Below are positions 1 through 64,000 of a stretch of DNA of 64,000 nt, piece by piece. The position numbers and the translations under genes are program-made. The DNA comes from Kushneria avicenniae (GTDB lineage: Bacteria > Pseudomonadota > Gammaproteobacteria > Pseudomonadales > Halomonadaceae). The notes under the pieces are model-generated. The model was not told the origin of the DNA. It did no database searches and was given only the letters and a program-made list of their open reading frames with translations. The stretch is from assembly GCF_900112585.1 (NCBI RefSeq), contig NZ_FOLY01000001.1, forward strand, positions 558,001-622,000, given 5' to 3'. Positions within the stretch are counted from its first letter, which is position 1, and the number at the start of each line of letters is the position of its first letter.

Positions 1-283
1 GAACGATTTCCATGAAGGGCCGCAGATAGCGCTGTCTGGCATCCTGATGCCCCAGAGCTTTTGAGACCCAGCCCGAAAGCACGCTCAGCAGTCGATACAG
101 TGCTACGGCCAGCGCTGCCAGCAGGCACTGATGGGCATAAAGCAGCGGGATCGTGACAGCAGCCAGCACAATGGCCGCAAGGGCAAGACCTGTTGGTGAG
201 ATCCGCCAGGTGACAAGCTGGTGCGCCGTCCATGCCATGATGGATCGGCACGAACGGCGCATTCGAAAGGTCAGATCAGACAT
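1..283 (-). CDS. Partial membrane protein, function not recognised (C-terminus outside window)
   Basis: An open minus-strand frame runs off the window edge without a stop. The chosen ATG at 283 directly follows a GAGG stretch; in-frame ATGs at 262 and 238 are alternatives. The visible part begins with a short basic region rich in Arg, followed by a hydrophobic segment at about residues 33-52 and a second at about 55-72, then a charged stretch. It lies 81 bases downstream of the RsmF-like gene on the same strand and may be co-transcribed with it. Too little is present to name a family. A CDP-alcohol phosphotransferase-like fold was considered, but the DG..AR motif is not visible. Confidence 0.45.
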   Translation of the reverse strand, partial: MSDLTFRMRRSCRSIMAWTAHQLVTWRISPTGLALAAIVLAAVTIPLLYAHQCLLAALAVALYRLLSVLSGWVSKALGHQDARQRYLRPFMEIV

Positions 284-364
284 CCTCGATACCGAAGCAA
301 AAGAGGCGTCATTGTAGTGATGGCACCTATTGGCGTCGATGCCAACCTGTGCGGGCGATGCCGC

Positions 365-1090
365 TCACGACTGTCCGCACTCGAATACCGCCATGAACTG
401 CTCGTCACCGTCGACGCAATCCATCACATGCACGGCTCTGGCAATGCGCGGGTCGAGCTGCTGGCCACCATGGCAGGTGCCGGCAGGACGCCCGATAACG
501 CCCGACAGAGTGATATTGTGAAGTGCAACACCCTTGTGGGCGTCGTTGAGCACCTGATCGATCACCATTTCATTGCTCTGCGTTGAATGGCCATGGGTCA
601 TGTATACGACACGTCCCCCCTCGCGGCAAAGCTTGATGGCACGGAGGAGCAGCGACACCAGCCGCTCGCAGCGCTGTCGCGGCGACTGATGCCGACCGAT
701 AACGGCCGGGATATCGAGCAGCACTCGATCAAAGGCACCCATCTCCTGTGGTAACAGTCGTTCATCACCCAGGCGGGTCATGGTGACATTGTCAGGCGTG
801 TGGCGAAGCGACACGCTCTCCAGAGACAGCGCCCCCGAGATGTTGGCCACCAGTTCGCCGCGCTCGTCCAGTTCATCAGAAATCATGGACATACGCTGAC
901 GACCGGAGCCATACATGTCCAGCACGCGATGATGAGGCGCAACATCCAGCAGCTTCAGGCCGTAACGGCTGGGTTGAGGCTGCTCCTGCATGGCATATGG
1001 CGTCGGTATGACGTGCGGGGCCGGGCAGCCCAGCGGAAAGGGGATGGCATCAGCGGTGCGCGCCGAGAGACCGGAAGATTGGGTATCCAT
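365..1090 (-). CDS. Degenerate RsmB/RsmF-type rRNA m5C methyltransferase homologue lacking both catalytic cysteines
   Basis: The 241-residue product keeps the layout of the RsmF (YebU) methyltransferase core: a YxMQE segment (about 32-36), a SAM motif I position reading VLDMYGSG (56-63), a VAN motif (81-83), and a motif IV region reading VLLDIPA (123-129). In active family members motif IV is DAPC and motif VI is TC; here these are IPA (Ala129) and TH (His166). Both cysteines used for covalent catalysis and release are therefore absent, and the SAM loop has lost its usual AAAPGGK pattern. The C-terminal PUA-like part of RsmF is missing as well. Start: ATG at 1090 (MDTQ) is preceded by an AGGA stretch; a TTG at 1135 could extend it by 15 residues. 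It is probably not an m5C methyltransferase. Whether it binds SAM or RNA cannot be told from sequence. Confidence 0.7.
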   Translation of the reverse strand: MDTQSSGLSARTADAIPFPLGCPAPHVIPTPYAMQEQPQPSRYGLKLLDVAPHHRVLDMYGSGRQRMSMISDELDERGELVANISGALSLESVSLRHTPDNVTMTRLGDERLLPQEMGAFDRVLLDIPAVIGRHQSPRQRCERLVSLLLRAIKLCREGGRVVYMTHGHSTQSNEMVIDQVLNDAHKGVALHNITLSGVIGRPAGTCHGGQQLDPRIARAVHVMDCVDGDEQFMAVFECGQS

Positions 1091-1149
1091 ACCTGATAAT
1101 TCCTGAAGTCCATGTTCGGGTCGGCATCCTGCCAACCTTTGACGCCCTT

Positions 1150-1181
1150 ATCGTACAATATTTTTATATATCTTGTACAAG
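1150..1181 (-). promoter_or_regulatory. AT-rich promoter region with a CTTGTACAAG palindrome
   Basis: The 10-bp perfect palindrome CTTGTACAAG lies at 1172-1181. After an AT-only stretch it is followed by a second TTGTAC at 1152-1157 as read on the minus strand. The element sits 60-90 bases upstream of the RsmF-like gene, where a promoter is expected. TTGTACAAG recurs at 60942-60950 upstream of the RibD-like gene. An operator role is inference. Confidence 0.35.
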
Positions 1182-1250
1182 AAATAGCGTCGAAATCATC
1201 AATATCGAACCGTGGTTAAATCGGGTCGGTAATCACCATTACCCGACAAT

Positions 1251-1287
1251 AAAACGGGCCGATACCCTGATGGCATCGGCCCGTTTT
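1251..1287 (-). terminator. Intrinsic terminator of the NlpC/P60 gene
   Basis: A perfect 13-bp stem AAAACGGGCCGAT / ATCGGCCCGTTTT with an 11-base loop lies 18 bases after the stop of the NlpC/P60 gene. The stem ends in T4 on both strands, so it may also terminate plus-strand readthrough. Confidence 0.8.
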
Positions 1288-1304
1288 GCAATAACATCAT
1301 GTGC

Positions 1305-1892
1305 TCAGGGGGTGGTGCGCATGGCCAGCACGTTGGCATCCAGCGCCCGACGGGACTGCCAGTAATGGCGGTTCCAGTAGGGATTGTCCAAGCTGGAGAT
1401 CTTTACACCACGCGAACTTGAAGCGTGCATGAAACGGCCCTCACCCACATAGATGCCGACATGGCGATCGCCGCGCCACGGTTTGAAAAAAACCAGATCG
1501 CCGGCCTTGAGCGCATCCTTTTCGATACGTCTTCCGGTAAGCACCTGCCCTGCCGTGGTTCTTGGCAGATTCATGTCAAAGCTGTCACGAAAGATCTGCT
1601 GCACCAGCGAAGAGCAGTCGATACCGCTGCTGCTCTCACCGCCGAATCGGTAAGGCGTTCCCTGCCAGGTATCGAACTCGGCCATCAGCGCGGCCTCGAT
1701 ATCGATCGGGTAAGCGTTTTCAGGGGAGGTGTAAGCCTGGCGCGGTTGTTTCCCTGCTTTCGCTTTCGACGTTTTAACCGTCGAAAGCGAAAGCATGGCC
1801 ATGTCCTTTCCGCCATTTTGTGAATCGGGCTGGGAAGCAGCACACCCTCCCAGAGCAAGACAAACCAGACTACCGATGATTATTCGCCGCAT
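1305..1892 (-). CDS. NlpC/P60 family peptidoglycan hydrolase lipoprotein
   Basis: A 195-residue secreted lipoprotein of the MepS/Spr type, predicted to cut murein peptide cross-links at the cell envelope. The N-terminus is a short lipoprotein signal with lipobox LGGC (Cys17). A Ser/Lys-rich linker follows to about residue 60, then the NlpC/P60 domain (about 65-185) with catalytic Cys93 in GIDCSS, His144 in RHVGIY and a third polar residue, His156 in MHAS. The start at 1892 puts the signal peptide at the N-terminus; an upstream in-frame start at 1970 would add 26 residues and bury the signal. It is a single-gene unit with its own terminator. The 220 bases upstream are AT-rich and hold no gene. 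Confidence 0.9.
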   Translation of the reverse strand: MRRIIIGSLVCLALGGCAASQPDSQNGGKDMAMLSLSTVKTSKAKAGKQPRQAYTSPENAYPIDIEAALMAEFDTWQGTPYRFGGESSSGIDCSSLVQQIFRDSFDMNLPRTTAGQVLTGRRIEKDALKAGDLVFFKPWRGDRHVGIYVGEGRFMHASSSRGVKISSLDNPYWNRHYWQSRRALDANVLAMRTTP

Positions 1893-2072
1893 GTATACGG
1901 CCCTTTTTGTTGATCGAGCACTGGTCAATATCCTGAAATATCGTGTGGAAGATAACGAAGAGGCGCCCAAAAAGCGCCTTCAGCATATTAAGGAATTCGA
2001 TCAGACGTGGCGAGTATTTAAAATTAATCAAACCACCCTTGTTATGACCAAAGTACTAATCGAAAACCACTC

Positions 2073-2105
2073 AAAAGTAACAAAAATACACTTTTTATTA
2101 CTTTT
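2073..2105. terminator. Long A/T hairpin, possible terminator of the DUF1266 gene
   Basis: AAAAGTAA and TTACTTTT flank an inner AAAAA / TTTTT stem with a TACAC loop, giving an almost continuous stem made of A and T. It begins 8 bases beyond the stop of the minus-strand DUF1266 gene. A terminator usually has a GC core, so this is a weak candidate and may only be an AT-rich inverted repeat. Confidence 0.35.
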
Positions 2106-2112
2106 TGATGCG

Positions 2113-4395
2113 CTAGTGCAGAATACGCGCATCTCCGGGTAGCGTATCGGCATGCATGGGCGGCCAGCGCTCGTGGTGGGTGCCCGGAAAATCAAGACTG
2201 GCCCAGCTTCCCACCAGCGGCGGAAGACCTGTCTGCCACGCGGTCATGGCCTGATTGAACTCTGATAGAAAATCCTCTCGTTCAGGCGTGGCCACCATGA
2301 AAAAGCTGTATCCCGCCAGCATTCCCCTGCCATAGGCCCACCAGTCGCTGTAGTGGCGCGAGGCCAGCGTCAGCGCCTGATCCAGATAATCATTGAAGGC
2401 GTCAGAATTCAGCCAGCCCAGCTGTCGCGCGGCGGCGGCAAGATCCACCAGCTGCGCGATATCCCACGCTGCCATATCAATATCGTTGCAGTGATGATCG
2501 TTTTTGAGCACACGGCGCAGCCTCTCGAGGTGCACCCCCTCATCCTCACTGCGATCAGCGGATTCAAGCACGGCAATTTCCTGCTGCAAACGCCGCTTGT
2601 TAAGGGTGTAGGGTGCGTAATTGATCAGATATTCCTGGCGATCACCGGCGTCTACCAGAAAGTCGAGAAACCGGGTCAACTGTGTACTACCGCCAATGCC
2701 ATAGTGACTATCGAGCCACTCACGAATTTCGTTGGCCTGCGCGCCGTACTGCCTTTCGGGTTCCCCCCAGAGCACTGCATTCAGCGGCCCCGACAGAGCC
2801 AGTGCCGTGAATCGTGACAGCGATGGGCGCCTGCCCGGCTCCTGATGAAACCCGACGGGGGCTGTCAGCCAGTGAAAGGGGCTGCCGGGATCCTGACGAT
2901 GCCATTCGATATCTTCTGCCAGAGACGCCTGGCTACCATCTTCTGGAAGTGCCTGCTCCCATGCCTGCCAGGCCGCCAGCAGGGTATCCATTTCGGGATA
3001 GTGACGATGCAGCGTCGCGGCAAGCCGGATGTAACAACGCTCGAGCAGCACGGCGTCACCATAATCGGCATTTTCAAACATCTGCAGATGAAAGGCGTAC
3101 TTTTCCGCCATGAAGATCGTGGCAGAACCCGAGGCACAGTTCGCCAGCAGCCGGCGGCCGGTCAAAAGCTCTGATGAAGGGGTACCAAAGGGGGTTCCGG
3201 ACGCCGGTAGCCGGCCATGATGCGCATCGGAGGCCAGCTGGTTGAGGTGATGTACCTGCCCGGGCAGCCAGAAGCGTGACAGCCCTGCCACGCCCTCCTC
3301 GGGTCGCCAGTCCAGAACGTCATGAAGATATTCGCGACTCTGATCACGCTGTTCCTTGCCCATCTCGGGCGCCACATACTGTCGATACAGCAGATCAGGC
3401 TCCCGAATCGACGCGACGGTGAGCGCCCAGTGACGCGCGCTGCTTCGAAAGCCGAGAATCATGGATCGTGAACGATCGCGAAGATCATCACTGAGCAATT
3501 GATGCAGCGGTATCTGCAAGGGACTGTCATCGGCTTCCAGCAACAGCTGCCAGTCGGTGGTGAAGCTCTCCATCAGGTCGAGCCCTTCATGCAGGCTGCG
3601 ACCGCGCTGCCAGGCCAGGGCCACCTGATGCCAGCTATCGTAGCGGCGCGTCAGCAGATCCACTCCGTGTGCGGCAAACCCTCTGGCTTCCTCCTGATCC
3701 AGCCATCCCATGGCCATGCCGGCCCAGGCCAGATCCACCAGACGCAGCCAGTCCCAGGCAGCCACATCACGTGGCTGTCCCTGAACGACAAAGGCCTCGA
3801 GTGTGGCAGCATAGGTAGCCTGAGGCGCCATGCGCGCATGCCACTTGAGCCGCTTTGCCCGATCCATGGCCGTAAAGCGTTGATGATCAAGCTCCCAGCC
3901 ATGGCGATGCCCCTGCCCTGCCAGCCAGAGCAGCATCCGGATCAGCTCATCACGATCATGAATGGACCAGACCTTGCGCAAAAAATATCCGGTACGCTCA
4001 CGTTCCAGAGCCGCAGCGTCCAGGCTGTCGATCATGATGGGCGCAAAGGGCGCGCGGGCGCGCCATATCGCACTGTCGCCCTGATCGGGCCAGGGCGGCT
4101 GTGCGACACTCCCCTGAAACCAGCTCAACCACAGCGCGAGCGCCTCCTCATCCAGCCACTGCGCATTGAAGGCCAGCACCAGCATGGTGACGGCTTCATC
4201 ACGCTGCGCCTGATCAAGGCGACCTACCATCTGCCACCCCAGAGCGCCGGGCTCTTCGATGTCCATGCTGCGAAGGCGCGCGAGGGCACGGGAAACACTC
4301 ATGGCCCGCTCGGGGGGGACCTCACGATGCCAGCCGTGGCTGGCCAGACGCTGGGCACACCAGATCTGCAGGCTCTCTTTCAAAAAATACCTCAT
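2113..4395 (-). CDS. DUF1266-domain protein with two copies of the domain core
   Basis: A 760-residue cytoplasmic protein with no signal peptide or membrane segment, very rich in Trp, Arg and acidic residues. Two segments align with each other: residues 212-268 and 642-699. Both start AAWD, continue LVDLA, then GWL, and end in a Tyr/Trp-rich helix (RYDSWHQVAL and RHYSDWWAYG). This pattern is that of DUF1266 (the YbeU/YbeR type), whose function is unknown. The size is about twice that of a single-domain member. No good Shine-Dalgarno precedes the ATG at 4395, so expression may be weak. It stands alone between the NlpC gene and an acyltransferase gene. Confidence 0.65.
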   Translation of the reverse strand: MRYFLKESLQIWCAQRLASHGWHREVPPERAMSVSRALARLRSMDIEEPGALGWQMVGRLDQAQRDEAVTMLVLAFNAQWLDEEALALWLSWFQGSVAQPPWPDQGDSAIWRARAPFAPIMIDSLDAAALERERTGYFLRKVWSIHDRDELIRMLLWLAGQGHRHGWELDHQRFTAMDRAKRLKWHARMAPQATYAATLEAFVVQGQPRDVAAWDWLRLVDLAWAGMAMGWLDQEEARGFAAHGVDLLTRRYDSWHQVALAWQRGRSLHEGLDLMESFTTDWQLLLEADDSPLQIPLHQLLSDDLRDRSRSMILGFRSSARHWALTVASIREPDLLYRQYVAPEMGKEQRDQSREYLHDVLDWRPEEGVAGLSRFWLPGQVHHLNQLASDAHHGRLPASGTPFGTPSSELLTGRRLLANCASGSATIFMAEKYAFHLQMFENADYGDAVLLERCYIRLAATLHRHYPEMDTLLAAWQAWEQALPEDGSQASLAEDIEWHRQDPGSPFHWLTAPVGFHQEPGRRPSLSRFTALALSGPLNAVLWGEPERQYGAQANEIREWLDSHYGIGGSTQLTRFLDFLVDAGDRQEYLINYAPYTLNKRRLQQEIAVLESADRSEDEGVHLERLRRVLKNDHHCNDIDMAAWDIAQLVDLAAAARQLGWLNSDAFNDYLDQALTLASRHYSDWWAYGRGMLAGYSFFMVATPEREDFLSEFNQAMTAWQTGLPPLVGSWASLDFPGTHHERWPPMHADTLPGDARILH

Positions 4396-4460
4396 GGGAC
4401 AGATGTTCGATCACACCACTACGGGGCGGCCGGCATTGTAACCCGAACCGCCCCTGTCCC

Positions 4461-5753
4461 TCAGCGGGGCTCGCGCGAATCGACCATACGTTCGGCGTGC
4501 GTTTTTGTTCTGACTGGCGCTGCCGGTAGCATCCAGCTCAGAATCCAGCGTCGTATACGAACAACGAACTGCTCCTGGAACAGGACACAGAGGATAACCG
4601 TCAGCAGCAGATAGACCGGATAGAGCCACACGGAACTCTCACCGGCTGCGGCCAGGCACAGACGCAGATTGTCGGGACACAGCGAGGGCTCGCCCTTCAG
4701 GATCTGCTCGCTTCGACTGAAGATCACATAAAGAGGCACGTGCAGGGCAAACATTGGCAGCGAAGCACCGCCCAGGCGACCGGCAAATTTGGTCAATCGT
4801 GCACTGTTCGGCGTGGGGATATGAACGCAAAGATAAATCAGCGCCATTTCGGCCGTAAGCAGCAGACCATTATGCAACAGGTAATACCAGGCGCGCCCAT
4901 GCTCAAGCAGCCAGATCGCCACCAGACAGCACACCACGATATAGAGTACCAGCGCCAGCTTGCCGCGCAGCGCCAGCAGTCTGCCGGCATTTTTCTGCTG
5001 CATATAAAAGGCGCACAGCAAAATGCCGGCGATAAATTCTGGCAGTCGAATAATCGGATTGCGGTGCAGAATCCCCGTTTCCGGCATATCAAACGGCGTA
5101 AAGGCAATGACCACCAACGGCGGCACCAGATAAACCAGATTGGTGATCAATATGGCCAGCCGGGTCCTTTTGAGCTTCATGAGCCGGGGCGCGATGAAAG
5201 GAAAGGTCAGATAAAAGAAAAACAGCGCCGAAATGGACCAGGACGGCGGATTGAACGTCAGATAATAGGGATTCCAGGCGTGAAGCATGAAGACGTTGAG
5301 CACGACATTGAACCAGAGCTCGAAGTCGCCCATGGTGTGGCGCAGCGCCTCGGGATTGACAATCCCGGTGTCGTTGTTGACGTCATAAAGCACAAAGCGT
5401 AGCGACGTTCCGGCATCCTGCGCTGTCAGTGCCAGATAGCCAACGCCTGCCGATACCGCCATCGCCAGTAGACAGGAACCGATATGGATCGGATAAAGAT
5501 TGGCAAAGCGCTTGGTCATGAAGCTTCTGGCCGGTTCGCGCATCTCGTGTTGATCGTTGAGATACACATGCGCCAGCAGAAAGCCCGACAGAATGAAAAA
5601 GGTACTGGTCGAGAAAAATCCAAGATCCGTGACATAGCCCGACCAGCTTCTGACGGACGGGTAGTTATGCAGGGTATGGAAAATAACGATATAGAGACCG
5701 AGAAAGAATCTCAGCCACTCAAGTCCAATAAATCGCTCTTTGGAAGAGGCCAT
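4461..5753 (-). CDS. Acyltransferase 3 family membrane protein (OafA/YrhL-like)
   Basis: A 430-residue polytopic protein with about ten hydrophobic segments. The N-terminal motif EWLRFFLGLYIVIFHT (about 10-25) carries the family's conserved His of the acyl-transfer site, and TFFILSGFLL follows in the second helix. Acyltransferase-3 proteins move acetyl or other acyl groups from the cytoplasm onto sugars of O-antigen, exopolysaccharide or similar surface molecules. The acceptor here is unknown because no polysaccharide genes are adjacent. ATG 5753 has a GAGTGA site at a suitable distance; GTG 5762 is an alternative start. The gene ends 65 bases before the DUF1266 start and could be co-transcribed with it. 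Confidence 0.85.
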   Translation of the reverse strand: MASSKERFIGLEWLRFFLGLYIVIFHTLHNYPSVRSWSGYVTDLGFFSTSTFFILSGFLLAHVYLNDQHEMREPARSFMTKRFANLYPIHIGSCLLAMAVSAGVGYLALTAQDAGTSLRFVLYDVNNDTGIVNPEALRHTMGDFELWFNVVLNVFMLHAWNPYYLTFNPPSWSISALFFFYLTFPFIAPRLMKLKRTRLAILITNLVYLVPPLVVIAFTPFDMPETGILHRNPIIRLPEFIAGILLCAFYMQQKNAGRLLALRGKLALVLYIVVCCLVAIWLLEHGRAWYYLLHNGLLLTAEMALIYLCVHIPTPNSARLTKFAGRLGGASLPMFALHVPLYVIFSRSEQILKGEPSLCPDNLRLCLAAAGESSVWLYPVYLLLTVILCVLFQEQFVVRIRRWILSWMLPAAPVRTKTHAERMVDSREPR

Positions 5754-5893
5754 GATATTCACTCAAAGCACTGACGTAAGCAGGGCAAACCCGTCATGCC
5801 TTTTGGCAGATGACTGATTGCTGTCGGTTTGGCAAGCAACATACGCAGCTCTTGAGCATGCGTCTACATCGGATGGTCATATTATGTTAACCA

Positions 5894-6022
5894 TCACCGG
5901 ATATGAAAAACCCCTGCAGGACCGGTTTTTTTGAGCGTCACACAATGGGCGTGATGGGCATCATTATTGGAAACGGGCACACCGTTGGCCGTGGTGTAGC
6001 GGATGGCAGCCAGGTCGGTCAT
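5894..6022 (-). pseudogene. Possible remnant of a catalase 5' end in an otherwise empty gap
   Basis: The gap 5754-6222 holds no convincing gene. Inside it a 42-codon frame reads YTTANGVPVSNN followed by a GPAG stretch, resembling the N-terminus of monofunctional heme catalases (pattern TTxxGxPVxDNQN...GPRGP). The frame stops at 5894 and no further catalase sequence is found downstream in any frame. It could be a fragment left after deletion, or a chance resemblance. The rest of the gap shows only AT-rich stretches upstream of the acyltransferase gene. Confidence 0.25.
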
Positions 6023-6176
6023 TGATTGCGTTTCTGTATGAGCCCCAGCAATAGATAAATCCAAACAATCAATATCCGGATTTTTAATGGCCCTTCTCGA
6101 TACGAGCCATGGCGAAGATGACATGGACGGCCATCACGCACTGAGATAAAGCCAGCAGAACAAGGTCATGACGCAA

Positions 6177-6201
6177 CGACGCCCGACAGTGCCGGGCGTC
6201 G
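6177..6201 (-). terminator. Hairpin after the GlsB-type gene
   Basis: A perfect 9-bp stem CGACGCCCG / CGGGCGTCG with a 7-base loop starts 21 bases after the stop at 6223. The following minus-strand tract (TTGCGTC) is only weakly T-rich. Confidence 0.6.
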
Positions 6202-6222
6202 CAGAGAAGGGATTCAGCAGGT

Positions 6223-6480
6223 TCAGACCTTGCCGTTACCCTTGCCCTTGATCAGGGAAACCAGCCACAGCAGGATTACCGAGCCGATAATCGCCACGAC
6301 CAGTGAGCCGATAATGTTGTTGGAGCCGATACCCAGCATGCTGAAGATGGCGCCGCCCAGAACGGCACCCACGATACCCACGACGATGTTACCGAGAATA
6401 CCGAAGCCGCCACCACGCATGATCTTGCCGGCAATCCAGCCTGCCAGACCGCCAATGATCAGCCAAAGAATAATGCTCAT
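6223..6480 (-). CDS. GlsB/YeaQ/YmgE family stress-associated membrane protein
   Basis: An 85-residue very hydrophobic protein with three predicted membrane helices and the family's glycine pattern: WLIIGGLAGWIAGKIMRG (about 5-22), then GGGFGILGNIVVGIVGAVLGG. Members of this transglycosylase-associated family are small inner-membrane proteins, often induced in general stress or stationary phase; the molecular role is not settled. ATG 6480 has a strong GGGAGAAG site. Its length matches the usual 80-90 residues. Confidence 0.92.
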   Translation of the reverse strand: MSIILWLIIGGLAGWIAGKIMRGGGFGILGNIVVGIVGAVLGGAIFSMLGIGSNNIIGSLVVAIIGSVILLWLVSLIKGKGNGKV

Positions 6481-6676
6481 GGTCTTCTCCCTGATAACCA
6501 CCCTGCTTGAATGTTATGCCCTGCCCGGGCCGGGAAGGCTGCCTGTAACGTGCAGCGCTACCTGGAATATAGACGCTGTGTGACAGGTTACCAATCACAT
6601 TGCTTTCAGGCGGGGTGCCATGCGATTCGCTACAATCGGGTCGTGACTTTGGCAACGATCATGAACAGGGAACAAC

Positions 6677-8077
6677 ATGCCGCTATCGCTGCCCGGCTAC
6701 GCCGGCGACTGGTTCGAACGCAGCCTTGACCGACAGGTACGCCTGGCGGTGACAGGACTGTCCCGGGCCGGCAAGACAGCCTTTCTCACCTCGCTGGTCA
6801 ACCAGCTGCGCCATGCAGGTCTTGATGCCCGTCTGGACATGATGGGCTGCGCCCGCGAGGGTCGTCTGCTGGGCGCCCAGCGCCAGACCCAGCCGGACCT
6901 TTCCGTCCCGCGCTTTCCCTATGACCAGGCGCTGGCCTCTCTTGAGGGCAATCCGCCGGAGTGGCCCTCGCCGACTCGCGGCATCAGCGAGCTTCGCCTG
7001 CTCATTCGCTACAAGAGCCGTGCCAATAGCCGCCATTTTCTGGGTGAACAGCGCACGCTGACGCTGGATCTGATCGACTATCCCGGCGAGTGGCTGCTGG
7101 ATCTGCCCATGCTCCGTCAGAACTATCAGCAGTGGTGTGAGGCGCTTGGTGCCCAGCTGACCGGACGACGGCGCCGTTTTGCCGAACGCTTTCTCGACAG
7201 GATCAGCGGACTTGATCCCGCCGCTACCGCCGATGAGCAGCAGCTGGCCGATATCAGCGCCGAATACGCCCGCTCGCTCAATAGTGCCCGCAATGAAGGC
7301 GGCTATACCTGGGTTCAGCCGGGACGTTTTCTGCTGCCAGGCGAGCTGGATGGCGCGCCGGTACTGCAGTTTTTCCCGTGGCCGCTGGAACAGCTCGGCG
7401 ATCCGGCTCGGCTGGCCGAGCTGCCGGCCGACAGCAACTACCAGACACTGGCCCGACGCTTTGAACACTACAAGCGTACCGTGATCGGTCCCTTTTACCG
7501 CCAGCACTTTCGCCGCTTTGATCGCCAGATCGTGCTGGTGGATGTACTCTCGGCGCTCAACGCCGGCCCCGACGTTTTCGATGATCTGCGCCACGCCATC
7601 GCCACCCTGATGCAGAGCTTTGATTACGGCAACCGCAGTATCCTCTCGCGTTTGTTCAATCCACGTATCGATCGACTGGCGATCGCCGCCACCAAGGCCG
7701 ATCACGTCACGCCGGAGCAGCACGACAACCTGCTCTCACTGGTGCAGGCGCTGATGGCCGAGCCGCTGCGGGATCTGCGCTATGCCGATATCCCGGTCAA
7801 ATCACTGTCGCTGGCGGCCATTCGCGCCACTCAGGCCCGCACGGTCGAGCATGAGGGGCAGCGTCATCCGGCGCTCAAGGGGACTACCGAATCAGGTGAG
7901 GACGTTTTGATGTTTCCGGGCGAGGTGCCTTCGAAACTACCGGATGCCGACTTCTGGCAGCGACAGGGATTTGATTTCACGGCCTTCAAACCGGCCCGCC
8001 AGGGTCAGGGAGAAGCCCTGCCCCACATTCGCATGGACAGCGCACTGGACTGGCTACTGGGAGACAAGCTGCGATGA
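6677..8077 (+). CDS. ycjX: YcjX-like P-loop NTPase (DUF463)
   Basis: A 466-residue protein, essentially the length of Escherichia coli YcjX. A Walker A motif GLSRAGKT lies at residues 27-34 and a DLIDYPGEWLLDLP switch region at about 132-145. The family consists of dynamin/Ras-like GTPases linked to phage-shock and envelope-stress regulons; the cellular task is unclear. Start ATG 6677 has an AGGGAACAAC leader, and a TACAAT -10-like hexamer lies at 6631-6636. The next gene, ycjF, overlaps by 4 bases (ATGA), the conserved ycjXF arrangement, so the two are translationally coupled. The pspABC genes that often accompany the pair are not in this window. Confidence 0.93.
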   Translation: MPLSLPGYAGDWFERSLDRQVRLAVTGLSRAGKTAFLTSLVNQLRHAGLDARLDMMGCAREGRLLGAQRQTQPDLSVPRFPYDQALASLEGNPPEWPSPTRGISELRLLIRYKSRANSRHFLGEQRTLTLDLIDYPGEWLLDLPMLRQNYQQWCEALGAQLTGRRRRFAERFLDRISGLDPAATADEQQLADISAEYARSLNSARNEGGYTWVQPGRFLLPGELDGAPVLQFFPWPLEQLGDPARLAELPADSNYQTLARRFEHYKRTVIGPFYRQHFRRFDRQIVLVDVLSALNAGPDVFDDLRHAIATLMQSFDYGNRSILSRLFNPRIDRLAIAATKADHVTPEQHDNLLSLVQALMAEPLRDLRYADIPVKSLSLAAIRATQARTVEHEGQRHPALKGTTESGEDVLMFPGEVPSKLPDADFWQRQGFDFTAFKPARQGQGEALPHIRMDSALDWLLGDKLR

Positions 8078-9171
8078 ATGATCCACGCCCGGGCCGGCGC
8101 TTCGATGTTTCCGGTGATGACAAAACGGCCAGAACCTCCGAGGCCCCACCCCTTGAGCAGCGCTTTGTCCCGGTAGACCCAGCGCCCGGCGCACGCTATC
8201 AGCTGGACAGCGTACACCATCCACTTGAAGACGAAGCGCCGCCCGAGCAGATCGACAGCGCCCTTGACCATGCGCTGGCCAGACCCAGAAAGCGGCGCTG
8301 GGGGCTTTTGAGCGTACTGGCCGGTACGCTGCTCATGGGCGGCGTTCAGGCCGTTGATACCTTCCAGAACGCCTGGTTTGGCGGCGACTGGGTCAGCGGT
8401 GCCTGGAGTGTTCTGGGTCTGGGGGTCGTGACGCTGGCCGGCACCTCGCTGACGCGCGAACTCGTGCGCCTCAAACGGCTGCGCCGCCACGCAAGACTGC
8501 GTGAAGACATTGATGCCCACATTCTGGACCCCGGTATCGACGGCGAGCACATGCAAAAGCAGTGCGATCGTCTGCGTACTCAGATGGGTCTGGGCCATCG
8601 CGACCCGCACTGGCAGGACTTCCTTCGGGCCCGCCAGGACCATCATGATGCTCGCGAAACCCGGGATCTCTTCAGCCACTACGTGCTGGCACCGCGCGAT
8701 GCCAGCGCTCGGCGCCTGATTACCCGCATGTCGAGCGAAACGGCTCTACTGGTGGCTGTCAGCCCCGTGACGCTGATCGACATGGGGCTGATGGCCTGGC
8801 GCAATCTGCGCATGATCGACCGGCTGGCCGCGCTGTACGGTCTGGAGCTCGGCTATGCCAGCCGCCTGCGTCTGTTCAGGGCCGTGCTGGCCAACATGGC
8901 GTTTGCCGGTGCCAGTGAAATTGCCACTGATGTGAGCATGGACCTGCTGTCGATGAACCTGGCCGGGCGTCTTTCCAGCCGTGCCGGCCAGGGCATGGCC
9001 AGCGGGCTGCTCACTGCACGCCTTGGCATTCGCACGCTCAGAATGCTGCGCCCGCTGCCGTTCGAGGATGACCGTGCACCGAAGCTTTCAGACCTGCGCC
9101 GCCAGCTCTGGCAGCAGATGAAACGCGTCGATGACGGCAAGGCCAGCAATAAAAAGGCCGACGACGCTTGA
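8074..9171 (+). CDS. ycjF: YcjF-like membrane protein (TIGR01620/DUF697)
   Basis: A 365-residue partner of YcjX. The hydrophilic N-terminus (to about 70) is followed by two membrane helices: LLSVLAGTLLMGGVQAV (about 75-92) and a GAWSVLGLGVVTLAGT segment (about 109-124). The cytoplasmic region contains the DUF697 core (about 230-330; SETALLVAVSPVTLIDM and later AGASEIATDVSMDLL). The protein presumably anchors or regulates YcjX at the inner membrane; this is inference from conserved pairing. The start overlaps the ycjX stop. Its last codons overlap a hairpin that serves as terminator of the convergent HAD gene. Confidence 0.92.
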   Translation: MNDPRPGRRFDVSGDDKTARTSEAPPLEQRFVPVDPAPGARYQLDSVHHPLEDEAPPEQIDSALDHALARPRKRRWGLLSVLAGTLLMGGVQAVDTFQNAWFGGDWVSGAWSVLGLGVVTLAGTSLTRELVRLKRLRRHARLREDIDAHILDPGIDGEHMQKQCDRLRTQMGLGHRDPHWQDFLRARQDHHDARETRDLFSHYVLAPRDASARRLITRMSSETALLVAVSPVTLIDMGLMAWRNLRMIDRLAALYGLELGYASRLRLFRAVLANMAFAGASEIATDVSMDLLSMNLAGRLSSRAGQGMASGLLTARLGIRTLRMLRPLPFEDDRAPKLSDLRRQLWQQMKRVDDGKASNKKADDA

Positions 9172-9184
9172 GAGCGCCGTCGGC
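9157..9184 (-). terminator. Terminator of the HAD phosphatase gene, embedded in the ycjF 3' end
   Basis: GCCGACG / CGTCGGC outer stem with an inner CGCT / AGCG stem and TGAG loop. Read on the minus strand the hairpin is followed by CTTTTTATT, a good U-tract, 30 bases after the HAD stop. The stem lies across the final codons of ycjF. Confidence 0.8.
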
Positions 9185-9213
9185 ACGATACCCGCGTTTT
9201 CCCCGTTTACAGG

Positions 9214-10011
9214 CTACAGGGCAAACAGCTCGCGCAGTTTCACCGCCACGCCGGCTTCGGTGTGCGCCCTGATCAGCTCGGCTGCCGGCGCACGTGTCAA
9301 AAGCTCGGGATGGGCGTTGCCCATCGCAAAGGCACGGCCGGCATTTTGCAGCATGTCGGTATCGTTGAGGTTATCGCCGAACGCCACGGTGCGTGAGATC
9401 GGGATATCAAGCTGTGCGGCCAGCCGGTTGAGCATCTGCCCCTTGGAAGCCTCCCGCTCCATGACCTCCAGCGAGTTCTCGAGCGAATAGGTAATGTGGG
9501 TGCGATCCTCGAAATGGGCGCGGATACGCGTTTCGATCGCCTTGAGAAGCCCGGCATCGCCGATAAAGAGCACCTTGCCGACCTGGTGGCCGTCTACACC
9601 GGCCATGTCGACCACGTCGTAGGTAAACCCGGTGCTTTCATGAAAGGCCAGCAGCATCGGCTCGGGCGCATCGATCAGCCAGCGGTCGCTGGTATAGAGA
9701 TTGATGCGAATCTCGTCGGGCACATCCATCTCCAGCAGCGCGCGCACAATGTCCTGCGGCACCAGAATCTCGTGGATCAATTGATCGTCCGGCCCGTGGA
9801 GATGCGCGCCGTTGGCCGAAATAATGTGCGCGTTGACGCCAAGCTGGCGCCTGATCTCGCGAATGTCCTGATAGTGACGCCCCGAGGCGATGGCCAGCAT
9901 ATGGCCCTGACGCTCGAGCGTCTGAAAGGTGTCAACGGTGATGTCATCAAGGCCATGATCGGCGTTGAGCAGCGTTCGATCCAGATCGGTCACGATCAGA
10001 TGGGGCGTCAT
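9214..10011 (-). CDS. Cof-type HAD-IIB family hydrolase
   Basis: A 265-residue cytoplasmic phosphatase. HAD motif I is DLDRTLLN at about residues 8-15, with the first Asp as nucleophile. The type IIB cap occupies the middle, and motif IV AFGDNLNDTDML lies near 215-226 with Mg2+-binding aspartates. Cof/YidA-like enzymes dephosphorylate sugar phosphates and related metabolites with broad specificity. Start ATG 10011 has a GGAGATTGC leader. It lies 40 bases downstream of the amino-sugar operon on the same strand and might be its last gene, in which case a sugar-phosphate substrate would fit. Confidence 0.9.
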   Translation of the reverse strand: MTPHLIVTDLDRTLLNADHGLDDITVDTFQTLERQGHMLAIASGRHYQDIREIRRQLGVNAHIISANGAHLHGPDDQLIHEILVPQDIVRALLEMDVPDEIRINLYTSDRWLIDAPEPMLLAFHESTGFTYDVVDMAGVDGHQVGKVLFIGDAGLLKAIETRIRAHFEDRTHITYSLENSLEVMEREASKGQMLNRLAAQLDIPISRTVAFGDNLNDTDMLQNAGRAFAMGNAHPELLTRAPAAELIRAHTEAGVAVKLRELFAL

Positions 10012-10051
10012 GCAATCTCCTGGGTGCAGTAAAATCCGACATGGCAGACGC

Positions 10052-10963
10052 TCATTGTAGCGTCCGGTATTGATCTGCTGATGTGTCCGGTTCGCCTGCC
10101 AGCCACAGCGCCCCTTCAACGCTGCTGCCCTGCGCCGGGACAAGATGCGCGTCAAGCCATCGGGGCACGCGCGTTTCCAGCTCGCGGGCCAGTCCGCCAC
10201 ACAGGGCCAGCGGTAGCGTCCGGCACGGGTCCAGCGCCTGATACATCAGGGCGATGTCTTCGCCGGCCTGCTGCAGCAGCGCCTGCGCCACGGGATGGTC
10301 AGCGTGCTGAAGGATCACGGGCGCCAGCGCGGCAAACCGGGTCTGATCCGCGCTGGAGAGCCAATAAGTCAGGGTCGCGATACAGGTCACTGGCGCAGTG
10401 ACCTGCGATGACATCGCCTCGCACAGCGCGCGGGAAAAATCATCCGGTGCCGCACGTCCATCCAGAGCGTGCTGGGCATGGCGACTGGCCCGAAGCCCCA
10501 GCCAGGCACCACTGGCCTCGTCCCCCGATGGAAAGCCGTAGCCACCCACGCTGACACGCCGGCCATCCTCGTGCAGCGCCTCCGCCACGCTGCCGGTGCC
10601 CAGTGCCACAATCGCACCCGGCCTCCCCCGATGGGCCCCCACCAGCGTGGTAAAGGCATCACTTTCCAGCCTCAGGCCCGCCAGTGGCGGCGCGTTTTGC
10701 AAAAATGCCTCTCGCCATGCCCACTGGTTGGCACCGGCCAGCCCCAGCGCCAGCCGACACTGACGGATGGGCAGATGGGTGCCCAACGCCTGCTGCGCCT
10801 GCTCCAGAAGCTCAATAATCGTGCGCCAGGCCCGCGTTATGCCAAGCCCCAGTCCCGAGGGACCGCCCGTGACGTCAACGCAGCGACCGCACCACTGCGC
10901 CCTCATCCGGGTGCCGCTGCCGCCGCCGTCCACACCCACCAGCAGAATATTCTCAGCGGTCAT
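10052..10963 (-). CDS. BadF/BadG-type sugar kinase, probable glucosamine or N-acetylglucosamine kinase
   Basis: A 303-residue ASKHA-fold kinase. The phosphate-1 motif GVDGGGSGTR is at residues 9-18, an ALGLAGAN segment near 72-79, a phosphate-2 region VALGTGSVAEAL near 119-130, and the adenosine motif ALCGGLARELE near 262-272. Relatives phosphorylate free GlcNAc or glucosamine (NagK/GspK types). The start overlaps the nagE stop by 11 bases, so it is the last gene of the nag operon. A PTS delivers GlcNAc already phosphorylated, so the kinase probably handles unphosphorylated amino sugar released internally or entering another way. The exact substrate is inference. Confidence 0.85.
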   Translation of the reverse strand: MTAENILLVGVDGGGSGTRMRAQWCGRCVDVTGGPSGLGLGITRAWRTIIELLEQAQQALGTHLPIRQCRLALGLAGANQWAWREAFLQNAPPLAGLRLESDAFTTLVGAHRGRPGAIVALGTGSVAEALHEDGRRVSVGGYGFPSGDEASGAWLGLRASRHAQHALDGRAAPDDFSRALCEAMSSQVTAPVTCIATLTYWLSSADQTRFAALAPVILQHADHPVAQALLQQAGEDIALMYQALDPCRTLPLALCGGLARELETRVPRWLDAHLVPAQGSSVEGALWLAGEPDTSADQYRTLQ

Positions 10964-12662
10964 CGCGTTGAATCTCTCCCGAGAGCTGCTGCGCTACGAC
11001 CCAGGCCTGCTCGCCCAGCACCAGATGCAGACAGTGCTCATTGAGGCGCTGCACGCCCGCGGCGCCCAGCGATGATAGCGCAGCGTCATCGATGCGTGAG
11101 GCATCGTCGATTTCAAGACGCACGCGCGACAGTGCCACCAGCTCACTGCGGCGAAGGTTGTTCACGCCGCCCAGTGCTTCAAGCCAGTGAGAAAGATCCA
11201 ACGCTTGCAGGGCACTCGATGGCGGCATGTCCTGTTCGACCGATGGCGCCATGGACCGGGCGGTGTCCGGCACCTCTATCGATTGACCCCGCGCTTTCAA
11301 CGCCGTGCGGATATCTTCCGCCACCCCGTCGGCGATCGGTCCCATCACGACCTGCAGATGCCCGCCCTTGAGCCTGAGCACGCCGCGAGCGCCAAGCCCC
11401 TTGAGCGCTGCCTCATCGATTTTCTCGACCTCCTGAACCACCAGGCGAAGCCGCGTAGTGCAGGCGCCGACCGAGGTCAGATTGCCGCCGCCGCCCAGCG
11501 CGGTCACGAAAGCCGGCCCGCGCGCGTGCACTTCCCCGTCATCGTCTTTGGCCGGCGCCTGGAACACATCTTCACGCCCCGGCGTTTTCAGATCAAAACG
11601 CACGATCGCCCAGCGAAAGATCATGTAGTACAACGCCGCATACAAAAGCCCGACCGGAATCAACAGCCAGCCGCGACTGGAAAGTCCATAAGAGAGCAGA
11701 TAGTCAAAGGTGCCCGCCGAAAAGGTAAAGCCCAGCTTGACGCCCAGCCAGCTCATCAGCGCCATCGACACGCCGGTCAAAAGTGCATGTACGGCATAAA
11801 GTGCGGGCGCGAGAAAGATAAAGGTGAATTCCAGCGGCTCGGTAATACCGGTCAGAAAGGCGGTCAGCGCCAGCGAGAAAAGCATGCCCCCCACCCGGGC
11901 GCGCTGATCCTTCGCCGCGGTGTGATACATCGCCAGCGCCGCGGCCGGCAGCCCGAACATCATCACCGGAAAGAAGCCGGTCATGAAGCTGCCAGCATTT
12001 GGATCACCGGCAAAGAACCGGTGCAGATCGCCGGTGGCGCCGTCATAGCTGCCAAAGACAAACCACACCAGCGAGTTGAGCACGTGATGCAGTCCGGTCA
12101 CGATCAGCAGACGATTGAGCGTGCCGTAGACGAAAAGCCCCAGCTCACCGGAGTCGATCATCCATTGCCCGCTTTGATCGATGGCGGCCTGCACGGGCGG
12201 CCAGACCCAGCCAAGCAGCCACCCCAGTGCCAGCGCGGTCAGGCCGGTCACGATGGGGATAAAGCGTCGCCCGGCAAAAAAGGCCAGATAATCAGGCAGG
12301 GCAATGTTCTTGCAGCGGTTGTACCAGAGCCCGGCCACCACGCCTGCGATGATGCCGGCCAGCACGCCCATGTTGATGTCGGGATTGAGTGCCTCGAGTA
12401 CTGCCGTGATCACCAGATAGCCGATCGCCCCTGCCAGTCCCGCGGCCCCGTTGCTGTCATCGGCGATACCCACGCCCACCCCGATGGCAAAGATCAGCGG
12501 CAGATTTTCGAAAATGGCATTGCCGGCCTGAGCGATGAAGGCAATGTCCAGCAGATCAGGCTGGCCCATGCGCAGCAGCAGTCCGGCAATGGGCAATACC
12601 GCAATGGGCAGCATGAGGGAACGCCCCAGCTGCTGAAGGGCGCCCATGGGATCAAATCGCAT
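10953..12662 (-). CDS. nagE: PTS N-acetylglucosamine-specific IIC-IIB permease with a second, cysteine-less IIB domain
   Basis: A 569-residue membrane component of the glucose/GlcNAc PTS family. The N-terminal IIC domain (about 1-350) starts with the family pattern LGRSLMLPIAVLPIAGLLLR and carries some ten membrane helices. IIB domain 1 (about 382-460) has the phosphorylated Cys401 in GACTTRLR. A second IIB-like domain (about 490-565) repeats the LGGxxNL and VQRL pattern, but the position of the cysteine is Val509. No IIA is attached; it is supplied by the upstream fusion protein. ATG 12662 is preferred over 12680 because GGGAG lies 9 bases ahead. It overlaps nagF by 11 bases. Confidence 0.9.
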   Translation of the reverse strand: MRFDPMGALQQLGRSLMLPIAVLPIAGLLLRMGQPDLLDIAFIAQAGNAIFENLPLIFAIGVGVGIADDSNGAAGLAGAIGYLVITAVLEALNPDINMGVLAGIIAGVVAGLWYNRCKNIALPDYLAFFAGRRFIPIVTGLTALALGWLLGWVWPPVQAAIDQSGQWMIDSGELGLFVYGTLNRLLIVTGLHHVLNSLVWFVFGSYDGATGDLHRFFAGDPNAGSFMTGFFPVMMFGLPAAALAMYHTAAKDQRARVGGMLFSLALTAFLTGITEPLEFTFIFLAPALYAVHALLTGVSMALMSWLGVKLGFTFSAGTFDYLLSYGLSSRGWLLIPVGLLYAALYYMIFRWAIVRFDLKTPGREDVFQAPAKDDDGEVHARGPAFVTALGGGGNLTSVGACTTRLRLVVQEVEKIDEAALKGLGARGVLRLKGGHLQVVMGPIADGVAEDIRTALKARGQSIEVPDTARSMAPSVEQDMPPSSALQALDLSHWLEALGGVNNLRRSELVALSRVRLEIDDASRIDDAALSSLGAAGVQRLNEHCLHLVLGEQAWVVAQQLSGEIQRDDR

Positions 12663-15270
12663 CGCGTGATGCTCCCGCATCGGTGGTGGTTGATGTCAGA
12701 ACGTGCTCGCCCAGCCACTGCTCAAGACGCTGGCGCAGTGTGATGCTGTCGAGGGGCTCATCCAGCCAGTCACGCAGCGCACGCGAGAGCGCGGCGCGGT
12801 CGAGACGTCGAATACCGGCCTTGACGGCAGCCACCCGTGCCGGCTCGACCGACAGCTCATCCACACCAAGCGCCACCAGCGCCGCCCACGCCTGTGGATC
12901 GCCTGCCGCAGCGCCGCAGACGCCGACCGGGCACCGGTGCATTGCGGCGCCCTTGACAGTCATGTCGATCAGGCGCAGTACGGCCGGATGCAGCACATCG
13001 GCACGTCCGGCCAGGTCCGGGTCCTCGCGATCCATCGCCAGGGTGTACTGCGTCAGATCATTGGTGCCGATGGAGAGGAAGTCCGCCACCTGCGCGAGCT
13101 GATCGGCACACAGCGCGGCGGCCGGCACCTCGATCATGGCGCCCAGTGCAGGCCGGCCTTCAAGGTTCATCTCTTGTGCCAGAACCTCGAGACGCTCGCG
13201 CACGGCCACCAGTTCTGCAGCCTCGGTGACCATGGGGAGCATGATGCCCAGACGATCCAGCGGCCTGACGCTCAGTAGCGCGCGCAGCTGAACGTCCAGC
13301 AGTGGCTGATGACGCGTCATCAGACGGATACCACGCGTGCCCAGCGCCGGATTGGGTACCGGCGGCAGCGAGAGGTAATCGAGCTGCTTGTCGGCACCGA
13401 TATCCAGTGTACGAATGATGACCGGATGAGCCCCCATGCCATCGAGCGCCTGCTGATAGATGTCACGCTGTGCCTGTTCGTCCGGCGCCCGAGACTGCGC
13501 CATGAACAAAAACTCACTGCGCATCAGTCCGATACCGTCGGCTCCTGCCTCATGGGCGACCCTGGCCTCTTCGTGTCCGGTGACATTGGCGCAGACCTCG
13601 ATCAGCGCGGCGTCGAGGGTGCGTGCCGGCTCGTGCGCCACCTGCCGCTCGGCCCTGGCGCGCGCCCGGTCCTGCTCGATCTGCTCGCGCGCCTTTTCCA
13701 GCTCGTCCAGTGTGGGCTGGAAGACCAGTACGGCCTTTTGGGCATCCAGAATAACGCTCTCCCCGGCATGACGGGCCACGACCTCGAGCACCTGCGGCCC
13801 CATGGCCGCCAGACAGGGCAGGCCCCTTGCGCGGGCCAGAAGCGCCACATGCGAGGTCGTACCGCCACCGGCCAGACAGAGCCCGGCCGGTGCTGCGCGG
13901 TCCAGCGCCAGAAATTGTGAGGGCGTGATCTCGTCAGAGACCACGATGGCGCCCGGTGTCATTTCGATCTGACCGGCGGCCACCGCAGCCTCCGGCGCCA
14001 GCAGCGCTATCAGGCGCTCCTGCAGATCTCGCAGGTCATCAGCGCGCGCAGCCAGCAACCGACTCTCACTGCGGCGCAGCTCACTGATGCGACCTTCCAG
14101 CACTTCACGCCAGGCGAAGGCGGCACTGCGTCCGGACTGAATATGGGCCAGACTCTCCTCCCGCAGGGCCGGATCATCCAGCCACGCCTGATGGGCCTCC
14201 AGAATATCGGCCTCGGCGCTGCGCCCCTCGGTACGTGCCCGCTCAATGTCGCTGATCAGCGTGTCGTCGAGAGTGCCGATCGCCGCCGTCAGCGCTCGCT
14301 TGGCGTCCTCGGCACTCTCCTCACGATCCGGGCTGATCTCGATGCGCGCTCGCGCCAGACGTACCAGCGGGCCCACGGCCAGACCCGGGCTGGCCGTCAG
14401 ACCGTGACAGGTCGTGTCATCTCCCGACGGCACGACCGTCGAGGTGTCGTCAGCCAACGCCGCATGCCCCGGATCGAGCTCGGTGGCTTCCGGCGTGGTC
14501 AAAAGCGCGACGGCCTCCTCAAGCGCGGACGCCGCATGGTTACCGCAAGCGATGATTTCCAGCGTATCGCCCTGGCGCAGGGAAAGGCCCATCAGTGCGG
14601 TCAGGCTGGTGGCATCGGCCTGCTGCACGTCATGCTCGAGCAGCAGGGTGCAGTCATGGCGTCGGGCGATGGCGCGCAGACGCGCGGCCGGACGAGCGTG
14701 CAGCCCCGCCGCCAGCGCCAGTGTGACGAGCTCCCGACATTCGTTGTTGCCGCCCTCTTTCACGGTCGATGACACCATCGATGTGGCCACCAGCGCCATC
14801 AGCGGGGCACCGCGCGCGATGACACTGCCAGGGGCGGCATTTCCAGGCTCACAGCGCCACTGATCGCTGCTGGTCACGACCAGCGGCGTAATCAGGCTCA
14901 GCGCTCGACAGGCCAGCAGGTCTGCGTCGAAGTCCCACAACAGGTCGCCCTGACTGACGCGATCGCCCGGCGCCACGTGAACATTGATGCCCTCGCCTTC
15001 CAGATCCACGGTATCCAGTCCCAGATGAATCAGAAGCTCACAGCCCCGGTCGGTTCGAAGCGTCAGGGCGTGCTGTGTGCGTGCCAGATGCACGATGTCG
15101 CCGTCACAGGGCGAAAAGAGCTGTGCCTCCAGCGGCTCGAGCGCCATGCCCGGGCCCATGGTCTGCTGGGCAAAGACCGGATCGGGCACCTGCTCCAGCG
15201 GTACGACGACCGCCTTCAGAGGCGCATAAAGAGGCGTGACAGCCGGCCTCGAATGATCAGTGTCGGGCAT
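12652..15270 (-). CDS. nagF: PTS IIA-HPr-enzyme I fusion protein for N-acetylglucosamine uptake
   Basis: An 872-residue three-domain phosphorelay. A IIA-Glc-type domain (about 10-150) has phospho-His82 in LLIHLGLDTV, an HPr domain (about 178-262) has His191 in GLHARPA, and enzyme I (about 290-855) has His474 in GGGTTSHVALLAR plus the C-terminal PEP-binding barrel. The protein passes phosphate from PEP through EI, HPr and IIA to IIB Cys401 of NagE, so the operon carries a complete self-contained PTS. Similar fusions (NagF/FruB types) are known in pseudomonads and xanthomonads. Start ATG 15270 has AAGGA eight bases upstream. It is followed at once by nagE. Confidence 0.93.
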   Translation of the reverse strand: MPDTDHSRPAVTPLYAPLKAVVVPLEQVPDPVFAQQTMGPGMALEPLEAQLFSPCDGDIVHLARTQHALTLRTDRGCELLIHLGLDTVDLEGEGINVHVAPGDRVSQGDLLWDFDADLLACRALSLITPLVVTSSDQWRCEPGNAAPGSVIARGAPLMALVATSMVSSTVKEGGNNECRELVTLALAAGLHARPAARLRAIARRHDCTLLLEHDVQQADATSLTALMGLSLRQGDTLEIIACGNHAASALEEAVALLTTPEATELDPGHAALADDTSTVVPSGDDTTCHGLTASPGLAVGPLVRLARARIEISPDREESAEDAKRALTAAIGTLDDTLISDIERARTEGRSAEADILEAHQAWLDDPALREESLAHIQSGRSAAFAWREVLEGRISELRRSESRLLAARADDLRDLQERLIALLAPEAAVAAGQIEMTPGAIVVSDEITPSQFLALDRAAPAGLCLAGGGTTSHVALLARARGLPCLAAMGPQVLEVVARHAGESVILDAQKAVLVFQPTLDELEKAREQIEQDRARARAERQVAHEPARTLDAALIEVCANVTGHEEARVAHEAGADGIGLMRSEFLFMAQSRAPDEQAQRDIYQQALDGMGAHPVIIRTLDIGADKQLDYLSLPPVPNPALGTRGIRLMTRHQPLLDVQLRALLSVRPLDRLGIMLPMVTEAAELVAVRERLEVLAQEMNLEGRPALGAMIEVPAAALCADQLAQVADFLSIGTNDLTQYTLAMDREDPDLAGRADVLHPAVLRLIDMTVKGAAMHRCPVGVCGAAAGDPQAWAALVALGVDELSVEPARVAAVKAGIRRLDRAALSRALRDWLDEPLDSITLRQRLEQWLGEHVLTSTTTDAGASRDAI

Positions 15271-15336
15271 GAGAGAGTCCTTTTGTCGTTGTCATGGCGT
15301 CATGGCCGCCCTGTCGGAAAGCAGGCAAACGCACGG

Positions 15337-16356
15337 CTAGCGCGTCTGCGTCACCTTGTTGAGAAATTCGGGGCGATCGGGATCATGCCCTGTCGCGCGC
15401 GACAGCGCCTCGATCATCAGATAAAAGCTCTGAATGGCACAAAGCGGCGCCAGTGCCTCGTGCGGCGCATCGGCAATGGTGAGATCCCGCGAGGCCACCG
15501 CGGCATCGGCCGCCAGCAGCACCCGGGCGCCTCGTTCGCGAAAGGTATCTGCCAGCTCGACCAGCCCCTTCTGGGCGCTGCCCTGTGGCGCCAGAATCAG
15601 CACCGGATAGCCGCGCCCTACCAGTGCCATCGGCCCGTGCTGCACCTCGGCGCCGCTGAAGGCTTCTGCCTGAATGAGGCAGGTTTCCTTGAACTTGAGC
15701 GCGGCTTCCTGAGCAATGGGCAGGCCAGCCCCGCGACCGATGACCATCAGACGGTCGACCTCCTGAAAGGCTTCGACACCCCGAGCCCAGTCGAATTGAC
15801 AGGCCTGCGTCAGCGCTTCAGGCAGCGCGGCAAGCCCTTCCAGCAGGGCAGGGTCCTGCTGCCAGTGCGCCATCAGCGAGGCGCTGGCCGACAGCGTTGC
15901 CAGAAAGCTTTTGGTGGCGGCCACACTTGTTTCTTCACCGGCCTGCAGATCAATGACGTGATCGGCGCCCCGGGACAGCGGTGAGTCCACGGCGTTGACC
16001 ATGGCCAGACTCAGGGCCCCACCCGCCTTGAGGGCCTTTTGCGCTTCGACAAGATCAGGACTGCGCCCGGACTGCGAGACGGCCAGCGCCAGGGTGTTGT
16101 CGAGTTGCCAGGTCGTGTCATCAAGCGTGCACAGCGACAGCGGCAGCGACGCACAGGGCCGGCCGGTCATCTGCATCATCAGTCGGGCGAAATAGCCGGC
16201 GGCGTGGTCAGAGCTGCCGCGCGCCACGGTCATGGCGGCTTGAGGCGAGCGCTGGCGCAGCACCTCACCCAGCTGCGCCATGGTGTCGCGATTGGCGCGC
16301 CACTGCTCGCCGATTCGCTGCGGCGCACTCAGCGCCTCGTCTCGCATCAGGGACAT
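15337..16356 (-). CDS. nagB-II: SIS-domain glucosamine-6-phosphate deaminase, NagB-II type
   Basis: A 339-residue protein with two sugar-isomerase (SIS) domains, equivalent to the isomerase half of GlmS without the glutaminase half. Visible landmarks are ARGSSDHAAGYFA (about 44-56), SQSGRSPDLVEA (about 95-106) and EETSVAATKSFLA (about 141-153), the last being the sugar-phosphate binding loop. It is predicted to convert glucosamine-6-phosphate to fructose-6-phosphate and ammonia, replacing the unrelated NagB. ATG 16356 has GGGAG upstream. It sits between nagA and nagF, which supports this role over GlmS-like synthesis. Confidence 0.9.
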   Translation of the reverse strand: MSLMRDEALSAPQRIGEQWRANRDTMAQLGEVLRQRSPQAAMTVARGSSDHAAGYFARLMMQMTGRPCASLPLSLCTLDDTTWQLDNTLALAVSQSGRSPDLVEAQKALKAGGALSLAMVNAVDSPLSRGADHVIDLQAGEETSVAATKSFLATLSASASLMAHWQQDPALLEGLAALPEALTQACQFDWARGVEAFQEVDRLMVIGRGAGLPIAQEAALKFKETCLIQAEAFSGAEVQHGPMALVGRGYPVLILAPQGSAQKGLVELADTFRERGARVLLAADAAVASRDLTIADAPHEALAPLCAIQSFYLMIEALSRATGHDPDRPEFLNKVTQTR

Positions 16357-16405
16357 GATCGCTCTCCCGGGTCAGGATCGAAAAGAAAAAGCACCAACGT
16401 GCAGG

Positions 16406-17506
16406 TCACTCGAGCACCTCATGCCCGCTGACCCACACCTGCTGGACGTCGAGATTCGCATCGAGCGTGACGATATCGGCCCGGTGACCCGTGGCCAGTA
16501 CACCTCGATCGCTCAACCCCAGATAGCGAGCCGGCCACAGCGACAGGCGTTGGGAGGCTTCGGCCAGCGTCAGCCCCAGCCCGGTCAGATTACGCAGCGC
16601 CACATCCATGGTCAGGGCGCTGCCGGCCAGCCCGCCATCGGCCAGACGAACGCTGTCGCCACGCTTGAAGACCCGATGCTCACCCAGGCGGTACTCTCCG
16701 TCGGGCATGCCGGCCGCCGCCGTGGCATCGGTGACCACATACAGATGCGGTATGGCGCGGCGCGCGGCCAGCACGGCACCGGGCTCGACGTGAATCAGAT
16801 CGCCGATCAATTCGGCATAATCGGCATGGGCCAGCGCCGCACCCACGACGCCCGGCGAGCGGTGATACAGCCCGCCCATGGCGTTATACAGATGGGTAAA
16901 ACCTTTCGCGCCAAGGCCAAGCGCTTCAACACACTGATCATGCGTGGCGGCGGTGTGCCCCAGCTGTACCCTGACGCCGCGCGCGGCAAGCGCTTCTATC
17001 AGAGCCATGTGGCCCTCGATTTCCGGGGCAATGGTGATCACACGAATGGGCGCCAGCGCGTCGAGCTCGTCAAACGCTTCAAGGGTTCCGGGGCGAGCAT
17101 GGGGTGGCTGCGCCCCCAGCATCTCCGGGCTGATAAAGGGACCCTCGAGATGAATCCCCAGGATATCGGCGGCCTTATCGAGCGGTGCAGCCATGACCTG
17201 TCCGGCATCGCGAAAGGCATCGATCAGGGCCTCGCGCGAGGCCGTCATGCTGGTACCCAGCAGACTGGTGGTCCCAAAGCGTGCGTGCGTACGGGCCAGT
17301 ACGGCCAGCGACTGCCCGCCTTCCATGAAATCGGCTCCGCCGCCGCCATGAACGTGCAGGTCAATAAAGCCGGGAATGATCCGCGGCGCATCGTTGTCCT
17401 CGGGATCCACCGGCGTGCCGCTGATGCCGGCAATTCGGCCCTGCCGAAAGGTCAGTTCGCCCCTGAACCACCCCTCCGGCGTCAATATATTGCCTTCAAG
17501 TATCAT
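16406..17506 (-). CDS. nagA: N-acetylglucosamine-6-phosphate deacetylase
   Basis: A 366-residue amidohydrolase of the usual NagA length. The metal site begins with GFIDLHVHGGGG (about 45-56). TFEAFDEL-type and HLYNAMGG segments mark the barrel, and VTDATAAAGMPDG near 272-284 holds the catalytic Asp. It removes acetate from GlcNAc-6-phosphate, yielding glucosamine-6-phosphate for the NagB-II product of the next gene. As the first gene of the operon it follows a 150-base region shared with the divergent SDR gene; the promoter must lie there, but no clear operator was seen. ATG 17506 has AGGGAAG upstream. Confidence 0.95.
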   Translation of the reverse strand: MILEGNILTPEGWFRGELTFRQGRIAGISGTPVDPEDNDAPRIIPGFIDLHVHGGGGADFMEGGQSLAVLARTHARFGTTSLLGTSMTASREALIDAFRDAGQVMAAPLDKAADILGIHLEGPFISPEMLGAQPPHARPGTLEAFDELDALAPIRVITIAPEIEGHMALIEALAARGVRVQLGHTAATHDQCVEALGLGAKGFTHLYNAMGGLYHRSPGVVGAALAHADYAELIGDLIHVEPGAVLAARRAIPHLYVVTDATAAAGMPDGEYRLGEHRVFKRGDSVRLADGGLAGSALTMDVALRNLTGLGLTLAEASQRLSLWPARYLGLSDRGVLATGHRADIVTLDANLDVQQVWVSGHEVLE

Positions 17507-17658
17507 CGCCCGCTTCCCTGTCTAGTCATGCGTGTCCCGCATCGTTCATCGCTGGCGTACCCTGATTGATATCCACGCACGACACCCCAACTCAACAGGG
17601 ACGTATCTTCAGTGCTGCACTGCCTTCAAACAAGGTCTCCAGACAAGAGGTCTCCATC

Positions 17659-18285
17659 ATGACCACATTGATTATTGGCGCCAACGGCAAGATTGGCCGC
17701 CGCCTTTGCGAACAGGCCGCTCACCGCGGTCATTCCGTGCGTGCCATGGTGCGCGACGAACAACAAAAAGCCTTCTTTGACTCGATCGGCGTCGACACCG
17801 TCAAGGCCGATCTGACCGGGGACATGGCCCACGCCTTCGAAGGCTGCGATCAGGTGGTCTTTACCGCCGGTTCCGGCGCGGCCACCGGGCTGGATCATAC
17901 TCTGATGGTGGATCTCAACGGTGCCATGCGCGCGATCGACTTCGCCCGGGAACACGGCACTCGACGGTTTTTCATGGTCAGCACGCTGCATGTCGACCCG
18001 CTCGACGGTCCAGAAAAGCTCAGACCCTATCTGGTCGCCAAGCGTGCCGCAGATGCTTATCTACAGGCCTCCGGCCTTGAGCATGTCATCCTGAGACCGG
18101 GCCGACTCAGTGACGAAGCCGGTAGCGGACACATCGAAACCGATCAGAGCCAGGCGGCCACCGGCAATGTCTCGCGAGACAATGTCGCCGCAGCAATTCT
18201 GGCTTTGCTCGAGCGCCAGACGAGCGCCCCTGATGAGATCGTTTTGCTTGATGGCGATCATCCCATCGAGCAGTTACTGGGATAA
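17659..18285 (+). CDS. NAD(P)-binding atypical short-chain dehydrogenase (YhfK/NmrA-like)
   Basis: A 208-residue Rossmann-fold protein. The N-terminal dinucleotide motif is IIGANGKIGRRL (about 5-16) and the NADP-preferring basic loop AMVRDEQQ follows. There is no classical YxxxK catalytic pair in the standard place, though YLVAKRAADAYL (about 122-133) resembles it, as in SDR_a5/NmrA-like proteins that may act as redox sensors or reductases. ATG 17659 is chosen because the Rossmann strand starts immediately; upstream in-frame starts give non-conserved sequence. The substrate is unknown. It is divergent from nagA and 99 bases ahead of rnb. Confidence 0.82.
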   Translation: MTTLIIGANGKIGRRLCEQAAHRGHSVRAMVRDEQQKAFFDSIGVDTVKADLTGDMAHAFEGCDQVVFTAGSGAATGLDHTLMVDLNGAMRAIDFAREHGTRRFFMVSTLHVDPLDGPEKLRPYLVAKRAADAYLQASGLEHVILRPGRLSDEAGSGHIETDQSQAATGNVSRDNVAAAILALLERQTSAPDEIVLLDGDHPIEQLLG

Positions 18286-18384
18286 TACCACTGCCCCTGT
18301 CACCGCCGGGTGGCGGGGGTGCCTCTTTCACCGGCTCGTGTGAGGCCTTATAGTGGGCCCCCGATTCCCCAACCGATTAACGAG

Positions 18385-20343
18385 ATGCTCTCGAACAACA
18401 GCCAGCTCGCTCAGCTCAAGCAGCAGATCCGTGAAAAAACGCCCCGTGTGACCGGTGTGATCAAGGCCACCGACAAGGGTTACGGTTTTCTGGAAACCGA
18501 CGATGGTCAGTCCTTTTTCGTCCCGCCCCCCGCCATGAAGCAGGTACTGCACGGTGACCGTGTCGATGCCGTGCTCAACGAGGAGAAAGAACGCAAGAGC
18601 GTTGCCCCAGAGACTCTGGTCGAGGCCGGACTCGAGCGCTTCATCGGTCGTGTCAAAAAGCGTGACGGGCGTCTGTCTGTCGTTCCTGACCATCCCTCCA
18701 TCAATACGGCGCTGCGGGCCCGCACCCACCGTACCATCGAGGAGGGCTCGCTCAACGAGGGCGACTGGGTCGTCGCACATCTATTGCGTCATCCGCTGCG
18801 CGAAAACGATCGTGGTTTCTTCGTTCAGATCGATGACGTGATCGCTACCAGCGCTCATCCGTCGGTCCCCTGGCGTGTCACACTGGCCCGCCACGCACTG
18901 GAACAGGCGTCTCCGGAAGCCGGCGACAGCTGGCCCATGCGTGAAGAGGGTCTGGAACGTAGCGACCTGACCGATGTGCCCTTCTTTACCATCGATAACG
19001 ACTCCACGACCGACATGGACGACGCGCTGAGCGTTGAAATGCTGGAAGACGGTCGTTTCCGCATGAAGGTCGCCATTGCCGATCCCACGGCCTATGTCGA
19101 ACGCGGCGATGCGGTGGATCGTGAAGCCCGTCAGCGCGCCTTCACCGTTTATCTACCGGGGCAGAACGTGACCATGCTGCCCGAGCCGCTGGCCGATGAC
19201 CTGTGCTCGCTCAAGCAGGATGAAGACCGCCCGGCGCTGGTATGCACGCTCGAGGTGGATACAGACGGCGTGGTGGGAAACTATCACTTCGAGGCGGCTA
19301 CCGTACGCTCGAAGGCACGTCTGAACTACGAGCAGGTTTCCGACTATATCGAGGCTATCGACGCTGGAACCACACCGTCCTGGACGCCGACCTTTGATAA
19401 TGGCGAGGCGCAGCTCAGGGCGCTGGCCGGCCTGACCCGCGCGCGTCAGCAGTGGCGCCAGCAGCATGCGCTGGTATTCGCCGACCGCCCCGACTATGTC
19501 TTTCGCCTTGACGAGAGCGGCAACGTCCTCGATATCGTGACGGAGGAGCGTCGCATCGGTCATCGCATGGTCGAAGAGGCCATGATTACCGCCAACGTCT
19601 GCTGCGCACAGCTGCTCAGCCAGCACGTCGGTCACGGCATCTTCAATGTCCACCAGGGCATTGCTTCCGAGAAGGCCGAACAGGCGCAGGCGTTTCTGGC
19701 CAGCCAGTCGGTCGAGGCGACTCTGGAACAGTTCAATGACATCGCCGAGTGGCGCGCCCTGCGTCATCAGCTTGATGAGCGTCAGGATGCCTGGCTGGAT
19801 GCGCGTCTGCGCCGCTTCCAGGGCTACAGCGTCATGCAGAGCGAGCCGGGGCCGCACTTCGGCATGGGCCTGCCGGCCTACGCCACCTGGACCTCGCCGA
19901 TCCGCAAGTACGGTGACATGGTCAACCATCGCCTGATCAAGCAGGTGCTGCGCGGTGATGCCGAGCATGACAAGGCTGCCGACGCCTCGGTGACCGATCA
20001 CCTGAGCGAACGCCGACGCCTGAATCGCATGGCGGAGCGTGACGTCAAGGACTGGCTCTATGTTCGCCATCTGGCCGGCGCGGTCACCAGTGAAACGGTC
20101 TTTGAAGGCGAGATCGTTGATATCCGCCGCGGCGGCCTGCGTGTGCGTCTGCCGGCCAACGGTGCTTCTGCCTTTGTTCCTGCCTCGATGCTGCACACCA
20201 GCCGTGACGCCGTCGCCATCGACGACAAGGAAGGCCTGATCACCATCGAGGGTGCGCTGTGCCACCGTCTGGGTGACGTGCTGAATGTCGTGCTGATCGA
20301 AGCGCGCGAAGAGACTCGCTCACTGGTGGCTCGCCCTGCCTGA
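18385..20343 (+). CDS. rnb: Exoribonuclease II
   Basis: A 652-residue 3'-to-5' processive exoribonuclease that degrades unstructured mRNA ends; Escherichia coli RNase II has 644 residues. Domain order is an N-terminal cold-shock domain (ATDKGYGFLETDDG, about 30-43), a second CSD, the RNB catalytic domain with the acidic cluster DNDSTTDMDDA (about 203-214), and a C-terminal S1 domain (VFEGEIVDIRRGGLRVRLP, about 570-590). ATG 18385 matches the known N-terminus (LAQLKQQ pattern); no strong Shine-Dalgarno is visible. A 12-bp hairpin follows the stop. Confidence 0.95.
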   Translation: MLSNNSQLAQLKQQIREKTPRVTGVIKATDKGYGFLETDDGQSFFVPPPAMKQVLHGDRVDAVLNEEKERKSVAPETLVEAGLERFIGRVKKRDGRLSVVPDHPSINTALRARTHRTIEEGSLNEGDWVVAHLLRHPLRENDRGFFVQIDDVIATSAHPSVPWRVTLARHALEQASPEAGDSWPMREEGLERSDLTDVPFFTIDNDSTTDMDDALSVEMLEDGRFRMKVAIADPTAYVERGDAVDREARQRAFTVYLPGQNVTMLPEPLADDLCSLKQDEDRPALVCTLEVDTDGVVGNYHFEAATVRSKARLNYEQVSDYIEAIDAGTTPSWTPTFDNGEAQLRALAGLTRARQQWRQQHALVFADRPDYVFRLDESGNVLDIVTEERRIGHRMVEEAMITANVCCAQLLSQHVGHGIFNVHQGIASEKAEQAQAFLASQSVEATLEQFNDIAEWRALRHQLDERQDAWLDARLRRFQGYSVMQSEPGPHFGMGLPAYATWTSPIRKYGDMVNHRLIKQVLRGDAEHDKAADASVTDHLSERRRLNRMAERDVKDWLYVRHLAGAVTSETVFEGEIVDIRRGGLRVRLPANGASAFVPASMLHTSRDAVAIDDKEGLITIEGALCHRLGDVLNVVLIEAREETRSLVARPA

Positions 20344-20349
20344 CCCCTT

Positions 20350-20378
20350 CTGCACGCCCTGTTCTTCAGGGCGTGCAG
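20350..20378 (+). terminator. Strong hairpin after rnb
   Basis: A 12-bp perfect stem CTGCACGCCCTG / CAGGGCGTGCAG with a 5-base loop begins 6 bases after the rnb stop. There is no T-run behind it, so it may stabilise the 3' end rather than act as a simple intrinsic terminator. Confidence 0.6.
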
Positions 20379-20527
20379 ACGTCAACAGCAAGGGGTTACA
20401 GTCGGTTACCCGTTACGACGGCAGTCATCAGATTGACACATTATACTAGGGCGCCTGCTGATGACCCGCGCTCTGCAGGAACGGGTTGCTTGATCAAATA
20501 CGTGCGGTTCGAGGAGGGTTCGGCGTA

Positions 20528-21667
20528 GTGCATATTGCCGACATGACCATGTTTTATGCGCCATCCAGCGGTGGCGTGCGTACCTATCTCGATGCCAAAC
20601 GTCGTCGCCTGAACGCTACCGCCAATATCCGGCATACGCTGCTGGTGCCGGGAGAGGATTACACGCATCTGGACGATGACCACCGCGTCAACGTACCGGC
20701 AGCGCCCCTGCCCTTCAGCAATGGCTACCGCTTTCCGCTGACACGTGGACCGTGGCGCCGTGCGCTGCGCGATGTGCGGCCGGATCTGGTCGAGGCAGGG
20801 GATCCCTATACGGTGGGCTGGGCTGCCATTGCCGGCGCCCGCGAACTCGATATCCCGCTGGTGGCCTTTTATCACTCCGATCTGCCGACCATGATCAGCA
20901 ACCGGCTCGGGGCCTGGTCGCGGCCGGTGATCAATACCTATATCCAGCGGCTTTACGCGCACTATGATCGGGTGCTGGCCCCCAGCAATGTCATGGCGCA
21001 GCGCCTTGAAAGGCTTGGCATCCAGCACGTACGCGTTCAGCCACTGGGTGTGGATCTAAAGACCTTTCATCCTTCCCTGCGTGATGACAGCGTCAGAACC
21101 GAGCTGGGCCTTTCCGAAGAGACCCGGCTACTGGTCTTTGCCGGACGCGGCTCGCAGGAAAAGAATCTGCATATCCTGCTGGAAGCCATGCAGAAGCTGT
21201 CGCATCAGAGTTGCCCGCCCTGTCATCTGCTGCTGGTCGGCTCCTCCATGCCAACGCAGGTGCCGGACAATGTCACGGTGATCAACCATTTCTGCCCGAC
21301 GGCCGAAATTGCTCGCTATTTTGCCAGCAGTGATGCACTGCTGCATGCCGGCACTCAGGAAACCTTTGGCCTGGTCGTGCTCGAGGCCATGGCCTGTGGC
21401 ATTCCCGTGGTGGCAACCCGCGCCGGCGCGCTGGCAGAGAACGTACCGGAAGGCTGCGGCATGCTGTGTGCACCGCTGGACAGCGATGACATGATGCGAA
21501 GCATTCTGGCGCTTTTTGAAAATGACGCCAGAGCAATGGGGCAGCGAGCCCGTGCTCATGTCGAGCGTCATCATGACTGGAATATCGTGGTACAGGGTGT
21601 CACCAACCACTATCAGGAGCTGCTGGGGATCAGCACGACAGCAAGGGCGAGCGTACAACATGGCTGA
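20528..21667 (+). CDS. Glycosyltransferase family 4 protein
   Basis: A 379-residue GT-B fold retaining glycosyltransferase. The N-terminal acceptor domain has MFYAPSSGGVRTYL (about 9-22). The C-terminal donor domain has the family's E-x7-E motif in TQETFGLVVLEAMACGIPVV (about 278-297), and FAGRGSQEKNLHILLEA (about 204-220) matches the nucleotide-sugar lobe. GTG 20528 is chosen because GAGGAGGG ends ten bases ahead and the first Rossmann strand starts at once. The stop overlaps the start of the DUF2334 gene (ATGGCTGA), so the two are coupled. Possible acceptors are a lipid or diacylglycerol, but this is not shown. Confidence 0.88.
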   Translation: MHIADMTMFYAPSSGGVRTYLDAKRRRLNATANIRHTLLVPGEDYTHLDDDHRVNVPAAPLPFSNGYRFPLTRGPWRRALRDVRPDLVEAGDPYTVGWAAIAGARELDIPLVAFYHSDLPTMISNRLGAWSRPVINTYIQRLYAHYDRVLAPSNVMAQRLERLGIQHVRVQPLGVDLKTFHPSLRDDSVRTELGLSEETRLLVFAGRGSQEKNLHILLEAMQKLSHQSCPPCHLLLVGSSMPTQVPDNVTVINHFCPTAEIARYFASSDALLHAGTQETFGLVVLEAMACGIPVVATRAGALAENVPEGCGMLCAPLDSDDMMRSILALFENDARAMGQRARAHVERHHDWNIVVQGVTNHYQELLGISTTARASVQHG

Positions 21668-22433
21668 CAGGGAATTTGCACTGGTGCTGCATGACATTGC
21701 ACCGGCCACCTGGCCCGATTATCGCTCCTTTGTCGAGCAGATCGATGGTATGGGCCATATCCCCATGACCTGGCTGGTCGTGCCGGACTTTCATCATCGC
21801 AGCAACACGTTTGAGGATGCCGGCATGCTGCGCCTTTTGAACCAGCGCATGGCGCGCGGGGATGAACTGGCACTGCACGGCTTCTATCACTGCGATGACG
21901 CCCCGCCGCCTCGCACACCGCGCGACTATTTCATGCGCCGGCTCTATACCTACGAGGGCGAGTTCTACCCTATCGATCATGGTGAGGCGTGTCAGCGTCT
22001 GGAGCGCGGGGCCGAACTTTTTCGCCGCCAGGGATGGCCGCTGGATGGCTTCGTGGCACCTGCCTGGCTTCTGGGTGATGGCGCACGCCGCGCCCTGGCT
22101 CATCAGGGATTTGTGTATACCAGTGATCCCAATTACCTCTATCGTCTGCCGGACTACACGCCCATCAAAGCGCCCTCGCTGGTCTGGAGCGCGCGCAGCC
22201 GCTGGCGTCGCGGCATGTCGTGGCTGGTCAATGAGCGCGCCCGCCGACGTCATCGACACGAGCCGCTGATTCGCCTGGGGCTGCATCCGGTCGACATGCG
22301 CCATGAAATATCACGACGCTACTGGATCGATACGGTTCGTCGTCTGCTTGATGAAGGCTATCAGCCCACCACCAAGATCAGCTGGTTGCATCGCCAATCG
22401 AGTGCCTCACAGGGTAATATCGCGGCGTCGTGA
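21660..22433 (+). CDS. DUF2334 / polysaccharide-deacetylase-like protein
   Basis: A 257-residue cytoplasmic protein of the carbohydrate esterase 4-like fold. The motif LVLHDIAPATWPDY (about 8-21) contains the Asp of the metal site, ELALHGFYHCDD (about 63-74) supplies the H..H pair, and FVAPAWLLGDGA (about 130-141) and LGLHPVDM (about 211-218) match later CE4 motifs. It is predicted to remove an acetyl group from a sugar. Placed between a GT4 gene (8-base overlap) and a UPF0104 gene, it probably edits the sugar that the GT4 adds; this is inference. Confidence 0.8.
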   Translation: MADREFALVLHDIAPATWPDYRSFVEQIDGMGHIPMTWLVVPDFHHRSNTFEDAGMLRLLNQRMARGDELALHGFYHCDDAPPPRTPRDYFMRRLYTYEGEFYPIDHGEACQRLERGAELFRRQGWPLDGFVAPAWLLGDGARRALAHQGFVYTSDPNYLYRLPDYTPIKAPSLVWSARSRWRRGMSWLVNERARRRHRHEPLIRLGLHPVDMRHEISRRYWIDTVRRLLDEGYQPTTKISWLHRQSSASQGNIAAS

Positions 22434-22502
22434 TTCCGGACGGATCGACATCCCGGGCGCCTGCCTCCTCGGACATGAACCATTCCCTGATCAGTTAACG
22501 TC

Positions 22503-23519
22503 ATGAAAAGAACACTCTGGCTGCTGGTAGCAGGCCTTTTTGCCGTCCTGGCCATCCCCGTGATGCTGGGTGGCCGCGACCTGCTGCATCTGCTTCCCGG
22601 CTTTCCACCGGGCATATTCGCCCTGATGCTGGGCATGGTACTGATATGCTGGCTGCTCAACGGCGCCAAGCTGAGGGTACTACTGGCCGGCCGTGCAGGA
22701 GAGATGGGGCTCATGCGCGCCACCGGCACGGTCATGGCCACGGAGTTTGCCATCTGCGCCACGCCCGGCGGCAGCGGCGGTCCGCTGACGCTGATCGCCC
22801 TGCTGACCCGGCGCGGCGTTCGCCCGGCGCAGACCACGGCCATCTTTGCAGTGGACCAGATCATCGATCTGCTGTTCTTTTTGTGTTCGATGGTCGCGAT
22901 GATGATCTATGTCATTACCCGCTCCATCGATGCGCGACTGGGATGGATGCTGGTCATGCCAATGACGCTGCTGTGTCTGGCGCTGCTGGGTGTGGTGCTG
23001 ATGAGCCGCTATCACCGTAGCGCCCTGATGGTGTCGGGCAGAATTCTCAGCAGAATGAAGGTCAGCCCCAGGCTTCAGCAGACCATGGTTCGTCGCATCC
23101 TGATCTTCAAGAAAGCCTTTACCGAAACCCTGCGCCTGCCACCGTCGGCGCTGGCGCTGGCTTTTGGTCTGGGCATTGTGCACTGGATCGTGCGCTACAG
23201 CATCTTGTTCGTCACGCTTTACGGGCTGGGGCAGCATCTGGACTGGGCATGGACCTTTCTGGTGCAGATGCTCTCGATGGCGGCCGGTCAATTGACCCTG
23301 CTGCCAGGCGGCGCCGGCGGTGCCGAACTCTCCTCATCGGCCCTGCTTGCGCCCATGGTGGGCCAGAGTACCGCAGCAGCGGCCATTCTGATCTGGCGGG
23401 CGGTCACCTACTATTTCTATCTGATCGCAGGCGCGCCAATATTCATGCTGATGGCCGGGCGCCCTTTGCTGAAAAAGGTTTTTGAAGGTCGCAAGGCTGA
23501 AAAGCCTTCAGACCTTTGA
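22503..23519 (+). CDS. UPF0104 / lysylphosphatidylglycerol synthase TM-region family protein
   Basis: A 338-residue protein with about eight membrane helices and no aminoacyl-transfer domain, so it corresponds only to the flippase-like part of MprF. Family features are TEFAICATPGGSGGPLTLIALL (about 81-102) and the second-half TLLPGGAGGAELSSSALL (about 264-281). Members are proposed to move or modify lipids across the inner membrane. It is third in the GT4 / deacetylase / UPF0104 set, with a 69-base gap before it. A strong bidirectional terminator follows. A second, distant UPF0104 protein is encoded at 58644-59636. Confidence 0.85.
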   Translation: MKRTLWLLVAGLFAVLAIPVMLGGRDLLHLLPGFPPGIFALMLGMVLICWLLNGAKLRVLLAGRAGEMGLMRATGTVMATEFAICATPGGSGGPLTLIALLTRRGVRPAQTTAIFAVDQIIDLLFFLCSMVAMMIYVITRSIDARLGWMLVMPMTLLCLALLGVVLMSRYHRSALMVSGRILSRMKVSPRLQQTMVRRILIFKKAFTETLRLPPSALALAFGLGIVHWIVRYSILFVTLYGLGQHLDWAWTFLVQMLSMAAGQLTLLPGGAGGAELSSSALLAPMVGQSTAAAAILIWRAVTYYFYLIAGAPIFMLMAGRPLLKKVFEGRKAEKPSDL

Positions 23520-23542
23520 TCCTGGGGGTATCCAGGGCACAT

Positions 23543-23571
23543 AAAAAAGGGGCCGGATGGCCCCCTTTTTT
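23543..23571. terminator. Bidirectional terminator between the UPF0104 gene and sucD
   Basis: The A6-GGGGCC stem, GGAT loop and GGCCCC-T6 arm give a classical hairpin with a T-tract in both directions. It lies 23 bases after the plus-strand stop and 20 bases after the sucD stop. Confidence 0.9.
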
Positions 23572-23591
23572 GCTCACGTGCTACCGCTGAT

Positions 23592-24463
23592 TTACCAGCC
23601 GGTCGCTTCCTTGAGCTTGTCACCGATTTCAGCCAGCGAACGTACCGTGCGCACACCGGCAGCTTCCAGCGCCTGGAACTTGTCGTCGGCAGTGCCCTTG
23701 CCGCCGGCAATGATGGCACCGGCATGGCCCATGCGCTTGCCCGGAGGTGCAGTCACACCCGCGATGTAGGCCACGACCGGCTTGGTCACATTTTCCTTGA
23801 TGTACTGCGCTGCTTCTTCCTCGGCCGTACCACCGATTTCGCCGATCATGACGATGGCTTCTGTCGCCGGATCCTTTTCGAACATCTCGAGGATGTCGAT
23901 GAAATTGGACCCCGGGATCGGGTCGCCGCCGATGCCCACGCAGGATGACTGACCGAAACCATGATCGGTCGTCTGCTTGACCGCTTCATAGGTCAGGGTA
24001 CCCGAGCGCGAGACAATACCGACACGGCCGGGCTTGTGGATGTGCCCGGGCATGATGCCGATCTTGGACTGACCCGGCGTGATAACGCCCGGGCAGTTGG
24101 GGCCGATCAGGCGAACGCCCAGCTCATCACACTTGACCTTCACGTCCAGCATATCCAGCGTCGGAATGCCTTCGGTGATGCAGATGATCAGTTTGATGCC
24201 GGCGCTGGCAGCTTCAAGGATGGAGTCCTTGCAAAAGGCTGCCGGGACATAGATGACGCTGGCTTCAGCACCGGTCTGCTCGACGGCTTCCTGCACGGTA
24301 TTGAACACCGGCAGACCAAGGTGGGTCTGGCCACCCTTGCCCGGCGTCACACCGCCGACCATGTTGGTGCCGTACTCAATGGCCTGTTCCGAGTGGAACG
24401 TGCCCTGACCACCGGTAAACCCCTGGCAGATGACCTTGGTGTTCTTGTCGATCAGGATACTCA

Positions 24464-24464
<1 letters not shown>
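23592..24464 (-). CDS. sucD: Succinyl-CoA synthetase alpha subunit
   Basis: A 290-residue subunit of the TCA-cycle enzyme that makes succinate, CoA and a nucleoside triphosphate from succinyl-CoA. The CoA-binding N-terminus begins [22 protein letters not shown], and the phosphorylated active-site His is in the [10 protein letters not shown] motif (about 247-256). The start codon overlaps the sucC stop by one base (TAATG), so the subunits are translated in a coupled way. It is the last gene of the sdh-suc operon and precedes a strong terminator. Confidence 0.97.
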
Positions 24465-25630
<1,166 letters not shown>

Positions 25631-25704
25631 CGTCTCATGCCATTGGTTGCATTGGACTCGATCGATGGGAGTGATGGCCAACGGCCTGTCCCCCCATCCC
25701 GATT

Positions 25705-25726
25705 CACTTCGACCGCGGTCGAAGTG
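25705..25726. repeat. 22-bp perfect palindrome between lpdA and sucC
   Basis: Each half reads CACTTCGACCG, with no loop bases. It lies 25 bases after the lpdA stop and 75 bases before the sucC start, within the sdh-suc operon. There is no T-tract, so it is not an ordinary terminator. It could be a DNA-binding operator for an internal promoter, or an RNA stem that sets 3'-end stability of the upstream message. Confidence 0.7.
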
Positions 25727-25750
25727 AGGTTCAACGTCAATGTCGAGGCA

Positions 25751-27238
<1,488 letters not shown>

Positions 27239-27249
27239 TTATAAAACAG

Positions 27250-27274
27250 CCCGCCCGGTGCAGGACCGGGCGGG
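27250..27274 (-). terminator. Terminator-like hairpin between sucB and lpdA
   Basis: A 10-bp stem CCCGCCCGGT / ACCGGGCGGG with a 5-base loop starts 9 bases after the sucB stop. On the minus strand it is followed by CTGTTTTATAA, a fair U-tract. Because lpdA and sucCD continue on the same strand, it probably attenuates transcription or protects the upstream message. Confidence 0.65.
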
Positions 27275-27283
27275 ATTGGAGGT

Positions 27284-28930
27284 TCAAACGTCCAGCAGGA
27301 AGCGTGCCGGGTCCTCGAGCAGGCTCTTGATGGCCACGAGGAACTGTACGGCGTCCTTGCCATCGATCATGCGGTGATCATAGGACAGCGCCAAATACAT
27401 CATCGGGCGGATTTCGACCTGACCGTTGACCGCCATCGGACGTTCCTGGATCTTGTGCATGCCAAGAATCGCTGTCTGCGGCGGATTGAGGATGGGCGTT
27501 GACAGCAACGAACCAAAGATACCGCCATTGGTGATCGTAAAGGTGCCGCCCTGCATGTCTTCGATACCCAGCTTGCCGTCACGGCCACGCTTGCCGAAGT
27601 CACCGATATTCTTCTCAACGTCGGCAAGCTTCATGGAGTCCGTGTCACGCAGTACCGGTACGACCAGACCGCGTGGCGTTGAAACGGCAACGCCAATATC
27701 CTGATAGCCGTGATAGACGATATCAGTGCCATCGATGGAGGCGTTGACGTCCGGGAAGCGCTTGAGCGCTTCGGTGGCGGCCTTGACGAAAAAGCCCATG
27801 AAGCCAAGCTTCACGTCGTGCGCCTTCTGGAAGTCATCCTTGTACTGACTGCGCAGTGCCATGACCGCGCTCATGTCCACCTCGTTATAGGTGGTCAGCA
27901 TGGCGGCAGTCTGCTGAGCCTGTACCAGCCGCTTGGCGATGGTCTGACGCAGACGACTCATGGGGACGCGCTGCTCGGGGCGCTCTCCCTGAATGGCCTG
28001 AGTCGCCGGCGCGGCGGCAGCACTGGAAACCCCGGTATTGCTACCTGCAGGCGCTGACTTCTCGCTACCACTCTTGCTGGCACTGCCCTTTTTGGCGCTG
28101 CCGGCATCAATGGCCTTTTGGACGTCTTCCTTCAGAATACGCCCACCCTTGCCGGTGCCCTCGATCCTGTTGACATCAAGATCATGCTCGGCCACCAGCT
28201 TGCGTGCCGCCGGCGCCAACAGCTTGTCACCGACCTTTTCGTCCTGCTCGGTATTGGCATCGCCTGATTCGGCCTGACTGTCATCGCCACGGGACTCGGC
28301 TGAAGCACCGGCTGCGTCACCGCCGCCTTCGCCAAAGCGTGCCAGCACCTGCTCCGAGGTCACCTGACTGCCTTCGTCGGCGAGGATTTCGGTCAGGGCG
28401 CCATCGGAGGGCGCCACGACTTCCAGCACGACCTTGTCGGTTTCGATCTCGGCCAGCACTTCATCGCGCTTGACCGGATCACCCACCTTCTTGTTCCAGC
28501 TGGCAACCGTGCCTTCCTGAACGGATTCCGGGAAGGAAGGCGCCTTGACGTCGACCGAGGCGCCGGAGGTGGCCGGCTTTTCGCCACCGCTCTCGCAGGC
28601 TTCGGCAGGCTTTTCAGAAGAGGCCTTGCTTTCGGCGGCCTCGTCTTCCTTGTCCTGACTGCCCTTTTTCTCGTCCTGTCCGGCGGTCTGACCACCTTCG
28701 CCCAGTCGGCCCAGAACCTGTTCGGATTCACAGGTTTCGCCTTCCTGAACGGTGATCTCTTCTACCGTGCCATCGGCAGGAGCCACGACTTCGAGCACGA
28801 CCTTGTCGGTTTCGATTTCGACGATCAACTCGTCACGCGAGACACTATCTCCCGGCTTCTTGTGCCAGGTCGCCACGGTGCCTTCTGCAACGGATTCGGG
28901 AAAGCTTGGCGCCTTGATGTCTGTTGCCAT
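27284..28930 (-). CDS. sucB: 2-oxoglutarate dehydrogenase E2 (dihydrolipoyl succinyltransferase) with two lipoyl domains
   Basis: A 548-residue E2 core subunit; the Escherichia coli protein has about 405 residues and one lipoyl domain. Here lipoyl domain 1 spans about 1-78 (lipoylated Lys43 in ETDKVVLEV) and domain 2 spans about 126-202 (Lys166 in the same motif). They are joined by an acidic Glu/Lys/Ser linker instead of an Ala/Pro one. A peripheral-subunit-binding domain (about 236-274) and the catalytic core (about 320-548) follow, with His519 and Asp523 in DHRMIDG. It lies directly after sucA (62-base gap). The lipoyl copies are very similar in DNA too, pointing to an internal duplication. 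Confidence 0.95.
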
Positions 28931-28992
28931 GATTATTCCTTAATGTCCTCTTCTCGGTAGCCGGCAATCGCGGCGCTCATGTTTGCGGGCGT

Positions 28993-31833
28993 TCAGTCAT
29001 TGAACGCCTTGTCCACCAGCGATCGCTGCTGCTCGCTATGCACTGCCATATATCCCGCTGCCGGCGCTGCTGATTCAGCACGACCTGCGAAACCAAGATC
29101 ACTGCCCAGCCCAGGTTTCACCTGATCGGCCACCTTGCGCATGTGATGCTGGCTTTGGTACCAGGCACCCTGATTCTTGGGCTCTTCCTGACACCAGACC
29201 ACACGTTCGAGGTTGGTATAGTGTTCGATGGCAGCAAGCAGGGAGTCTTCCGGGAACGGATAGAGCTGCTCGATACGAACGATGGCTGTATCGGAGCGCT
29301 CGTTCTCGACCCGCCAAGTGGCAAGATCGTAGTAGACCTTCCCGGAGCAGAAAATCACGCGCTTGACCTGTTCGGCTTCAAGCCTGCCCTGGTCGGGAAT
29401 GACCATCTGGAAACGCCCATCGGACAGATCCTCGAGTGAGGAAACCGCGTCCTTGTGGCGCAGCAGACTCTTGGGCGACATGATAATCAGCGGCTTACGC
29501 AGTCCACGAATGACCTGACGACGCAGCAGATGGAAGATCTGTGCCGGCGTGGTCGGCACGCAGACCTGCATGTTCTCTTCGGCGCACAGCTGGAGGAAAC
29601 GCTCCAGGCGTGCCGAGGAGTGCTCGGGGCCTTGACCTTCATAGCCGTGGGGCAACAGCAGGGTCAGACCGCACAGGCGTCCCCACTTGGTTTCACCGGA
29701 CGAGATGAACTGATCGATGACCACCTGAGCGCCGTTGGCAAAGTCGCCAAACTGTGCCTCCCAGGCAATCAGGGCGTTGGGCGTGGTCGTAGCGTAACCG
29801 TACTCGAATGCCATCGCCCCTTCTTCCGACAGGAAGGAGTCATAGATTGCAAACTCGGGCTGGTTGGGCCTCAGGTGGCGAAGTGGCGTCCAGATCGAGC
29901 CGTCCTTCTGGTTATGCACCACCGCATGGCGGTGAGAGAAGGTACCGCGCCCGGTGTCCTGACCGGTCAGACGCACCGGGTGTCCCTGATCGATCAGCGT
30001 GGCGTAGGCCAGAGTCTCGGCAAAGCCCCAGTTGATGCCCAGGCTGCCGGCGATCATCTTGCGACGGTCTTCATACACCTTGGCGACCTGGCGCTGTGTA
30101 TCGACATCATCGGGGATGTCGCACATCTTGGTGGCCAGTTCCTGCATGCGCTTGAGATCAAAGGACGTATCCGACTCGCCGGTCCAGCGATGTCCCAGAT
30201 AGGGCGTCCAGTCGACAAAGAGGTTGCTGTTGGGCTCCTGGACCAGCGCATTGGCAACGTGATTGCCGCTGTCCAGGTCGTCCCGGTAGGCATCGATCAG
30301 CGTCTTCGCGTCGTCTTCATCCAGCACGCCTTCCTCGACCAGACGGCGCGCATAGATCGTACGAGAGCTGTCGTGGCTCTTGATCTTCTGATACATCAGC
30401 GGCTGGGTGCCGGAGGGCTCGTCCGCCTCGTTGTGTCCGCGACGGCGATAGCAGATGAGGTCGATCACCACATCCTTTTTGAACTGCTGGCGATAGTCAA
30501 TGGCGACCTGCGTGGCATGCAGCACGGCATCGGGATCGTCCCCGTTGACGTGAAAGATGGGCGCCTGAACCATCTTGGCAATATCGGTGCAGTACTCGGT
30601 GGAACGAGCATCGTCACGACGAGAGGTCGTGAAACCGACCTGGTTGTTGATGACGATATGCACCGTACCGCCGGTCTTGTAGCCGCGCAGCTGCGACATC
30701 TGGAAGGTTTCCATGACGACGCCCTGACCGGCCACGGCCGCATCGCCATGAACGACCAGCGGAAGCACCTGATCACCTTCCAGGTCATCACGACGGTCCT
30801 GACGGGCCCGAACGGAGCCTTCAACCACCGGGGTCACGATCTCGAGGTGTGACGGATTGAAGGCCAGCGCCAGATGGACTTCACCGCCTGGCGTCATGAC
30901 GTTCGAACTGAAGCCCTGGTGGTACTTCACGTCACCGGAGCCGTGCTCGATCATCTTTTTGCCGTCGAACTCATCGATCAGTTCGCTGGGGCTCTTGCCG
31001 AGAATATTGACCAGCAGATTGAGACGACCGCGGTGCGCCATGCCGATGACGACTTCGCGCACTCCGTAACTGCCCGAGCGCTGAATCAGCTCATCCACCA
31101 TCGGGATAAAGCTTTCACCGCCTTCCAGACCAAAACGCTTGGTGCCCGGATAGCGGCTGGCAAGATAATTCTCGAGCCCTTCTGCCGCCGTCAGGCGCTC
31201 CAGCACATGCTTGCGCACATCGGCTGAATAGTCAGGTCTGGAGCGCACCGACTCGAACCGCTGTTCAAGCCAGCGCTTTTCCTCGGTGTTGACGATATGC
31301 ATGAACTCGCAACCGATGGAGCGACAGTAGGTCTGCTCCAGCGCCTGAACAATTTCCTTCAGCGAAGCGCTGTCCTTGCCAATAAACAGGGAACCGGTCT
31401 GAAACTCGGTATCCATGTCGGCATCGGAAAGCTGATGAAAGGAGAGTTCAAGGTCGGGGACGGTTTCGACGGCGCGCAATCCGAGCGGATCAATGTCGGC
31501 TTTCTGATGGCCCCTGAATCGATAGGCATTGATAAGCTGGAGGACGCGAACCTGTTTGCGGCTGGCTTCGTTCTCGGCAGGGCCGGAGGCTACCGGGGCC
31601 AGTGAACGGCGCTCGCGCGCGAGGTGATAGAACTGATCGCGAATCGGGGCAAGGGGAACGTCCCGGGAAGGGCCACCATCATAGCCGGGGAGGCTGTCAA
31701 AGTACTGTCGCCACTCGTCGGGAACAGACTGAGAATCGGAAAGGTACTGTTCGTAAAGCTCTTCTACGTAATGGGCGTTGCTCCCGCTCATGTGGGAGGT
31801 ACGCCACATCAACTCCATTATGCCTTCTTGCAT
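28993..31833 (-). CDS. sucA: 2-oxoglutarate dehydrogenase E1
   Basis: A 946-residue thiamine diphosphate enzyme that decarboxylates 2-oxoglutarate and succinylates the E2 lipoyl group. The N-terminal tail (SGSNAHYVEELYEQYLSD, about 16-33) binds the core. ThDP-site landmarks are GMAHRGRLNLLVN (about 262-274), HGDAAVAGQGVVMETFQMS (about 362-380) and the HNEAD loop. The length fits the family (about 930-950). ATG 31833 aligns with the usual N-terminus; a second ATG at residue 6 also has a GAAGG site. The message upstream contains three consecutive hairpins, after sdhB. Confidence 0.97.
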   Translation of the reverse strand: MQEGIMELMWRTSHMSGSNAHYVEELYEQYLSDSQSVPDEWRQYFDSLPGYDGGPSRDVPLAPIRDQFYHLARERRSLAPVASGPAENEASRKQVRVLQLINAYRFRGHQKADIDPLGLRAVETVPDLELSFHQLSDADMDTEFQTGSLFIGKDSASLKEIVQALEQTYCRSIGCEFMHIVNTEEKRWLEQRFESVRSRPDYSADVRKHVLERLTAAEGLENYLASRYPGTKRFGLEGGESFIPMVDELIQRSGSYGVREVVIGMAHRGRLNLLVNILGKSPSELIDEFDGKKMIEHGSGDVKYHQGFSSNVMTPGGEVHLALAFNPSHLEIVTPVVEGSVRARQDRRDDLEGDQVLPLVVHGDAAVAGQGVVMETFQMSQLRGYKTGGTVHIVINNQVGFTTSRRDDARSTEYCTDIAKMVQAPIFHVNGDDPDAVLHATQVAIDYRQQFKKDVVIDLICYRRRGHNEADEPSGTQPLMYQKIKSHDSSRTIYARRLVEEGVLDEDDAKTLIDAYRDDLDSGNHVANALVQEPNSNLFVDWTPYLGHRWTGESDTSFDLKRMQELATKMCDIPDDVDTQRQVAKVYEDRRKMIAGSLGINWGFAETLAYATLIDQGHPVRLTGQDTGRGTFSHRHAVVHNQKDGSIWTPLRHLRPNQPEFAIYDSFLSEEGAMAFEYGYATTTPNALIAWEAQFGDFANGAQVVIDQFISSGETKWGRLCGLTLLLPHGYEGQGPEHSSARLERFLQLCAEENMQVCVPTTPAQIFHLLRRQVIRGLRKPLIIMSPKSLLRHKDAVSSLEDLSDGRFQMVIPDQGRLEAEQVKRVIFCSGKVYYDLATWRVENERSDTAIVRIEQLYPFPEDSLLAAIEHYTNLERVVWCQEEPKNQGAWYQSQHHMRKVADQVKPGLGSDLGFAGRAESAAPAAGYMAVHSEQQRSLVDKAFND

Positions 31834-31908
31834 CGCTCGATCACCCTGGGTCTGGGGTGGGGTCAGTGACCGCAGTGTATGCGACCACCTTGATGTAAAT
31901 CATGAACA

Positions 31909-31997
31909 GGCGCTGCACCGTCGCAGCGCCGGCCAACCGGGTTGATATTCGAACCCGGAATCGAATACCTGCCGTTGCCCCACAGGGCAACGGCAGG
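31909..31997 (-). repeat. Three consecutive hairpins between sdhB and sucA
   Basis: Within 89 bases lie three separate perfect inverted repeats: GGCGCTGC / GCAGCGCC (31909-31930), CCGGGTT / AACCCGG (31937-31958), and CCTGCCGTTGCCC / GGGCAACGGCAGG (31968-31997, 13 bp with a 4-base loop). None has a clear U-tract. They occupy most of the 213-base sdhB-sucA gap and probably separate the sdh and suc parts of the transcript by affecting RNA stability or processing. Confidence 0.75.
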
Positions 31998-32046
31998 GGT
32001 CTAATGATAACAAGCAAGGCCTGTCATATTAAGCAAAAACCCACCA

Positions 32047-32757
32047 TCAGGCGGTATTGCGAACCAGCATTTCACGAATCTTGCCAATGGCCCGGGTCGG
32101 GTTGAGTCCCTTGGGGCAGACGTTGACACAGTTCATGATGCCGCGGCACCGAAAAACACTGAACGGATCATCAAGTTCGGACAGACGCTCCTGTGTATGC
32201 GTATCGCGCGAGTCCGCCAGGAAACGATAGGCCTGCAGCAGACCGGCAGGCCCCACGAACTTGTCGGGGTTCCACCAGAAGGAAGGACAGGACGTCGAGC
32301 AGCACGCACACAGAATGCACTCGTAAAGACCATCAAGCTTGTCACGATCTTCAGGCGACTGCAGACGCTCGATGGAAGGAGGACGCTCATCGTTTTGCAG
32401 ATACGGCTGAATGCGCTCGTACTGCTTGTAGAAAAGCGACATGTCGATGATCAGATCGCGAATCACGGGCAGGCCCGGCAACGGACGCAGCACCAGACGG
32501 TTGTCCTTGACGACTTCGGAAAGCGGTGTCACACAGGACAGACCATTCTTGCCGTTCATGTTCATGCCGTCAGAACCGCAGACGCCTTCGCGGCAGCTCG
32601 CGCGATACACCAGAGAACTGTCCTGCTCCTTGATCATCTGCAGCACGTTGAGAACCATCAGATCGCGACCCTGGGTATCGATCTCGAAGTCCTGCATCCA
32701 GGGGGCATCGTCGGATTCCGGGTTATAGCGATAGACGGAGACCTGCAATGTAGACAT
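32047..32757 (-). CDS. sdhB: Succinate dehydrogenase iron-sulfur subunit
   Basis: A 236-residue subunit carrying three Fe-S clusters that pass electrons from SdhA to the membrane subunits. The 2Fe-2S ligands are in CREGVCGSDGMNMNG plus a later Cys (about 55-75), and the 4Fe-4S and 3Fe-4S ligands are in CILCACCSTSCP (about 149-160) and CRGIMNCVNVCPKGLNP (about 206-222). ATG 32757 follows AGGATGACCAAC. It lies 16 bases after sdhA in the order sdhC-D-A-B. Confidence 0.97.
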   Translation of the reverse strand: MSTLQVSVYRYNPESDDAPWMQDFEIDTQGRDLMVLNVLQMIKEQDSSLVYRASCREGVCGSDGMNMNGKNGLSCVTPLSEVVKDNRLVLRPLPGLPVIRDLIIDMSLFYKQYERIQPYLQNDERPPSIERLQSPEDRDKLDGLYECILCACCSTSCPSFWWNPDKFVGPAGLLQAYRFLADSRDTHTQERLSELDDPFSVFRCRGIMNCVNVCPKGLNPTRAIGKIREMLVRNTA

Positions 32758-32773
32758 GTTGGTCATCCTCTCA

Positions 32774-34546
32774 TCAATAGGTACGGATTTTGGGCTGGAA
32801 GGTGTCAACCGTCTTCGGCGAGAAGTTGACATCGCGCTTGCTCAGCGTCTTGTCCGCCGGATGGTAGATCGAATGCTTCAGCCAGTTGTCATCGTCACGA
32901 TCGGGATAGTCTTCACGGGAGTGAGCACCGCGGCTTTCGCGACGTTCCAGTGCCGCGATGGCCGTGGCTTCCGCCACCTCCATGAGGTTATCCAGTTCAA
33001 GGGCCTCGATACGGGCGGTATTGAACATGTCCGACTTGTCAGGCAGCCAGGCATTGGCAATACGCGCGCGCAGGTCATCGAGCTTTTTCACGCCCTCCTG
33101 CATGTTGTCTTCCTTACGGAAGACACCGAAGTTGTTCTGCATGATGGTCTGCAGGTCACGCTTGAGTTCGGGGACGGTTTCACCGCTGCCCGACTCGTTC
33201 CAGCGATTGAGGCGCTTCATGGCAGCATCGATATCCGACTGCGAGGCTTCCATGTATTCGATGCCCTGATTAAGGGTCTCCTCGATATGCATGCCTGCCG
33301 CGCGGCCGAAGACCACCAGGTCCAGCAGCGAGTTGCCGCCGAGACGGTTGCTGCCGTGTACCGAAACACAGGCGGCTTCGCCGCAGGCGAAAAGGCCGTT
33401 GATGACCCTGTCATTGCCGTCGGCATCCACCGTCAGCGCCTGACCGTTCACGTTGGTCGGGATACCGCCCATCATGTAGTGACAGGTCGGTACGACCGGA
33501 ATGGGCTCCTTGACCGGATCGACATGGGCAAAGGTACGCGACAGCTCGACGATCCCCGGCAGACGCTTCATGAGCACATCTTCACCCAGGTGGTCCAGCT
33601 TGAGCATGACGTGATCACCGTTTTCACCGCAGCCACGACCCTCGAGCACTTCAAGCACCATCGAACGTGCCACAACGTCACGACCGGCCAGATCCTTGGC
33701 GTTGGGGGCATAGCGCTCCATGAAACGCTCGCCGTCCTTGTTGATCAGATAGCCACCCTCACCGCGGCACCCTTCGGTCACCAGCGTTCCGGCACCGTAG
33801 ATACCGGTCGGATGGAACTGCCACATTTCCATGTCCTGCACCGGGAAACCGGCACGCAGGGCCATGCCGATGCCGTCACCGGTATTGATCAGGGCATTGG
33901 TGGTCGAGGCGTAGATACGACCGGCCCCGCCAGTGGCCAGAACAGTGGCCTTGGACTTGATCAGTACTGTTTCGCCGGTTTCCATGCAGATGGCGATGAC
34001 ACCGACCACATCATTGTTGGCGTTGCGGACCAGATCAACGGCATACCACTCGTTGAGAAAAACAGTGTTGTTTTTCAGGTTATTCTGATAAAGGGTGTGC
34101 AGCAGCGCATGGCCGGTACGGTCAGCCGCAGCACAGGTACGGGCAGCCTGCCCACCCTTGCCATAGTCCTTGGACTGCCCCCCAAAGGGACGCTGATAGA
34201 TGCGGCCATTATCAAAGCGAGAAAACGGCAGACCCATGTGCTCGAGTTCGAAGACGGCCTTGGGCCCTTCGTTGCACATGTATTCGATGGCATCCTGGTC
34301 GCCGATGTAATCGGAGCCCTTGACGGTGTCATACATGTGCCAGCGCCAGTCATCGTTCGGATCGGCACTGCCAATGGCACAGGTGATACCGCCCTGAGCG
34401 GAAACGGTGTGGGAGCGTGTGGGAAAGACCTTTGACAGCACGGCGGTCTGCTTGCCGGACTGCGCCAGCTGCAGCGCCGCGCGCAGACCGGAACCACCGC
34501 CACCGATGATGATGGCGTCAAAGGTCAGGGTACGTAACTGTGTCAT
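32774..34546 (-). CDS. sdhA: Succinate dehydrogenase flavoprotein subunit
   Basis: A 590-residue catalytic subunit that oxidises succinate to fumarate. The FAD-binding motif [19 protein letters not shown] lies near 13-31. The His that covalently binds FAD is in [10 protein letters not shown] (about 43-52), and the active-site HxxxGxRG-type region reads [21 protein letters not shown] (about 251-271). ATG 34546 has GGGGAG upstream; longer in-frame starts run into sdhD. Its length matches the family (588 in Escherichia coli). Confidence 0.98.
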
Positions 34547-34547
34547 G

Positions 34548-34895
34548 TCAAACTCCCCAGATAACCTGCACACCCCAGACCACAAATACGAACAGGGCCA
34601 GGATAACGAATAGCAGTGCGCCAAAACGGATGGCAGCGGGCTTGATATAGTCGGTCGCCACGATCCAGAGGCCGACCCAGGCATGAGCGGCAATGGAAAG
34701 CAGGGCCAGAAGCGTGAAGACCTTCATCCAGAGATGGCTGAAAAGCCCCGACCAGGCGGCGTAATCCAGATCGGGATGAAACATCATGTAGGCCACCATG
34801 AAGATGGTGTAGAGGCCCAGGATCACGGCGGAAGCACGCTGAATCATCCAGTCGGCCACGCCATTGCGACCCGGATTCAAAATATTGATTACCAT
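34548..34895 (-). CDS. sdhD: Succinate dehydrogenase membrane anchor subunit SdhD
   Basis: A 115-residue protein with three membrane helices. With SdhC it binds heme b and the ubiquinone site. [18 protein letters not shown] (about 20-37) is the first helix and [16 protein letters not shown] (about 71-86) contains the heme-ligand His and the quinone-site Asp-Tyr pair. ATG 34895 has a GGAG site 7 bases upstream and overlaps the sdhC stop by 7 bases. Confidence 0.95.
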
Positions 34896-35287
34896 ACCCA
34901 GACTCCTGCCAGAACAACCAGCAACGCGCTGATGATGATGGTCAGCTGTGCTCCGCGCTGACCGCCTTCAAGCGTTTCGCCATGCCCCATGTCCATGACG
35001 AGGTGGCGCACACCTGCCACAAAATGAAAGCCCAGTGCGGACAGAAGCCCCCAGAGCACCACGCGGGCAAAAAAACCGTGAGCCATGGCATCGCGGACGG
35101 TATCGAAGCCGGCAGGAGAAGACAGGGAAACCTGCAGGGCCCACATCAGAAAGATCAGACCGATAAACAGCATGATGCCTGACACCCGGTGCGAAATGGA
35201 TACCAGGGCAGGCAGGGGAAACTGGATACTAGACAGATCCAGATTTACAGGACGCTTGGCAGTCGACAAGGGTCGTTGACTCTTCAC
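34889..35287 (-). CDS. sdhC: Succinate dehydrogenase cytochrome b556 subunit SdhC
   Basis: A 132-residue integral membrane protein (129 in Escherichia coli). The N-terminal signature RPVNLDLSSIQFPLPALVSI (about 12-31) is followed by HRVSGIMLF, whose Ser and Arg help form the quinone site. The heme-ligand His is in HFVAGVRHLVMDMG (about 93-106). GTG 35287 is chosen because it gives the family N-terminus (V/MKSQRPLS) and has GGGAG upstream; earlier in-frame starts would extend into the promoter. It is the first gene of the operon, about 110 bases downstream of a good promoter. Confidence 0.93.
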   Translation of the reverse strand: MKSQRPLSTAKRPVNLDLSSIQFPLPALVSISHRVSGIMLFIGLIFLMWALQVSLSSPAGFDTVRDAMAHGFFARVVLWGLLSALGFHFVAGVRHLVMDMGHGETLEGGQRGAQLTIIISALLVVLAGVWVW

Positions 35288-35403
35288 GGCGCTTTTCTCT
35301 CCCGGCCCGCATGAATAGACCACGGGCAGTTTTAGGTAGGATTCGAGTATCATCAGGTCAGGTCGCCTGGACAGGCGATGAATCGCCCGTCGCGCGGCCA
35401 TTT

Positions 35404-35432
35404 ATTATATGTCCCCGCCATGCGGATGACAA
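35404..35432 (-). promoter_or_regulatory. Sigma-70 promoter of the sdh-suc operon
   Basis: On the minus strand TTGTCA (35427-35432), a 17-base spacer and a perfect TATAAT (35404-35409). This gives a start near 35397 and a leader of about 110 bases before the sdhC GTG. Confidence 0.75.
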
Positions 35433-35577
35433 ATTGCCGCATACTTTTGTAACCGGGACGTATGCTCATAACACGAGGAAAAATCGGCTGTATTTATCTC
35501 GTATAAACATTAAAAAAAGCTTTTTGTTACGCAGTCATGAAACGGATGCATCCCCCCCGGGCCCGGAATGCATGTAA

Positions 35578-35606
35578 TTGACAAACCGTCGCACCCGCTC
35601 AATAGT
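35578..35606 (+). promoter_or_regulatory. Sigma-70 promoter of gltA
   Basis: A perfect TTGACA (35578-35583), a 17-base spacer and AATAGT (35601-35606). It lies 65 bases ahead of the gltA ATG and is divergent from the sdh promoter about 145 bases away. The stretch between them is AT-rich, with an AAAAAGCTTTTT palindrome, and would suit shared regulators such as ArcA or Crp; no specific site was identified. Confidence 0.65.
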
Positions 35607-35670
35607 GGACCCCAATTATCTGGCGGACATACCTGACAGAACAGTATCTTATATAAATCGAGGAGGCCTC

Positions 35671-36957
<1,287 letters not shown>

Positions 36958-36978
36958 CAGGCAAATGTCCTATACCCT

Positions 36979-37005
36979 AAAAGGCCGTCAAAGCGGCCTT
37001 TTTTT
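36979..37005 (+). terminator. Intrinsic terminator of gltA
   Basis: AAAAGGCCG / CGGCCTTTT stem with a 6-base loop followed by a run of seven T's, 21 bases after the stop. Confidence 0.92.
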
Positions 37006-37422
37006 ATACGCCATCGAACGGCCATGCCCCCCTTTTCAGACAACCACCTTATCCTTTTTATATCTTGACATTCGACCTGATTCCGACACTTTTTCGGCGG
37101 GATTTTATTGTCCACACAATCTGTGGATAAACCTGTTCATAACGTATGAAGAAGGTCTCAAAATCGCCATATTCTGGGCGTTTCAGACAGATTGGATATT
37201 TTTTAACCAAACGTAAGCGATTGAATATAAAGAACTTTTTATAAAAACAACGAGATAGAGTGCTTATCCGGCACCGCTGGTCAAACGGGCCTTGAAAAAG
37301 CAGCATCAGTGGACAATTCAAGGAGGTGTCAAGCCCTGTACGCAAGAAATTCAGCTTGCATCGAAGAGAACCAAGTGCAGTACTTGATCGATATGATCGA
37401 TTGAACAACATGAGGCAGGAAG
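37006..37422. other. AT-rich non-coding gap between gltA and the tRNA pair
   Basis: No gene with a convincing start and family pattern was found in these 417 bases. A 117-codon minus-strand frame (37058-37411) has unusual composition and no ribosome site and was rejected. The segment is markedly richer in A and T than its neighbours. On the minus strand it contains a TTGACA hexamer at 37324-37329 and two TGATCGA repeats at 37385-37399. It carries the 3' trailer of the tRNA transcript and could hide a small RNA. Confidence 0.4.
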
Positions 37423-37498
37423 TGGCGTCCCATAGGGGGTTCGAACCCCTGTTACCGCCGTGAAAGGGCGGTGTCCTGGACCACTAGACGAATGGGAC
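37423..37498 (-). tRNA. tRNA-Glu (anticodon TTC)
   Basis: A 76-nucleotide cloverleaf. The acceptor stem pairs GTCCCAT with ATGGGAC, the anticodon loop is CTTTCAC with TTC, the T-loop is GGTTCGAACC, and CCA is encoded. It is nearly identical to the Escherichia coli tRNA-Glu. It lies 8 bases downstream of tRNA-Ala in the same transcript and near gltX, whose product charges it. Confidence 0.97.
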
Positions 37499-37506
37499 GC
37501 AAAAGG

Positions 37507-37582
37507 TGGTGGAGCCTAGCGGGATCGAACCGCTGACCTCGACACTGCCAGTGTCGCGCTCTCCCAGCTGAGCTAAGGCCCC
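37507..37582 (-). tRNA. tRNA-Ala (anticodon GGC)
   Basis: A 76-nucleotide cloverleaf. The acceptor stem pairs GGGGCCT with AGGCTCC and includes the G3-U70 wobble that identifies alanine tRNAs. The anticodon loop CTGGCAG gives GGC, the T-loop is GGTTCGATCC, and CCA is encoded. It is the first gene of the tRNA transcript. Confidence 0.97.
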
Positions 37583-37626
37583 GATGCCCCGACCTGTGCA
37601 GGAGACTGCGGTCAGGAACGGGGCGT

Positions 37627-37655
37627 ATCTTACTGATTGTATGGAAAAGCGTCAA
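37627..37655 (-). promoter_or_regulatory. Promoter of the tRNA-Ala/tRNA-Glu transcript
   Basis: On the minus strand TTGACG (37650-37655), a 17-base spacer and TAAGAT (37627-37632), followed by the GC-rich discriminator ACGCCCCG. GC-rich discriminators are typical of stable-RNA promoters under stringent control. It fits entirely between the gltX stop and tRNA-Ala. Confidence 0.75.
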
Positions 37656-37661
37656 GCGCTC

Positions 37662-39155
37662 TTATGCCTCAGGCGCGCACAGATGCCGATATTCCTTTTC
37701 CAGCGCCTTTGTCTGCTTCTTGGAGACACCGCCCAGTACCTCGACAGCGTGCCGCAGTCGCGCCCGGGTCATATCCGATCCCAGAATGACCATGGCATCC
37801 ATGACAGAAGTCGATGTCTGGCTGCCGGTCACGGCAATGAACACCGGCGCCAGAAAGGCCTTCATCTTGAGTTCCAGATAGCCCGACAGCAGTTTGACCT
37901 CCGCCAGCAGAGCTTCCTTGTCCCACGAACGAACGCTTTCAAGACGCCATACCAGCAGCTGCAGGAGTCGAGCCGTCCGGTCACGCGCCATACCGGCGGC
38001 GTCAAACTGTTCGGCCTGCAGGTCCGGCAGACCGGAAAAGAAATGACCGGCCAGTGGCATGACCTCGGCCAGCGTCTGCACGCGAGGCCTGACCTGAGGC
38101 AGGATCCGGCTGACGTAGTCTTCATTGAACGCCCACTGCATCAGCTTGCGCATGAAGGCCTCATCATCAAGATCTTCACGAATGTAGACGCCGTTGAGCC
38201 AGGTCAGTTTCTCGAGATCAAATACCGGGCCGCCCAGCGAGATACGATGAATGTCAAAGTTGGCCATCATCTCATCGAGCGTGAACTTCTCGCGATCATC
38301 GGGCATCGACCAGCCCATACGCCCCAGATAGTTGATTACCGCCTGGGGCAGATACCCCATGCGCTTGTAGTAGTTGATCGAGGTCGGGTTCTTGCGCTTG
38401 GAGAGCTTGGACTTGTCCGGATTGCGCAGAAGCGGCAGATGGCACAGCGCCGGCATTTCCCAGCCGAAGTATTCATAGAGCAGGATGTGCTTGGGCGCCG
38501 AATTGATCCACTCCTCGCCACGCAGCACATGGGTAATGCCCATGAGATGATCGTCCACAACGTTGGCCAGATGGTAGGTCGGCATGCCGTCCGACTTCAT
38601 CAGGATCTGGGCATCCACCTGCGCCCAGTCGACCTCAATGTCCCCGCGCAGCATATCGTTGAAGCGACAGCTTCCCTCCCCGGGCACCTTCATGCGTACC
38701 ACGTGGGGCCAGCCTTCCTGTTCGCGCCGGGCATGCTCGGCCTTATCAAGATACAGATCCTCCGGCTTGAGCGCCGCATGAAGCCCCTGCGCCTTGCGGG
38801 ACTCACGCATCTCGTCGAGCTCTTCGCTGGTTCGATAGCACTTGAAGGCATGACCGCTGTCGAGAAGCTTCTGAACGTGCGTGGCATAGATATCCCCGCG
38901 CTCGCTCTGGCGATAGGGACCGTGCGCACCGCCGACATCCGGACCCTCGGACCACTCGATACCCAGCCAGCGCAGCGAATCCAGAATCATCCGTTCGGAT
39001 TCGGCCGTCGAACGCACCCGGTCGGTATCCTCGATGCGCAGGATAAACTCACCGCCATACTGTTTGGCAAAACACAGATTGAACAGGGCAACATAGGCAG
39101 TGCCGACGTGGGGATCACCGGTCGGCGAAGGGGCAATACGCGTGCGTACAGTCAT
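37662..39155 (-). CDS. gltX: Glutamyl-tRNA synthetase
   Basis: A 497-residue class I aminoacyl-tRNA synthetase that charges tRNA-Glu. The HIGH-type motif is [12 protein letters not shown] (about 8-19), the KMSKS-type motif is SKLSKRKN (about 240-247), and the C-terminal anticodon-binding region follows. The length and the [13 protein letters not shown] form match the group common in Halomonas and Pseudomonas rather than the Escherichia coli form. ATG 39155 aligns with the family N-terminus; 39167 would add four residues. It is transcribed toward the tRNA-Glu gene. Confidence 0.96.
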
Positions 39156-39326
39156 GAAAACGGCCATTGGCTGGAAAACGTGCCACCATTATACGCCAAC
39201 TGCTGCGCCCACTTAAGTTGACATCATACCCGAAGGACGCCGCGGCCATCCGGCTGCGACGACGTACCGCTGTGCGCACGCCGGCTTTTTTGTCGATACT
39301 GTTTCCCCGCTCTTGATGGAGCCATC

Positions 39327-41117
39327 ATGGCATCAAATGAAACACCGCGTCAGTGGCTCAAGCGCACTGCCGGTCGAGGCGCTCGCTGGACCCGGCTTTC
39401 GGTCATTGCAGGCACTCTTTCCACACTGGTGCTCCTGGTTCAGGCATGGTGTATTGCCACCATCGCGCAGCGCATGGTGATCGACGGTGCCGATTTCTCC
39501 TCCCTGACCCTCCCACTAATGCTGCTGCCGCCGGCTTTTATCGTCCGCGGACTGCTGATACGAGGGCGCACCATCTGCAGTGCCCGTGGCGGCATCGAAA
39601 TCCGCCAGTCCGTGCGACGAGAGCTTCTGGAGCGCATCGCCGTGCTGGGCCCTTTTTGGGCGCGGCGCCAGCACAGCGCCACCCTGAGCAATCGTGTCTG
39701 GGATCAGGTCGATGCCCTTCAGGGTTTTTATGCCGACTACCGCCCTCAGATGCTGCTGTGCGGCATCATTCCGCTGATCATACTGGTGGCTGTGGCGCCC
39801 CTGAGCTGGGCGGCAGCGCTGATTCTGATCGCAACCGGCCCACTGATTCCGATGAACATGGCCATGGTCGGCATCGGCGCCAAAAAGCGCCAAGAGGATC
39901 AGTTTCAGGAGATGGGCCGCATGAGCCGGCACTTTCTGGATACGCTGCAGGGGCTTTCCACGCTCAAGCTCTTCGGGATCAGCAAGCATCAGGCACAGGA
40001 GGTGCACACAGCCTCGGAAAGTTTTCGCCGCCGCACCATGCGCGTGCTGCGTCTGGCCTTTCTCTCCTCGACCGTGCTGGAATTTTTCGCTTCAGTCTCG
40101 ATTGCCCTTCTCGCGCTCTATCTAGGCTTTGTCTATCTGGGCCAGTTCCATTTCGGCATGTATGACCATGGCATCAATCTTTTCATCGGGCTTTTCATCC
40201 TGATCCTGGCCCCGGAGTTCTACCAGCCGCTGCGCGATCTGGGCGTGCATTATCACGCCAAAGCCGAAGCAGAAGCGGCGGCCGAGGATCTGATGCCCAT
40301 CCTCAATCGTCGCGTGTTCGAGCGCGACACCGACCAGCCAGCCTGGCAGCCTGAGGCCAGCATCGCCCTCACGCTTGAAGGGCTGAGCGCGCGATATGCC
40401 GGACGCGCCTCTCCAGCACTGGACAATGTGACGTTCGAGCTTCATGCCAACGAAATGCTGGCCGTCATCGGACCGAGCGGGGCTGGCAAGTCAACGCTGC
40501 TCAACGTCCTGATGGGCTTCATGCATCCCGAAGCCGGCGGGGTCAGCATCAAGGAGGGGACTCGGCCGCCGCGAGCGCTCACCGATATCCGCCCCGATGA
40601 CTGGCAGCGCCAGATCGCCTGGGTCGGCCAGTCCACCGTGATCGTTTCCGGAACGCTTGCCGACAACCTGCGCCTGGCCAACGACGCCGCAAGCGATGAT
40701 GCCCTGCTCGACGCACTGGAGCAGGCCGCACTCAAACACTGGTTTGATGCCCTGCCCGACGGACTCGATACCCGGCTGGGAGAAGGCGGCCGAGCCGTAT
40801 CCGGTGGTCAGGCGCGACGCATTGCCCTGGCGCGTGCCTTCCTGCGCGAGGCGCGACTGGTGCTGCTCGATGAGCCGACTGCCAGCCTTGATCAGGCCAG
40901 CGAGCGACTGGTGATGGACGCGCTGGCACGTCTTTCGAGCGGCCGCACCGTGGTTTTGCTGACCCATCGCATGGAGCTGCTGGCACTGGCCGATCGCGTG
41001 CTGATGATGGATCAGGGGCGTGTCAGGGCGCTGGATACGCTGGATGCCCTGCGCGCTCCACAAGGGCCACTGGCACGGCCCGCCGCCACCGATATACCGG
41101 AGAGGCGCGATGTTTAA
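39327..41117 (+). CDS. cydD: Cysteine/glutathione ABC exporter subunit CydD
   Basis: A 596-residue half-transporter with six membrane helices (about 20-310) and a C-terminal ATPase domain with Walker A GPSGAGKST (about 382-390), signature SGGQARRIALARAF and Walker B LVLLDEPTAS. CydDC exports cysteine and glutathione to the periplasm and is needed for assembly of cytochrome bd and c-type cytochromes. The gene overlaps cydC by 8 bases, so the heterodimer is made in coupled fashion. cydAB is not in this window. Confidence 0.95.
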   Translation: MASNETPRQWLKRTAGRGARWTRLSVIAGTLSTLVLLVQAWCIATIAQRMVIDGADFSSLTLPLMLLPPAFIVRGLLIRGRTICSARGGIEIRQSVRRELLERIAVLGPFWARRQHSATLSNRVWDQVDALQGFYADYRPQMLLCGIIPLIILVAVAPLSWAAALILIATGPLIPMNMAMVGIGAKKRQEDQFQEMGRMSRHFLDTLQGLSTLKLFGISKHQAQEVHTASESFRRRTMRVLRLAFLSSTVLEFFASVSIALLALYLGFVYLGQFHFGMYDHGINLFIGLFILILAPEFYQPLRDLGVHYHAKAEAEAAAEDLMPILNRRVFERDTDQPAWQPEASIALTLEGLSARYAGRASPALDNVTFELHANEMLAVIGPSGAGKSTLLNVLMGFMHPEAGGVSIKEGTRPPRALTDIRPDDWQRQIAWVGQSTVIVSGTLADNLRLANDAASDDALLDALEQAALKHWFDALPDGLDTRLGEGGRAVSGGQARRIALARAFLREARLVLLDEPTASLDQASERLVMDALARLSSGRTVVLLTHRMELLALADRVLMMDQGRVRALDTLDALRAPQGPLARPAATDIPERRDV

Positions 41118-42879
41118 AAAGCTTCTGCCCTATCTACGCCTCATGAAACCCTGGGCCTGGCTGCTGGCCCTTGGTATCGCCCTGCAGCTGCTGGCGCTGG
41201 CCTCCAGCATCGGCCTGATGGCCCTGTCAGGCTGGTTTTTATCGGCCTCGGCGCTTGCCGGGCTGAGCGTTGCCACGGCGCAGACCTTCAATTACCTGCT
41301 CCCTTCGGCCGGGGTACGCTTTTTTGCGCTGTCACGTACCGGCACCCGCTACGCCGAGCGACTTGTAACCCACGACGCGACCTTTCGTCTGCTGTCGCGT
41401 CTGAGACGCCACGTCTATGAAAGGCTCGAGCCGCTCTCGCCCGCTCAGTTGCAGCGCCACGGCGAAAGCGAGCTCATGACCCGTCTGACGGCGGACATCG
41501 ACGCGCTTGACGGCCTTTATCTCCGGGTACTGGCACCGTCGATCGTAGCGCTTCTGGGCATCGTGGTCTGTGGCGTGGTCATCGGCGTGTTTGCCCCGGC
41601 CATCGGGGTGTTTGCGGCCTGCGCCCTGCTGACTTCGGGGCTTCTGGGACCATGGCTTGCCTGGCGTGCCGGGCGCATCCACTCCGATGCCTGGCAGCAG
41701 GACAATACCCGCCTGCGCGCCCGGCTGCTGGAGCGCCTCAACGGTCTGTCGGAACTGATGATCTACAACCGCTGGCAGGGTGAGGTCGACAAACTCATCA
41801 AGGGGGAACACGCCCGGGATACCCACGAGTACCGGCTGGCTTGTCAGTGGGGCAGCTCGCAGCTGCTGTCACAGACCCTGCTGGGTCTGACGCTGACCGG
41901 CGTGCTTGGCATGGCCGGCTGGGCGGTCATACAGCACGGCATGGATGCCACACTGGTGGCGCTCATGGGCCTTGCCGTCATGGGCGGCTTTGAAGCCATC
42001 GCCCTGCTCCCCCAGGCCTGGCAGCATCTGGGGCGCATTCAGCGCGCCGCCGCTCGGCTTGACGATATCCGCTCCAATGTGGCGGAAACCAGGTTTCCCG
42101 ACGCCGAGACGCAGCAAACACCCGAAGGCGCTCGCCTGTGTCTGGATCGTTTGAGCGTTCATCTTGAGGGCAACATTGCGGCCCTGTCATCGGTCAGCCT
42201 GAATATCGAAGAAGGCGAACACCTGCTGATTCTTGGCCCTTCCGGCAGCGGCAAGACTACCCTTTTCAACAGCCTGATTCGGTTCGTCTCACCGAGTGAC
42301 GGCACCATGACACTGGGTGGTGCACCGCTGAATCGGCTGAGCGAGCGTGATCTGCGTGCTCAATTCGCCGTCGCCCAGCAGGAGACGCATCTCTTTACCA
42401 CCAGCTATCGCGACAACCTGACCATGGGCCGGGATGTTAGTGATACCAACATCATGGCCGTACTCGACGCGCTGGCGCTGGGGGACTGGCTGGAGCACCA
42501 GCCCGATGGCCTGTCGGGTTTTCCGGATGAACGCGGCAGTTCTCTGTCCGGCGGCCAGCTTCGCCGCTTTGGTATTGCGCGTGCCCTGCTGCGACAGGCC
42601 CCCATCGTGCTGATGGATGAGCCGACGGAAGGTCTGGATGAAGCGACCGAACAGCAGGTGTGGGAGGCGATTCAAAAATGGTGTTGTAATCGCACTCTGA
42701 TCGCGATCACTCATCGGCTGACGCAGCTCGAGCAGTTTGACCGTATCGCCATGCTCGACGAGGGGCATCTGGTCGAACACGACACGCCGACCAGACTGCT
42801 GGCAGACCCTGGCAGCCGACTGAGTACGCTGTGCCGCCGCATCGATCCCGAGCTTGCCGGTCTGATGCGCACCCCCTGA
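41110..42879 (+). CDS. cydC: Cysteine/glutathione ABC exporter subunit CydC
   Basis: A 589-residue partner of CydD with the same architecture: an N-terminal membrane domain (MKPWAWLLALGIALQLLALAS, first helix at about 11-31) and an ATPase domain with Walker A GPSGSGKTT (about 376-384), signature LSGGQLRRFGIARALL and Walker B IVLMDEPTEG. ATG 41110 is inside the cydD end. The region after the stop holds no visible terminator, and the next gene starts 98 bases later on the same strand. Confidence 0.95.
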   Translation: MFKKLLPYLRLMKPWAWLLALGIALQLLALASSIGLMALSGWFLSASALAGLSVATAQTFNYLLPSAGVRFFALSRTGTRYAERLVTHDATFRLLSRLRRHVYERLEPLSPAQLQRHGESELMTRLTADIDALDGLYLRVLAPSIVALLGIVVCGVVIGVFAPAIGVFAACALLTSGLLGPWLAWRAGRIHSDAWQQDNTRLRARLLERLNGLSELMIYNRWQGEVDKLIKGEHARDTHEYRLACQWGSSQLLSQTLLGLTLTGVLGMAGWAVIQHGMDATLVALMGLAVMGGFEAIALLPQAWQHLGRIQRAAARLDDIRSNVAETRFPDAETQQTPEGARLCLDRLSVHLEGNIAALSSVSLNIEEGEHLLILGPSGSGKTTLFNSLIRFVSPSDGTMTLGGAPLNRLSERDLRAQFAVAQQETHLFTTSYRDNLTMGRDVSDTNIMAVLDALALGDWLEHQPDGLSGFPDERGSSLSGGQLRRFGIARALLRQAPIVLMDEPTEGLDEATEQQVWEAIQKWCCNRTLIAITHRLTQLEQFDRIAMLDEGHLVEHDTPTRLLADPGSRLSTLCRRIDPELAGLMRTP

Positions 42880-42977
42880 CAGACCGGTGTCCGCGACGTT
42901 TGAAGACGGCGTCCGCTACGCTTGAAAAATGACCTGTCGATCGACAGGCATTCTTCATTGATCAGGTGACCCTCGAC

Positions 42978-43742
42978 ATGCTTGACCATCTTCCCGAGCA
43001 GTACACGGCCGTCATCATCGGCGGCGGCGGTATCGGCAGCGCCCTGCTGGCAAGGCTTTTGCAGGACCCACGCGCTGGTCGCATCGTCGCCGTCACCCGT
43101 CATCGCGAGCGACTTGCACAGGATGAACGGCTGGATATCGATCGACTCGACATCGTCGAGGCCGATGTCACCAGCGATGAAGGGCTGCAGACGCTCAGCG
43201 AGTATCTGCAAAAGGCGCCGGTTCATCTGCTGTTTAACACCATTGGCGTGCTGCACGATGGGCAAAGCGATCAATCGGTTGCCATGGCCCCTGAAAAACG
43301 CCTTGAAAGACTCTCTTTTGAAGCCCTGCAGCACGCCTTTCATATCAATGCTGCCACGACCGCCATGCTGGTCAGCACCCTGGCCGATCGTTTGACACGC
43401 CATCCGGCCATCATCGCTGCGCTTTCGGCCCGGGTCGGGTCGATTGGCGATAACGAGCTGGGCGGCTGGTATGCCTATCGCGCCAGCAAGGCAGCGCTCA
43501 ATATGCTGATGAAAACGGCCTCCATCGAGTTCAGACGGCGCAATCCCCAGGCCATCCTGCTCTGTCTGCATCCGGGTACGACCGATACCGAACTCTCAAG
43601 GCCCTTTCAGGCCAGAGTCCCGGACGGGAAACTGTTCACGACGGAATTCGTGGCCGATCGGCTGCTGGAGGTGATCAATCAGCGCACGCCGGAGGACAGC
43701 GGCGCGTTTTACGACTGGAACAATACGCCCATTGAATGGTAG
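42978..43742 (+). CDS. SDR family oxidoreductase, C-factor-like
   Basis: A 254-residue short-chain dehydrogenase. The nucleotide motif GGGGIGSALLARLL is near 16-29. NTIGVLHDG (about 86-94) is the NNAG-type segment, and YRASKAALNMLMKTAS (about 169-184) provides the catalytic Tyr and Lys. Proteins of this type are annotated as CsgA/C-factor homologues and as folate- or dihydropteridine-reductase-like SDRs; the substrate is unknown. ATG 42978 has AGGTGA 8 bases upstream; GTG 42966 would add four residues. A 12-bp hairpin terminator follows. Confidence 0.87.
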   Translation: MLDHLPEQYTAVIIGGGGIGSALLARLLQDPRAGRIVAVTRHRERLAQDERLDIDRLDIVEADVTSDEGLQTLSEYLQKAPVHLLFNTIGVLHDGQSDQSVAMAPEKRLERLSFEALQHAFHINAATTAMLVSTLADRLTRHPAIIAALSARVGSIGDNELGGWYAYRASKAALNMLMKTASIEFRRRNPQAILLCLHPGTTDTELSRPFQARVPDGKLFTTEFVADRLLEVINQRTPEDSGAFYDWNNTPIEW

Positions 43743-43747
43743 GCAGG

Positions 43748-43788
43748 TTCGCGCTGTTGTCCCTCCCTGAGGGTACCAACAGCGCGAA
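43748..43788. terminator. Terminator between the convergent SDR and qorA genes
   Basis: A 12-bp stem TTCGCGCTGTTG / CAACAGCGCGAA. The loop itself contains a small CCCT / AGGG hairpin. The plus strand continues GGGGCTTTTCTT, a fair T-tract. Confidence 0.75.
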
Positions 43789-43802
43789 GGGGCTTTTCTT
43801 CG

Positions 43803-44780
43803 TCAGGGGATCAAGATGGTCGAGCCTGATGTTCGGCGAGAGGCGAGATTGTCCTGCGCCTCGCCGGCCTCATCGAGGCGGAAGCGACAGCCAATGTTGA
43901 TATGCACGCTACCATCGCTCATGACGCCGAAAAGTTCCTTGCTCATGGCCTCCAACCGTTCACGGGTATCGGCATAGCCGGCAAGGCCTGGACGCGTCAC
44001 GAAAAGCGATCCCTTCTGGTTCAGGGTCGCCAGATTGACGCCTTCGACCGGTCCGGACGCATTGCCAAAGCTCACCATCAGGCCGCGGGGCGCGAGGCAG
44101 TCCAGCGACGTCTCCCAGGTATCGCGACCTACCGAGTCATAGACCACCGGGCACATCCGGCCATCAGTCAGTTCGCGAACACGCTCGACCACGTTCTCTT
44201 CGCGATAGTTGATGGTCGCCCAGGCACCGTTTTTACGGGCAAACTCTGCCTTTTCCGGCGTGGACACCGTGCCGATCAGACGCGCCCCAAGGCTTTTGGC
44301 CCACTGGCAGGCAATCAGTCCGACCCCGCCTGCGGCAGCATGGAACAAAAAGGTGTCGCCGCTTTTGATCGGATACACCTGACGCAGCAGATACTGAACG
44401 GTCAGCCCCTTCAACATGGCCGCTGCGGCCTGATCAAAACCGATGCTGTCCGGCAGCATGACCACCTTGTCAGCCGGCAGGGTATGGTGCGTGGCGTAGG
44501 CCCCCAGTGGGCCGGTGGCATAGACCACACGGTCTCCTTCCCTGAACGCCTTGACCTCCTCGCCCACGGCCTCGATGACACCGGCCGCTTCGGTGCCCAG
44601 ACCGGAGGGCAGATCCCTGACCGGATAAAGCCCGGTGCGCACATAGATATCGATGAAGTTGAGACCGATGGCCCAATTGGTCACCCGCACCTCATGCGGT
44701 CCGAGCGCTGGAGGCTCGAACTCGCGTATCCTGAGCACTTCCGGCCCACCGGTTTCTGCGAACTCAATCCGTTTTGCCAT
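43803..44780 (-). CDS. qorA: NADPH:quinone oxidoreductase
   Basis: A 325-residue zinc-free medium-chain dehydrogenase of the zeta-crystallin/QOR type. The catalytic N-terminal fold includes NFIDIYVRTGLYP (about 41-53). The NADPH motif AAAGGVGLIACQWAKSLGA is near 148-166. It reduces quinones by one or two electrons in the cytoplasm. ATG 44780 has GGGAG upstream. The gene is divergent from lrgA across a 197-base gap and ends at the shared terminator. Confidence 0.93.
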   Translation of the reverse strand: MAKRIEFAETGGPEVLRIREFEPPALGPHEVRVTNWAIGLNFIDIYVRTGLYPVRDLPSGLGTEAAGVIEAVGEEVKAFREGDRVVYATGPLGAYATHHTLPADKVVMLPDSIGFDQAAAAMLKGLTVQYLLRQVYPIKSGDTFLFHAAAGGVGLIACQWAKSLGARLIGTVSTPEKAEFARKNGAWATINYREENVVERVRELTDGRMCPVVYDSVGRDTWETSLDCLAPRGLMVSFGNASGPVEGVNLATLNQKGSLFVTRPGLAGYADTRERLEAMSKELFGVMSDGSVHINIGCRFRLDEAGEAQDNLASRRTSGSTILIP

Positions 44781-44977
44781 GAACCGTTGCTCCCATTAAA
44801 GGATGTCGATAAAGAATTCATGTTCAGCAAGGGCGATATGCCAATCCTGAAAAGTTCTCACGATTTGTCACTGCATCCCCTTATATCATTAGCTTATCAT
44901 GACCTGAAGACCAATCCGTCAGACCTTGAGCCGCCAGCCATCGCAGACGCCTCCATCTCGTTATTTCAGAGCTCATC

Positions 44978-45346
44978 ATGTTGAAGGGATTCATGTGGCT
45001 GATGATCTTTCTGGTCATCGGCAATCTTTTACAGACCATGCTGGCACTGCCCGTGACAGGAAGTGTGCTGGGCATGCTGCTGCTTTTTGTAGTGCTCATT
45101 GTGCGTCGGCGCTCATCACGCTCGATGGCCACGGCCGCCAGCCATCTGATCCACTATTTCACCCTGTTGATCCTGCCAAGCGCCGCGGGGCTTTTCTTTC
45201 TGGGCACCACACTGACCGACAACTGGCTCAGGCTCCTGATTGCCATTGTGCTGGGCACGCTGATCAGCAGTGTGGTCACTCTTTTAACCATGCAGGCCAT
45301 GGTGCGCTGGCAGCAGCGCCGTGATGAGACTTCAAACCGCTTATGA
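44978..45346 (+). CDS. lrgA: CidA/LrgA family holin-like membrane protein
   Basis: A 122-residue protein with four membrane helices and the family pattern PVTGSVLGMLLLFVVLI (about 25-41) followed by a basic RRRSSRS loop. LrgA/CidA proteins are holin-like and work with LrgB partners, which in several bacteria affect autolysis or transport of small metabolites such as pyruvate. The stop overlaps lrgB by 4 bases (ATGA). No dedicated LytSR-type regulator is adjacent. Confidence 0.9.
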   Translation: MLKGFMWLMIFLVIGNLLQTMLALPVTGSVLGMLLLFVVLIVRRRSSRSMATAASHLIHYFTLLILPSAAGLFFLGTTLTDNWLRLLIAIVLGTLISSVVTLLTMQAMVRWQQRRDETSNRL

Positions 45347-46059
45347 CGCTTCAAACGCTTGCGCGAGAGATGATGACGACACCAGCGCTGGCCATTGTCA
45401 TGACGCTGGCTGCCTACATGCTGTCGCTGTCCCTTTACCGATGGATGCGCTGCCCGAGCTGGGCACCGCCGATGCTGACCGGCAGCGTCATGCTGGCAGG
45501 TTTCATTGTGATGCTGCCTGTTGATTACGACAGCTATTATCTGGATGCCCACTGGCTGACACTGCTGCTGGGGCCGGCCACGGTCGGGCTGGCAGTTCCT
45601 CTTTATGAACAGTTCCAGCACATCAAGCAGCTGTTGATTCCGGTGACGGTGAGCCTGATCGTGGGGTCGATCACCGCCTGCGCAGCCACTCTGCTGATTG
45701 CCTGGGCGCTGGGTGTTTCACCGCCCATTCTCGCCTCGCTGGCCCCCAAGTCCATTACGACCCCCATTGCCATCGGTGTCTCGGAAGGCCTGGGCGGCTA
45801 TCCCGGCCTGACCGCCGGAATTGTCACGGTCACCGGCATTTTCGCAGCCTCGATCATCCCGCCAATGGCAGCTCTGCTGCGCTGTCAGGACCCACGCGTC
45901 ATGGGTCTGGCGCTGGGGCTCAACGGGCATGGTCTGGGGACGGCGCGAGGCTTTGGTATCGATGCTCAAACCGGTGCCTTTGCCAGCCTTGCCATGGCCC
46001 TTAACGGGGCACTAAGTGCCATTTTGCTGCCGCTACTCGCCGGTTGGCTGACCCATTGA
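45343..46059 (+). CDS. lrgB: LrgB family membrane protein
   Basis: A 238-residue polytopic protein with about seven helices. The family motif SLAPKSITTPIAIGVSEGLGG (about 135-155) and a closing GLNGHGLGTARGF segment (about 192-204) are both typical. It is predicted to function with the LrgA protein encoded just before it. A short hairpin with a T-rich tail overlaps the stop. Confidence 0.92.
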   Translation: MTLQTLAREMMTTPALAIVMTLAAYMLSLSLYRWMRCPSWAPPMLTGSVMLAGFIVMLPVDYDSYYLDAHWLTLLLGPATVGLAVPLYEQFQHIKQLLIPVTVSLIVGSITACAATLLIAWALGVSPPILASLAPKSITTPIAIGVSEGLGGYPGLTAGIVTVTGIFAASIIPPMAALLRCQDPRVMGLALGLNGHGLGTARGFGIDAQTGAFASLAMALNGALSAILLPLLAGWLTH

Positions 46060-46074
46060 CGCTTTTTCAGCGTC
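46058..46074 (+). terminator. Short hairpin at the lrgB stop
   Basis: GACGCT / AGCGTC stem with a TTTTC loop, then TTCTC. It is a weak but plausible terminator for lrgAB. Confidence 0.45.
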
Positions 46075-46171
46075 TTCTCATGAAAACCATGGATGTCATC
46101 TTTTTTATTTTTACGGATAAACCTGCTAACACTAAAAAATTAAATTCATGATCCGTATTTCTATTCAAAAG

Positions 46172-46200
46172 GTGACAAACTGTTAAACATACTTAATGTT
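46172..46200 (+). promoter_or_regulatory. Promoter with an inverted repeat upstream of the XRE regulator
   Basis: GTGACA (46172-46177), a 16-base spacer and TAATGT (46194-46199) form a fair promoter. Overlapping the -10 is the inverted repeat AACAT-ACTTA-ATGTT (46186-46200), which could be the regulator's own operator. The whole 185-base gap is AT-rich compared with flanking genes. Confidence 0.45.
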
Positions 46201-46244
46201 CGGATCGCTATGCTGGCTCGCTTATGAGACATGTGAGGCCACGC

Positions 46245-46874
46245 ATGAACGAGTTGGGCGAGCGCATTCGTAAACTGCGAGAAGAGAGTGGATTGAGCAA
46301 GGCAGAGCTGGCCCGTCGCGTCGGTGTTTCAGATGTCACCATTTCCTACTGGGAAAATGGCACCATCAAACGTGTCGGGCATTCGCGTCTGGAACCGCTG
46401 GCAAAGGCACTGCGCTGCAGCATTGGACACCTTCTGGGCAATGCTCTCAGCGACTGCGGCAGCACCTCTGCAGTGCCGATGTCATTGCCGCTTTATCCGC
46501 TGACAACATCTCCCGAAACAGTCGGCATCGGTGCAGCACCGATGTCGCATTTTCCCATGGGCTTTATCGACAATCAGCTGATCAAAAAGGATGACTATTT
46601 GCTGACCCCGCAGCATCCCGGGCACTTTGATTTCTGCCCGCAGGGTACCCTGATGCTGGCGAGAAACTGCTCGCGTTTTGATGGTAACGGGCTCTACCTT
46701 GTCGAAAGAAATGATCGTCTGGGCATCAAGCGAATCGAGCAGGATTTCGACATGTTTTTGAACATTTTCGGCGAAATCGACGCTGCCGAACCCGAAGAAC
46801 GCATGCATGGCGACGGTATAGTCTTCCATGCTGCCATTCCCGCCATCTGGTCCATGAAAGTCATGAACTTTTAA
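46245..46874 (+). CDS. XRE-family regulator with an S24-like C-terminal domain lacking the catalytic serine
   Basis: A 209-residue protein. The N-terminal helix-turn-helix (about 1-62) contains LAQRR-type LSKAELARRVGVSDVTISYWENG. The C-terminal part (about 80-200) resembles the LexA/CI S24 domain in its last strand pattern (DGNGLYLVERNDRLGIKRIEQD), including the Lys of the VKR position. The usual D-S-M segment with the nucleophilic Ser is not found; the equivalent region is HPGHFDFCPQGTLML. It probably binds DNA without self-cleavage. ATG 46245 follows GAGG. It stands between lrgAB and vsr. Confidence 0.78.
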   Translation: MNELGERIRKLREESGLSKAELARRVGVSDVTISYWENGTIKRVGHSRLEPLAKALRCSIGHLLGNALSDCGSTSAVPMSLPLYPLTTSPETVGIGAAPMSHFPMGFIDNQLIKKDDYLLTPQHPGHFDFCPQGTLMLARNCSRFDGNGLYLVERNDRLGIKRIEQDFDMFLNIFGEIDAAEPEERMHGDGIVFHAAIPAIWSMKVMNF

Positions 46875-46935
46875 TGCCATGCCACGGCCATGAACGCCTA
46901 CACTGAGTGCCCTGACAGGTACGAAACGAGAGGTC

Positions 46936-47412
46936 ATGGTCTTGGTCGATGTTGTTGACGCCGCAACGCGCTCACGCATGATGGCAGGCATTCAGGGCAA
47001 AAATACTCAGCCCGAGCTGCTGGTCAGGCGCTACCTTCATGCCTGCGGTTATCGATTCCGCCTGCATCGGCGCGATCTGCCGGGCACGCCCGATCTGACC
47101 CTGCCGCGTCATCGGTGTGTCATTTTCGTGCACGGCTGCTTCTGGCACCGTCACGAGGGCTGTTTTTATGCCACGTCACCGGCGACGCGCAAGCGTTTCT
47201 GGCAGGACAAGCTGGAAAACAACGTCAAGAGAGATCGTCGGCAGCTGGCGCAGCTCAATGAGATGGGCTGGCATGCCGTTATTGTCTGGGAGTGTGGGCT
47301 GCGCCACATGCCAGCGCAGCTTCACGAGATTCTGACACTGATCGAGCAGGGCTCCAACGTCGAAGAGTGGCCGCCACAGCCACCGCGAGTTCGCAGGGCG
47401 CCACCGTCGTAG
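46936..47412 (+). CDS. vsr: Very short patch repair endonuclease
   Basis: A 158-residue DNA mismatch endonuclease that nicks beside T:G mismatches arising from deamination of 5-methylcytosine. The characteristic N-terminal ATRSRMMAGIQGKNT (about 10-24), catalytic Asp in GTPDLTLP (about 54-61), zinc-ligand-rich CVIFVHGCFWHRHEGC (about 65-80) and VIVWECGLR (about 119-127) are all present. Vsr is usually encoded next to a cytosine methylase such as dcm, but none is visible here. It follows the XRE gene by 61 bases and may share its transcript. Confidence 0.93.
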   Translation: MVLVDVVDAATRSRMMAGIQGKNTQPELLVRRYLHACGYRFRLHRRDLPGTPDLTLPRHRCVIFVHGCFWHRHEGCFYATSPATRKRFWQDKLENNVKRDRRQLAQLNEMGWHAVIVWECGLRHMPAQLHEILTLIEQGSNVEEWPPQPPRVRRAPPS

Positions 47413-47440
47413 CGCCCTGCTCAACTCGATCTGCCGGCCC

Positions 47441-48751
47441 CTAGAAGGTGGCCAGAACCGACAGGCCGGCAACCCAGGCATCATCGACGCTACTGTCGGT
47501 GCCCGGATGGCGCACGTACTGCAGATTGGGACGGAAGCCCAGCCACGGCGTGGCCTGCAGGGAGTAGTAGAGTTCGGCGCTATATTCCTCGCCCTGGTGC
47601 GGCACATAGCCTGTTGCCGATGATCCCCCCACAAGTGCTGCGTTGCCGGAACGCGACCAGGCATTGTAATCGTCGTTGACGTGAACATAGGCCAGGCCAA
47701 ACCCGATCTCGTCCTGCTCGCGCCCGTCGAAGGGGCCGGTATAGGTCACACCGGCCGACAGGTAGCGATCAAAGGTGGCCGTATCGCCGTCGTTCCATGC
47801 CCCCATGCTGAACACGCCAAGCCCGCGGTCCCGATCATCCTCGTGGCGAGTCACCTGCTGGTCGATAACGTAATACAGGCCGTAACGGTGGCCCTTCTGA
47901 TTATCCGAATTGGTGTCACGCGACGAATAGTCGTCGGCGTCGGCGCTGCTGTAGTAATACCCCAGCCGATAATGGCCCGGCAGCCCGTTGATCCCCTGGT
48001 CCGGCTCGAAGCCATACTCGACCGGAATCAGGGTACCGCTGGTGCCGCTGTGCTTCAGATCCAGCCCGTGGTCACGATCCAGATTGGCTTCATTGAGATT
48101 GAAAAACCCGATCTGAGCGTACTGCTCATCGGTGATGTTCCATTTGCCGACCAGCGCCCACTGCGAGATCGGCCAGTTGTACCAGATACCGCCGTTCTGG
48201 TTACCGGGCTCACCGCTGCCAAGATAGAGATTCTGGAAATTGCTGTCATAGACGGCGAAGTTATCGCCGACCGGTACTCGTCCGGCCTTGATCTCGAAGG
48301 TGTCATCCATGTAGGTCTGGCCGTACCACATCTGGGTGATACGGGTCACACTGCCACGGCCGTAAACCTCCTGAGTGGAAGAACCACCGGCACTATTCGG
48401 ATTGTTGAGAACATCGTTGGTCAGGCTTTCGCCGTTCCGGTTGGTCAGCGTGAACTGAAACTGAGCGTCCGGAATGCCCATCAGCTGATCAAGATCGAAG
48501 TTGGCACCGGCCGTCCACTGATCGGCATAGCGTCCGGTACGCTTGTCGCGAAAGCCACCGTCGACGGAATAGGCCATCTCGGAAATGTATTCGAGGCGGA
48601 GAGTAACGCCCTGATCGGCCAGATCCGAACGCACACCACCCCAGTCACCGAACATGAAATCCCCGTCGGGATCGAACGCGCCCGCTGCCCAGCCCTGTGA
48701 CGTTACGCCCATACTCATGAGCGCCAGCGTGCAACACAATCCCTTTTTCAT
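47441..48751 (-). CDS. OprB family carbohydrate-selective porin
   Basis: A 436-residue outer-membrane beta-barrel. A signal peptide (about 1-22, MKKGLCCTLALMSMGVTSQGWA) precedes the OprB N-terminal GDWGGVRSDLADQGVTLRLEY (about 35-55). Alternating strands rich in Trp, Tyr and Asp follow, and the chain ends in a terminal Phe (VLATF) as outer-membrane proteins do. OprB porins admit glucose and other sugars. The start has AAAGGGAT upstream. The gene converges on vsr with a 28-base gap. No sugar-transport genes are adjacent, so the substrate is not known. Confidence 0.92.
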   Translation of the reverse strand: MKKGLCCTLALMSMGVTSQGWAAGAFDPDGDFMFGDWGGVRSDLADQGVTLRLEYISEMAYSVDGGFRDKRTGRYADQWTAGANFDLDQLMGIPDAQFQFTLTNRNGESLTNDVLNNPNSAGGSSTQEVYGRGSVTRITQMWYGQTYMDDTFEIKAGRVPVGDNFAVYDSNFQNLYLGSGEPGNQNGGIWYNWPISQWALVGKWNITDEQYAQIGFFNLNEANLDRDHGLDLKHSGTSGTLIPVEYGFEPDQGINGLPGHYRLGYYYSSADADDYSSRDTNSDNQKGHRYGLYYVIDQQVTRHEDDRDRGLGVFSMGAWNDGDTATFDRYLSAGVTYTGPFDGREQDEIGFGLAYVHVNDDYNAWSRSGNAALVGGSSATGYVPHQGEEYSAELYYSLQATPWLGFRPNLQYVRHPGTDSSVDDAWVAGLSVLATF

Positions 48752-48988
48752 GACGATCCCTTTGCAAAGTCATATTTAAATTAAGCTAAAGCAAAGAGAT
48801 TCTCCCCCCACGCGTCGTTGACAACAATAGTCCCTGGACCATGGTCGACCTTTCCTGCCCCTTATCGGATGAACAAACGCCCGTGCGCCACAGCGACACG
48901 GACGAGCGGATCGTTTAGGCTTTGACCATGAAAAAGGGGCGCTAAAAAGCGACCACAACGATATTTTCAGAACCGCAAGGAGCGAACA

Positions 48989-49453
48989 TTGAGACGTTTT
49001 AGCGCACTGGCGCTGACAGGCGCACTGCTGGGCTTTCTGATGGCGGGCTGTGATCAGGGCCATGATAGCGCCACCACCAGCTCCTCCCAGCGCAGCTCCG
49101 GCACCAATCAGATTTATGGCGGTGCCCTGCCGTGCGAGGATTGCGACAGCATGGAGACCGAGCTGGCGCTGAATTTCAGCACGGACAGCGCCGGCGGCGT
49201 TTATACCCTGACCGAGACCCCGCAGGGGGGCCCCAGCGACGGTGAAACACAACAGCGCAAGGGAAACTGGAAGGTCATCAGCGGTAATGCGGTACCCGGC
49301 GGGGGTACAGTTTACGTCCTGCACCCCGCACGCGGCGATGAAGAACACGAACCCGTTTACCTTCTGATGGAAAACAACACCACGCTGAAACTGGTAGACG
49401 ACAGCTTTCAACCGCTGGATACCGGGCATGACGACGAGCTTCACAGGCTCTGA
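48989..49453 (+). CDS. NlpE-like N-terminal-domain lipoprotein
   Basis: A 154-residue predicted lipoprotein: basic start, hydrophobic helix and lipobox MAGC (Cys21). The mature part has a GGALPCEDCDSMETELAL segment (about 44-61), the CxxC-containing signature of the NlpE/CopC-like N-terminal domain associated with copper tolerance and envelope sensing. The C-terminal OB-fold domain of Escherichia coli NlpE is absent. The start codon is TTG 48989 with AAGGAG seven bases upstream; no ATG is available before the signal. Its partners are unknown. Confidence 0.82.
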   Translation: MRRFSALALTGALLGFLMAGCDQGHDSATTSSSQRSSGTNQIYGGALPCEDCDSMETELALNFSTDSAGGVYTLTETPQGGPSDGETQQRKGNWKVISGNAVPGGGTVYVLHPARGDEEHEPVYLLMENNTTLKLVDDSFQPLDTGHDDELHRL

Positions 49454-49477
49454 GCCCAGCAAGTGCCCGGCCGGGTC

Positions 49478-49672
49478 TCAGCGTCGGTCTCGAAAGATTT
49501 TCTCCGCCTGACGCTGAGCTTCTTCTTCGCCGAGTCCCTGCTCCTTTTCAAGCCTGGCGGCGAGCTGTTGAATTTCACCCTCATCGCTGAGCGTCTCATC
49601 GTCGCTGAGCGTACCCCAGGCCTCCTTGGCCATGCCCTTGAGTTCTTCCAGCGGCGGGCTCTTGTCACTCAT
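49478..49672 (-). CDS. CsbD-like small stress protein
   Basis: A 64-residue acidic, highly charged protein. The segment LKGMAKEAWGTLSDDE (about 11-26) resembles the CsbD family pattern LKGxxKExWGxLTDDD, and the rest is a predicted helix. CsbD proteins are general-stress proteins of unknown mechanism. ATG 49672 has GGAGATACAGCC upstream. It converges on the NlpE-like gene with a 24-base gap. Confidence 0.65.
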   Translation of the reverse strand: MSDKSPPLEELKGMAKEAWGTLSDDETLSDEGEIQQLAARLEKEQGLGEEEAQRQAEKIFRDRR

Positions 49673-49844
49673 GGCTGTATCTCCAGAACAGGGACGGAAT
49701 GCGCTTATCATAGCGCCTGCACCCCCGTCGCGGTACTGCCTGAAAAGCCATCATGACAATTTTTAACCCCGGCACCTGCGAGCTTTTACAGCAGCCAGGC
49801 TACATTAATGCAGGTTATCGGCAACACAGGCCATGGAGAGGCAG

Positions 49845-50159
49845 ATGAAACTCAACGAACTGACCGAAAAGGCGCACGCCCACAAGATCGACGAGATCGT
49901 CATCGAGTCGACAGAAGGAGATATCTTTACCCTGAATGTCACCAGCGAAGGCGATACCGACACGCTGCTCAATGAAGACGGCACGATTCTGACACCGCAA
50001 TCCCTCAATGCGGCCAAGACCCTGCTGCGCGACATCGGCGGCATGGAAAACGTACCGCTTTACTTCAAACACAGCGTCACGCATGACGAAATGATGGGCT
50101 CCAGTGCCGAAAGCGCCGATGATCGCATGTCCATCACCCTTGAAGGCCAGGATCGCTGA
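49845..50159 (+). CDS. DUF6482 family protein
   Basis: A 104-residue acidic soluble protein. It begins MKLNELTEKAHAHKIDEIVIES and contains RDIGGMENVPLYFKHSVTHDEMMG (about 62-85), matching a small family typical of Halomonas and relatives whose function is unknown. ATG 49845 follows GGAGAGGCAG; ATG 49833 would add four residues and leave that site inside the gene. It lies alone, ahead of the DUF1415 gene. Confidence 0.7.
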   Translation: MKLNELTEKAHAHKIDEIVIESTEGDIFTLNVTSEGDTDTLLNEDGTILTPQSLNAAKTLLRDIGGMENVPLYFKHSVTHDEMMGSSAESADDRMSITLEGQDR

Positions 50160-50285
50160 CGCCGGTTCCGATCGCATGCCCGGTGAGCAATACGTCACTG
50201 ATGCTGTACACTGCGCCGCTCAGGGTTGATACGTTTTTCGGGGCCGACTTACTGTCGGCCCCTTTCATTGCAAAAAGAGCATACC

Positions 50286-50849
50286 GTGACGACACATCCA
50301 CTGGAGGCCACCCGACGCTGGGTCAGGGACTGGGTCATGGCACACGACCTGTGTCCGTTTGCCGCCGCCGAATTCGAACGAGAGCGCATTCGCTATCGCC
50401 AGCTTGATGCCATGAATGACGAGGCCCTGCTCATGGCCGTCATCGAAGAGTGCGAGCACCTGGATCAGCAGCCGGACACCGAAACCACGCTGCTGGTACT
50501 GACGCCCGGCGCCGAGGATTTCTTCACCTTTCTGGACAAGCTCGACATGGCCGAGCGGCTCATGGTCAGCGAAGGCTATGAGGGCGTCTATCAGCTGGCA
50601 AGCTTTCATCCCGACTATCTGTTTGGCGACAGCCAGGCCACCCCCAACCAGGAAGACGCTGCGGATTACACCAACCGCTCCCCCTGGCCCCTTTTCCATC
50701 TACTGCGTGAAACCAGCCTTGAAGCGGCACTGGCGCGTTTTCACAATCCCGAGCGCATCCCGGAACGCAACCAGGCGCTGTTGAGAGGCCATGGTGCCCG
50801 GTGGTGTCGTGACGAGCTCGAGGCCATTGTTCAGGAAACATCCTCCTGA
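50286..50849 (+). CDS. DUF1415 family protein
   Basis: A 187-residue soluble protein with the family signature DLCPFAAAEFERERIRY (about 22-38) and FHPDYLFGD (about 107-115). The biochemical role of DUF1415 is not established; conserved Cys, His and Asp suggest metal or redox chemistry. The start GTG 50286 gives the family N-terminus (TTHPLEATRRWV). It is 70 bases ahead of dusA. Confidence 0.85.
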   Translation: MTTHPLEATRRWVRDWVMAHDLCPFAAAEFERERIRYRQLDAMNDEALLMAVIEECEHLDQQPDTETTLLVLTPGAEDFFTFLDKLDMAERLMVSEGYEGVYQLASFHPDYLFGDSQATPNQEDAADYTNRSPWPLFHLLRETSLEAALARFHNPERIPERNQALLRGHGARWCRDELEAIVQETSS

Positions 50850-50919
50850 TTGGGCCAATGCCCGCGCTGTGAGAAAATCCCTCATCCAGAACCGCCCCGC
50901 AAGCCGGAAAACATCTGTC

Positions 50920-51957
50920 ATGTCTGCCACCACCTCTCTTCACGCCGCCGACCAGGCACGTCGTTTCTCTGTCGCCCCCATGATGGAATGGACGACAAGA
51001 GACCAGCGCGCTTTCGCACGAACCCTGACCAAACGGGCGCTGTTGTACACTGAAATGGTTACCACCGGCGCCATTTTGCACGGCACGCCACGCGAACGCT
51101 TTCTGGGCCATGACGCTCTGGAGTATCCGCTGGCACTGCAGCTGGGCGGCAGTGATCCGGCAGCGCTGGCCGAATGTGCTGTCATCGCCGAAAGCTGGGG
51201 CTATCAGGAGGTCAATCTGAACGTCGGCTGTCCGAGCGATCGAGTGCAGAACAACATGATCGGCGCCTGTCTGATGGGCCATCCAGAGCTGGTGGCTCGC
51301 TGCGTGGCGGCCATGCAGGCGGTGGTCACGATACCGGTGACGGTCAAGTGCCGTATTGGCATCGACGACCAGGACGAAGACGAGGATCTGGCGCGCTTTA
51401 TCGATACCGTGGCCGCCGCCGGCTGCACCACCTTTACCGTTCATGCCCGCAAGGCCTGGCTCGAGGGGCTCTCCCCCAAACAGAACCGGGACGTGCCGCC
51501 ACTGAACTACGCGCGGGTGCATCGACTCAAGACCGCTCATCCCGAGCTGCATATCGGCATCAACGGCGGGCTCAGGAGCATCGATGACTGCCAGCGCGAA
51601 CTTGATCACGTCGATAGCGTCATGGTGGGACGCGAGGCCTATCAGAACCCCTGGCTGCTGGCCCATGTGGATCGCGACATCTTTGGCGAGGCCACCACGC
51701 CCCCGACACGACACGAGGCCATGCGGGCCTTTCGGCCCTACCTGATCTCGCGTCTTGAATCGGGCGTGCGACTCAATCACATCACGCGTCACCTCCTCGG
51801 GCTCTTTATCGGCTGCCGCGGCGGTCGACGCTTTCGTCGCTATCTGTCAGAGACCGCCCATCGACCGGACGCCGGTATCGACGTGTTTGATCAGGCCCTG
51901 ACCCTGATAGATGACGTTGATGCCGCCCGCGAACTGCCCGCTCACCTGCCCGACTGA
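50920..51957 (+). CDS. dusA: tRNA-dihydrouridine(20/20a) synthase
   Basis: A 345-residue flavoenzyme that reduces uridines in the tRNA D-loop. The FMN/TIM-barrel start reads VAPMMEWTTRD (about 18-28). Catalytic Cys104 is in NVGCPSDRVQNN, and GACLMG, KCRIGIDD and INGGLRS mark the rest of the barrel. VGREAYQNPWLL near the C-terminal barrel end is typical of the DusA subfamily rather than DusB or DusC. ATG 50920 is chosen because the conserved barrel begins within 20 residues. Confidence 0.95.
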   Translation: MSATTSLHAADQARRFSVAPMMEWTTRDQRAFARTLTKRALLYTEMVTTGAILHGTPRERFLGHDALEYPLALQLGGSDPAALAECAVIAESWGYQEVNLNVGCPSDRVQNNMIGACLMGHPELVARCVAAMQAVVTIPVTVKCRIGIDDQDEDEDLARFIDTVAAAGCTTFTVHARKAWLEGLSPKQNRDVPPLNYARVHRLKTAHPELHIGINGGLRSIDDCQRELDHVDSVMVGREAYQNPWLLAHVDRDIFGEATTPPTRHEAMRAFRPYLISRLESGVRLNHITRHLLGLFIGCRGGRRFRRYLSETAHRPDAGIDVFDQALTLIDDVDAARELPAHLPD

Positions 51958-52026
51958 CGTCCTGACCGGGCGCCGACAGCCCGGCAACATTGCCCTTTGC
52001 CCTGTACCGACCATACTTGACCCAGC

Positions 52027-52045
52027 GCCCGGACCGGGTCCGGGC
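52027..52045. repeat. GC-rich hairpin upstream of the aldo/keto reductase gene
   Basis: GCCCGGAC / GTCCGGGC 8-bp stem with a 3-base loop, 26 bases before the start codon. It might be the dusA 3' end or a leader structure. There is no T-tract. Confidence 0.4.
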
Positions 52046-52070
52046 AGGTCATCACCGTCAAGGAGACGTT

Positions 52071-53048
52071 ATGCGTTTTGAACTGCCGGGGAGAATGGGA
52101 CTGGGCACGGCGCCACTGGGCAACATGTATGAAGAAGTGCCCGATACGCGTGCCATCGAGACGCTGCGCACTGCATGGGAAGCCGGCATCCGCTATTTCG
52201 ACACGGCGCCACAGTACGGCGCCGGGCTGTCCGAGATGCGTCTGGGCGAGGCGCTTGCCGATGAGTCTCGCAATACCTTTGTGGTCTCCACCAAGGTGGG
52301 CCGCATGATCCTTGATGAGCAGGAGACCAAACAGGGCATCTTTGCGCATGGCCGTACCAACAGGGTGGTGTACAACTATTCGGAGTCCGCCACCCTGCGC
52401 TCCATCGAAGACAGTCTCGAGCGTCTGAACATGGACCGCATCGATATCGCCTGGATCCATGACTGTGCCTCTGATGCCCATGGCGATCGCTGGGAAGAGG
52501 TACACGATCAGGCCATGAACGGCGCGGCACGCGCGCTGACACGGCTGCGAGAGGAAGGCGTGATTCGCGCCTGGGGACTGGGCGTCAATCGGGTAGAGGC
52601 CTGTACCCGCGCCCTTGAAAGGGCCGACCCTGACGGCTTTCTGCTCGCCGGGCGCTATTCACTGCTCGACCATGAAGGCGCCCTGGAAACCCTGCTGCCG
52701 GAATGCGATCGCCGCGGTGCACGGCTGGTGATCGGCGGAGCCTACAACTCGGGAATTCTGGCCGGCGGCGATCACTATGACTACAGGCAGGCTTCTGAAG
52801 AGATGCGTGAGCGTACCCGAAAACTTCGCGATATCTGTGAACGCTTCGGGATCGATGTCCGCGCCGTGGCCCTGCAGTTCAGCGCCGCGCCGCGCGCCGT
52901 GGCTTCCGTCATTCCGGGGACGACCCGACCCGAGCGCATTGCCGAAAACCAGGCCCTGATGGCTACTGCCATTCCCGGTGCGCTGTGGCAGGCACTCTGG
53001 GATGAAGGACTGGTTTCCATGGATGCGCCCATCCCCGCCGCTGTCTGA
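52071..53048 (+). CDS. Aldo/keto reductase
   Basis: A 325-residue TIM-barrel NADPH oxidoreductase. Active-site residues are visible: Asp and Tyr in FDTAPQYGAG (about 43-52), Lys in VSTKVGR (about 76-82) and His in AWIHDC (about 128-133). The cofactor-binding end reads SVIPGTTRPERIAEN (about 283-297). The NRVVYNYSE insert resembles the D-threo-aldose / L-fucose dehydrogenase and pyridoxal dehydrogenase subgroup. ATG 52071 has AAGGAG seven bases upstream. The substrate is not assignable from context. Confidence 0.9.
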   Translation: MRFELPGRMGLGTAPLGNMYEEVPDTRAIETLRTAWEAGIRYFDTAPQYGAGLSEMRLGEALADESRNTFVVSTKVGRMILDEQETKQGIFAHGRTNRVVYNYSESATLRSIEDSLERLNMDRIDIAWIHDCASDAHGDRWEEVHDQAMNGAARALTRLREEGVIRAWGLGVNRVEACTRALERADPDGFLLAGRYSLLDHEGALETLLPECDRRGARLVIGGAYNSGILAGGDHYDYRQASEEMRERTRKLRDICERFGIDVRAVALQFSAAPRAVASVIPGTTRPERIAENQALMATAIPGALWQALWDEGLVSMDAPIPAAV

Positions 53049-53064
53049 CAGCGGCGGATACACC

Positions 53065-53088
53065 GCCCTGACGTGGAAGCGTCAGGGC
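53065..53088. terminator. Hairpin between two convergent genes
   Basis: GCCCTGACG / CGTCAGGGC 9-bp stem with a 6-base loop. It overlaps the last codons of the minus-strand hydrolase gene and lies 17 bases after the aldo/keto reductase stop. A second small GGCGG / CCGCC hairpin adjoins it. There is no T-run. Confidence 0.5.
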
Positions 53089-54104
53089 TCGGCGCGCGCC
53101 TGCCATGCCTCCACGGCATGTTCGGCGTCCTCGAGCTCGTGAAAACGGGCAATATGGAAAACCGCCTCCCCTTCATTGACCAGCGGCAGGTTGCTCATGC
53201 CGATCACGATGCCGTCGCTGGAAGCCAGCACGTCTCCTTCTTCATTGCCGAAGGGACCGGCCACAATGCCCAGTCGCTCGCCCTTGACGACCCGCGCGCC
53301 CAGCCTGACCCGCGGTCGCAACACGCCGTCGATCGGCGCACGCGCCCAGCTCGAACTACGGGCTACCTCGGAGGCCGGCACCCTACTACCACGACCGAGC
53401 GGCAGCATGTCCAGCAATCGCATCACCCTCAGCACGCCGCGCACGCCGGCACTGATGGCCCATTCGTCAAAACGCAGCGCCTCCCCGGCTTCATAGGTCA
53501 GCACCGGAATGCCGCGCCGCTCGGCGTACTCCCGCAGGCTGCCACCGCGCAGCTCGGCATTGAGAATGACGGGCGCGCCAAAGGCATCCGCCATGGCGCG
53601 GGTCTGCTCATTGCGCTCAAGCTGGGCGCGAATCTGTGGCAGATTGGTACGATGAATGGCACCGGTATGCAGATCCAGAATATGGGTGGCCAGATCCACC
53701 ACCTGCTCGCGAAAGAGTGCCGCAATACGCGAGCCCAGCGATCCCGACTCGCTGCCCGGAAAGCAGCGGTTCAGATCGCGCCGGTCCGGCAGATAGCGGC
53801 TGTGCTGTACAAAGCCGAACACGTTGACGATCGGCACGGCAATCAGGGTACCTCGCAGCCGTGACAGCGAGCTGGTCCTGAGAACGCGCCGGACGATTTC
53901 CACGCCGTTGATCTCATCGCCATGGATGGCACCACATACCAGCATGATGGGCCCCGCCCGGCGGCCGTGCACAACCTCGACCGGAATATTGAGTGGCGTA
54001 TGGGTATAAAGACGTGCCACCGGAACATCAATCTGGCGGCGCTGACCGGGAAGAACGGTCTCCCCGGCCAGAACAAAAGCATCACGGGCCATGGAAATAC
54101 TCAT
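53082..54104 (-). CDS. Succinylglutamate desuccinylase / aspartoacylase family zinc hydrolase
   Basis: A 340-residue member of the AstE/AspA metallopeptidase-like family. The zinc ligands His and Glu are in CGAIHGDEINGVE (about 57-69). DLNRCFPG (about 109-116) is the substrate Arg motif, ILDLHTG (about 142-148) provides the third ligand, and TYEAGE (about 203-208) the catalytic Glu. A C-terminal beta domain (about 250-340) follows. The natural substrate is not defined; family members cleave N-acyl amino acids. It lies 50 bases after the CDP-alcohol transferase gene and may be co-transcribed with it. Confidence 0.88.
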   Translation of the reverse strand: MSISMARDAFVLAGETVLPGQRRQIDVPVARLYTHTPLNIPVEVVHGRRAGPIMLVCGAIHGDEINGVEIVRRVLRTSSLSRLRGTLIAVPIVNVFGFVQHSRYLPDRRDLNRCFPGSESGSLGSRIAALFREQVVDLATHILDLHTGAIHRTNLPQIRAQLERNEQTRAMADAFGAPVILNAELRGGSLREYAERRGIPVLTYEAGEALRFDEWAISAGVRGVLRVMRLLDMLPLGRGSRVPASEVARSSSWARAPIDGVLRPRVRLGARVVKGERLGIVAGPFGNEEGDVLASSDGIVIGMSNLPLVNEGEAVFHIARFHELEDAEHAVEAWQARAEP

Positions 54105-54154
54105 CAGGGCGTTTCATGAAAGGTAGTCGCAACCACAGCCCTTTATCGGCCGGG

Positions 54155-54910
54155 CTACCCGGAAATGCAGTCCCCACGGCCGGCGCGCTGATGCAGTCGG
54201 ACAACATCAATGGCAAAGGAGGTTGTCAGAAGCACCAGCGCCAGGGCCAGCAACAGGTTCGACCAGGGCGGCATCATCCAGGGCATCAGACAGACCATGA
54301 GGGTACTGACCTGCCAGACGCAGATGGTCTTGCGGCGATAGCTGATCGGCAGCTCGCCATCGAGCCATGACCAGCACCAGGCGGCGCCCACGAACAGATA
54401 GCGCATCGCCCCGATGGCCATGATCCAGACGCCGGCCTTGTCCTGAATCACCAGCATCAGACACAGCATCAGGATAAAAAAGGCATCCAGCTCCATGTCC
54501 AGCCGCGCCCCGAAACGGCTCTCGCAGTGCATCCGCCGCGCCACGAAACCGTCCACACCATCCAGTGCCAGCGCCGTCAGGGCCAAAGCAAACACCAGAA
54601 AATGATGCTCATTGATAAAATCGGTCAGCGGGATCATGGCCGTCAGCAGTACGATCAGCACCGCTCGCGTCAACGTCACGCGATTGGCCCAGCCAAGGCG
54701 CTGCCGGCTCGCCGGCCACCCATATACCATGGCAGCGATCAGCGCCAGATACACCCCACCGGCCACGGGATAAAGCAGGACCGGCGCCTCATGGACAAGG
54801 TGCAAAAGCGCCGCCAGCAGCATCAGAGCGGTAAATCCGACCAGGAATTCTCCCAGCACGCCGGGAGCAGGCCATGCAAACTGACGTATGGCGATCCGCT
54901 GTCCACTCAT
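54155..54910 (-). CDS. CDP-alcohol phosphatidyltransferase family protein
   Basis: A 251-residue membrane enzyme with about seven helices. The complete catalytic motif is present: Asp117, Asp120, Gly121, Ala124, Arg125, then Asp138 and Asp142. Such enzymes replace CMP of a CDP-alcohol, usually CDP-diacylglycerol, with an alcohol acceptor. An extra N-terminal portion (about 1-75) with two helices precedes the core. It is divergent from the pterin-like cluster across 289 bases that hold no gene. A role in that cluster, such as making a lipid headgroup, is possible but unproven. Confidence 0.88.
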   Translation of the reverse strand: MSGQRIAIRQFAWPAPGVLGEFLVGFTALMLLAALLHLVHEAPVLLYPVAGGVYLALIAAMVYGWPASRQRLGWANRVTLTRAVLIVLLTAMIPLTDFINEHHFLVFALALTALALDGVDGFVARRMHCESRFGARLDMELDAFFILMLCLMLVIQDKAGVWIMAIGAMRYLFVGAAWCWSWLDGELPISYRRKTICVWQVSTLMVCLMPWMMPPWSNLLLALALVLLTTSFAIDVVRLHQRAGRGDCISG

Positions 54911-55199
54911 GTCAGGACCTCCATTGCCCCGGCAGATCTCCCTGCCCTGTCACGCACGGTGCCCCCGGAGAGAACACACCATATTCATCGGTATATCATC
55001 ATATGGCAGGAATGCCGAACGCCATCATGATAATCCATGCTATTAATATAGCGGTTGTTTACCGCCTGTGGCATTGCGACGTGGGTCGTAACAATCGGGG
55101 GCAAGTCTTTGGTACCACAGCGAATCCATCGACAGGGTCTATACTTTGCTACGCCCTCGCTGGCACCGCATCACCCTTTCAATACGTACAGGGGCATCA

Positions 55200-56180
55200 A
55201 TGAGTCCGGACACCACTGCCCGCGCCTTCTGGGTCGAAACACCCGGACAGGGAAGCATTCGAACCCGGCCGCTTGCCACACCCGGCCCCGATGAGGTCAG
55301 GGTACGTGCCTGCTTCAGCGCCATCAGCCGGGGAACCGAAACCCTGGTGTTTCATGGGAGAGTTCCCGAAAGCGAACATGCCCGCATGCGCGCGCCCTTT
55401 CAGGAGGGCACGTTTCCAGCCCCGGTCAAATACGGCTATTCAAGCGTTGGCGTCGTTGAAGAAGGCCCGGAGGCACTCAGGGGCCGCTACGTGTTCTGCC
55501 TGCACCCGCATCAGGATCACTACATTGTTCCGGTCTCAATGGTCACACCGCTGCCCGAAGCGCTGCCGCCCGAACGCGCCGTGCTCGCCGCCAACATGGA
55601 AACGGCGCTCAACGGTCTCTGGGACGCTGCACCACGGATCGGTGATCGCGTTGCCGTAATCGGCGCCGGCGTGGTGGGGTCACTCATGGCCTGGCTGTGC
55701 CGCAATATCCCCGGCACCCGAGTCGAGCTGATTGATATCGATCCGTCGCGGCATGCCCTGGCACAGGCACTGGGCATCGACTTTTCCACGCCATCCCGGG
55801 CCCGGGGTGAATGCGACCTGGTCATTCATGCCAGTGGCAGCGAAGGCGGACTTCAACAGGCCCTGTCGCTTGCCGGCCAAGAAGCCACCATCATCGAAAT
55901 GAGCTGGTTCGGCAAGCAGTCCATCACCCTGCCGCTGGGAGAAGCCTTTCACTCGCGCCGGCTGACGCTGCGCGCAAGCCAGGTCGGTACGGTCTCGCCA
56001 TCCCGCGCGGCGCGACGTACCCATGCCGAGCGCATGGCGCAGGCGCTGTCGCTGCTGGAAGATGACCGGCTGGACGCCCTGATCGATGCCGAGACACCCT
56101 TTGACGCGCTGCCCGAGACCATGGCGCGCGTGACCACCGAATCCGGCACCCTGTGTCACCGTATTCGTTATACCTCCTGA
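55200..56180 (+). CDS. Zinc-free MDR family dehydrogenase (BchC/TarJ-like)
   Basis: A 326-residue medium-chain dehydrogenase-like protein. The N-terminal motif [16 protein letters not shown] (about 41-56) is typical of the BchC-like subgroup, and the NAD(P) motif [14 protein letters not shown] is near 153-166. The structural zinc Cys cluster and the catalytic Cys/His ligands of true alcohol dehydrogenases are not present. ATG 55200 follows a weak leader. It is the first gene of a five-gene plus-strand set, 26 bases ahead of the PTPS-like gene. It presumably oxidises or reduces an intermediate of the pathway. Confidence 0.85.
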
Positions 56181-56206
56181 TTCACTGACCTTTCCGGAGT
56201 TCTGCC

Positions 56207-56605
56207 ATGTACAGTCTTACCGTTCGCGATCACGTCATGATCGCCCACAGCTTCAACGGCCAGATCTTCGGCCCGGCCCAGAAGCTGCACGGCGCCACCT
56301 ACATCGTGGACGTCACCTTCAAGCGGCCGGAACTTGATCAGGACGACCTGATCGTCGATATCGGCCTGGCCAGCCAGACGCTGTCGGACGTGCTGAGCGA
56401 TATCAACATGCAAAACCTTGACGAGATCGAAGAGTTCAAGGGACGCAACACCACCACCGAATTCATGGCGCGGGTCATCTTTGATCGCATGGCTGCCTCG
56501 ATCGAAGCCGATCAGCTGGGCGATACCGGCAAGGGGCTGACGGCGCTGAGCGTGACCCTGCACGAATCCCACATTGCCTGGGCCAGCTACGAAGGGTCGC
56601 TATGA
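56207..56605 (+). CDS. 6-pyruvoyl-tetrahydropterin synthase / QueD-like protein missing catalytic residues
   Basis: A 132-residue tunnel-fold protein of QueD/PTPS length. The zinc-ligand region reads IAHSF (His14) and LHGATY (His28), where active members have HGH; Ala30 replaces the third His. The catalytic Cys just before LHG is absent (GPAQKLHG), and the His/Asp dyad stretch is NMQNLD instead of the usual LDHxxLN. The pterin-anchoring Glu is kept in VTLHESHIAW (about 116-125). It probably binds a pterin-like ligand but does another reaction, or acts as a binding protein. ATG 56207 has GGAG upstream; the stop overlaps the GT4 start. Confidence 0.78.
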   Translation: MYSLTVRDHVMIAHSFNGQIFGPAQKLHGATYIVDVTFKRPELDQDDLIVDIGLASQTLSDVLSDINMQNLDEIEEFKGRNTTTEFMARVIFDRMAASIEADQLGDTGKGLTALSVTLHESHIAWASYEGSL

Positions 56606-57693
56606 GCATCGAGCGCTGCGTACGCCGCCTGACGCTGATCGTTGCCGGGCGGCCGGACCAGCTGACCGGCGGCTATATCTACGATCGGCGCATTGTCGAA
56701 GCACTGCGCAATATCGACATTCATGTCGAGGTCATCGGCCTGGACGGACGCTTCCCGTGGCCGGATGACATTGCCCGTGAGTCGCTGCAGCGCGCGCTGG
56801 GCGGCTGCACCGATCGCAGTCTGGTGGTCGTTGACGGTCTGGCCGCCAGCGCCATGCCCGACGTGCTGGCGGTGCACGCCCATCGTCTGACGCTGGTGGC
56901 CCTGATTCACCACCCGCTGGGCGATGAAACCGGCCTTGATGACGACCAGCGCCGGACGCTGCTGGAACTGGAGTGTCAGGCGCTGCAGTCGGCTGCCGGC
57001 ATTATCGTCACCAGCGCCTTTACCCGTCGCCGACTGATCGAGCTGGGTGTGGACGATAATCGCATCAGCGTGATCGAGCCCGGCATTACCCCGGTGCCGG
57101 TGGCACCGGTCGACAATGACGTGCCGCGTCTTCTGTGTATTGCCACCCTGATTCCGCGCAAGGGCCAGCATCTGCTGCTCGAGGCACTGGCCGATCTCAA
57201 ATCACATGACTGGCACTGTGACCTGGTCGGCGATGACACGCGCGACGAGCGCTATACCGAGCGGCTTCGCGATCTGATCATCGAGCATCAGCTTGAGCAG
57301 CGCGTCACGCTTCACGGCGCACTACCGCCGGAGGCGCTGGAAGCACACTGGCAGCAGAGCGACCTGTTTGTCCTGCCCTCTTTCTATGAAGGTTACGGCA
57401 TGGTCATCACAGAGGCGCTGGCACACGGCCTGCCGGTGGTCACGACCACTGGCGGCGCTCTGGCTGACACGCTGCCTGCCAGTGCCGGTCTTCACGTGCC
57501 GCCTGATGACGTCTCAGCCCTGCGTGAAGCGCTGCGCACGCTGCTGTTTGATGATACCGGCACGCACAGTGCGCAGTATCAGACCCTGCGACAGGGGGCA
57601 CTCAAGGCTCGCGAAACCCTCAACGACTGGCCACGTGCCGCCGGCGCCTTTTTGGACTGCCTGAATCGACTGCACGCCAGCGCGGCGTCCTGA
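56602..57693 (+). CDS. Glycosyltransferase family 4 protein in the PTPS-like cluster
   Basis: A 363-residue GT-B glycosyltransferase. The acceptor lobe starts VAGRPDQLTGGYIYDRRIVEAL, and the donor lobe holds CIATLIPRKGQHLLLEAL (about 178-195) and the E-x7-E motif FYEGYGMVITEALAHGLPVV (about 261-280). The start overlaps the PTPS-like stop (ATGA), so translation is coupled. It would add a sugar to the product of the upstream enzymes. Neither sugar donor nor acceptor can be read from the sequence. Confidence 0.88.
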   Translation: MSIERCVRRLTLIVAGRPDQLTGGYIYDRRIVEALRNIDIHVEVIGLDGRFPWPDDIARESLQRALGGCTDRSLVVVDGLAASAMPDVLAVHAHRLTLVALIHHPLGDETGLDDDQRRTLLELECQALQSAAGIIVTSAFTRRRLIELGVDDNRISVIEPGITPVPVAPVDNDVPRLLCIATLIPRKGQHLLLEALADLKSHDWHCDLVGDDTRDERYTERLRDLIIEHQLEQRVTLHGALPPEALEAHWQQSDLFVLPSFYEGYGMVITEALAHGLPVVTTTGGALADTLPASAGLHVPPDDVSALREALRTLLFDDTGTHSAQYQTLRQGALKARETLNDWPRAAGAFLDCLNRLHASAAS

Positions 57694-57708
57694 CCGGAGC
57701 CCTTGCCG

Positions 57709-58647
57709 ATGCGCACACCGTCTCACAACGACATGCCTCACAGGGACATGCCTCACAGCGATATGGCCACACACAGTGATTTCAGCGCGTCGTGGCTGGC
57801 GCTGCGTGAGGCAGCTGATCATCGTGCCCGCGACGACCAGCAGCTACTGATCAACACCTGTCGAGACTGGCTGGCCTCGCGTCCGCACCAGAGCGATCTA
57901 CAGCTGCTGGACCTGGGCTGTGGCAGCGGCAGCAATCTGCGCTATCTCGCCTCTCGCCTGCCGCCACGTCAGCACTGGATCCTGATCGACCAGGACCCGG
58001 ACCTGCTGGCACACGCCCGCGACGATGGTCGCCCTCCTCATGGAAACATCATCGATATCGACTGTCGGACGCGCAATCTGTTCGATCTGGATCAAGCCTT
58101 GCCGCACCATGTGCTGGCAGACACCGATATCGTGACCGCCTCGGCCCTGCTGGATCTGGTTTCAAAACCGTGGCTCGAGACATTGATCAAACGATGTGCC
58201 TCTCATCAATGCGTACTCTGGCTGGCCATGAGCATCGATGGCGATAACGTCCTGATCGATCGCAAGGACCGCAGCGTCGATGCTGATCTACTGGCAATGG
58301 ACCAACGAGTGCAGCAGTTGATTCGCGCCCATCAACAGCGAGACAAGGGCTTCAATGGCGCACTGGGCACGCAGGCGCCAACGGTGGCCGCTGACCTGCT
58401 CACGCAGGCCGGCTACCGGGTCATCAAGACCCGTTCGCTCTGGCGGCTCGATGGCTCTGATCCCGACCAGGCGCTTTTGGCAAGGGCGCTCGTTCAGGGC
58501 TGGCTGGAGGCGGCGCTGGAGCAGTCCCCCGAAGAGCGTGAGGCCCTGATGACGTGGCACGAAAACCGTCAGCGCGATATCGCCGATGGCCGTCTGACCA
58601 TCACCGTGGGACATACCGATCTGTTCGCCGTGCCCGGGGTGTCATGA
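57709..58647 (+). CDS. Class I SAM-dependent methyltransferase with a repetitive N-terminus
   Basis: A 312-residue Rossmann-fold methyltransferase. SAM motif I LLDLGCGSG is at 66-74 and the acidic motif II LIDQDPDLLAHA near 88-99; ASALLDLVSKPWLE (about 142-155) corresponds to motif post-IV. The first 25 residues are built from a short repeated unit rich in Asp, Met, Pro and His (DMPHRDMPHSDM). ATG 57709 lies 9 bases after GGAG; TTG 57703 is possible. It overlaps the following UPF0104 gene by 4 bases. The acceptor is unknown; its place after the GT4 suggests methylation of the same small molecule. Confidence 0.88.
   Translation: MRTPSHNDMPHRDMPHSDMATHSDFSASWLALREAADHRARDDQQLLINTCRDWLASRPHQSDLQLLDLGCGSGSNLRYLASRLPPRQHWILIDQDPDLLAHARDDGRPPHGNIIDIDCRTRNLFDLDQALPHHVLADTDIVTASALLDLVSKPWLETLIKRCASHQCVLWLAMSIDGDNVLIDRKDRSVDADLLAMDQRVQQLIRAHQQRDKGFNGALGTQAPTVAADLLTQAGYRVIKTRSLWRLDGSDPDQALLARALVQGWLEAALEQSPEEREALMTWHENRQRDIADGRLTITVGHTDLFAVPGVS
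57730..57774 (+). repeat. Three 15-bp tandem repeats at the 5' end of the methyltransferase gene
   Basis: Units GACATGCCTCACAGG (57730-57744) and GACATGCCTCACAGC (57745-57759) differ at one base. A third, GATATGGCCACACAC, is diverged. The 15-bp unit keeps the reading frame, so copy-number change would add or remove five residues. Confidence 0.75.
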
Positions 58648-59636
58648 GTACTGACGGCGCTCAAAGCACAGCCGGCCGCCGGCGAGGCTGTCATCGCCTG
58701 CTGAACACCACGCTGGCGCGCTGGACGCTGGCCCTGCTCATGCTGGGCGGCGTTGCCTGGCTGGTGGATTCCGGCGATCTGCTGGCTCGACTGAGCGATC
58801 TTTCTCCAGCATGGCTGATGCTGGCACTGCTGATCTCGGTGCCGCAGATCATGCTGTCCGCCTGGCGGTGGCGCCTGACCGCGCGTCACATCGGGCTCAC
58901 GCTCCCCCTGCCGACTGCCATCCGCGAATACTATCTATCAACCTTTCTCAATCAGATACTGCCGGGCGGGGTCACGGGGGATCTGGGACGGGCCTGGCGC
59001 CATGGCGCTCGGGGCGCCACCCACGGCGCGGCGCTGCGAGCGGTCATTATCGAACGTGCCTCGGGGCAGGTCGCACTCCTGATGGTCGCCATCGCCACAC
59101 TGCTGCTGTTTACCCCGCTTCGTGAAGGGGTCATCGCGCATGTTTCCCGGGCCAACGCCGTACTGCATGACCACACCGATATCCCTCATGCGCTGATCTA
59201 CGTGGGAATACTTGTAATACTGGCGATCGGAACAGGTATCTGTCGGCACTCGCCACGATGGCTGAGCGCCCTGCGATGGGATCTGCGACGCGGCCTCTGG
59301 AATCAAAGGCTGTGGCTGCGCCAGCTGACAAGCTCGCTGGCCATCGTGTTGAGCTACGTACTGGTATTTGTCTGCTGCACCAGAGCACTTGGGGAGACGC
59401 TATCAGTCACTGCCGTCATGGCGCTGACACCACCGGTGCTGATGGCAATGGCCATCCCGCTCTCGGTAGCAGGCTGGGGGATCAGGGAGAGCGCAGCGGC
59501 GCTGATCTGGATGCTGGCCGGTCTTCCCGCCCAGCAGGGCGTGGCCATTTCGATGACCTACGGGGCCATCATACTGCTGTCGAGTCTACCGGGTGCCGTC
59601 GTCATGCTGATGGGGCGGCACACACGGTCAGGGTAA
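58644..59636 (+). CDS. UPF0104 / lysylphosphatidylglycerol synthase TM-region protein in the PTPS-like cluster
   Basis: A 330-residue membrane protein with about eight helices. Family features are YYLSTFLNQILPGGVTGDLGRAWR (about 94-117) and MAIPLSVAGWGIRESAAALI (about 270-289). It lacks the GNAT-like domain that would transfer an amino acid. It probably translocates or accommodates a lipid-linked product. The 4-base overlap with the methyltransferase makes it the last of the five coupled genes. It is only distantly similar to the other UPF0104 protein at 22503-23519. Confidence 0.86.
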   Translation: MSTDGAQSTAGRRRGCHRLLNTTLARWTLALLMLGGVAWLVDSGDLLARLSDLSPAWLMLALLISVPQIMLSAWRWRLTARHIGLTLPLPTAIREYYLSTFLNQILPGGVTGDLGRAWRHGARGATHGAALRAVIIERASGQVALLMVAIATLLLFTPLREGVIAHVSRANAVLHDHTDIPHALIYVGILVILAIGTGICRHSPRWLSALRWDLRRGLWNQRLWLRQLTSSLAIVLSYVLVFVCCTRALGETLSVTAVMALTPPVLMAMAIPLSVAGWGIRESAAALIWMLAGLPAQQGVAISMTYGAIILLSSLPGAVVMLMGRHTRSG

Positions 59637-59665
59637 GCTTTCGACCGGGCGGGTCTGCGTCAACT

Positions 59666-59893
59666 TCAGGGCAGCATGTTGACAATACCGCTGTCTTCCT
59701 TGCCCTCCGGCTCGCTGGTGTCATCAGCACCGGCCTGCTCATCGCCGGGCATCTCGCGGGCCATCACGCCATTGGCGGCATCCTTTTGAAGATTCCACTG
59801 CTGCTCGTGTTTTGCCTGATTCATGGTCAGCCAGATACCTGACGCGACCAGCGACAAACCAAACAGCAGCGATACCAACCCTTTCACACTCAT
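59666..59893 (-). CDS. Small single-pass membrane protein, unknown
   Basis: A 75-residue protein: one N-terminal membrane helix or signal anchor (LVSLLFGLSLVASGIWLTM, about 6-24), then a hydrophilic, acidic tail rich in Glu, Asp and Gly. ATG 59893 has GGAG seven bases upstream, which makes it a credible gene. It lies 78 bases after the RibD-like gene on the same strand. No family was recognised. Confidence 0.6.
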   Translation of the reverse strand: MSVKGLVSLLFGLSLVASGIWLTMNQAKHEQQWNLQKDAANGVMAREMPGDEQAGADDTSEPEGKEDSGIVNMLP

Positions 59894-59971
59894 TTTCAGG
59901 CTCCGTTCAATGGCGGGGGGACTTTAGCATTTTCCCAGAGAATTAGTCATTGAAGACGCCAAAAAGAACGG

Positions 59972-60883
59972 TTAATTAATGCCTTTTTCCGCAGAAGTTG
60001 TAAATTCAAGATCAAAAAGAACATCATCTCCCAGCGTAAAGTGACGTGCTGGCGGGCGCATGGCCTGATTCAGAGTCTCGATCACCGGCAGTGTCAGCGA
60101 CGCCCGACCCGACCCGATGATCATGGGGGTTACCGTCATGTGCAGACGATCCAGACAGCCCCGTTGCAAGAACCGCGAAACGGTCATGCCGCCGCCCTCC
60201 ACCAGAACGCGGGGCAGGCCCCGACGCCTTAGCAGATCGATCACCGCCCCGGGGTCAACGCCCTCGTCACCGACATCAAGCCCGAGCACATCAACGTCAT
60301 GTCCGTGCTTCGCGTGGCAGGCCTGCCAGCACGCCACGTGCTCATGCCCCACCAGATGCAGGGTCGCGGCGCTGTCATCTTCAAACACGAACCGGTGTTC
60401 GGGCATGCGGCCCCGCGGATCAAGCACGACACGTACCGGATGCTTCCCCGTGACGTGACGCACGGTCAATCGTGGATCATCGGTGACCACGGTGCCTGCG
60501 CCGACCAGTACGGCATCCACCACGGCCCGCAGTGCGTGCAGATGAACCAGCCCCTCCTGTCCCGTCACGTAATAGGATGCGCCGCACTGAGTGGCGATAC
60601 GCCCGTCCAGACTCTGTCCCAGCTGCGCCATGACCAGCGGTGTCGTGCGCGCCACCAGTGGCAGCATGATGTCCAGAAGCTGCGCTGCGGCCTCGTCGAT
60701 GGCACCGCTACAGTGCCACGTCCCGCCGGCCGTTATTGACATCGTGTCGTACTGACAGGTCTGTCCGACCTGCCAGTCGAATCGACGGGCGCGCAGGACA
60801 AGCTCCCAGGCCTGCATTCTGGAAAGAGGCGTCGCTGCCATGAATGATGGTTCCCCTGCTGCGTTGCTGATCCGGCCCGTCAT
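59972..60883 (-). CDS. RibD C-terminal-domain (pyrimidine/pteridine reductase-like) protein
   Basis: A 303-residue protein. Residues about 80-300 form the dihydrofolate-reductase-like RibD reductase fold: MAQLGQSLDGRIAT (about 84-97), DAVLVGAGTVVTDDPRLTVR (about 123-142) and RVLVEGGGMTVSRFL (about 227-241). The first 80 residues are a small extra domain without the zinc deaminase motif of full RibD. It should reduce a pyrimidine or pterin-type carbonyl with NADPH. It converges on the five-gene cluster and is probably part of the same pathway. ATG 60883 follows GGGAGTGGAG; ATG 60841 is an alternative start. Confidence 0.83.
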   Translation of the reverse strand: MTGRISNAAGEPSFMAATPLSRMQAWELVLRARRFDWQVGQTCQYDTMSITAGGTWHCSGAIDEAAAQLLDIMLPLVARTTPLVMAQLGQSLDGRIATQCGASYYVTGQEGLVHLHALRAVVDAVLVGAGTVVTDDPRLTVRHVTGKHPVRVVLDPRGRMPEHRFVFEDDSAATLHLVGHEHVACWQACHAKHGHDVDVLGLDVGDEGVDPGAVIDLLRRRGLPRVLVEGGGMTVSRFLQRGCLDRLHMTVTPMIIGSGRASLTLPVIETLNQAMRPPARHFTLGDDVLFDLEFTTSAEKGIN

Positions 60884-60941
60884 GGAAAGCTCCACTCCCT
60901 GACGTTACATGCGACCGCGTCGTGTCTTTATAAGCAATAAT

Positions 60942-61123
60942 TTGTACAAGTTTTTTTGAAACATGGCGTTTCGACAGAAACCGGCCGTTCAACAACCTGT
61001 TGCGGCCATAATCCACCAGCGACGGGCTGTTAAGGAACAGTGCTCTCAAATTACGAGCGTTTTGATTGTGAAAATTCATGGATTTTGGCTGGCGAGCCCA
61101 CCCGCCCTGTACCAATACTGTAC
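60942..61123. promoter_or_regulatory. Intergenic control region with TGTAC elements
   Basis: The 331-base gap between the divergent RibD-like and 47-residue genes contains TTGTACAAG (60942-60950) and two CTGTAC copies (61107-61112 and 61118-61123) spaced 11 bp apart, one helical turn. On the minus strand TTGTACAA lies within the 17 bases directly before a TATAAA hexamer (60928-60933), so a protein bound there could control the RibD-like gene. Nothing else recognisable lies in the gap. Confidence 0.4.
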
Positions 61124-61214
61124 AACAAATCGATCCATCGCATGGCGGCATGATCTGCACCATTCGGGCCATCGCCACCAGCACATGTCGATCATCCAGA
61201 CAGGAGATATTGTC

Positions 61215-61358
61215 ATGTCAGCAAGCGACTATCTGCGCGTTCACAACACACGACTGGCCGATATGGAAGCACTGCCCAGAGAGCTGCTCTGTCGCTATCT
61301 GGCCACCTGCCCGGCCGTGGTTCGCCAACAGCTTTTGACCCGTCTTTGCCAGCACTGA
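61215..61358 (+). CDS. Predicted 47-residue protein, unknown
   Basis: A short frame with an excellent AGGAGAT ribosome site 7 bases before ATG. The product reads as one or two amphipathic helices rich in Leu, Arg and Cys (LPRELLCRYLATCP, about 20-33, and a QQLLTRLCQH end). No family was recognised. The length and Arg-rich C-terminus recall small DUF1127-like regulators, but the diagnostic WxxR pattern is absent. The gene converges on recD with a 55-base gap. Confidence 0.5.
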   Translation: MSASDYLRVHNTRLADMEALPRELLCRYLATCPAVVRQQLLTRLCQH

Positions 61359-61413
61359 GCACGTTTCTGCCGACCCTCGGAACAGGCACTACAGAGCCTG
61401 GACCCGCTATCCG

Positions 61414-63504
61414 TCAGCCATCAAGCCGCTTGCCCACGCCGGACGCCCGCCACGTCTGTCTGAGTGCGGCGCTCTCCACGGCACCAGCAAAGGCAGTCAT
61501 GATCAGACAATGAGACTTCGCCCGCGTAATACCGGTATAGACGAGCTCTCGGGTCATGATCGGATTCGGGCGGTCAGGCAACACCAGCAGCACCTTCTCG
61601 AATTCCGACCCCTGTGACTTGTGAACCGTCATTGCAAAGGCCGTATCCACGCCGCCCAGCCGGCCCGGTAGCACCGCACGCACACCCTCACCCGACGGGT
61701 GCGGGAAAAAGACCCGCAGACGCCCCGAAGCCCCCCCTGCTTGCGGGTCATCATCAGGCATCACCATGGCAATACCAATATCACCATTGTATAGCCCCAG
61801 CTGTGGGTCGTTACGGGTCACCATCACCGGCCGGCCGGCATACCAGCCCCGCGTTCCGCCAATCAGTTTCTCCCTGAAAAGCGCCTCGACAATGGCTTCG
61901 TTAAGCCCTTCAACGCCCCATGGCCCTCGACGCAGGGCGCACAGCACCTGAAAATGCGAGAAAAGGGACAGCACCTCGGCCGGCCCGGCACCATCGGCCA
62001 TGGCCTTGAGTGCCTGGCGATAGCCGCCAAGCGCCCGGCGTATCAGTGCCGTGCTGCGACCCCTGACAAGCTCAAGCTCAATGTCCTGATAACCCGCCTG
62101 CCAGCAGCGTCTGATGGCGTCCGGACTGCCGCGATTGACCGCACGCGCCAGCGCGCCGATACCCGAGTGCTCATGAAAACGATAGCTTTTCTGCAGGACC
62201 ACCACGTGATCGGCGAGCATCGATACCGGCGCCTCCAGTGTCGGCAGGGGCTGGCCGGCCGCCCTCTCCAGCAGCCGCTGCAGTGTCTCGCTGCGCTGTC
62301 CCTTCCCGGCGCCTTCGCAGAGATCTCCCAGCACGGCGCCGGCCTCGACGGAGGCCAGCTGGTCACGATCCCCCAGCAGAATCAGGCGCGCATGCGCCGG
62401 CAGCGCCGCCAGCAGTGACGCCATCAGCTCCAGATCCACCATGGACGCCTCATCCACGACCAGTACGTCCATTGCCAGCGGATGATTGGCGTCATGACGA
62501 AAGTGCCGGCTGTCGCGCTGAACGCCCAGAAGACGGTGAAGCGTAGTGGCCTCCCGTGGCAGAGAGGATCGAACCGACTCGCTGACGTCCAGCGCTGCGA
62601 TGGCTCCGCTCAACGACTCGGACAGCCGGGCCGCCGCCTTGCCGGTCGGCGCGGCCAGATGCACGATCAGCGCGCGCCCCTGCTCGCTCAGCGCACTCTC
62701 CTGCAACAGTGCCAGAAGGCGGGTCACCGTAGCGGTCTTGCCGGTGCCCGGGCCGCCGGAAATCACCGTCAGACGATTACGCAGCGCCATGGCGCAGGCC
62801 AGCTTCTGCCAGTCAGGGGCCCTGGCAGGGTCCGCTGCACCAAAAAGTGTTTCCAGCCGGGCCATCATCGCCTCGCTGACCGTACCGGCACCGGCCATCA
62901 GGGCACGAAGCCTTGTGGCGACACTGCCCTCGTGCTGCCAGAAGCGGCGCAGATACAGCCGCTGTTCTTCCAGTATCAGCGGTCGGGCGCTGTCGTCTGT
63001 CTCTCCCTGCCCCGTGACATCAGAGCGGTGCAGCCGATCCCGCCATGAATCAACGTGATCAACGCCCAGCGCCGTCAGCAGGGCGCCCGGCGTCAGGATA
63101 CCGGCGGTGTCATCAGGAGAGGCCACATCATGAGGCGGCAGGGAGAGCACCGCATCGGGTTCGCGCAGGGCGTGATCAAGATTCAGGCAGATGTGACCGC
63201 GCCCCAGCTGATGGCTGACCAGAGCTGCACTCAGCGGGACCAGCGGGTCCCCCTGCGGCTCGCGCGCGCCGACAAAGCGAGCCAGATGCGCATCCAGCGG
63301 ACGCAGCCATCCCACCGAGACCCAGCGCTCGAGCTGCTCGATGATCAAGGCCGTGTCCACGACGTCTCCGGCGAGCATCGGCTCCGGCGCATTCGCAGTC
63401 TCAACGGCAACATCATCATGGGCCTCATCCACCGACGGAGTCTCCGGTAGCGCATCGAACAGGGAAAACTGGCCGCTGTCGGTGTCCTTGCTGCGACGTG
63501 TCAT
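61414..63504 (-). CDS. recD: Exodeoxyribonuclease V alpha subunit
   Basis: A 696-residue superfamily 1B helicase subunit of RecBCD, which processes double-strand breaks and degrades linear DNA. Walker A GGPGTGKT is at 250-257. The DEAD-like box VLVVDEASMVDLELMASLL lies near 346-364 and motif VI AMTVHKSQGSEFEKVLLVLP near 625-644, with YTGITRAKSHCLIM close to the end. The start overlaps the recB stop (ATGA), the normal recBD order. Confidence 0.95.
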   Translation of the reverse strand: MTRRSKDTDSGQFSLFDALPETPSVDEAHDDVAVETANAPEPMLAGDVVDTALIIEQLERWVSVGWLRPLDAHLARFVGAREPQGDPLVPLSAALVSHQLGRGHICLNLDHALREPDAVLSLPPHDVASPDDTAGILTPGALLTALGVDHVDSWRDRLHRSDVTGQGETDDSARPLILEEQRLYLRRFWQHEGSVATRLRALMAGAGTVSEAMMARLETLFGAADPARAPDWQKLACAMALRNRLTVISGGPGTGKTATVTRLLALLQESALSEQGRALIVHLAAPTGKAAARLSESLSGAIAALDVSESVRSSLPREATTLHRLLGVQRDSRHFRHDANHPLAMDVLVVDEASMVDLELMASLLAALPAHARLILLGDRDQLASVEAGAVLGDLCEGAGKGQRSETLQRLLERAAGQPLPTLEAPVSMLADHVVVLQKSYRFHEHSGIGALARAVNRGSPDAIRRCWQAGYQDIELELVRGRSTALIRRALGGYRQALKAMADGAGPAEVLSLFSHFQVLCALRRGPWGVEGLNEAIVEALFREKLIGGTRGWYAGRPVMVTRNDPQLGLYNGDIGIAMVMPDDDPQAGGASGRLRVFFPHPSGEGVRAVLPGRLGGVDTAFAMTVHKSQGSEFEKVLLVLPDRPNPIMTRELVYTGITRAKSHCLIMTAFAGAVESAALRQTWRASGVGKRLDG

Positions 63505-64000
63505 GCCCTCTCTCCCGCGGCGATCGACGATGGCTCGACGCTTTCATCATCAAGGGCGCGCTCGCCTTCGGTCAGCAGCCGGTCCAGCGTCTCGATCAGG
63601 GCCCGCGACGGTCTGCGATACAGCACACCCCGCCCGCCCTCGGCCGTCATGCCGCGCAAAAAAAGATAGAGTACGCCGCCCAGATGCGCATCGAAGTCAT
63701 AGTTCGGCAGGCGGCTTTTCAGGTGGCGATGCAGCGCCAGGGTGTAGAGTACGTACTGGATGTCGTAGCGATGAGACACCACCGAGGCCATCATGGCGGC
63801 CTGATCATAGGCCTCCAGCGTGTCGCCCAGATGGTTGGATTTCCAGTCGATGACGTAAAAGCGCCCGTCGTGTTCGATGACCAGATCGATATAGCCCTTG
63901 AGCATGCCGGCCAGCGTCCTGGGCGCCAGCTCCGGATACACGCCCGGAAGGGCTTCATGCTGACGCACCAGATGATCGAGCCGAGCGCTGCTGACCCCCT
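63501..64000 (-). CDS. recB: Exodeoxyribonuclease V beta subunit, C-terminal part (gene continues beyond window)
   Basis: The frame is open to the window edge and covers about 166 residues of the RecB nuclease domain. The nuclease motif GYIDLVIEHDGRFYVIDWKSNHLG contains the metal-binding Asp and the D-x-K triad, and the following YDIQYVLYTLALHRHL matches RecB motif QxxxY. There is no start codon to choose here because the N-terminal helicase part lies outside. The stop overlaps the recD start by 4 bases. Confidence 0.93.
   Translation of the reverse strand, partial: GVSSARLDHLVRQHEALPGVYPELAPRTLAGMLKGYIDLVIEHDGRFYVIDWKSNHLGDTLEAYDQAAMMASVVSHRYDIQYVLYTLALHRHLKSRLPNYDFDAHLGGVLYLFLRGMTAEGGRGVLYRRPSRALIETLDRLLTEGERALDDESVEPSSIAAGERA

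Follow-up and report, generated by a model that had tools for sequence, protein, structure and literature searches.

We identified in Kushneria avicenniae a cluster of seven genes, at positions 54155-60895 of the window (the whole 64,000-nucleotide stretch analysed, from a Kushneria-type genome), from whose gene set, linkage and residue changes we infer that it makes a pterin-like compound from GTP via a branch off the riboflavin route, a reading to which we give slightly less than even chances. The putative product would probably be a pterin-like molecule that carries a sugar and a methyl group and may be linked to a membrane lipid. The genes are as follows:

54155-54910, minus strand: CDP-alcohol phosphatidyltransferase of the membrane module (PF01066, E = 1.4e-16)
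55200-56180, plus strand: MDR dehydrogenase, first gene of the operon, with S-R-G-T-E where the zinc cysteine is expected
56207-56605, plus strand: PTPS-IV, a Cys-less T-fold protein with the FGPAQ motif and Glu120 kept (PF01242, E = 9e-24)
56602-57693, plus strand: GT4 glycosyltransferase (PF00534, E = 9e-31)
57703-58647, plus strand: class I SAM-dependent methyltransferase
58644-59636, plus strand: UPF0104/LPG_synthase_TM flippase-like membrane protein of the membrane module (PF03706, E = 7e-37)
59972-60895, minus strand: RibD-type reductase (RibD_C; PF01872, E = 2e-36, the sole Pfam match)

The MDR, PTPS-like, GT4, methyltransferase and UPF0104 genes form the operon, from which the CDP-alcohol transferase gene diverges and on which the RibD-type reductase gene converges. 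The operon junctions are, in order, a 26-base gap, a 4-base ATGA overlap, a 9-base gap and another 4-base ATGA overlap, between the methyltransferase and UPF0104 genes, so that three of the four are shorter than 16 bases. These re-measured values agree with the tight packing described in the initial annotation, and profile matches bore out the gene positions and families that it had named for all cluster genes. Comparison with four Kushneria loci gave dN/dS values of 0.015 to 0.39 for eight genes, the cluster's seven and an AstE/AspA-like neighbour (53082-54104). We rejected this neighbour as a cluster member because it occurs in only 14 of 80 related loci; by title, 13 of these are from genera that we take to belong to the Halomonadaceae and one is from an unplaced gammaproteobacterium.

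By sequence, the PTPS protein is a predicted member of PTPS-IV (COG0720), a named subfamily with a solved homologue. The FGPAQ motif corresponds to residues 21-25, with F21, G22, P23 and A24 present in 81/81 aligned sequences and Q25 in 80/81. The PTPS had been described from the outset as altered, and rightly: the catalytic Cys is replaced by Ala24 and the third zinc His by Ala30 (HGH to HGA) in all 81 sequences, while the pterin-binding Glu120 is retained in every one. The CxxxHGH motif of PTPS-I (QueD) does not occur in this 81-sequence alignment, nor does the CxxxxxHGH motif of PTPS-II (biopterin), there being no Cys before HGA. The protein therefore shares with QueD and biopterin PTPS the T-fold family, two of the three zinc His and Glu120, but differs from them in the replaced catalytic Cys and third zinc His and in its neighbours. 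The only PDB sequence match at E 0.001 was SCO6650 of Streptomyces coelicolor (PDB 3d7j; E = 1e-50), which is of the same family over 131 residues; it has reportedly lost its zinc site and catalytic triad and kept its pterin site. SCO6655 is reported to make the formylated pyrimidine. In the AGeNNT network PTPS-IV is cluster-node 62, with 561 sequences and the FGPAQ signature, and the passages on this node name PF01872 and PF00925, and only these two, as its neighbours in 2017 (PMC5445326). The Kushneria cluster has the same signature and the PF01872 (RibD_C) neighbour; PF00925 (GTP cyclohydrolase II) is absent there and present in 55/80 relatives. To the neighbourhood described in those passages (PMC5445326) our analysis adds the MDR, GT4, methyltransferase, CDP-alcohol transferase, UPF0104 and creatininase genes, the Cys criterion and a pathway. 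A literature search found no published function for PTPS-IV and, among open-licence papers, none that deals with the cluster in its entirety.

The initial annotation had made its reading depend on the genes occurring together elsewhere, and neighbourhood surveys found that they do. Among 80 related loci, MDR was present in 80, GT4 in 79, the methyltransferase in 76, the CDP-alcohol transferase in 69, UPF0104 and RibD in 62 each, GTP cyclohydrolase II in 55 and a creatininase-family gene in 50. Conservation of the cluster extends over Gammaproteobacteria, Alphaproteobacteria, Actinomycetota and, for part of it, Halobacteria, with gene order nearly unchanged among very different bacteria and some archaea. 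An FkbM methyltransferase (18/80) and an MdoH-like glucosyltransferase (17/80) were treated as lineage extras. Among 107 PTPS matches from two phylum samples, an MDR gene lay alongside 62/62 readable Cys-less and 0/44 Cys-bearing proteins (Fisher p = 2e-29, uncorrected for relatedness and counting one unreadable fragment as Cys-less); a single residue thus sorted all 106 readable proteins by neighbourhood. On the strength of this control, chance or hitchhiking was rejected as the cause of the linkage. A lone PTPS-IV with no other cluster gene was found on 4 of the 14 plasmid records examined, all from Streptomyces.

The presence of cyclohydrolase II and creatininase genes in the wider cluster suggests that the compound derives from GTP by way of a diaminopyrimidine. 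The initial annotation saw no GTP cyclohydrolase nearby, which is correct for the Kushneria cluster but does not extend to the 55/80 related loci that carry one in the examined flanks; K. sinocarnis has a PF00925 gene at its cluster. The K. avicenniae genome holds two PF00925 matches, both on other contigs, and no creatininase-family gene of any kind to serve as a BrbF/ArfB formamidase, so the early steps proposed below rest on relatives. Among 68 loci, 44 had both cyclohydrolase II and creatininase, 15 had neither, and 6 and 3 had one of the two. In the cyclohydrolase a tyrosine serves as the switch residue. Where it is Met or His, a creatininase was present in 18/18 loci; where it is kept, one was present in 38 loci and absent from 15 (eight rows of this survey were assigned by eye, five are unassigned and the flanks of a few loci are short). 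We rejected the simple rule by which a Tyr/Met switch would govern the need for a deformylase, as it holds one way only. Under that rule no creatininase would be needed in the 38 loci that have one beside a Tyr-type cyclohydrolase, and we counted these against the pathway. The three cluster creatininases scanned had MftE as best match, below cut-off, with ArfB weak in two and absent in one. The creatininase-family enzyme BrbF of S. meliloti removes the formyl group from the formyl form of 2,5-diamino-6-ribosylamino-4(3H)-pyrimidinone 5'-phosphate (DARoPP; PMC9478397).

No deaminase domain was matched in the RibD-type gene by the Pfam scan. The protein scored 109 bits against TIGR01508 (ArfC), under the equivalog cut-off of 186, and its top PDB matches were 6p8c, named as a DARoPP reductase, and 2azn. 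With the RibD_C domain alone and ArfC-type solved relatives, it is nearest to archaeal-type DARoPP reductases, and DARoPP reduction is its predicted activity. For 13 genomes without a local RibD, where a TIGR01508 search could not separate RibD paralogues, we found a 46% relative on another contig in two (L068 and L070), a partial match in a third (L083; E = 1e-16) and only distant RibD matches in the remaining ten. These ten are actinobacterial; their cyclohydrolase is of the Met/His form and their cluster lacks an adjoining RibD. Since all ten gave only distant matches, the RibD step would not be universal. The archaeal ArfA/ArfB/ArfC and bacterial BrbF flavin steps combine a cyclohydrolase, a creatininase-family deformylase and a reductase in the same way, but the cluster proteins score under the ArfB and ArfC cut-offs, and MDR, PTPS and GT4 come after.

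The MDR protein matched its Pfam family weakly (19.8 bits against a cut-off of 31.8), and its structural model has the MDR fold. In a structure search with this model, polyol dehydrogenases were among the top rows, with other alcohol dehydrogenases about 2 Z units behind. The zinc Cys is replaced by Ser43 in 81/81 aligned sequences; the Cys of 4oh1 aligns to the Ser43 stretch (a weak segment, 8 bits), and the protein is not of the zinc polyol dehydrogenase type. It also matched the BchC profile weakly, at 46 bits (cut-off 291); BchC and the polyol dehydrogenases share its fold. In the GT4 protein, E263 and E271 (E-x7-E spacing) are present in 79 and 77 of 80 sequences, and a PDB search gave six sequences at E 1e-8, including phosphatidylinositol monomannoside mannosyltransferase. 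Neither the methyltransferase nor the CDP-alcohol transferase had a PDB sequence match at E 0.01, and a fold search with the methyltransferase returned generic methyltransferases only.

In the pathway that we propose, GTP cyclohydrolase II would convert GTP to DARoPP, supplied by the housekeeping RibA in Kushneria and by a dedicated cluster enzyme with a creatininase-family formamidase in most relatives (step 1). The deaminase-free RibD-type reductase would then turn the ribosyl into a ribityl chain, leaving the 2-amino group in place (step 2), and the MDR would oxidise a ribityl hydroxyl (step 3); if this were at C2', the 5-amino group could close the ring to 7,8-dihydroneopterin 3'-phosphate, steps 2 and 3 jointly standing in for the Amadori step internal to FolE. 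PTPS-IV, with its pterin-binding Glu and no catalytic Cys, may assist ring closure or reshape the side chain (step 4), GT4 and the methyltransferase would add a sugar and a methyl group (step 5), and the CDP-alcohol transferase and UPF0104, where present, may anchor the product to the membrane or move it across (step 6). We infer every one of these reactions, with confidence lowest for steps 3, 4 and 6. We counted for the pathway the gene linkage, the Cys control, a single same-strand run of cyclohydrolase II, RibD reductase, MDR, PTPS, GT4 and methyltransferase genes at one locus (L185), the DARoPP-reductase likeness, the polyol-dehydrogenase-like MDR model, Glu120, the BrbF precedent, and the association of creatininase with cyclohydrolase II in general and with its Met/His form in particular. 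Counted against it were the lone plasmid PTPS-IV genes, the MDR without the polyol-dehydrogenase zinc Cys, the other alcohol dehydrogenases close behind in its structure search, the creatininases with MftE as best match and ArfB scores far below cut-off, the ten actinobacterial genomes with only distant RibD matches and the dependence of the early steps on relatives. The outline first suggested, a single pathway to a reduced, glycosylated and methylated heterocycle, perhaps lipid-linked, fits; what changes is that GTP and a diaminopyrimidine become the likely source, PTPS-IV is named and the lipid part looks accessory. In its fullest form, a FolE-independent pterin route in bacteria and haloarchaea, partly plasmid-borne, in which a redox-neutral reduce-then-oxidise pair (RibD-type and zinc-less MDR) replaces the Amadori step, PTPS-IV closes or trims, and the product is glycosylated and membrane-anchored, the proposal is unlikely.

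Biopterin glucoside routes combine a PTPS fold with a glycosyltransferase, as the cluster does, and cyclohydrolase II, RibD or both are missing from some of the 80 loci. The product could on these grounds be a glycosylated pterin that starts, like known pterin glycosides, from dihydroneopterin supplied by FolE, with cyclohydrolase II and RibD as riboflavin bystanders. We consider this rather improbable, as the two genes recur across phyla and lie inside one operon at L185, the deaminase domain needed for riboflavin was not matched, and the PTPS catalytic Cys is gone.

PgsA was the top NCBIfam match of the CDP-alcohol transferase (41.8 bits, below the cut-off of 109), and the motif D..DG..AR(7-9)G...D...D is intact in the Kushneria protein and in 69/69 relatives. 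PgsA/PIP-synthase-type transferases use alcohol phosphates, and the gene co-occurs with UPF0104 (54 of 68 loci with both, 7 with neither, 6 and 1 with one), in keeping with a diaminopyrimidine lipid in which the ribityl-pyrimidine 5'-phosphate is joined to diacylglycerol, glycosylated, methylated and flipped, with no pterin ring. This is improbable too: it leaves a PTPS-fold protein with a pterin Glu unexplained, and the seven loci with neither membrane gene in the examined flanks retain MDR, PTPS, GT4 and RibD, and six of them the methyltransferase. Two plasmid loci without membrane genes also keep MDR, PTPS and RibD, with GT4 present in L100 and absent from L097. With the CDP-alcohol transferase in 60/68 and UPF0104 in 55/68 loci, against 68/68 for both MDR and GT4, the membrane part looks accessory, not core.

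Archaeal flavin and F420 routes use a reductase and a deformylase of the cluster's kind, and an involvement of PTPS-IV in archaeal F420 synthesis has been stated as unpublished (PMC5041015). PTPS-IV might accordingly support ribitylamino-pyrimidine chemistry toward a flavin-like cofactor, which we think very unlikely given the unmatched deaminase domain and the lack of any FO-synthase or lumazine-synthase domain among the selected neighbours scanned. Queuosine or 7-deazapurine synthesis, suggested by database records that mostly name the PTPS 6-carboxytetrahydropterin synthase, the queuosine-enzyme label, was rejected as extremely unlikely, given the missing CxxxHGH motif and a sole above-cut-off QueC match about 380 kb from the cluster that adjoins another, 297-aa PTPS homologue; the queC linkage that the initial annotation had named as telling against its reading was thus not found.

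For the PTPS/QueD family, these results tie the large PTPS-IV subfamily to a nearly fixed partner set across phyla, provide a one-residue Cys test that separated the readable PTPS proteins of two phylum samples by neighbourhood, and narrow the question of the PTPS-IV product to named intermediates. If the proposed route is true, pterins would have a second mode of synthesis, and it would yield a new class of pterin conjugates, the conjugate perhaps being a membrane redox or signalling compound.

The window (G000:C8:558001-622000, within a 3.6 Mb genome) carries a seven-gene cluster whose gene list, as proposed in the initial annotation, was borne out by reading frames and family matches:

54155-54910, minus strand, CDP-alcohol transferase
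55200-56180, plus strand, MDR dehydrogenase
56207-56605, plus strand, PTPS homologue
56602-57693, plus strand, GT4 glycosyltransferase
57703-58647, plus strand, methyltransferase
58644-59636, plus strand, UPF0104 protein
59972-60895, minus strand, RibD-type reductase

Within the run of five plus-strand genes, the first and third junctions are gaps of 26 and 9 bases, and the second and fourth are ATGA overlaps. From the coordinates, the CDP-alcohol transferase gene is divergent and lies 289 bases upstream of this run, and the RibD-type gene is convergent, 335 bases downstream. The window PTPS is 97-98% identical to copies from Kushneria species, its nearest named relatives in the contig scan, and comparison with four Kushneria loci gave dN/dS values of 0.015-0.39 for all eight genes tested, among them an AstE-like neighbour. 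A possible short minus-strand frame (59660-59895, found by eye) lies between the UPF0104 and RibD genes.

Scanning genome contigs with the PTPS protein yielded 516 relatives. The top 80 (59-98% identity) were kept and scored for gene presence using profiles built from those loci. Counts among these best 80 of 516 loci, followed by those in the subset of 68 with long flanks, were as follows: MDR, 80 and 68; GT4, 79 and 68; methyltransferase, 76 and 65; CDP-alcohol transferase, 69 and 60; UPF0104, 62 and 55; RibD, 62 and 55; GTP cyclohydrolase II, 55 and 50; and creatininase family, 50 and 47. PTPS was present in 80/80, FkbM methyltransferase in 18/80 and an MdoH-like glucosyltransferase in 17/80. 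The AstE/AspA-like gene (window 53082-54104) adjoins the cluster in only 14/80, and its adjacency is probably plain local synteny. Titles of the relatives include Halomonadaceae genera, Marinobacter, Nisaea, Kiloniellales, Thiocapsa, Streptomyces, Amycolatopsis, Micromonospora, Actinoplanes and Actinomadura. Some contigs are doubtful; among these, L054 (titled Natrialbaceae archaeon) and L056 (Pseudonocardia pini, depth 0.62x) carry proteobacteria-like copies (68% and 65% identity, respectively) and may be contaminants.

At E 0.001 the only PDB match of the window PTPS was SCO6650 (3d7j, E 1e-50). We aligned 81 cluster PTPS proteins with four QueD proteins from relatives. In all 81, Ala replaces both the catalytic Cys (position 24) and the third zinc His (position 30), and His14, His28 and Glu120 are kept. 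The aligned cluster proteins also carry the FGPAQ signature (Gln in 80/81), which a passage of PMC5445326 assigns to PTPS-IV. By these residues, the cluster PTPS is a PTPS-IV protein. A queuosine role was ruled out: queC sits with another PTPS homologue ~380 kb away, in a stretch (L002, G000:C8:230754-234116; QueC match at 230.9-231.5 kb) that also holds a queE-like frame, read by eye. By eye, this 297-aa homologue looks like a pair of T-fold units, with a CxxxxHGH stretch in the second. No QueD match at or above the TIGR03367 cut-off was found in the window genome.

As a control, all 107 PTPS matches at E 1e-15 from two phylum samples (37/398 Pseudomonadota genomes and 70/396 genomes of the Streptomyces phylum) were examined, with flanks as far as contigs reach. 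An MDR gene lay within 1.5 kb of all 62 PTPS genes with a readable non-Cys residue at the Cys position, while in the 44 cases with Cys neither MDR nor GT4 lay within that distance and no RibD within 4.5 kb; three of these 44 (L175, L177, L184) have cyclohydrolase II and a gene resembling RibD ~5.4 and 7.1 kb away. The remaining match, L244, is a fragment without the Cys region, cut at a contig end, with GT4 and RibD present; counting it, MDR accompanied 62, GT4 59 and RibD 50 of the 63 genes in the scripted Cys-less group. Fisher's test for MDR versus Cys state gave p 2e-29, with related genomes being non-independent. By residues at the Cys and third zinc His positions, the Pseudomonadota sample comprised 27 Ala/Ala and 10 Cys forms, and the Streptomyces-phylum sample 9 Ala/Ala, 24 Ala/His, 2 Glu/His, 34 Cys and the one fragment. 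Forms with Ala/His or Glu/His retain the zinc His and share the same set of neighbours, so it is loss of the Cys, rather than of zinc, that tracks with the cluster.

The GTP cyclohydrolase II gene adjoins the RibD gene in relatives. In locus L185 a single strand carries, in order, cyclohydrolase II, RibD reductase, MDR, PTPS, GT4 and methyltransferase, with a PHP-domain gene farther along, past an opposite-strand frame. PHP-domain and alanyl-tRNA-editing-like genes were seen near the compact actinobacterial cluster at L185:5346-6850 (by Pfam), L171:6498-7936 (by eye) and L172:14335-15045 (editing gene only, by eye). The window RibD protein had no deaminase-domain match and, among known structures, is nearest to reductases of 2,5-diamino-6-ribosylamino-4(3H)-pyrimidinone 5'-phosphate (DARoPP), with a score below the cut-off for the archaeal reductase ArfC. 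Cyclohydrolase II and creatininase co-occur in the 68 long-flank loci: 44 have both genes, 15 have neither, and 6 and 3 have only one of the two (uncorrected Fisher 7e-8). The cyclohydrolase SCO6655 is reported to make formylated DARoPP because it has Met in place of Tyr. Creatininase was present in 18/18 loci with a Met or His cyclohydrolase and 38/53 with Tyr, eight rows being typed by eye. According to a passage of PMC9478397, the S. meliloti creatininase-family enzyme BrbF removes the formyl group from formylated DARoPP. The three cluster creatininases scanned were closest to MftE, with little likeness to the archaeal deformylase ArfB. Because the two PF00925 proteins of the window genome (234- and 417-aa open frames, the former with the switch Tyr) lie elsewhere and no creatininase was found in that genome, we infer that its pathway is fed by its RibA.

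At the other end of the pathway, GT4 and methyltransferase are nearly constant across the best 80 of 516 loci. The CDP-alcohol transferase and UPF0104 genes are usually paired and sometimes both absent (of the 68 long-flank loci, 54 carry both, 7 carry neither, and 6 and 1 carry only one of the two), so we treat them as a membrane module.

Fourteen of 30 plasmid records with a PTPS match were profile-searched for cluster genes, and MDR and PTPS occurred together on 10/14. All seven genes are adjacent on a mobilizable Microbacterium plasmid (L198, NZ_CP027930.2), and a mobilizable Streptomyces plasmid (L251, NZ_CP108665.1) carries the seven-gene set plus creatininase and cyclohydrolase II; given these two, the genes may be transferred together. 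Two haloarchaeal plasmids carry MDR-PTPS-GT4 and a methyltransferase-like gene; in L099, the plasmid of this pair that was scanned, the latter gene scored below Pfam cut-offs. On four Streptomyces plasmids (L095, L200, L253, L254) PTPS-IV stands alone, none of the other cluster genes being found in the stretch, and these cases speak against a strict linkage rule. These solitary genes lie near BTAD-domain regulators and sigma factors.

The occurrence of PF00925 and PF01872 beside PTPS-IV has already been published (in a passage of PMC5445326), and a passage of PMC5041015 mentions an unpublished link of PTPS-IV to F420; no publication on the whole cluster was found in the open-access papers searched. 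We conclude that the biosynthetic cluster is real and uncharacterised, and that it is widespread and in part carried on plasmids. The biosynthetic outline first proposed stands, with GTP now a firmer starting point and a predicted route that is testable.
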